Origin: a virus
Length of the DNA stretch: 20,185 nucleotides
Virus record (IMG/VR): IMGVR_UViG_3300036791_000548
Coordinates: 1-20,185 of that record
Strand: one strand, 5' to 3'
Numbering within the stretch: position 1 is the first letter of the stretch; each line of letters opens with the position of its first letter. Shown here piece by piece: positions 1-20,185 of this stretch. The position numbers were made by a program, and so were the translations under genes. The notes below the pieces were generated by a model. It did not search any database. It saw only the letters and a list, made by a program, of their open reading frames with translations, and was not told the DNA's origin.

Positions 1-51
1 GTCTTCTTTTGCGTCCGGGTTGGCCGGATTCGGGCGGGTTCGGGAGGCTAG
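1..51. other. left end of window; candidate cos/packaging region
   Basis: Short noncoding stretch before terS, rich in GGGTT/GGATT/GGGTTC motifs. The ribosome binding site GGGAGG of terS lies at 42-47. If the window ends are adjacent in the phage, the noncoding gap between the HNH stop at 20175 and the terS start would be only about 61 bases, the usual place for a cos site in HNH-terS-terL phages. I see no direct terminal repeat between the two ends. The cos assignment is inference from gene order alone. Confidence 0.3.
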
Positions 52-360
52 GTGAGTGATCGGGTCCGATACGACCGCAAGAGGGGGCGGGCCGAGGCCG
101 CTTTGGACCATGAGCTGGTGGAGCGCCGCGACATCGGCCAGGCCGAGCGAGCCCACCTGCGGGTGCAGGCTCACGCCGTGGACATGGCCGAAGCGGCCCG
201 AGATTCGGACGCGGTGACGCGTGCCTCTGACGGCTATCTCCGCCTCCGTATCGCCGCCGGGCTCACCCTCGGAGGCTCCAAGCCGGTCGACGCCTTCGAC
301 GCCCTCATCGCTGACCTGGCTGCAGCCGACTCCGACCCTAGCCACGCGCCGAACGCCTGA
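52..360 (+). CDS. terS: terminase small subunit (putative)
   Basis: A 102-residue protein starting with GTG at 52, with GGGAGG four bases upstream. It is charged and mostly helical in composition, and ends in a stretch (KPVDAFDALIADLAAA) resembling the C-terminal part of small terminase-like proteins placed before terL in actinophages. Small subunits bind the packaging site on phage DNA and hand it to the large subunit. The assignment rests mainly on position, directly before an unmistakable terL and next to an HNH gene across the window ends, plus the familiar C-terminal pattern. No HTH is obvious by eye, so a conserved protein of unknown role is the alternative. Confidence 0.6.
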   Translation: MSDRVRYDRKRGRAEAALDHELVERRDIGQAERAHLRVQAHAVDMAEAARDSDAVTRASDGYLRLRIAAGLTLGGSKPVDAFDALIADLAAADSDPSHAPNA

Positions 361-1729
361 GCGGCGCAGCTTCGGGCGTGCGATAGCCAAACTGGCCGCC
401 GCTTGCGGCAAGGCGCTGCTCCCCTGGCAGCGTTACGTGGCCGACGTGGCCCTGGAGGTCGACGAGGCCGGCCGGTTCTTCTATCAGCTGGTGATCGTGA
501 CCGTGCCCCGCCAGTCGGGCAAGACGACCCTGTTCGGGACCGTCGCCGACCACCGGGCTCTGATCGTCCCCCAGGCCCGCTGCTGGTTCACTCAGCAGTC
601 GGGCAAGCACGCCGTCGACTGGCTCATCAACGAGCACTGGCCGCTGCTGGCCCCGTTCGTGCCTAAAGTCCATTTGCGGCGGGCGGCCGGCTCCGAGCAC
701 ATCAAATGGCTGCCGTCTGGTGGTCTGATCCGGCCGTTCCCGCCCACCCCCGACGGCCTGCACGGCAAGGTGTCCGATCTGGTGGTCGTCGATGAGCCGT
801 GGGCGTTCGACCAGGTGCGCGGCACCCAGCTCGATCAGGCCATCGTGCCGACCCAGGCGACGCGCCCCAACGCCCAGGTGTGGAAGGTGTCAACGGCCGG
901 CGACGCCACCTCTACCTGGTGGCTGGGGACCGTCGAGGCCGGTAGGGCCGCGGCCAGGGCCGACCGCCGCGACGGGGTCGCCTATTTCGAGTGGTCGTGC
1001 CCGGACGGGCTCGACCCGACCGATCCTGTCTCATGGCCCCTGTATCATCCCGCTTACGGGCGGACGGTCGGGCCTGACTCCATGAGCGCTGCTCTGGAGA
1101 TCCTCGGAGCCGACGAGTTCGCCCGTGCCTACGGCAACCGCTGGGTGTCGACCACGGCCCGGGTCATCCCGCTGGCGGCGTGGCGGGCCGCGGCGGAGGA
1201 GCCGGCCGACCTGCCCGAACCGGGCGGGCTCGCTTTGGGCTTTGACGTGGCCGTGGACCGCTCCGACGCCGCCGTGGTGGCGGCCTGGCGCGACCCGGCC
1301 GGGATCGCCCATGTGGAGGTGGTCGACTACCGGGCCGGCGTGGGCTGGCTGTCCGAGCGGGTGCCGGAGCTGGTGGCGAAGTGGCGGCCCCGGGCGGTGG
1401 CCTACGACGCGGCGGGGCCGGCGCTCGACGTGGCCGACGTCCTCACCAGGGCCGGCGTCACCCTGGCCGGCCTGGCGGCTCGCGAGTACGCGGCGGCCTG
1501 CTTGAGCCTCCTCGACGGCCTCACGGCCGACCCCCCGGCGGTGCGCTACCGCCCGCATCCGGCTCTGGACGCGGCCGCTAACGATGCCGTGCGCCGGGCT
1601 CTGGGCGACGCCTGGGCCTGGGGGCGGCGCGCCTCGGCCGGGAGCCTGGCGGCGTTGACGGCGGCCACGGTGGCCATCTGGGGGTTCGATCACGCCCCCG
1701 CCGCTATCGGTGACTTCAGGATCTACTAG
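221..1729 (+). CDS. terL: terminase large subunit
   Basis: Packaging motor: an ATPase that translocates DNA into the prohead plus a nuclease that cuts concatemers. Counting from the GTG at 221, the Walker A motif VPRQSGKTT is at residues 95-103, Walker B LVVVDE at 187-192, and the coupling motif STAG at 224-227. The RNase H-like nuclease has acidic candidates in LGFDVAVDRSD (D342) and AYDAAGP (D396). The start is uncertain. GTG 221 overlaps terS by 140 bases and gives a low-complexity Ser/Pro N-terminus. Relatives usually begin about 15 residues before the RRSFG stretch, which here has only CTG codons (311 and 320) as possible starts. The body of the protein is certain; the first 40 or so residues are not. 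Confidence 0.93.
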   Translation: MPLTAISASVSPPGSPSEAPSRSTPSTPSSLTWLQPTPTLATRRTPERRSFGRAIAKLAAACGKALLPWQRYVADVALEVDEAGRFFYQLVIVTVPRQSGKTTLFGTVADHRALIVPQARCWFTQQSGKHAVDWLINEHWPLLAPFVPKVHLRRAAGSEHIKWLPSGGLIRPFPPTPDGLHGKVSDLVVVDEPWAFDQVRGTQLDQAIVPTQATRPNAQVWKVSTAGDATSTWWLGTVEAGRAAARADRRDGVAYFEWSCPDGLDPTDPVSWPLYHPAYGRTVGPDSMSAALEILGADEFARAYGNRWVSTTARVIPLAAWRAAAEEPADLPEPGGLALGFDVAVDRSDAAVVAAWRDPAGIAHVEVVDYRAGVGWLSERVPELVAKWRPRAVAYDAAGPALDVADVLTRAGVTLAGLAAREYAAACLSLLDGLTADPPAVRYRPHPALDAAANDAVRRALGDAWAWGRRASAGSLAALTAATVAIWGFDHAPAAIGDFRIY

Positions 1730-1766
1730 CCGGTAACCGCAGGTCGTATGCTTGGTGGGCGTGTCG

Positions 1767-2978
1767 ATGGTGTGGTCGCGTAACCCCGGGCCGTGGCCGG
1801 TGGGGCGCACCTCGGGCGGGGCGCCGTCGTTGCGGTTCGACCCGCCGACCGGCACCAACGCCATGGTCGGCCCGTTCGTGTGGGACGCCACCTCGGCCCG
1901 CCAGATCCCGGCCGTGGCCCGCTGCCTGCAGATTTACTCGGGCCTGGTCCGCCAGATGAAAATGGACGCCTACCGCGGCGAGATCAAGCTGCCCCGGCCG
2001 CGCATCCTGGACCGGCCCGACCCGCTCAACGCCGGGTCCTGGTTCGTGGGCATCTCCATCGAGGACTACCTCCTGTCCGGTAACGCCGTGAGCATCGTCA
2101 CGTCGCGCGGCGTCGACGGGTGGCCGCTCACGGTGCAGTACCTGCCCATCAACTACGTCTACATAGTGTGGATACCCGGCCAGCCGATCCCCGATTACTA
2201 CTTCTACGGGGTGCCGCTGGCGGCCGAGGACATCATCCACGTCAAGCGGGGCGCCGATCGCTGGTTCGGGGCCGTGCGCGGTGTCGGGATCGTCGAGGAG
2301 GCGATGGGCACCCTGGACCGGGTGGCCATGGAAGAGGTGTACGAGTCGGCCACCCTGGCGGGCTCGGCCGTCCCCTCAGTCGCCATCATCGCCCCCCAAG
2401 CCACCCTGACCCAGGACGTGGCCGACAACGCGGCGGACAACTGGGAGATCAAGTACGGCGGCCCGAACCGCCGGCCGGCCATCCTGCCCAACGGTACCCA
2501 GGTGATCCCGTTGGCGTGGTCGCCGACCGACACGCAGCTGATAGAGGCCCGCCACATGTCCTTGATCGACACCGCCAACCTGTTCAACCTGGACGGCTAC
2601 TGGCTGGGCGCCCCCGTGGCCGGCATGACCTACAAGACGGCCACCCCCCAATACCAGCAGGTGCTGCGGACGTCGTTGGAGCCGGTGTTGGCCGACTTCG
2701 AGGACGTATGGTCCTACGCCTGGTTGCCGCGCGGCCAGGACGTCCGCTTCGACCGTAACCAGCTGCTCTCCGACGACCTGACGGTCACCTCTAACGCCAT
2801 GGTGGCCACCTATAACGCCGGGATCCTGACCCTCGACGAGGCCCGGGCGGGCATGAATCTGCCGCCCACCGACGAGGACACCGGGCCGCCCACCCCGGCC
2901 CCGGTGGCGGCTCCGGCGCCGCCGTTGGGGGCGCAACCCGAAGAGCAAGCCACTCCCGAGGAGGTGCCGGCCGCATGA
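1767..2978 (+). CDS. portal protein
   Basis: About 403 residues, HK97/SPP1-type portal, the dodecameric ring at the capsid vertex through which DNA enters and leaves. Seen: an N-terminal stretch with VWDATSARQIPAVARCLQIY, the conserved helix near the start of such portals, followed by EDYLLSGNAVSIV and the typical Pro/Ala-rich acidic tail. The ATG at 1767 is preferred because GGTGGG (1754-1759) lies seven bases upstream. In-frame TTG 1752, GTG 1755 and GTG 1761 are alternatives that change the N-terminus by at most five residues. It follows terL and its stop overlaps the protease ATG (ATGA). Confidence 0.9.
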   Translation: MVWSRNPGPWPVGRTSGGAPSLRFDPPTGTNAMVGPFVWDATSARQIPAVARCLQIYSGLVRQMKMDAYRGEIKLPRPRILDRPDPLNAGSWFVGISIEDYLLSGNAVSIVTSRGVDGWPLTVQYLPINYVYIVWIPGQPIPDYYFYGVPLAAEDIIHVKRGADRWFGAVRGVGIVEEAMGTLDRVAMEEVYESATLAGSAVPSVAIIAPQATLTQDVADNAADNWEIKYGGPNRRPAILPNGTQVIPLAWSPTDTQLIEARHMSLIDTANLFNLDGYWLGAPVAGMTYKTATPQYQQVLRTSLEPVLADFEDVWSYAWLPRGQDVRFDRNQLLSDDLTVTSNAMVATYNAGILTLDEARAGMNLPPTDEDTGPPTPAPVAAPAPPLGAQPEEQATPEEVPAA

Positions 2979-3592
2979 CCGAGCCCGAGCTGCGCGACTT
3001 CACCGCCGTTTTGAACCTACGCGACACCCAGGCCGTGGGACGGCCGTACAAGTACCTGGAGGGCCGGGCGGTGCCCTATGACGAGTGGGCGCCTGTGCGG
3101 ACCCAGTTCGGCGGTTTCCTGGAGCAGCACCGCCACGGCTCCTTTAAGCGGTCCACCAGCTCGGCCCGCCCGGCCGGGAAGAGCCTGCCGCTGCTCCTCT
3201 TCCACGACAACCGCTCCTTCCCGATAGGTCACGCCGAAAACTGGTCGCATCCCGCCGACGGCCTCCACGGCGTGTGGAAGCTCAATGACAGCCCGGAGGC
3301 GCAGCGGGCCGCCCATTTGGCCGAGGCCGGCGACCTGGTCGGCCTGTCCATCGGGTTCACCGACGCCACCGCCCCCGCCTGGGCTGACGGCGACCCGTTC
3401 TCCGACGACCCCGACGAGCTGCCCCGGGTGACGCGCGTCGAATCCAGGCTGGTGGAGGTGTCGATGACACCGACCCCGGCCTTCGAGGCGGCTCAGGTGA
3501 CGATGGTGCGCTCGGCGTGGCGGCCGCCGGTTCCGCCCGAGCGGGACGTGGATCGCTGGCGGCGCATCGCCGACGAACTACGCTCCCGGTAG
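2975..3592 (+). CDS. HK97-type prohead maturation protease
   Basis: A 205-residue serine protease of the S78 family that trims the capsid scaffold (delta) domain during head maturation. The family pattern is present in order: LLLFHDN with candidate catalytic His77, LVGLSIGF with candidate Ser125, and EVSMTPTPAF with conserved Glu161. The start ATG 2975 overlaps the portal stop by four bases and has GAGGAGG-type SD bases at 2958-2964. Its place between portal and major capsid is canonical. The C-terminal 25 residues are basic and unremarkable. Confidence 0.9.
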   Translation: MTEPELRDFTAVLNLRDTQAVGRPYKYLEGRAVPYDEWAPVRTQFGGFLEQHRHGSFKRSTSSARPAGKSLPLLLFHDNRSFPIGHAENWSHPADGLHGVWKLNDSPEAQRAAHLAEAGDLVGLSIGFTDATAPAWADGDPFSDDPDELPRVTRVESRLVEVSMTPTPAFEAAQVTMVRSAWRPPVPPERDVDRWRRIADELRSR

Positions 3593-3650
3593 CGACGCAC
3601 GCGGCCGACCCCGCCCATCCCCCGTCCGCCACCCGGGCCTAACTCGCTCC

Positions 3651-3691
3651 CTGGCGGGCCTGGATGCTGGCCCGTCGGGCAGCCCCGCCAG
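3651..3691 (+). other. hairpin in the leader of the capsid gene
   Basis: The 131-base gap between protease and capsid genes is the longest in the late region. It contains an 8-bp perfect inverted repeat, CTGGCGGG (3651-3658) and CCCGCCAG (3684-3691), with an inner small stem GCCC-GTC-GGGC at 3670-3680. No T-run follows, so it is not a classical intrinsic terminator. It may be an RNA structure that sets mRNA stability or processing ahead of the most highly needed structural gene. I see no convincing promoter in the gap. Confidence 0.4.
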
Positions 3692-3710
3692 CTGACAGCC
3701 CACCAGTAGC

Positions 3711-3717
3711 GGAGGTT
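3711..3717 (+). promoter_or_regulatory. ribosome binding site that fixes the capsid start
   Basis: GGAGGTT at 3711-3717 lies six bases before ATG 3724. The reading frame is open upstream to an ATG at 3664, but that start has no SD and would add a Pro/Ala-rich leader, so 3724 is taken as the start. Confidence 0.75.
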
Positions 3718-3723
3718 GAACCG

Positions 3724-5091
3724 ATGAACCCTGTCCTTGATCGTTTGCGTGCGCAGCGGGCCGAGCAGATGTCGGCGATGGACGCCGTGCTCGGCCAGGT
3801 GACCGACGACCGTGATCTGGTCGACGCCGAAAAGTCGCTGTTGACGGCGACCCAGCAGCGCCTGGCCGAGATCGACGCCCAGATCAAACCGTTGGCCGAT
3901 TACGAGGACATGCGCGCCGCCCATGAGGCCGCCGCTGCCAACCTGCCGCAGCCGCGCGGCGACCGGGTGCCGGCGGGGCCGCGCCGGGCCGACGGGAACG
4001 ACCGGGCGCCCCAGTACCGCTCGGCGGGCGAGTTCGTGGTGGATCTGCTCCGGGCTCGGGGGATCTCCGAGCGGGGCGTGATCGACGCCGCCGCCGCCAA
4101 CCGGATCGCCCAGACCCGCGCCGTGGCCGACCAGAAGACGACCGACACGGCCGGTATCCTGCCCACCCCGATAGTCGGCCAGGTCGTGAACCTGATCGAC
4201 GCCAACCGGCCGTTCATCTCCTCCCTCGGCGGCGCCAAAGCTTTGTCGGGCATCCCGGGGGCCACGTTCACCCGCCCGAAGATCAGCCAGCACGTCCTGG
4301 TGGGCCAGCAGGTACCGGCCGGCGGGGCGGGCGAGAAGACGCAGCTGCCCTCCCAGAAGATGACCATCACCCCGGTCAGCTTCGCCAAGAACACTTACGG
4401 CGGCACCGTCGACATCTCCCGCCAGGACATCGACTGGACGTCCCCGTCAGCGTGGGACATCCTGGTCCGGGACCTGGCCAACGTGTACGCCGTGCAGACC
4501 GAAACGGCCACTACGGCCGGGTTCAAGGCGGCGGCCACGGCCACCCCGGTAGTGGTGGCCACCAACGACCTGAAGGGCTGGACGCTGGCCCTGTACACGG
4601 CGGCCATGCACTCCTATCAGGGCGGGTTTATGATGCCCGACCGGATCTGGTGCTCACTCGACGTGTGGGCCGCTTTGGGTTCGCTGGTCGACGTGGCCCG
4701 GGTGGTGCTACCACCGGACGGCTCGGTCGGCGCCGTGGACACCCCGCTCGACTCGATGGACATCGGGGCCGCCACTTTGGCCAACTTCCGGGGCGACATG
4801 CTGGGCGTGCCGCGCATCGTGGTCCCCACCTTCGCGGCCGGCACCTGCATCGTGGGGCCGTCGGGCCTGTTCGAGGTGTACGAGGAGGTGATCGGTTTGC
4901 TTTCGGTGATCGAGCCGTCGATCCTGGGTGTGCAGGTGGCCTACGGCGGCTATCTGGCTTCGGGCAGCCTGGCCGCCCCGGCGTTCATTCCGCTCACGCC
5001 TCCGGCCGGGATGCCGACCATGGCCGAGGTCGAAGAGCCGCCGGCCGCGGACGAGGCCGACGAGAAGCCCGCCAAGAACGCCAAGAGCTGA
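3724..5091 (+). CDS. major capsid protein, HK97 fold
   Basis: A 455-residue HK97-family capsid protein. Residues 1 to about 75 are charged and helical, like the delta/scaffolding domain removed by the neighbouring protease. The shell part begins near residue 97 (YRSAGEFVVDLL), followed by a stretch with RPFISSLGGAKALSGIPG and YGGTVDISRQDIDWTS, typical of the family's N-arm/E-loop/P-domain region. The C-terminus carries an extra acidic and Lys-rich tail (EEPPAADEADEKPAKNAKS). The last base of its stop is the first base of the next gene's ATG, suggesting coupled translation. Confidence 0.93.
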   Translation: MNPVLDRLRAQRAEQMSAMDAVLGQVTDDRDLVDAEKSLLTATQQRLAEIDAQIKPLADYEDMRAAHEAAAANLPQPRGDRVPAGPRRADGNDRAPQYRSAGEFVVDLLRARGISERGVIDAAAANRIAQTRAVADQKTTDTAGILPTPIVGQVVNLIDANRPFISSLGGAKALSGIPGATFTRPKISQHVLVGQQVPAGGAGEKTQLPSQKMTITPVSFAKNTYGGTVDISRQDIDWTSPSAWDILVRDLANVYAVQTETATTAGFKAAATATPVVVATNDLKGWTLALYTAAMHSYQGGFMMPDRIWCSLDVWAALGSLVDVARVVLPPDGSVGAVDTPLDSMDIGAATLANFRGDMLGVPRIVVPTFAAGTCIVGPSGLFEVYEEVIGLLSVIEPSILGVQVAYGGYLASGSLAAPAFIPLTPPAGMPTMAEVEEPPAADEADEKPAKNAKS

Positions 5092-5504
5092 TGGGCTGGT
5101 CTATCAAGCCGATGGGGTCGTGGGGCGCTGCCACCAGCAGCGCCCCCGCCACCGACTTCGCGGCCGCCCTGGCCCTGCCCGGAACGTGGCACTGGTACCC
5201 GGGGACCACCACGCTGGCGGTACGCAAGGACCAGTGGGGCACCCTGGCGGCCACGCCCGAGGTCGACTCCATCCAGCCCACCACCGGCCCGGTGGCGGGT
5301 GGGACCGGGGTCACGATCCGGGGGTCGGGCCTGACCGGCTCGACCGGGGTCACCTTCGGCGGTACCGCCGCCACCGGGTTCCTGGTCAACTCTGACGCCA
5401 CCGTCACCTGCATCACCCCCGCTCACGCCGCCGGGGCGGTGCCGGTGGTCGTCTTGAACCCGCGCGGCAACGTCACCGCGGCCGAGCAGTACACGTTCGT
5501 CTGA
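5091..5504 (+). CDS. IPT/TIG-domain protein, probable capsid decoration or head fibre
   Basis: A 137-residue protein starting at ATG 5091, overlapping the capsid stop by one base. Residues about 57-137 form a TIG/IPT immunoglobulin-like domain: it begins VDSIQPTTGPVAGGTGVTIRG, continues with GVTFGGTAAT and TVTCITPAHAAGAVPVVV, and ends with the usual YTF. The first 55 residues include a Trp-rich piece (GTWHWYPGTTT). Ig-like domains on phage heads often act as weak adhesion or stabilising decorations. The place directly after the capsid gene supports a head protein. The TIG call is firm; the decoration role is inferred. Confidence 0.75.
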   Translation: MGWSIKPMGSWGAATSSAPATDFAAALALPGTWHWYPGTTTLAVRKDQWGTLAATPEVDSIQPTTGPVAGGTGVTIRGSGLTGSTGVTFGGTAATGFLVNSDATVTCITPAHAAGAVPVVVLNPRGNVTAAEQYTFV

Positions 5505-5878
5505 TGGCGGTCTGGCCCACCCTCAAGGAGGTGCGAACGCTGCTGCGTCTGCAGCCCAACCCCGACGAGGACGGGGTCATCCAGACCGCCCTGGCCGCCG
5601 CCGTCGACTACGGCATCCGGCGGATGGGCTCCCAGCTGGTCGACAACGGTGACGGCACCTTCGGGCCGGCCACCGAGCCGGTCTACCCCGGGGACACCAC
5701 CGCCCTGCCCGACGCCGCCCACGAGGCGTGCCTGTTCCACGCGGCCCGTTTGTACCGCCGCCGCGACTCCATAGATGGGGCGCTCGGTTTCGCCGACACC
5801 GGCCTGATCCGGGTGGGCCGCTACGACCCCGACATCGACGGCCTGTACGCGGGCACGGCGCCGATGGTGTTCGGGTGA
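5504..5878 (+). CDS. head-tail connector (gp6/adaptor-like)
   Basis: A 124-residue protein with ATG 5504 overlapping the previous stop by one base. It has the layout of siphovirus head-tail adaptor proteins: an N-terminal helix (WPTLKEVRTLLRL), a helix-rich middle (IQTALAAAVDYGIRRM, HEACLFHAARLYRRRDSIDG), then a short C-terminal strand region (GLIRVGRYDPDIDGLY) that would insert into the portal ring. Position after the capsid genes and before the tail terminator agrees. The gene ends in GTGA, overlapping the next start. Confidence 0.8.
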   Translation: MAVWPTLKEVRTLLRLQPNPDEDGVIQTALAAAVDYGIRRMGSQLVDNGDGTFGPATEPVYPGDTTALPDAAHEACLFHAARLYRRRDSIDGALGFADTGLIRVGRYDPDIDGLYAGTAPMVFG

Positions 5879-6270
5879 GCTGGTCGCGGGCGTCGGTGGC
5901 GGCGGCGATAGCGGCGGACCTGTTCGCCGCCTCCGAGGGCGGCATAACCGCCTTCGCCGACCCGCCGCCCACGTTCAACATTCCCGCGTTCATCGTCGGC
6001 TGGCCCCAGACGGTGGTTTACAACACGCCGATCATGGGTGTCGACGAGGTCACCTTGCCGGTTATCACCGTGGCCGGCCTGCCCGAGGCGTCGGTCGTCG
6101 ACCAGATGCTGGCCACCGCCCGCGGCGCCCTGGAGGCCGACCTCACTTTGGGCGGCCTGCTGGCGCATGGGGTGCTGGTCGTCACCGGCACCCGCAACTG
6201 GCGGGCGCTGCTCGACGTCGGCGGCGGCCAGTATCTCGCCGCCGATCTGATGCTCACCATCCGAATGTAA
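5875..6270 (+). CDS. tail terminator-like protein
   Basis: A 131-residue protein with GTG 5875 overlapping the previous stop in GTGA. It is an alpha/beta protein with an N-terminal helix (VAAAIAADLFAAS), a central helix (ASVVDQMLATARGALEA) and a C-terminal strand pattern (WRALLDVGGGQYLAADLML) that fits tail terminator or tail completion proteins, which cap the tail tube at the head end. Position directly before the major tail protein is the usual place. No separate head-tail stopper gene is visible between the connector and this gene, so it could instead be the stopper; the terminator is the better fit by length and C-terminal pattern. Confidence 0.65.
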   Translation: MSWSRASVAAAIAADLFAASEGGITAFADPPPTFNIPAFIVGWPQTVVYNTPIMGVDEVTLPVITVAGLPEASVVDQMLATARGALEADLTLGGLLAHGVLVVTGTRNWRALLDVGGGQYLAADLMLTIRM

Positions 6271-6283
6271 GGAGGTTCCACCC

Positions 6284-7003
6284 ATGGCCAATGCAGGTAG
6301 CGACAAGGGCAACGGAGGCAACGGAGGCGTCGGCGTGCTCGACGAGGTCAACCCCCTGGCCGACCCGACCCCGCCGGTAGCGTCGCCGCTGATCCTCACC
6401 GACGGCTACGTCGAGGTCAACGGCGTCAACCTGCGCTGTTTGGGCCTGCATTTCGAGGTCAACCCGGAAAACAAGCCTGTGACGGTTACGACGTTTTGCT
6501 CGGAAACTGACTACCCGGCCATCGTGAAGTGGCATTTCGTGGCCAAGTTCGCTCAGTCGTTCGCGCCGGGCGCTACTGACGCCACTTTGCGGGCCGCGGT
6601 GGCCGCCTATCAGGCCAGCCAGCAGCCGGCCCAGTTCAAATGCCGGGCCTACTCCAGCCAGGTCGTCAGCGCCACCAACCCGCAGTTCTCGGGGTTCATG
6701 ATCCCCCAGCCGTACCGCTACATCGGCGGCGACGCCGGCACCCTGTCCGAGGTCGACGTCGACTGGATCTTGACGGCCCCGCCGTCGGTGGACACCGGGG
6801 CCGTCACCGCCACCGGGGCCACGGCCGGCTCGCCCGGGTTTTTCACGCCGTCGGGGGCCAACATCCCGGCCAACCTGGCCGCCCTGTCGGCCCTGACGGC
6901 CACCCCGGCCACCACTTGGGCTACCGGCCAGTACGTGATCACCGCCGACAAACTGGCGGCCAACTGGAACGGCACCGCTTTCGTGGCCGGCATCCACCCC
7001 TGA
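6284..7003 (+). CDS. major tail protein
   Basis: A 239-residue tail tube protein. It has the strongest SD in the window (AAGGAGG ending at 6275, eight bases before ATG 6284), as expected for a protein made in many copies. The N-terminus is a Gly/Asn-rich flexible piece (GNGGNGGVG). The core (LTDGYVEVNGVNLRCLGLHFEV, then a long helix ATDATLRAAVAAYQAS) fits the tube fold. Residues about 207-239 (ATTWATGQYVITADKL, then WNGTAFVAGIHP) are a short add-on of a type seen at the C-terminus of other actinophage head and tail proteins, probably displayed on the outside. Confidence 0.88.
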   Translation: MANAGSDKGNGGNGGVGVLDEVNPLADPTPPVASPLILTDGYVEVNGVNLRCLGLHFEVNPENKPVTVTTFCSETDYPAIVKWHFVAKFAQSFAPGATDATLRAAVAAYQASQQPAQFKCRAYSSQVVSATNPQFSGFMIPQPYRYIGGDAGTLSEVDVDWILTAPPSVDTGAVTATGATAGSPGFFTPSGANIPANLAALSALTATPATTWATGQYVITADKLAANWNGTAFVAGIHP

Positions 7004-7437
7004 TGGCCGACGGCGATACCGTTGTGGTCGGCCTGCGAGCCCTGCAGCGCGACTTTCGGAACATGTGCGAGCCGACCGGGGCGCTGGCCGCGGCCATGCG
7101 GAACGCTGGGCGGGAGGCCGTCGCCCCCATCGCCGAGCAGGCCCGCACGACGGTGCCGGTCGTGTCGGGCGCCCTGGAGCGCTCCATCGTGGTGTCCTCC
7201 ACGAGACTGGGGGCGATGGTGCGTGAGGGCGGCGGCGGTGTCGTCTACGCCGGCCCGGTCGAGTTCGGCGGCTACCCGCCCGGCCGCGACTACCTGCCGC
7301 AGGGCCGCTACCTGTGGCCGGCGGCGCAGGTGCTGGGGCCCCAGGCCGCGGACTTCTACGCCGCCGCCGTGAAGCGGACGCTCGACAACTATCACTGGAC
7401 CAACACCAGCACCGACCCGGAGGCCGTCCATGACTAA
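7003..7437 (+). CDS. HK97 gp10-like tail-component protein
   Basis: A 144-residue protein with ATG 7003 overlapping the major tail stop by one base. It shows the gp10-family pattern: an N-terminal helix region (LRALQRDFRNM, AMRNAGREAVAPIAEQARTT), a VPVVSGALERSI motif, a YAGPVEFGG turn and a hydrophobic C-terminal helix (PQAADFYAAAVKRTLDNY). These proteins act at the neck or in tail completion. The gene usually lies before the tail tube gene; here it is after it, a modest order difference. Its stop overlaps the next gene by eight bases. Confidence 0.75.
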   Translation: MADGDTVVVGLRALQRDFRNMCEPTGALAAAMRNAGREAVAPIAEQARTTVPVVSGALERSIVVSSTRLGAMVREGGGGVVYAGPVEFGGYPPGRDYLPQGRYLWPAAQVLGPQAADFYAAAVKRTLDNYHWTNTSTDPEAVHD

Positions 7438-7741
7438 AACCACCGAAGAGCCGCCGGTACGCATCGAGGCGACGTCGCTGCGGATGCGCCCCTCCGACAT
7501 GCGCCAGTTGACGAAGGCCACCGGCCGCACCCTCGAACAGCTGCTCCAATCCGACGAGTCGGCCGACAAGTTCCAGGCCATGGCCTTCATGGAGTTGCGT
7601 CGCCGCCACCCGGCCCTCGACGCTGATCAGTTGTGGTCTATGGCCGGTGATGTCGAGGTCGAGATAGGCGGCGAGACGCCGGACCCTACCGCCAACGGGC
7701 AGCAGACAATCTCGCTGCCCTATGCCGATACTGGCGAATGA
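7430..7741 (+). CDS. tail assembly chaperone, first ORF (gpG-like)
   Basis: A 103-residue acidic protein between the tail tube and tape measure genes, the fixed place of tail assembly chaperones. Those proteins coat the tape measure during tail assembly and are absent from the virion. Seen: a helical core (SDMRQLTKATGRTLEQLL, KFQAMAFMELRRRHP) and a LWSMAGDVEVEI stretch close to the pattern of this family. The C-terminal 25 residues are low complexity and would be the linker if a frameshift joins it to the next ORF. Its stop overlaps the next ATG (ATGA). Confidence 0.8.
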   Translation: MTKTTEEPPVRIEATSLRMRPSDMRQLTKATGRTLEQLLQSDESADKFQAMAFMELRRRHPALDADQLWSMAGDVEVEIGGETPDPTANGQQTISLPYADTGE

Positions 7742-7845
7742 CCCCGGGCGAGCTGGCCGAACTCGACGACGACACCTTTAGGGCGTTCATTCGGCACATG
7801 GACCGCGAAGCGGCCGAGATCGCCAGACGAAATCCAAAGAGGTAG
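7738..7845 (+). CDS. tail assembly chaperone, second ORF (gpT-like), 35 residues
   Basis: A short ORF, ATG 7738 to TAG 7845, that encodes MTPGELAELDDDTFRAFIRH followed by MDREAAEIARRNPKR. This matches the short C-terminal extension of actinophage chaperone pairs (an LDDxxYxAFxRxM-like helix). It is in the -1 frame relative to the first chaperone ORF, and that frame is open from 7651, so a -1 frameshift fusion is possible. I see no canonical slippery heptamer in 7651-7741, and the ATGA overlap would allow reinitiation instead. Confidence 0.7.
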   Translation: MTPGELAELDDDTFRAFIRHMDREAAEIARRNPKR

Positions 7846-7848
7846 GCG

Positions 7849-9792
7849 ATGGCTCTTAGCCCGACCGTAACGGTCCGCATCGCCGCCGACCTGCTGGGCT
7901 TCCAGACCGCCCTCAACAAGGTGGCCGCCACGGCCCAGTCGGGGGCGGCGAAAATCGCGGGCGGCTTCCACTCCATGCTGGGCGTCATCAATCAGACGGG
8001 GGTGCTGGCCCCGTTCTCCCAGGCCCTGGGCGGCGTTGACGCGGCCCTGTCGAACATGGAGGAGCACGGCAAAAAGTCGTTCGGGGCGGTCGCCGCCGCG
8101 GCCGGGGCCGGGATCGCCGCTATCGGTACCGCCCTGTCGTTGATGGGCTCGAAGGAGCAGGCGTCCCATCAGCAGCTGCAGACGGCGGTCGAGGCCACCG
8201 GGGCCAACTACGACGACTTCTCCGGCCAGATCGACTCCACCACCAAGCACATGGAGAAGTTCGGCGACACCTCGGCGGAAACCCAGGACGCCATCCGGAT
8301 ACTGACCCAGACCACCGGCAACACCCAGACCGCTATCAACGGCGTAGGCATCGCCGCCGACCTGGCCGCGGCCAAACACGAATCGTTGACCACCGCCGCC
8401 AGCCAGCTAGCCAAGGTGTACGGGGGCGCCAAAGGGGTCCTGACCCAGTTCGGGATCACCGCCGCCAAGGCCGGCGACAACACTAAGGACATGGCCGCGG
8501 CCACCAAGGCGGCGCAGACGGCCGACCAGAACGCCCAGACGGCCAAGCAGCATTTGGCCGACATCGAGGCCGTTGACGCCGGGAAGAAGCATCTCACCAC
8601 GGCCGAGGCCATCAACCTGCGCAACGCCCAGCAGAAGGTTACCGACACGGCCAAGATCGCCACCGACGCCCACAAGAAGCTGGCCGACATGCACGCCACG
8701 GTGACCACCAAAGCCCAGGTGACCCAGTCGGCCATCCAGCAACTGGCCACCAAGCTGTCCGGTCAGGCGTCGGCGGCGTCGGACACTTTCAAGGGCAAGC
8801 TTGAGGACGCGAAGGCCCACCTGGAGGACATGGCCTCGAAGATGGGCCAGAAGTGGGGTCCGGCCATCCAAACCTTCGGGGCGGTGATGGTCGTCGCTGG
8901 GTCCATCGGTTTCGCCGCCTTCGGCTGGATCGCCCTGGCCGTGATAGCTATCGGGGCCCTGGTCGCCGTCGGGATCATCCTCTACAAGAACTGGGACACC
9001 ATCGCCGCCTTCCTGAAACGGGATTGGCCGCTGGTGATCGGGATCATGACCGGCGGGTTGACCCTGTTCGCCGCGCTGATCTGGAAGTTCTTCGGCAAGG
9101 ACATCAAGCAGTGGGTGTCCGACGCCGTCGACTTCATCGTGAACACCTGGAACGGCCTGGTCAACTCGATCAAGGGGATCGTGGCCGCCATCTCCTACTG
9201 GGTGTCGGTGCCCTGGAAGGCGGCCCAGGATGCGGCCGGGGCGGTGACGCGGGCCATCATCAACGCCTGGAACGGCGTGGTCGGGTTCTTCGTCGGCCTG
9301 GCCGGGTCCATCGAATACTGGATCAAGCTGCCCTGGACCGCCGCCCTGACCGCCAGCGACGCAGTGGTGAAGGGCGTCAAGGACGGCTGGAACGGCCTGG
9401 TCTCCTTCTTCACCGGCATCTACCACACCTTCGCCTGGATCTTCGGCAACATCGGTGGGGCCATCTCGGGTGGGATCAACGCCGGACTCAACGCCATCAA
9501 GGGCCTGTGGAACGCCACCGTGGGCAGGGTCAGCTTCTCGGTCCCGTCGTGGGTGCCGGTCTTCGGTGGCGACAAGTGGGCGTTCCCGCAGATGGCCGAG
9601 GGCGGCATCGTCACCTCGCCGACCCTGGCCATGATCGGCGAACGCGGCCCCGAGGCCGTCGTCCCCCTCGGCCGCGGTGGCGGCGTGGGCGGACCGGCGG
9701 TGGTCATCCAGCAGGCCAACTTCGCCACCGAGCTCGACGTGGAGTCGTTCTTGCGCCGGGCCGCCTGGACCGTACAAACGCAGAGGATGTGA
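7849..9792 (+). CDS. tape measure protein
   Basis: A 647-residue protein with SD bases AGAGGTAGG directly before ATG 7849. It sets tail length and is ejected during infection. Features: an Ala/Thr/Lys-rich helical region (residues 1-330), long hydrophobic segments at about 344-379 and 396-414, a region with four Trp-Asn units exactly 40 residues apart (W434, W474, W514, W554), and the family C-terminal motif EGGIVTSPTLAMIGERGPEA near 585-605. At the usual ratio of about 0.15 nm per residue the tail would be roughly 95-100 nm long. No peptidase domain is evident. It is preceded by the chaperones and followed by Dit, the standard order. Confidence 0.92.
   Translation: MALSPTVTVRIAADLLGFQTALNKVAATAQSGAAKIAGGFHSMLGVINQTGVLAPFSQALGGVDAALSNMEEHGKKSFGAVAAAAGAGIAAIGTALSLMGSKEQASHQQLQTAVEATGANYDDFSGQIDSTTKHMEKFGDTSAETQDAIRILTQTTGNTQTAINGVGIAADLAAAKHESLTTAASQLAKVYGGAKGVLTQFGITAAKAGDNTKDMAAATKAAQTADQNAQTAKQHLADIEAVDAGKKHLTTAEAINLRNAQQKVTDTAKIATDAHKKLADMHATVTTKAQVTQSAIQQLATKLSGQASAASDTFKGKLEDAKAHLEDMASKMGQKWGPAIQTFGAVMVVAGSIGFAAFGWIALAVIAIGALVAVGIILYKNWDTIAAFLKRDWPLVIGIMTGGLTLFAALIWKFFGKDIKQWVSDAVDFIVNTWNGLVNSIKGIVAAISYWVSVPWKAAQDAAGAVTRAIINAWNGVVGFFVGLAGSIEYWIKLPWTAALTASDAVVKGVKDGWNGLVSFFTGIYHTFAWIFGNIGGAISGGINAGLNAIKGLWNATVGRVSFSVPSWVPVFGGDKWAFPQMAEGGIVTSPTLAMIGERGPEAVVPLGRGGGVGGPAVVIQQANFATELDVESFLRRAAWTVQTQRM
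9142..9519 (+). repeat. 120-bp (40-residue) periodic repeat in the tape measure gene
   Basis: The Trp codons of four Trp-Asn units start at 9148, 9268, 9388 and 9508, exactly 120 bases apart each time. The first three units share the pattern WNGLV/WNGVV followed by a hydrophobic stretch and a second aromatic or Pro-Trp patch (VSVPW, KLPW). The fourth has diverged to WNATV. This indicates old tandem duplication of a 40-residue unit. One unit would correspond to roughly 6 nm of tail. Confidence 0.75.
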
Positions 9793-9793
9793 G

Positions 9794-10711
9794 ATGGGCA
9801 ACCTGCCCACCTGCGTCCGTACGGCCTGGCTGGACCTGTACGGCGACGGCTCCCAAACCATCCCGCTCGAGTCGGAGGCGGCCGGCTACTTCTGCCAATC
9901 CCTCGATCTGGGGTTCCCGACGGTACGGGAGGTCACGTCGAACAAACCGGACCAGCAGGGCATGGACGACCGCACCATGTACATGGGCGGTCGGGTGGTC
10001 ACCGCCAACATCACCGCCCTGACCGGGGCCGGCGCCCGCATCGACGGGGTGGCCTCCGCCTTCGGGCCGTACATGAACCCGGCCGCCCGGCCCGTCCTGC
10101 ACTACGTGCTGGACCGGCCCGGCACCGCCGAACGCACCCTGACCGTGCGCGGCTCGGGGTTCACCTGGCCGATAGTCGGCCCCTACCAGCGCGACATACA
10201 GCTGCAATGGGTGGCCGCCGACCCCATAGTCCGAGACACGCTCACCCAGACCGTCGAAGCCTCGGCGGGGACCTCGGGGGGCGCCGGGCGCACCTACCCG
10301 CTCACGTACTCGCGCGTCTACCCGGCCGGGGGTTCCGCCTCGGGCACGACCGCCACCATCGTGTCGCACGGCGACGTGGCCGTGCAGCCCTTCCTGCGGG
10401 TCTACGGCCCCATCTCGGGCCCGGGGTTCTACGTCCACTTCGCCCCCTCTATCGGCCCCGTCGCCAACGTCAGATTCCTCGATTCGTTCCGGATCGACGC
10501 CGGCCACTGGGTCGACGTGGACACCAGGAACAAAACCGCCCTCCTCGACTCCGACCCCACCCAGTCGGTCCTGGCCTCCCTGGACTGGATCAACACCGTC
10601 TGGCCGGTGCTGCCCATCGCCCCCGCCTCGACCACCATGAACCTGTACGGGGCGTCCACCAGCGGCGTAACCCAGGTGCAGGCGTCGTGGGCCGACGGAT
10701 ACCTCACGTAG
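9794..10711 (+). CDS. distal tail protein (Dit-like minor tail protein)
   Basis: A 305-residue protein. ATG 9794 is preferred over upstream in-frame codons because AGAGGA (9782-9787) lies six bases before it. The sequence fits the Dit family, which joins the tail tube to the baseplate or tail tip: an N-terminal part with QSLDLGFPTVREVTSNKPDQ and GGRVVTANITAL, and a C-terminal galectin-like part with FLDSFRIDAGHWVDVDTRNK and ASLDWINTVWPVLPI. The first gene after the tape measure is where Dit normally sits. Its stop (10709-10711) directly abuts the next ATG at 10712. Confidence 0.75.
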   Translation: MGNLPTCVRTAWLDLYGDGSQTIPLESEAAGYFCQSLDLGFPTVREVTSNKPDQQGMDDRTMYMGGRVVTANITALTGAGARIDGVASAFGPYMNPAARPVLHYVLDRPGTAERTLTVRGSGFTWPIVGPYQRDIQLQWVAADPIVRDTLTQTVEASAGTSGGAGRTYPLTYSRVYPAGGSASGTTATIVSHGDVAVQPFLRVYGPISGPGFYVHFAPSIGPVANVRFLDSFRIDAGHWVDVDTRNKTALLDSDPTQSVLASLDWINTVWPVLPIAPASTTMNLYGASTSGVTQVQASWADGYLT

Positions 10712-11971
10712 ATGACCGCCGTCGCCACCCCGCTCGCCGCCCCCGGCACCTACCCGATCCCGGCCGGGCGGGGCCGCTGGCGGCTCACTTTGCACCGCCG
10801 CCAGTTCGCCGACCAACCCAGCGCGGCCACGATCCTGGCCGAACAGATCGACGCCCGTGGCCGCCAACTCGTCCAAGCCTGGGACACCGCCGCCACCCTC
10901 ACCTTCACCCTCGACGGCCACTCCAAAGGCGCCGCCCTCATCAACGAGCTGCGCCACGACGTCATCGCCTGGCGCTGGGACGACCAGACCGGCGCCGACG
11001 TCCCGGTCGGCCGGTTCATCATCGACCACTCCGAGGACGAGATCACCGAACAGTCCCACACGGTGGTGTTCACCTGCCACGACTACTACGCCATGCTCAC
11101 CCGCCGCCTGTTGACGGCCACCTATTCGGCCACCAACGTCGACCAGGACGACATGGTCACCGCCATCGTCAACGGGGCCAGCCAGGTCCGATCCTCGTCC
11201 GGCACCCCGTTTAGCCCCGGCGCCTACCTGCCCCTCACCGTCGCCCTGGTCAATCCCGACGGGTCCACCCGCACCACCCCGTCGGGCCAGCTGCGCCAGC
11301 GTATCTACCCGCCCCAAACCGACGTCGGCCAGGTCGTCGACGAACTGTCCAAGATCATCAACGGGTTCGACTTCGACGTCCAACCCGGCACCAGCCACGA
11401 CCTCCTGCGCCTGTTCTACCCCTACCAGGGGGTACCCAGAACCACCCCGGCCCTGGTGTACGGGTCGACGGTGGCCAGCCTGACCCGGGTGGTGGCGTCG
11501 GCGGACTACGCCAACTATCAGCGGGTCCTGGGCAACAACGGCTCCTCCGACCCCGCCGCGGCCCAGCTGTACTCCGAGACATGGAACGCCGACGCCGCCT
11601 CGGGCACGGCCGGGGCGGTCGGCCTGTGGATGACCGGCGACAACGCCGCCGACGTCACCATCCAGGCCACCCTGGACCAGAAAGCGGCCGGCGACCTGGC
11701 CCTGTCGGGCGTGCTGCTGCCGTCCTACACCCTCAACCTGCGCCCCGGCGCCTACACCTGGGGCAACCCCAACATGGGCGACGTCGTCCCCCTGATCGTG
11801 AAATCGGGGCGTCTCAACGTGTCGACCACGACCCGCGTCCTCGGGATCACCTACTCCATAGGCGACGACGGCGACGAGAACGTTTCCCTGACCGTCGGCC
11901 GGCCGTTCACCAACCTGTTGCACCTGTTCACCCAGGCCGACCGCGACGTCGACGCCCTCACCCGGAGGTGA
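10712..11971 (+). CDS. tail-tip hub protein (Tal-like minor tail protein)
   Basis: A 419-residue protein starting immediately after the previous stop. The N-terminal half has a hub-like pattern (WRLTLHRRQF, then RHDVIAWRWDDQTGADVPVG and FTCHDYYAMLTRRLL). The second half resembles the siphovirus gp37-like minor tail family (VGQVVDELSKIINGFDFDV, SADYANYQRVLGNN, and a C-terminal LRPGAYTWGNPNMGDVVPLI). Such proteins form the tail-tip hub below Dit. No peptidase or lysozyme motif is visible. The stop is in the same frame as the next gene and separated from its likely start by only one codon. Confidence 0.7.
   Translation: MTAVATPLAAPGTYPIPAGRGRWRLTLHRRQFADQPSAATILAEQIDARGRQLVQAWDTAATLTFTLDGHSKGAALINELRHDVIAWRWDDQTGADVPVGRFIIDHSEDEITEQSHTVVFTCHDYYAMLTRRLLTATYSATNVDQDDMVTAIVNGASQVRSSSGTPFSPGAYLPLTVALVNPDGSTRTTPSGQLRQRIYPPQTDVGQVVDELSKIINGFDFDVQPGTSHDLLRLFYPYQGVPRTTPALVYGSTVASLTRVVASADYANYQRVLGNNGSSDPAAAQLYSETWNADAASGTAGAVGLWMTGDNAADVTIQATLDQKAAGDLALSGVLLPSYTLNLRPGAYTWGNPNMGDVVPLIVKSGRLNVSTTTRVLGITYSIGDDGDENVSLTVGRPFTNLLHLFTQADRDVDALTRR
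11964..11968 (+). promoter_or_regulatory. ribosome binding site pointing to an ATC start
   Basis: GGAGG at 11964-11968, six bases before ATC 11975, with no other start codon at a suitable distance. The next ATG in frame, 12026, has no SD. This decides the proposed start of the downstream minor tail gene. Confidence 0.6.
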
Positions 11972-11974
11972 CCC

Positions 11975-12787
11975 ATCACTAGGTACACGCCTGACTGGCT
12001 TCAGCAGGGCACTTACTCGGCGGCCATGGACCGCCGCGTCCTCCAAGCCCTCTACCCCAACCCGGCCTGCTCGGGCTGCGCCGTCTCGGCCGGTTCGGGC
12101 ATGACCGTCAACGTCGCCGCCGGCCAGGTCGCCGTGCCCACCGCCAACGCCACCGGCACCCTGATCTGCACCTCCGACGCCGTCGAACCCGTCGCCCTGG
12201 CCGCCGCCCCCGGCACCAACTCCCGCATAGACCTGGTGGTCTGCCAGGCCCGCGGCAACGACCTGGACGGCGGCGCCAACAACGACTTCATCTTCGCCCC
12301 CGTGACCGGCACCGTGGCCGCCTCGCCCGTCGCCCCCGCCGTGCCCGCCAACTCGGTCGCCCTGGCCCAAATCGCCGTCGGTACCGGGGTGGCCGCCATC
12401 GTCGCCGGCAACATCACGGACGCCCGCCCCGCTCAGCCGCTGGCCGTGCCGACCGTACCGCCCGCGGATTCGGCGTGGACCGCGCCCACCCTGACCAACA
12501 GCTGGGTAAACGCCGGAGGCGGCACGTTCGCGGCCGGTTATCGAAAAGTCGGGTCGATGGTCTACCTGCGCGGCAGTATCAGGTCGGGGACCATCGGCAG
12601 TGCCGCCTTCACTTTGCCGGCCGGTTACCGACCTCTCAGCCTGGCGGTGATAGGGACCGTTTCGAACAACGCCGGCACTCTCATGGTGTCGCAGCTGACC
12701 GTCAGCGGCCCCGGCGCGGTCACGCCCGCGGTGGGCAGTAACGCCAGCGGGTTTTACCTCGACAACCTGTCCTTCGACACCATATAA
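11975..12787 (+). CDS. minor tail protein, probably receptor-proximal; apparent ATC start
   Basis: About 270 residues if started at 11975. The codons before the first ATG (12026) read TRYTPDWLQQGTYSAAMDRR, the characteristic N-terminus of a family of actinophage minor tail proteins (MTRYTPxWLQ..YxAxxDR), but the first codon is ATC instead of ATG. GGAGG is correctly spaced from it. Residues about 27-150 are Ala/Val/Gly-rich beta repeats (GSGMTVNVAAGQVAVPTANA) like a tail-fibre shoulder. The C-terminal 110 residues (WVNAGGGTFAAGYRKVGSMV and YLRGSIRSG) look like a small beta-sandwich or fibre-knob domain. If ATC is not used, the product starts at 12026 and loses 17 residues. Confidence 0.72.
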   Translation: MTRYTPDWLQQGTYSAAMDRRVLQALYPNPACSGCAVSAGSGMTVNVAAGQVAVPTANATGTLICTSDAVEPVALAAAPGTNSRIDLVVCQARGNDLDGGANNDFIFAPVTGTVAASPVAPAVPANSVALAQIAVGTGVAAIVAGNITDARPAQPLAVPTVPPADSAWTAPTLTNSWVNAGGGTFAAGYRKVGSMVYLRGSIRSGTIGSAAFTLPAGYRPLSLAVIGTVSNNAGTLMVSQLTVSGPGAVTPAVGSNASGFYLDNLSFDTI

Positions 12788-12798
12788 GGAGAAAAACC

Positions 12799-12876
12799 AT
12801 GACCACGCCCGAGCCCGAGCCCGTACCCGAGCCCGACGAGGAGCCGTCCCACCCGCCCACGACCCCCGACGAGTGA
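12799..12876 (+). CDS. 25-residue Pro/Glu-rich peptide
   Basis: ATG 12799 to TGA 12876, with AAGGAGA (12786-12792) six bases upstream. The stop overlaps the amidase GTG start (GTGA). The product alternates Pro and Glu (PEPEPVPEPDEEP) and contains no hydrophobic segment. The good SD and the overlap argue that it is translated. It may mainly serve to couple ribosomes into the endolysin gene. No function is recognised. Confidence 0.5.
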   Translation: MTTPEPEPVPEPDEEPSHPPTTPDE

Positions 12877-13544
12877 CCCTCAACCGGGTCTGGATACCGT
12901 CACCGAACTACTCGTCGCGCGGCGCCGCCACCGTACGGTTGATCGTCATCCACACCGCTGAGGGCGCCCTCACCTACCAGTCGCTGGGTAGCTTCTTCGC
13001 CAACCCGTCCAGCGGCGTGTCGTCCCAGGTGGGGATAGACGACACTGCAAACACGGTGGGGGAGTACGTGGCCCGGGCCAACAAATCATGGGCGGCGGCC
13101 AGTTTCAACCCTCAGGCGACCCAGGCCGAGCTGTGCGCCTTCGCCGCCTGGACGCCGGCCGACTGGGACCGCCACCCCAACATGCTGGCCAACTGCGCGG
13201 CCTGGATCGCCGAGGAGGCCGCCGCCTTCGCTATCCCCATCGTCCGCCTCACCGCCGCCCAAGCCCAGAGCAACGGGCGAGGCGTCTGCGGCCACGTCGA
13301 TCTGGGCTCCGGCGGCGGCGGCCACTGGGACCCCGGCCCCGGCTTCCCGATGGACCAAGTGATATCGATGGCGGCCGGCGGGGCCGGCCCGCCCACCAAC
13401 CTGGAGGATGAGAACGTGACCAGCTACGTCAGCGGCACCCAGCAGCATGTGTTCGCCCAACGCTCCGACGGGACCGTGGACCACTGGTGGTATGACTCTG
13501 CCGCACCCACGGCCGGCTGGAAGCACGCCACCCTGCCGAAATAG
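12873..13544 (+). CDS. endolysin, N-acetylmuramoyl-L-alanine amidase
   Basis: A 223-residue lysis enzyme that cleaves the bond between MurNAc and the stem peptide. The GTG start at 12873 overlaps the preceding stop. Residues about 7-168 form an amidase_2 domain: RLIVIHTAEG with zinc ligand H27, GVCGHVDLG with H141, and GHWDPGPGFP with D153 as the probable third ligand. Residues about 183-223 (a VSGTQQHVFAQRSDG repeat-like stretch, then DHWWYDSAAPTAGWKH) resemble one blade of a tectonin/PLL-like carbohydrate-binding fold, a likely cell-wall binding tail. There is no signal peptide, so export should depend on the holin downstream. Confidence 0.88.
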   Translation: MTLNRVWIPSPNYSSRGAATVRLIVIHTAEGALTYQSLGSFFANPSSGVSSQVGIDDTANTVGEYVARANKSWAAASFNPQATQAELCAFAAWTPADWDRHPNMLANCAAWIAEEAAAFAIPIVRLTAAQAQSNGRGVCGHVDLGSGGGGHWDPGPGFPMDQVISMAAGGAGPPTNLEDENVTSYVSGTQQHVFAQRSDGTVDHWWYDSAAPTAGWKHATLPK

Positions 13545-13549
13545 TCCCC

Positions 13550-13738
13550 ATGCCGTGGCGGATCAAACGGGTCTGGATCGAGATCCTACTCGGCGTGGCC
13601 GCCCTCACCCTGGCCATCATCGTGCTCGTCTTGAACCGCGACGTCCCCTCGGATCTGCTGGCCGTGCTGGGCCTGGTGGGCGGGGCGGCCATCGTCGTCA
13701 ACGCCCTGCCCGACAACGGGGGTAATGGTAAGGAATGA
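13550..13738 (+). CDS. holin, two transmembrane segments
   Basis: A 62-residue protein with a basic N-terminus (MPWRIKRVWIE), a first hydrophobic segment at about residues 10-28, a short charged turn (LNRDVPSD) and a second hydrophobic segment at about 35-53, ending in a polar tail. This is a class II-like holin layout. It starts five bases after the endolysin stop. Holins form the membrane lesion that releases the endolysin. There is no clear SD, so translation is probably coupled to the endolysin gene. The assignment rests on topology and position. Confidence 0.78.
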   Translation: MPWRIKRVWIEILLGVAALTLAIIVLVLNRDVPSDLLAVLGLVGGAAIVVNALPDNGGNGKE

Positions 13739-13824
13739 ACAACACCCAGACCGTCGTGCTGCTGATCGAGGTCGGCATCATCGCCCTGGCCGCCCTGCTG
13801 CGCATCCTCGGCCAGCGGGGCTAG
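13735..13824 (+). CDS. 29-residue single-TM protein, second lysis membrane protein
   Basis: ATG 13735 overlaps the holin stop (ATGA). The product has a polar start (MNNTQT), one hydrophobic segment (VVLLIEVGIIALAALLRIL) and a short basic end (GQRG). It is the last gene of the lysis cassette. Two adjacent small membrane proteins after an endolysin are common, where one acts as holin and the other as partner or antiholin. Which role applies here cannot be read from the sequence. Confidence 0.6.
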   Translation: MNNTQTVVLLIEVGIIALAALLRILGQRG

Positions 13825-13946
13825 CCGAACTGGTTGAGCACCCAGAACAGCAGCACCGTGGTCGCCACCGCGGCGGCCACCACCGCCAACACCAGGCCCA
13901 GGTAGACGGCGATCATGCGGCGCCGCTGATCTCTGCCCCCATCCAT
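13821..13946 (-). CDS. 41-residue single-TM protein downstream of integrase, convergent with lysis genes
   Basis: On the minus strand, ATG at 13946 to TAG at 13823-13821, with GGAG four bases upstream of the start. The product is MDGGRDQRRRMIAVY followed by a long hydrophobic segment (LGLVLAVVAAAVATTVLLFW) and a short end NQFG, so a basic cytoplasmic N-terminus and one membrane span. It starts 22 bases after the integrase stop and is probably in the same transcript. Its stop shares the palindrome CTAG (13821-13824) with the stop of the last lysis gene. Possible roles are antiholin-like control of lysis in lysogens or superinfection exclusion; both are guesses. No homologue is recognised. Confidence 0.55.
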   Translation of the reverse strand: MDGGRDQRRRMIAVYLGLVLAVVAAAVATTVLLFWVLNQFG

Positions 13947-13968
13947 ATAGCTCCAGGCGTATACCCGG

Positions 13969-14814
13969 CTAACGAGCGTATAAGCGTCCGGGGGGAGCGT
14001 TGAGCCCGGCCCGTATCACCCGGTCGTCGCCGGTGCGCAGATAACGGTCGGTGGTCGCCACGTTCTGGTGGCCGAGGAAGCGTTGCACCGCCTTGATGTC
14101 GCGCGTCGCCTCATACAGCTCGGAGGCGGCCGTGTGACGCAGGGCGTGGGCCGAGTTGCCGTCATAGGCGGCCGCCTTAAGTCCGGCGGCTTCCATCCAG
14201 GCTCGCACCATGCGCGACAGGGCGGCCGGGGGGCGGCCGATCACCGGCCCCGATATGCGCTCACCGACCCAGGCGCCGAGCAGGGCGGCCACGTCGTCGC
14301 CGACGGGCATGCCCCGCTCATGGTCGGCCTTGCCTCTCACCTCTATCCAGCCCCGGCCCCGATCCCAGTCCTCGACGCCCAGGCGGGACACCTCCACGCA
14401 GCGCAGACCCTGGCGGCCCATCAAGGCGACGATGACCCGGGCCTCCAGGTCTGGGAGCACAAGGCGCAGGCGGCCCATCTGCGCGGCCGTGAGACCCCTG
14501 GGGTTGCGCCGGGGTTCCTTGACCCGCCCGGCCGACCGGCACGGGTCGCCGGAAAGCAGATCCCAGTCGGCCGCCCACCGGCAGAACACTTTCACCGTCG
14601 ACAGGTACGCCCTCCTCGACGCCGGCCGCTGCGATCCGATGGCGGCCTGCCAGCGGCGGATGTGGTCGCGGTCCAGGTCGGCGATTTCGGTCCCCTCGCA
14701 GAGCTCCACCAGCGCGCCCAGACGCCAGCGCAGCTGGCGGGCGGTCCGGTCGCCTATCTCGGCCCGAGCCCTCCGGTCGCTCACGTACGCCTCTACCGCT
14801 TCGCCTACCAGCAT
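13969..14814 (-). CDS. int: tyrosine recombinase integrase
   Basis: A 281-residue site-specific recombinase for prophage integration, with excision together with a directionality factor. The SD AGGAGG lies seven bases before the ATG at 14814. Residues about 1-90 are a SAM-like core-binding domain (VEAYVSDRRARAEIGDRTAR), and 105-275 the catalytic domain. All catalytic residues are present: R138 (QGLRCVEVSRL), K162 (RGKADHERGMPV), H223 and R226 (HALRHTAAS), H249 (LGHQN) and nucleophile Y258 (TTDRYLR). At 281 residues it lacks an N-terminal arm-binding domain, so it resembles the short, simple integrases. It follows the lysogeny genes after a 115-base gap. Confidence 0.93.
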   Translation of the reverse strand: MLVGEAVEAYVSDRRARAEIGDRTARQLRWRLGALVELCEGTEIADLDRDHIRRWQAAIGSQRPASRRAYLSTVKVFCRWAADWDLLSGDPCRSAGRVKEPRRNPRGLTAAQMGRLRLVLPDLEARVIVALMGRQGLRCVEVSRLGVEDWDRGRGWIEVRGKADHERGMPVGDDVAALLGAWVGERISGPVIGRPPAALSRMVRAWMEAAGLKAAAYDGNSAHALRHTAASELYEATRDIKAVQRFLGHQNVATTDRYLRTGDDRVIRAGLNAPPGRLYAR

Positions 14815-14882
14815 GCCCCTACCTCCTGGTCAGCCCACCGCCTTTATCGGTCTAGCCGTCCCCGCCGAGGCCCGCTCAGATG

Positions 14883-14908
14883 GCGCGAATACCGTGTGGT
14901 ATTTGCGC
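14883..14908. repeat. inverted repeat upstream of integrase
   Basis: GCGCGAATACC (14883-14893), spacer GTGT, GGTATTTGCGC (14898-14908): 11-bp arms with one mismatch and a perfect AATACC/GGTATT inner part. It lies in the 115-base gap between the 54-residue gene and integrase. There is no T-run on either side. It could be an Int or Xis binding site, an attP core, or an operator for integrase. I see no tRNA 3' end nearby to settle attP. Confidence 0.5.
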
Positions 14909-14929
14909 GAACCGGACACCCAGGGGGAT

Positions 14930-15094
14930 TTACCGGGTCGGTCCGAACACCTCCACCCGGACCCGCTCGATGGCATCCCAGAACAGCTCGATCCCCTGAC
15001 CGTCGGCGCGGTCGACCAGGTGTTCGCGCAACGGCTTGAAATGGTCGGCCAGGTCGCGCATGAGGGCGTGGGCGCTCAGGTCCGTGTCGCTCAC
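14930..15094 (-). CDS. 54-residue protein of the repressor operon, unknown function
   Basis: Minus strand, GTG at 15094 overlapping the HNH stop in GTGA, which selects this start over an in-frame TTG at 15127. The product ([20 protein letters not shown] then [20 protein letters not shown]) is acidic and probably all-helical, ending in a short strand ([10 protein letters not shown]). No family is recognised. Being the third gene after the repressor, it should be expressed in the lysogen. Confidence 0.55.
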
Positions 15095-15522
15095 GCCGCC
15101 ACCGCCAGAGACATTTTTCGATACCAAGCTCTGTACGCACTACGTCGGCAGGTACGGCATCCGCGCTGACCACCCGGCGAGACGTAGAGGTTTGCCCCAC
15201 TCAAGGCATGGCCCCGTATGCAATGGCTGCGCGTGGCGCGCTCACCTCGGCGCATGTTCTCTTGACGGGTAACGGGCTCCAAATGGGCTGGGTTGACGCA
15301 ATGGCGTACCCGGCAAAGGTGATCTATTTCCAACCCCTTCGCGATTGGCCCTACCAACAACTCCCATGCGACCCGGTGCGCTCCAACGCACGTCCGGCGC
15401 CCCGGAGCACTCCGAATGCTGAGGATTCCGTAACCGCTCGGGTTGCGGCTACCGATCCACAACCAGCACGACTCCGTGCGCTCGACCTTGCTCCAGAACC
15501 GGGTGGCTAGTGTGCTCCTCAT
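15091..15522 (-). CDS. HNH endonuclease inserted in the repressor operon
   Basis: A 143-residue HNH_3-type homing-like endonuclease, ATG 15522 overlapping the repressor stop by four bases (ATGA). It has the signature features: [14 protein letters not shown] (residues 19-32), [14 protein letters not shown] (45-58), and the active site [20 protein letters not shown] with D67, H68, N77 and H80. The C-terminus carries a likely zinc site from C101, H105, C122 and C125. Such nucleases cut DNA near their own insertion site and spread by repair. An intact nuclease expressed with an immunity repressor is unusual. Confidence 0.85.
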
Positions 15523-15818
15523 GCTGCCACCGCCCAGACGGGCGACGACGTCTCCCATTTGGTAGACGACCGGCGTGCCTTTCTCCCGGCTCGGGCCTTC
15601 GGCAGGGGTTCGCCGATGAGGTACTCGAGCGGTACGCCGCATCGGATGGCCCATAGGCGTAGATACCCGATGCGCGGTACCGCAGTATCTGCCTCGAATT
15701 TGGTGACGGTGGTCTGATGCACGCCCAACTCGGCGGCTAGATCCGCGGTCGATAGACCCGCCGTGCGTCGCGCTTTGCGCATCCGGTCGCCCAATGTCCA
15801 GGCCAGTACATCAGTCAT
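15519..15818 (-). CDS. immunity repressor, XRE-type HTH
   Basis: A 99-residue DNA-binding protein. The helix-turn-helix lies at about residues 8-65 ([20 protein letters not shown] then [19 protein letters not shown]). ATG 15818 is chosen since a promoter (-35 at 15849-15854, -10 at 15826-15831) would start transcription at or beside this ATG; an upstream in-frame codon at 15860 would lie inside the operators. The protein is too short for a LexA/CI-type self-cleavage domain. It is divergent from the Xis-like gene, with operator-like repeats in the region between, so it is the best candidate for the lysogeny repressor, acting on both promoters. Confidence 0.82.
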
Positions 15819-15825
15819 GCGACGA

Positions 15826-15854
15826 ATGCTACAGGATGAGGCATGACAATGCAA
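15826..15854 (-). promoter_or_regulatory. promoter for the repressor operon (leaderless)
   Basis: Read on the minus strand: -35 TTGCAT (15854-15849), 17-base spacer, -10 TAGCAT (15831-15826). Seven bases after the -10 box is the repressor ATG at 15818, so the transcript would begin at the start codon, as for CI from lambda PRM. Both hexamers are imperfect matches to the consensus. Two operator-like sites overlap the -35. Confidence 0.5.
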
Positions 15855-15862
15855 GATCATGC
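15841..15862. promoter_or_regulatory. two overlapping operator-like sites
   Basis: GCATGACAATGC (15841-15852) and GCAAGATCATGC (15851-15862) share the pattern GCAW-N4-ATGC and are offset by ten bases, one helical turn. They cover the -35 of the repressor promoter. A third, better copy lies at 15895-15906. They are likely repressor binding sites for autoregulation. Confidence 0.55.
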
Positions 15863-15889
15863 AACATGAGTAACCCGGTATGTAGGATC

Positions 15890-15918
15890 TTGACGCATGA
15901 TAATGCGTCGTGCATTAT
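15890..15918 (+). promoter_or_regulatory. early promoter (leaderless) covered by an operator
   Basis: -35 TTGACG (15890-15895), 17-base spacer, -10 CATTAT (15913-15918). Transcription would start about 15925-15926, where ATG 15926 begins the Xis-like gene, again leaderless. The 18-bp palindrome at 15892-15909 fills the -35 and spacer, so a bound repressor would block RNA polymerase. This is the probable start of the whole early transcript. Confidence 0.6.
15892..15909. promoter_or_regulatory. main operator, 18-bp palindrome
   Basis: GACGCAT-GATA-ATGCGTC with perfect 7-bp arms. Its inner 12 bases (GCATGATAATGC) differ by one base from the site at 15841-15852. Size and symmetry suit a dimeric HTH repressor. 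Confidence 0.65.
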
Positions 15919-15925
15919 GGCGCTG

Positions 15926-16105
15926 ATGCCACCTGACACCATGACCGTGCGCGAAGTCCTCGAGCTTTACGGGGTTACCCGCAGCACTCTGGACCGCTGG
16001 ATCGCGGCCGGATTGCTCCCCGTTATCCAACCCTTTCCGCGCGGCGAGCGCCGTTTCCGCCGCTCCGATGTCGAGGCCCTACTCACGCCCAAGGCTGCTT
16101 CGTGA
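15926..16105 (+). CDS. excisionase-like MerR/HTH_17 DNA-binding protein
   Basis: A 59-residue protein with an HTH_17-type winged helix: MTVREVLELYGVTRSTLDRW (residues 6-25), then IAAGLLPVIQPFPRGERRFR and RSDVEALL. Excisionases and phage early regulators of this type bend DNA at att sites or regulate promoters. ATG 15926 is chosen because it coincides with the predicted transcription start; ATG 15941 is an alternative and ATG 15917 would lie inside the -10 region. It is divergent from the repressor, in the place of cro or xis. Recombination directionality factor, Cro-like regulator, or both, cannot be separated from sequence. Confidence 0.72.
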   Translation: MPPDTMTVREVLELYGVTRSTLDRWIAAGLLPVIQPFPRGERRFRRSDVEALLTPKAAS

Positions 16106-16719
16106 GCACCGCCGTTGACATCGCCACCGGCGAGCTGGTCGCCCCGCTGGTAGGTCGCCAGCTCACCCCGGTGGAGGTGCGGGCGCGCGCCGCCTGGATT
16201 AGAGAGGTCACCAAAGCGGCGCTGCGAGAAGGCGTCGATTACGGCGTCATCCCCGGCACCGACCGCCCGGCGCTACTGAAGCCGGGCGCCGAGATGCTGC
16301 TCCTGGCCGCCGGGCTGGGGTTCACCATCACCCGTCTCGACGATGACGATTACGTGGCCCACGCCGGGGTCACCTACCGGTGCAGTGTCCGCCGCGGGGA
16401 CATCGTAATAGCCGAGTGTGACGGTTACGCCGGCTACGACGAATCCCGCTACTACCGATCCGCCGAAGACTCCGAGAAGGCCGAACGGGCGTTCGCCAAG
16501 AAGGACCGCCGCCCGCCGCGCGAGGACAAGTTCGTCGAGTACCGGGCGCCGTGGAACACCATCCTGAAAATGGCCCAGAAACGGGCTCTGGTCGGTGCCG
16601 CCCTCAACGCGGTGGCCGGCTCCGGCCTTTTCATCGGCGACGGCGACGACTCAGAACCGGCCCCGACGCCGCCACCCAAACCGGTCACTAACCGGCCATC
16701 GCCCGAGGATCCGTTCTAG
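16102..16719 (+). CDS. phage protein of the VDYGxIPGT/KPGAE family, probably recombination-associated
   Basis: A 205-residue protein with GTG 16102 overlapping the previous stop (GTGA). It belongs by eye to a widespread phage and mobile-element family marked by REGVDYGVIPGTDRPALLKP followed by GAEMLLLAAGL, and near the C-terminus WNTILKMAQKRALVGAALNA. Members commonly sit in early operons and have been suspected to act in single-strand annealing or DNA recombination; the biochemical role is not established to my knowledge. Other members I recall often have a Cys-rich insert before the NTILKM helix; here that part (AERAFAKKDRRPPREDKFVE) has no cysteine. The last 30 residues are a Pro-rich disordered tail. 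Confidence 0.6.
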   Translation: MSTAVDIATGELVAPLVGRQLTPVEVRARAAWIREVTKAALREGVDYGVIPGTDRPALLKPGAEMLLLAAGLGFTITRLDDDDYVAHAGVTYRCSVRRGDIVIAECDGYAGYDESRYYRSAEDSEKAERAFAKKDRRPPREDKFVEYRAPWNTILKMAQKRALVGAALNAVAGSGLFIGDGDDSEPAPTPPPKPVTNRPSPEDPF

Positions 16720-17243
16720 TGGCCCGCCTCGCCTTATCGGCGGTGGCCGCGGTCACCTTCGGTACCGCCGTGGCCGTGCTGGCCGTACCGAGCCAACCTA
16801 CCGCCGAGGTGGCCGCCGGCCCGGCGCCCTGGCCTGACCCGGTCTGGCGGCACCCGGCGCTGGCGACAACCACCACGACCACCGTGCCGCCATCTCCGCG
16901 CGTGCTGCCCACATCACACCCGGGCCGCGCGCGGTCCGCTGCCACCGTCCCGGCTCACCCTTCGCCCCGAAGGCCCCTGCCGGCGACGGTGGCGGCACCA
17001 TCGAGCTGGTCGGGTCCGTGGGCGTGTATCGCCCGCTACGAATCGGGCGGCAATCCGTCGGAGAACACCGGTAACGGGTATTACGGCGGTCTGCAATTCT
17101 CGTTGTCGACCTGGCGGGCCTACGGCGGGCACGGTAGGCCCGACCAGGCGTCTATCGCCACCCAAGAGCAGGTCGCCACCCGGGTGCTGGCCGGCCAGGG
17201 CTGGCGGGCTTGGCCGAACACATCTCTGCGGTGCGGGCTGTGA
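16719..17243 (+). CDS. secreted Rpf-like lytic transglycosylase
   Basis: A 174-residue protein, GTG 16719 sharing one base with the previous stop. Residues 1 to about 30 form a signal sequence (hydrophobic ALSAVAAVTFGTAVAVLAV, then a possible cut after Ala). Residues 31-95 are a Thr/Pro/Arg-rich linker including six Thr in a row. Residues about 99-174 are a resuscitation-promoting factor domain: WACIARYESGGNPSENTGNG with catalytic E108, YYGGLQFSLSTWRAYGG, and a pair of cysteines (C103, C172) placed like the Rpf disulfide. Rpf enzymes cut peptidoglycan and, in actinobacteria, can wake dormant cells. It lies in the early operon, far from the lysis cassette. Confidence 0.85.
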   Translation: MARLALSAVAAVTFGTAVAVLAVPSQPTAEVAAGPAPWPDPVWRHPALATTTTTTVPPSPRVLPTSHPGRARSAATVPAHPSPRRPLPATVAAPSSWSGPWACIARYESGGNPSENTGNGYYGGLQFSLSTWRAYGGHGRPDQASIATQEQVATRVLAGQGWRAWPNTSLRCGL

Positions 17244-17479
17244 GCGATAGTGGGGTCGTCCGGGCCGGTCCTGTTCACGGGGAAGTGCGCGGGAGGCTTG
17301 CCGGCCCGGACCGTTACGAGTGCCGTAGTACCTATCTCTGGAAGGGCGACGTTCACTGGACAGCCTGGATACCGACACCAGGCCCGCCGTCGGTGCGGAG
17401 GATCCTCAGCTGGGCTGACGTGACCGCCGTGACCGTCGATCACGACGACTGGCTCATTGAGTACCGGCGGGCGCGGTGA
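17240..17479 (+). CDS. 79-residue protein, unknown function
   Basis: GTG 17240 overlaps the Rpf-like stop (GTGA) and is preferred over an in-frame codon at 17210 inside that gene. The product (MSDSGVVRAGPVHGEVRGRL, later YLWKGDVHWTAWIPTPGPPS) looks like a small beta-rich protein with several tryptophans and no membrane segment. No family is recognised. It is translated as part of a chain of overlapping early genes. Confidence 0.6.
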   Translation: MSDSGVVRAGPVHGEVRGRLAGPDRYECRSTYLWKGDVHWTAWIPTPGPPSVRRILSWADVTAVTVDHDDWLIEYRRAR

Positions 17480-17613
17480 TCCGCCGCTTCCGGAGGTGGC
17501 GGGCGGCTCACTACCTGTACCTGGCCCACCTGGCTTATGACGAGAACCCTTCGCCGCTCACGGCCCTGGTGTGGGCGCGCGCCAAAGCCCTACACAACGA
17601 CTTGGGCGGGTGA
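17476..17613 (+). CDS. 45-residue basic protein, unknown function
   Basis: GTG 17476 to TGA 17613, overlapping both neighbours by four bases (GTGA at each side). The product (MIRRFRRWRAAHYLYLAHLA then YDENPSPLTALVWARAKALH) is basic and helical, with aromatic residues. The double overlap and the direct link to the replication initiator gene are the evidence that it is real. No function is recognised. Confidence 0.55.
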   Translation: MIRRFRRWRAAHYLYLAHLAYDENPSPLTALVWARAKALHNDLGG

Positions 17614-18176
17614 ACATCGCCGCCGTCATGTCCGCCCTGGAGGTGGATGACCTTGACCATTCGGCCAAACACGCCCTGGTGGTGGTCGCCTGCCGGGCCA
17701 GCCGCGGCGCCGGGCTGGTCAACCTGCCTATCGGGCGGGTCGCCAGGGATATGCAAGTGACCTACAAGACGGCTCTTAAGGCGCTCAACGAGCTGGTGGA
17801 GAGCGGCTACCTGGAGGTTGTGGACAAGTCGCCCGGGCATCGCCCCACTTGGTATCTGAAATCTGTAGTGAGTACAGATTCGAATATGTACTCACTACAC
17901 ACCCCAAATATGTACTCAGTGCCGGGCGAATCTGTACTCAGTACAGATCAAATAGGTACTGAGTACAGACCAGAGGATTCTTTGGAGAAAAGAGAAGGAG
18001 AAGGGCAAATCGAAAAGCAGGAACTCGATGCCGATGCCGCTCGCCACCCGGCGAGCGGCATCGAGTCTGGGGAAAACCCGTTGTTCGACGCGGGCGGGCG
18101 GCCCGACTTCGAAGGCCTCAAAGCCCGACTACAAGCCAAACGGCCAGCCGGGCCGCCGCGGAGCTACCGGCGATGA
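17610..18176 (+). CDS. replication initiator, lambda O-like layout
   Basis: A 188-residue protein with GTG 17610 overlapping the previous stop (GTGA). Residues about 15-85 form a winged helix: SAKHALVVVACRASRGAGLV, then LPIGRVARDMQVTYKTALKA and LNELVESGYLEVVDK. This is the type used by phage and plasmid initiators that begin by binding iterons. Residues 84-125 are a low-complexity linker encoded by the iteron array, followed by a Glu/Lys/Gln-rich acidic part (EKREGEGQIEKQELDADA) and a basic C-terminus (LKARLQAKRPAGPPRSYRR). DNA-binding head, iterons in the gene centre, and C-terminal partner-binding tail is the plan of lambda O. The protein probably recruits host helicase directly, since no loader is evident next to it. 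Confidence 0.72.
   Translation: MNIAAVMSALEVDDLDHSAKHALVVVACRASRGAGLVNLPIGRVARDMQVTYKTALKALNELVESGYLEVVDKSPGHRPTWYLKSVVSTDSNMYSLHTPNMYSVPGESVLSTDQIGTEYRPEDSLEKREGEGQIEKQELDADAARHPASGIESGENPLFDAGGRPDFEGLKARLQAKRPAGPPRSYRR
17861..17970. repeat. five-iteron array, predicted replication origin
   Basis: Five 19-bp elements with the consensus ATNTGTACT-S-AGTACAGAT lie at 17861-17879, 17884-17902, 17908-17926, 17930-17948 and 17952-17970. Their centres (17870, 17893, 17917, 17939, 17961) are 22-24 bases apart, about two helical turns. The fourth copy is a perfect palindrome apart from its centre base. The first has one mismatch between arms; copies two, three and five keep one arm well. An A/G-rich tract with low GC follows at 17975-18022, like the unwinding region beside the lambda O sites. 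The array is inside the initiator gene. Confidence 0.78.
18032..18063. repeat. 14-bp perfect hairpin beside the origin
   Basis: CGATGCCGCTCGCC (18032-18045), loop ACCC, GGCGAGCGGCATCG (18050-18063). The left arm is preceded by a repeat of GATGCC, allowing a second pairing between CTCGATGCC (18024-18032) and GGCATCGAG (18057-18065). It is within the initiator gene about 60 bases after the last iteron. Without a T-run it is not a standard terminator. A primosome or single-strand initiation site, or a transcription pause, is possible. Confidence 0.65.
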
Positions 18177-18472
18177 CTCCCGATAGTGACGTTTATCAGG
18201 AACCCACAGCTAAGAGCGCCCAGGACCGACACGATGGTGGCGTGGTGTGGGGAGCGCTTCGGCGGGACACCGACGCCCTAGACGATGCGTTAGATGTAGC
18301 GACTAGCGCGCTCTACTCGGCTTCCATCGCCGCTCAGTGGCGTACGGACAAGGGTTACCCAATCGCCTCAGCACTCAGCGACATCCTCGGCGGGCTGAGC
18401 ACCTTTCTCGACGGTTTGCTCACTCAACGAGTCGAGCTAGCTAACAACCGTTCTGGGACTGATTCTGAATGA
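18173..18472 (+). CDS. 99-residue protein, unknown function
   Basis: ATG 18173 overlaps the initiator stop (ATGA). The product is acidic and mostly helical: a polar N-terminus, a middle part LRRDTDALDDALDVATSALY, and IASALSDILGGLSTFLDGLL that could form an amphipathic helix. Placement directly after the initiator is where lambda has its helicase loader, but length and sequence give no support for that. Base composition here is less GC-rich than in the head and tail genes. No family is recognised. Confidence 0.6.
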   Translation: MTPDSDVYQEPTAKSAQDRHDGGVVWGALRRDTDALDDALDVATSALYSASIAAQWRTDKGYPIASALSDILGGLSTFLDGLLTQRVELANNRSGTDSE

Positions 18473-19008
18473 CAGAGAATCGGGCTTATCGGGGATTGAG
18501 GCTCGCCTATGCGGACCCGCCCTACCCAGGCCAGGCACGCAAGCACTACTCGCTAGAGAACCCCAACGCCGCGGAAGTGGACTTCGCCGCCCTGATCGAC
18601 CGGTTAGTCGCCGAGTTCCCTGACGGTTGGGCGCTGAGCTGCAACAGTGGAAACCTTCGCGACTTGTTGCCACTTTGCCCCGACGACGTGCGCGTGATGG
18701 CCTGGGTCAAGCGTTTCGCCAAGTTCAAGCCTGGCGTCAACCCGTTATACGCGTGGGAGCCGGTGATCGTTAGGGGTGGCCGCAAACATGCCCGCGACGC
18801 GGTGAAGATCCGCGACTGGGTCGACGCCGTCCCGGTGATGGCGTCGGCCAAGGTAGTCGGCCCGAAGGTCGTCGGCCAGAAGCCGGTCGGGTTCGTCAAC
18901 TGGCTTCGGGCCGTGCTTAACGTCCAGGCCGACGACGAGCTAGTCGATTTGTACCCCGGATCTGGCGTCGTCGGCCGCGTGCTCGATCAGGGGTGTTTCG
19001 GTGTCTAA
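18469..19008 (+). CDS. DNA methyltransferase, DPPY type
   Basis: A 179-residue protein, ATG 18469 overlapping the previous stop (ATGA). The catalytic motif IV is LAYADPPYPGQ (residues 12-22), and the S-adenosylmethionine-binding motif I is near the C-terminus: ELVDLYPGSGVVGRVLDQ. The IV-before-I order is that of beta-class amino methyltransferases (N6-adenine or N4-cytosine). The short central region (residues 60-130) leaves little room for target recognition. Similar small enzymes occur in actinophages and probably protect phage DNA from host restriction. No cognate nuclease is present. The base modified and the site cannot be read from sequence. Confidence 0.78.
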   Translation: MTENRAYRGLRLAYADPPYPGQARKHYSLENPNAAEVDFAALIDRLVAEFPDGWALSCNSGNLRDLLPLCPDDVRVMAWVKRFAKFKPGVNPLYAWEPVIVRGGRKHARDAVKIRDWVDAVPVMASAKVVGPKVVGQKPVGFVNWLRAVLNVQADDELVDLYPGSGVVGRVLDQGCFGV

Positions 19009-19165
19009 TCCTGATACCCACTACTACACCGCCAAGGACACTCTCACCGCGACTGCCGCGGTATTTATGGCGAATGGTCTTCGGTGGGATCAGTGGATGA
19101 GCGCCTGTCACTGGGCGTGGGAGCAAGCCGCCGACGGATGTCCCCCTGAATCGGACAAATCGTGA
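19001..19165 (+). CDS. 54-residue protein, unknown function
   Basis: GTG 19001 overlaps the methyltransferase stop by eight bases, and its own stop (19163-19165) overlaps the next GTG in GTGA. The product (MSNPDTHYYTAKDTLTATAA then VFMANGLRWDQWMSACHWAW) is rich in Trp and Ala and probably helical, with two cysteines. No family is recognised. Evidence is the intact frame and the overlaps on both sides. Confidence 0.5.
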   Translation: MSNPDTHYYTAKDTLTATAAVFMANGLRWDQWMSACHWAWEQAADGCPPESDKS

Positions 19166-19184
19166 CAGTCCCGGATAACCCCGG
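19148..19184 (+). repeat. direct repeat around a start codon, copy 1
   Basis: The segment from GAATCGGACAAATCGTGACA (19148-19167) through TAACCCCGG recurs at 19580-19616 with few changes. It holds the GTG start of the gene at 19162. The part GTGACAGT to CCCCGG encodes the MTVPxNPG start. Confidence 0.7.
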
Positions 19185-19428
19185 CGCTTATCCGCGATTC
19201 GCCTTCCTAGATCCGATCCAGAATCGGCAATGCGTGCTGGTGGTTCCACCAGACGGCCGCGTCTTCGCCTCGCGTGGCGAACCGAAGATCGGCATAGAGC
19301 ACCCTGACTGCGACCAGGTAGCGGATTTGTCGATCGACCTTGACGCCTTCTACTGCCCTGTCTGCCGATGGAATGGCCGAGTGAGTGGCGCCTGGTGCGT
19401 TCACGTGATCGAAGGTGGCCGCGAATGA
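19162..19428 (+). CDS. 88-residue Zn-ribbon-like protein, unknown function
   Basis: GTG 19162 overlaps the previous stop (GTGA). The product begins MTVPDNPGAYPRFAFLD and has a central HPDCDQVADLSIDLDAFYCP then VCRWNGRVSGAWCVHVIEGG: one HxxC and one CxxC group that could bind zinc, followed by a third Cys-x-His. Such small zinc-binding proteins are common in actinophage early regions. Its N-terminus is related to that of the next gene, and its start lies in a direct repeat. Confidence 0.6.
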   Translation: MTVPDNPGAYPRFAFLDPIQNRQCVLVVPPDGRVFASRGEPKIGIEHPDCDQVADLSIDLDAFYCPVCRWNGRVSGAWCVHVIEGGRE

Positions 19429-19610
19429 CGCCAGTTCCCAATAACGGCACTTATCCGCGACTCGACGTCCGGACGCGGGTGGTCAAGATCTGCTCCGAGT
19501 GCTCAGCCGAGGCGCCAATCGGTTCCGACATCGACCACGATCCGGCCTGCTCGGGATCGCCGAACATCTGCACCGTCGAGAATCGGACGAATCGTGACAG
19601 TTCCCAATAA
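19425..19610 (+). CDS. 61-residue Zn-finger-like protein, unknown function
   Basis: ATG 19425 overlaps the previous stop (ATGA), preferred over an in-frame upstream start at 19368. The product starts MTPVPNNGTYPRLDVRTR, similar to the previous gene's start, then has KICSECSAEAPIGSDIDHDP and ACSGSPNICTVENR: a CxxC pair, a His and two later Cys, suggesting a small zinc-binding fold. Function unknown. Confidence 0.55.
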   Translation: MTPVPNNGTYPRLDVRTRVVKICSECSAEAPIGSDIDHDPACSGSPNICTVENRTNRDSSQ

Positions 19611-19616
19611 CCCCGG
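19580..19616 (+). repeat. direct repeat around a start codon, copy 2
   Basis: GAATCGGACGAATCGTGACA (19580-19599) differs from copy 1 by one base in the first 20; the following part up to CCCCGG is also close. The two copies are 432 bases apart and flank two small genes, as left by recombination between repeats or by duplication. Confidence 0.7.
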
Positions 19617-19626
19617 TTCTCTGTAA
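19594..19626 (+). pseudogene. truncated gene remnant (MTVPNNPGSL)
   Basis: GTG 19594 opens a frame encoding MTVPNNPGSL and then stops at TAA 19624-19626. It repeats the N-terminus of the genes at 19162 and 19425 but has no body, so it looks like the start of a third family member whose remainder was lost. It may still be translated as a 10-residue leader. Confidence 0.5.
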
Positions 19627-19646
19627 CTCGGATCTACGCTTCGGGC

Positions 19647-19904
19647 ATGGCATTGACAGCCCGCCAACGCAACGCCTTACCTCGCTCGGCGTTCGCCTAC
19701 CCGGCCAAACGTCTGTACCCGGTGCCAACCAAAGCGCAGGCCAGACGAGCGGGCATATCGGAACGGCAACGGGTCAACATTCACCGCAACGCCTTGTCGC
19801 GCGCCGCCCAGGCCAACACCAGAGGATCAACCAGCCACGTGCGCAGTGTGGTCGCTCGCCGGCACGGGGGCGCGATCAGATCGTTGGCACGTGGGCGGCG
19901 TTGA
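19647..19904 (+). CDS. conserved basic phage protein
   Basis: An 85-residue, strongly basic protein: MALTARQRNALPRSAFAYPA, then RLYPVPTKAQARRAGISERQ and an ALSRAAQ helix, ending in HVRSVVARRHGGAIRSLARG. This pattern (LPxSxFAYPxxRxYPVPTxxQA..ALSRAAQ) recurs as a conserved phage protein of unknown function in actinophages, often close to the terminase or early genes. It may bind DNA given its charge. There is no good SD before ATG 19647. The HNH gene overlaps its end by 14 bases. Confidence 0.65.
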   Translation: MALTARQRNALPRSAFAYPAKRLYPVPTKAQARRAGISERQRVNIHRNALSRAAQANTRGSTSHVRSVVARRHGGAIRSLARGRR

Positions 19905-20175
19905 CCCACGGTTGCGGACGCCGGCGTGGAGGCGTCTGAGACTGGCCGTCCTGGACCGTGACCTGGGGTTGTGTCAGATCCGCGACGAGGGCTGCACCAG
20001 ATATGCCACCTGTGTCGATCACATCGTGGCCCGGGTCGACGGCGGCGACATGTGGAACCCGGCGAATCTGAGGGCCGCCTGCCGTAGTTGCAACACCCGG
20101 GGGTCGATCAATCTGAAACGGCGAACCGGGTGGCGCTACCGCTGGGGGGTGGCGGACTATGAAACGCGGTTTTGA
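19891..20175 (+). CDS. HNH endonuclease, terminase-adjacent
   Basis: A 94-residue HNH nuclease of the type encoded beside terminases. GTG 19891 is taken as start because relatives begin close to GVDPRLRTPAWRRLRLAVL; an upstream in-frame start at 19846 would add a tail inside the previous gene. Motif: CQIRDEGCTRYATCVDHIVA with the H of the DH pair, VDGGDMWNPANLRAACRSCN with N and the final H-equivalent region, and two CxxC-like knuckles (LCQIRDEGC, ACRSC). Such HNH proteins help the terminase make the cos cleavage in HK97-like phages. The gene ends ten bases before the window end, facing terS if the molecule is circular. Confidence 0.85.
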   Translation: MGGVDPRLRTPAWRRLRLAVLDRDLGLCQIRDEGCTRYATCVDHIVARVDGGDMWNPANLRAACRSCNTRGSINLKRRTGWRYRWGVADYETRF

Positions 20176-20185
20176 AACTTTTGGA

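Follow-up and report, generated by a model that had tools for sequence, protein, structure and literature searches.

The window analysed here, meaning the whole stretch of DNA at its full length of 20,185 bp, is linear and corresponds to a single virus record. The nearest terminases to the one it encodes, at ~36–41% identity, belong to 14–18 kb actinophages (e.g. SallySpecial, Schiebs, RRH1, EricDab and GMA5). Two gene blocks diverge from a short gap. The leftward block comprises, in order, an Xre-type repressor, an HNH endonuclease, a small ORF and a tyrosine integrase, such that the repressor lies upstream of and co-directional with the integrase, with the HNH gene and the small ORF intervening. 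The rightward early block opens with a 59-aa excisionase-like gene of the HTH_17/MerR type, divergent from the repressor. The genes concerned are the following:

13969–14814, minus strand: tyrosine integrase, 281 aa, Shine-Dalgarno present (PF00589, E 1e-20)
15091–15522, minus strand: HNH endonuclease, between repressor and integrase (PF13392, E 4e-16; phrog_826, E 2e-51)
15519–15818, minus strand: immunity repressor, Xre-type (HTH_3), 99 aa (PF01381, E 9e-10; phrog_2328 transcriptional repressor, E 2e-15)
15926–16105, plus strand: Xis-like early protein, HTH_17/MerR type, 59 aa (PF12728, E 5e-11; phrog_66 excisionase and transcriptional regulator, E 7e-11)

The start of the HNH gene overlaps the repressor stop (ATGA). 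The order of repressor, integrase and divergent excise gene is also found in relatives. No close relatives of the repressor were found in the viral_contigs search, and the full repressor alignment was too varied to serve back-translated searches. A repressor scan of genome_contigs gave one weak Chloroflexi match, which was dropped; 400 genomes of that phylum yielded generic HTH proteins only.

Each of the two divergent genes is preceded by a sigma-70-like promoter:

15826–15831, minus strand: repressor promoter -10, TAGCAT, 7 nt from the ATG at 15818–15816
15849–15854, minus strand: repressor promoter -35, TTGCAT, spacer of 17 nt
15890–15895, plus strand: early promoter -35, TTGACG, spacer of 17 nt
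15913–15918, plus strand: early promoter -10, CATTAT, 7 nt from the ATG at 15926

The repressor promoter thus reads TTGCAT-17-TAGCAT-7-ATG and the early promoter TTGACG-17-CATTAT-7-ATG, in agreement with the original prediction of 17-base spacers on both sides; the interval given there stops one base short of the early ATG. For both switch genes, the -10 spacing puts the predicted +1 at the start codon. No Shine-Dalgarno sequence was found ahead of the repressor start, the Xis-like start or any candidate start examined, unlike the integrase and several structural genes, which have one. The claim that the -10 elements are positioned for leaderless transcripts in both directions is supported by the 7 nt to each ATG and by the missing Shine-Dalgarno sequences. 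Apparently, the repressor and Xis-like mRNAs are both leaderless, each beginning at its own start codon.

A comparison with relatives had been suggested as a check of this layout. Relatives were gathered by repressor, Xis and integrase searches, giving 22 loci with 41 switch genes, and for each gene the best-scoring sigma-70 promoter was set against the next in-frame ATG or GTG, so that start codons were not hand-picked. In 30 out of 41 switch genes, the -10 of the best promoter ended 5–8 nt before an in-frame start, nearly always 6–7 nt. Shuffled upstream sequences gave 5.8 ± 1.7 of 41 (maximum of 11 across 200 trials), and among other annotated genes of the same loci such placement was seen in 5/109. 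The difference between switch and control genes was significant (Fisher 2e-17, with relatedness among the phages ignored). On the early side of L002–L006, three of which belong to one type that includes CaptainKirk2 itself, the best promoter lay 6–8 nt ahead of a start in each viral contig, and the Emperor promoter is identical in layout to the early promoter of the window (TTGACG-17-CATTAT-7-ATG). Leaderless placement thus recurs in relatives far above chance, and the predicted double-leaderless layout seems to be conserved in this class and not an accident of the window.

Base composition as the sole cause of the leaderless spacing was ruled out by the shuffles, the control genes and L034. 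This 20-kb phage carries a copy of gene 16102–16719 at ~75% identity, but its integrase is a different one, its repressor is untagged and its early gene is leadered, with a Shine-Dalgarno sequence; judged from this comparison, the immunity module is one that was exchanged beside a conserved early gene.

An alternative, in which both promoters function but transcription starts a few bases up- or downstream and a short leader is used, is unlikely. The transcription starts are predicted ones, the early -10 CATTAT is imperfect, being without the first T of TATAAT, and the Xis-like gene has other in-frame ATGs at 15917 and 15941, the latter of which would give a 15-nt leader without a Shine-Dalgarno sequence; in addition, the early gene of L034, a related phage, is leadered. 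Against this, the spacing of 6–7 nt between -10 and start recurs in most relatives, and none of the candidate starts has a Shine-Dalgarno sequence, which favors leaderless transcription of both genes.

Annotated starts differ from those predicted from the -10 for some switch genes of GRU3, SallySpecial, McGonagall, Dmitri, Phishy, Typha, Nyceirae and Brujita (loci L009, L016, L017, L022, L023, L027, L028 and L030). The annotation of CaptainKirk2 gp43 (L013, 2956–3213) is probably wrong; the Xis-like gene that tblastn locates there runs on the other strand.

The repressor of the window ends in ...SSPVWAVAA, an ssrA-like C-terminus (-AVAA), and there are two candidate attP elements, one within its gene and one nearer the integrase:

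15555–15569, minus strand: attP core (predicted), TCGTCTACCAAATGG, within the repressor gene at its 3' end, single copy in the window
14884–14908, minus strand: inverted repeat GCGCAAATACC-ACAC-GGTATTCGCG, ahead of the integrase gene, in part common to L033

Repressors ending in AA were found at 17/22 loci, as compared with 12/109 control proteins. The nearest integrase relative, at 74% identity, is that of L033, where the repressor gene adjoins the integrase gene and has no detectable homology to the window repressor (tblastn E 0.32). At its 3' end, this L033 gene encodes RRSSTKWYRRPVAA, and its TCGTCTACCAAATGG matches the window exactly over 15 bp, while ~1e-5 shared 15-mers are expected by chance between two 110-bp ends. 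Because an identical 15-bp block is present in non-homologous repressors beside similar integrases, the attP core is predicted there; the natural reading of the two sequences is that the block is a core retained with the integrase while the repressor was swapped. When searched as a pattern in viral_contigs, the core matched only L033, its locus of origin. A search of the window for a tRNA or T-arm found none near the 3' end of the repressor gene, and in this most relatives' cores differ; in L002 (CaptainKirk2 type), the repressor runs into tRNA sequence at the core and the tag is lost, the one locus whose sequence supports a truncated repressor that would be stable and active after integration. 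From tag and core together, the window switch is probably of the integration-dependent immunity type, of the BPs/Obliviate/GRU3 kind. The layout of the switch as first interpreted holds, and its probable integration-dependent type, indicated by -AVAA and the probable attP core, had gone unrecognized.

The inverted repeat at 14884–14908 is a candidate for a rival attP or for an accessory Int/Xis site. Were it the attP, the switch would still be leaderless but not integration-dependent, and the -AVAA end would be fortuitous. The repeat is shaped like a tyrosine-recombinase core, 12 bp of it are exactly common to L033, and an AA ending also occurs in 11% of control proteins. However, the centre of the repeat (AATACC-N4-GGTATT) is ACAC in the window and GAAC in L033, whereas the block at the repressor end is identical although the repressors have no detectable homology, and relatives have attP within the repressor gene (PMC5559632). 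We therefore consider this alternative improbable and retain the core at 15555–15569.

The HNH protein also has an ssrA-like end, -LAVAA, and its last codons (TGG TAT CGA ... GTG GCG GCG TGA) are similar, in the same frame, to those with which the L033 repressor ends (WYRRPVAA). Insertion of the HNH gene into the repressor tail, beside the attP core, may have supplied a new tagged repressor end.

The gap between the divergent genes contains the following operator-like elements, to which no strand is assigned:

15841–15852: operator-like site 1, GCATGACAATGC, GCAW-N4-ATGC pattern
15851–15862: operator-like site 2, GCAAGATCATGC, 10 bp from site 1, 2 bp in common
15895–15906: operator-like site 3, GCATGATAATGC, GCAW-N4-ATGC pattern
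15892–15909: 18-bp palindrome GACGCATGATAATGCGTC, around site 3, over the early -35 and spacer
15900–15918: perfect inverted repeat ATAATGC-GTCGT-GCATTAT, whose right arm is the early -10

Three GCAW-N4-ATGC sites had been reported for the gap, and they are found at those places and nowhere else in the 20,185 bp. On both strands, 5 matches were counted versus 0.94 expected, and three sites were reached in 0/5000 local shuffles of the gap. The two repressor-side sites lie one helical turn (10 bp) apart, and both touch the repressor -35, as had been described; the third site, as the 18-bp palindrome, covers the final 4 bases of the early -35 together with most of its spacer. This palindrome has 7-bp arms, and its 4-bp centre is not symmetric (GACGCAT-GATA-ATGCGTC). 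GCAT/ATGC half-sites number 9 in 115 bp versus 0.56 expected, which is the densest cluster of the window. The two -10 regions and the two start codons are touched by half-sites as well. One motif thus occurs at both divergent promoters. Together with the gene types, these half-sites support the proposal of a divergent repressor/Xis-like immunity switch with shared operator-like sites. The density of half-sites is the strongest support for shared operators, at which binding is predicted. A pattern-free test for palindrome families on the gap alone was not significant, with 259/2000 shuffles reaching the observed level, and the case for operators is therefore built on where the half-sites lie and how dense they are. 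The paired-site test gave p = 0.02, and in the repeated-palindrome test on 16 relatives single p values were mixed, with a combined z of 4.2. Since sites 1 and 2 share 2 bp, simultaneous binding of two dimers is not assured. The repressor may have an additional contact in the inverted repeat at 15900–15918, which includes the early -10.

Xis-type proteins often bind direct repeats, and ATGCAA (TTGCAT on the opposite strand) is repeated with a spacing of one helical turn, at 15849 and 15859, but it is quite improbable that the Xis-like protein and not the repressor binds the repressor-side sites, as the same GCAT/ATGC half-sites build palindromes at both promoters and one dimeric repressor fits better.

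Herein, we propose that the locus is an integration-dependent switch of a temperate small-genome actinophage, leaderless in both directions and with shared operators, a reading that we consider likely. The gene types, the positions of promoters and sites, the tag, the shared core and the conservation of the layout are observed in the sequences, and from them we infer transcription starts, binding, degradation and integration as follows. In the virus form, both promoters would be able to fire before integration. The leftward promoter would give a leaderless mRNA covering the repressor, the HNH protein, the small ORF and the integrase, and the rightward promoter a leaderless mRNA of the Xis-like early protein. 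In this proposal the repressor is unstable in the virus form because its C-terminus is the ssrA-like tag -AVAA; it would be degraded before integration, and the Xis-like protein would build up. Integration at the core within the repressor gene would remove the tag and would also part the repressor promoter from the genes for the HNH protein and the integrase. The stabilized repressor would then shut the early promoter from the palindrome at 15892–15909 and damp its own promoter from the sites at 15841–15862.

A broader reading, which we find rather doubtful, is that double-leaderless transcription has been selected for and defines actinophage integration-dependent switches as a whole class, linking lysogeny to translational state. 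In that reading, the balance of repressor and early protein would be set by the capacity for leaderless initiation, since neither decision arm has a Shine-Dalgarno sequence. No class-wide statement of double-leaderless integration-dependent actinophage switches was found in the open-licence literature, and it may be partly known. A testable general claim follows, namely that leaders are almost always absent from the transcripts of both decision genes where an actinophage switch has its attP in the repressor gene; if true, the annotated starts of several such repressors and excisionases would shift to the ATG 6–7 nt past the -10.

Among known systems, the cluster CW Gordonia phages (GRU3, GMA5, McGonagall and Jeanie; PMC5559632) resemble the window in the size class of their genomes and in gene order, and they too have a repressor of this family with a C-terminal AA tag, leaderless placement and a probable attP in the repressor gene. 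Their repressors are only ~26–36% identical to that of the window, their attP is a tRNA-Lys 3' end whereas the window core has no T-arm, and the HNH gene and small ORF between repressor and integrase set the window apart from them, although GMA5 likewise has an extra ORF at this position (PMC5559632). BPs (gp33, PMC4557955) shares with the window the layout of divergent promoters (Prep and PR) and the ssrA-like tag; its attP lies in the repressor gene and its early operator between the PR -35 and -10, as is predicted for the window. The second BPs operator overlaps the Prep transcription start, whereas its window counterpart overlaps the -35, and the BPs operator sequence, CGACATATGTCG, is unlike the window sites. 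The arrangement of attP in a tagged repressor has also been described for Obliviate (PMC4929511) and for further Gordonia phages (PMC5559632).

Leaderless transcription of switch genes also has precedents, and the control by leaderless initiation that the original prediction presented as special is less so. In lambda, cI transcribed from PRM is a leaderless repressor mRNA in lysogeny (PMC4965119), as predicted for the window repressor; lambda differs in repressor class and control, and the cI side alone is described as leaderless there. In PY54 (PMC4488713), the cI and cro mRNAs are both leaderless, a layout like that of the window, established there by RACE and predicted here from sequence. 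PY54 is unlike the window in being a lambdoid linear-plasmid prophage of Enterobacterales with other proteins and operators, and without the integration-dependent immunity that we propose for the window. Leaderless mRNAs in both directions are likewise predicted for the divergent promoter pair PL1/PR2 of cluster O mycobacteriophages (PMC4351075), a pair that the paper does not present as an immunity switch of repressor and Xis, and ~14% of mycobacterial genes are leaderless (PMC7148126). Neither the leaderless cI nor the leaderless pair of cI and cro is a new element, both being already established. In conclusion, the window switch by itself adds one more neat case to a design already known, and the most useful content of the comparison is the conserved double-leaderless pattern, together with the probable attP and the tag.
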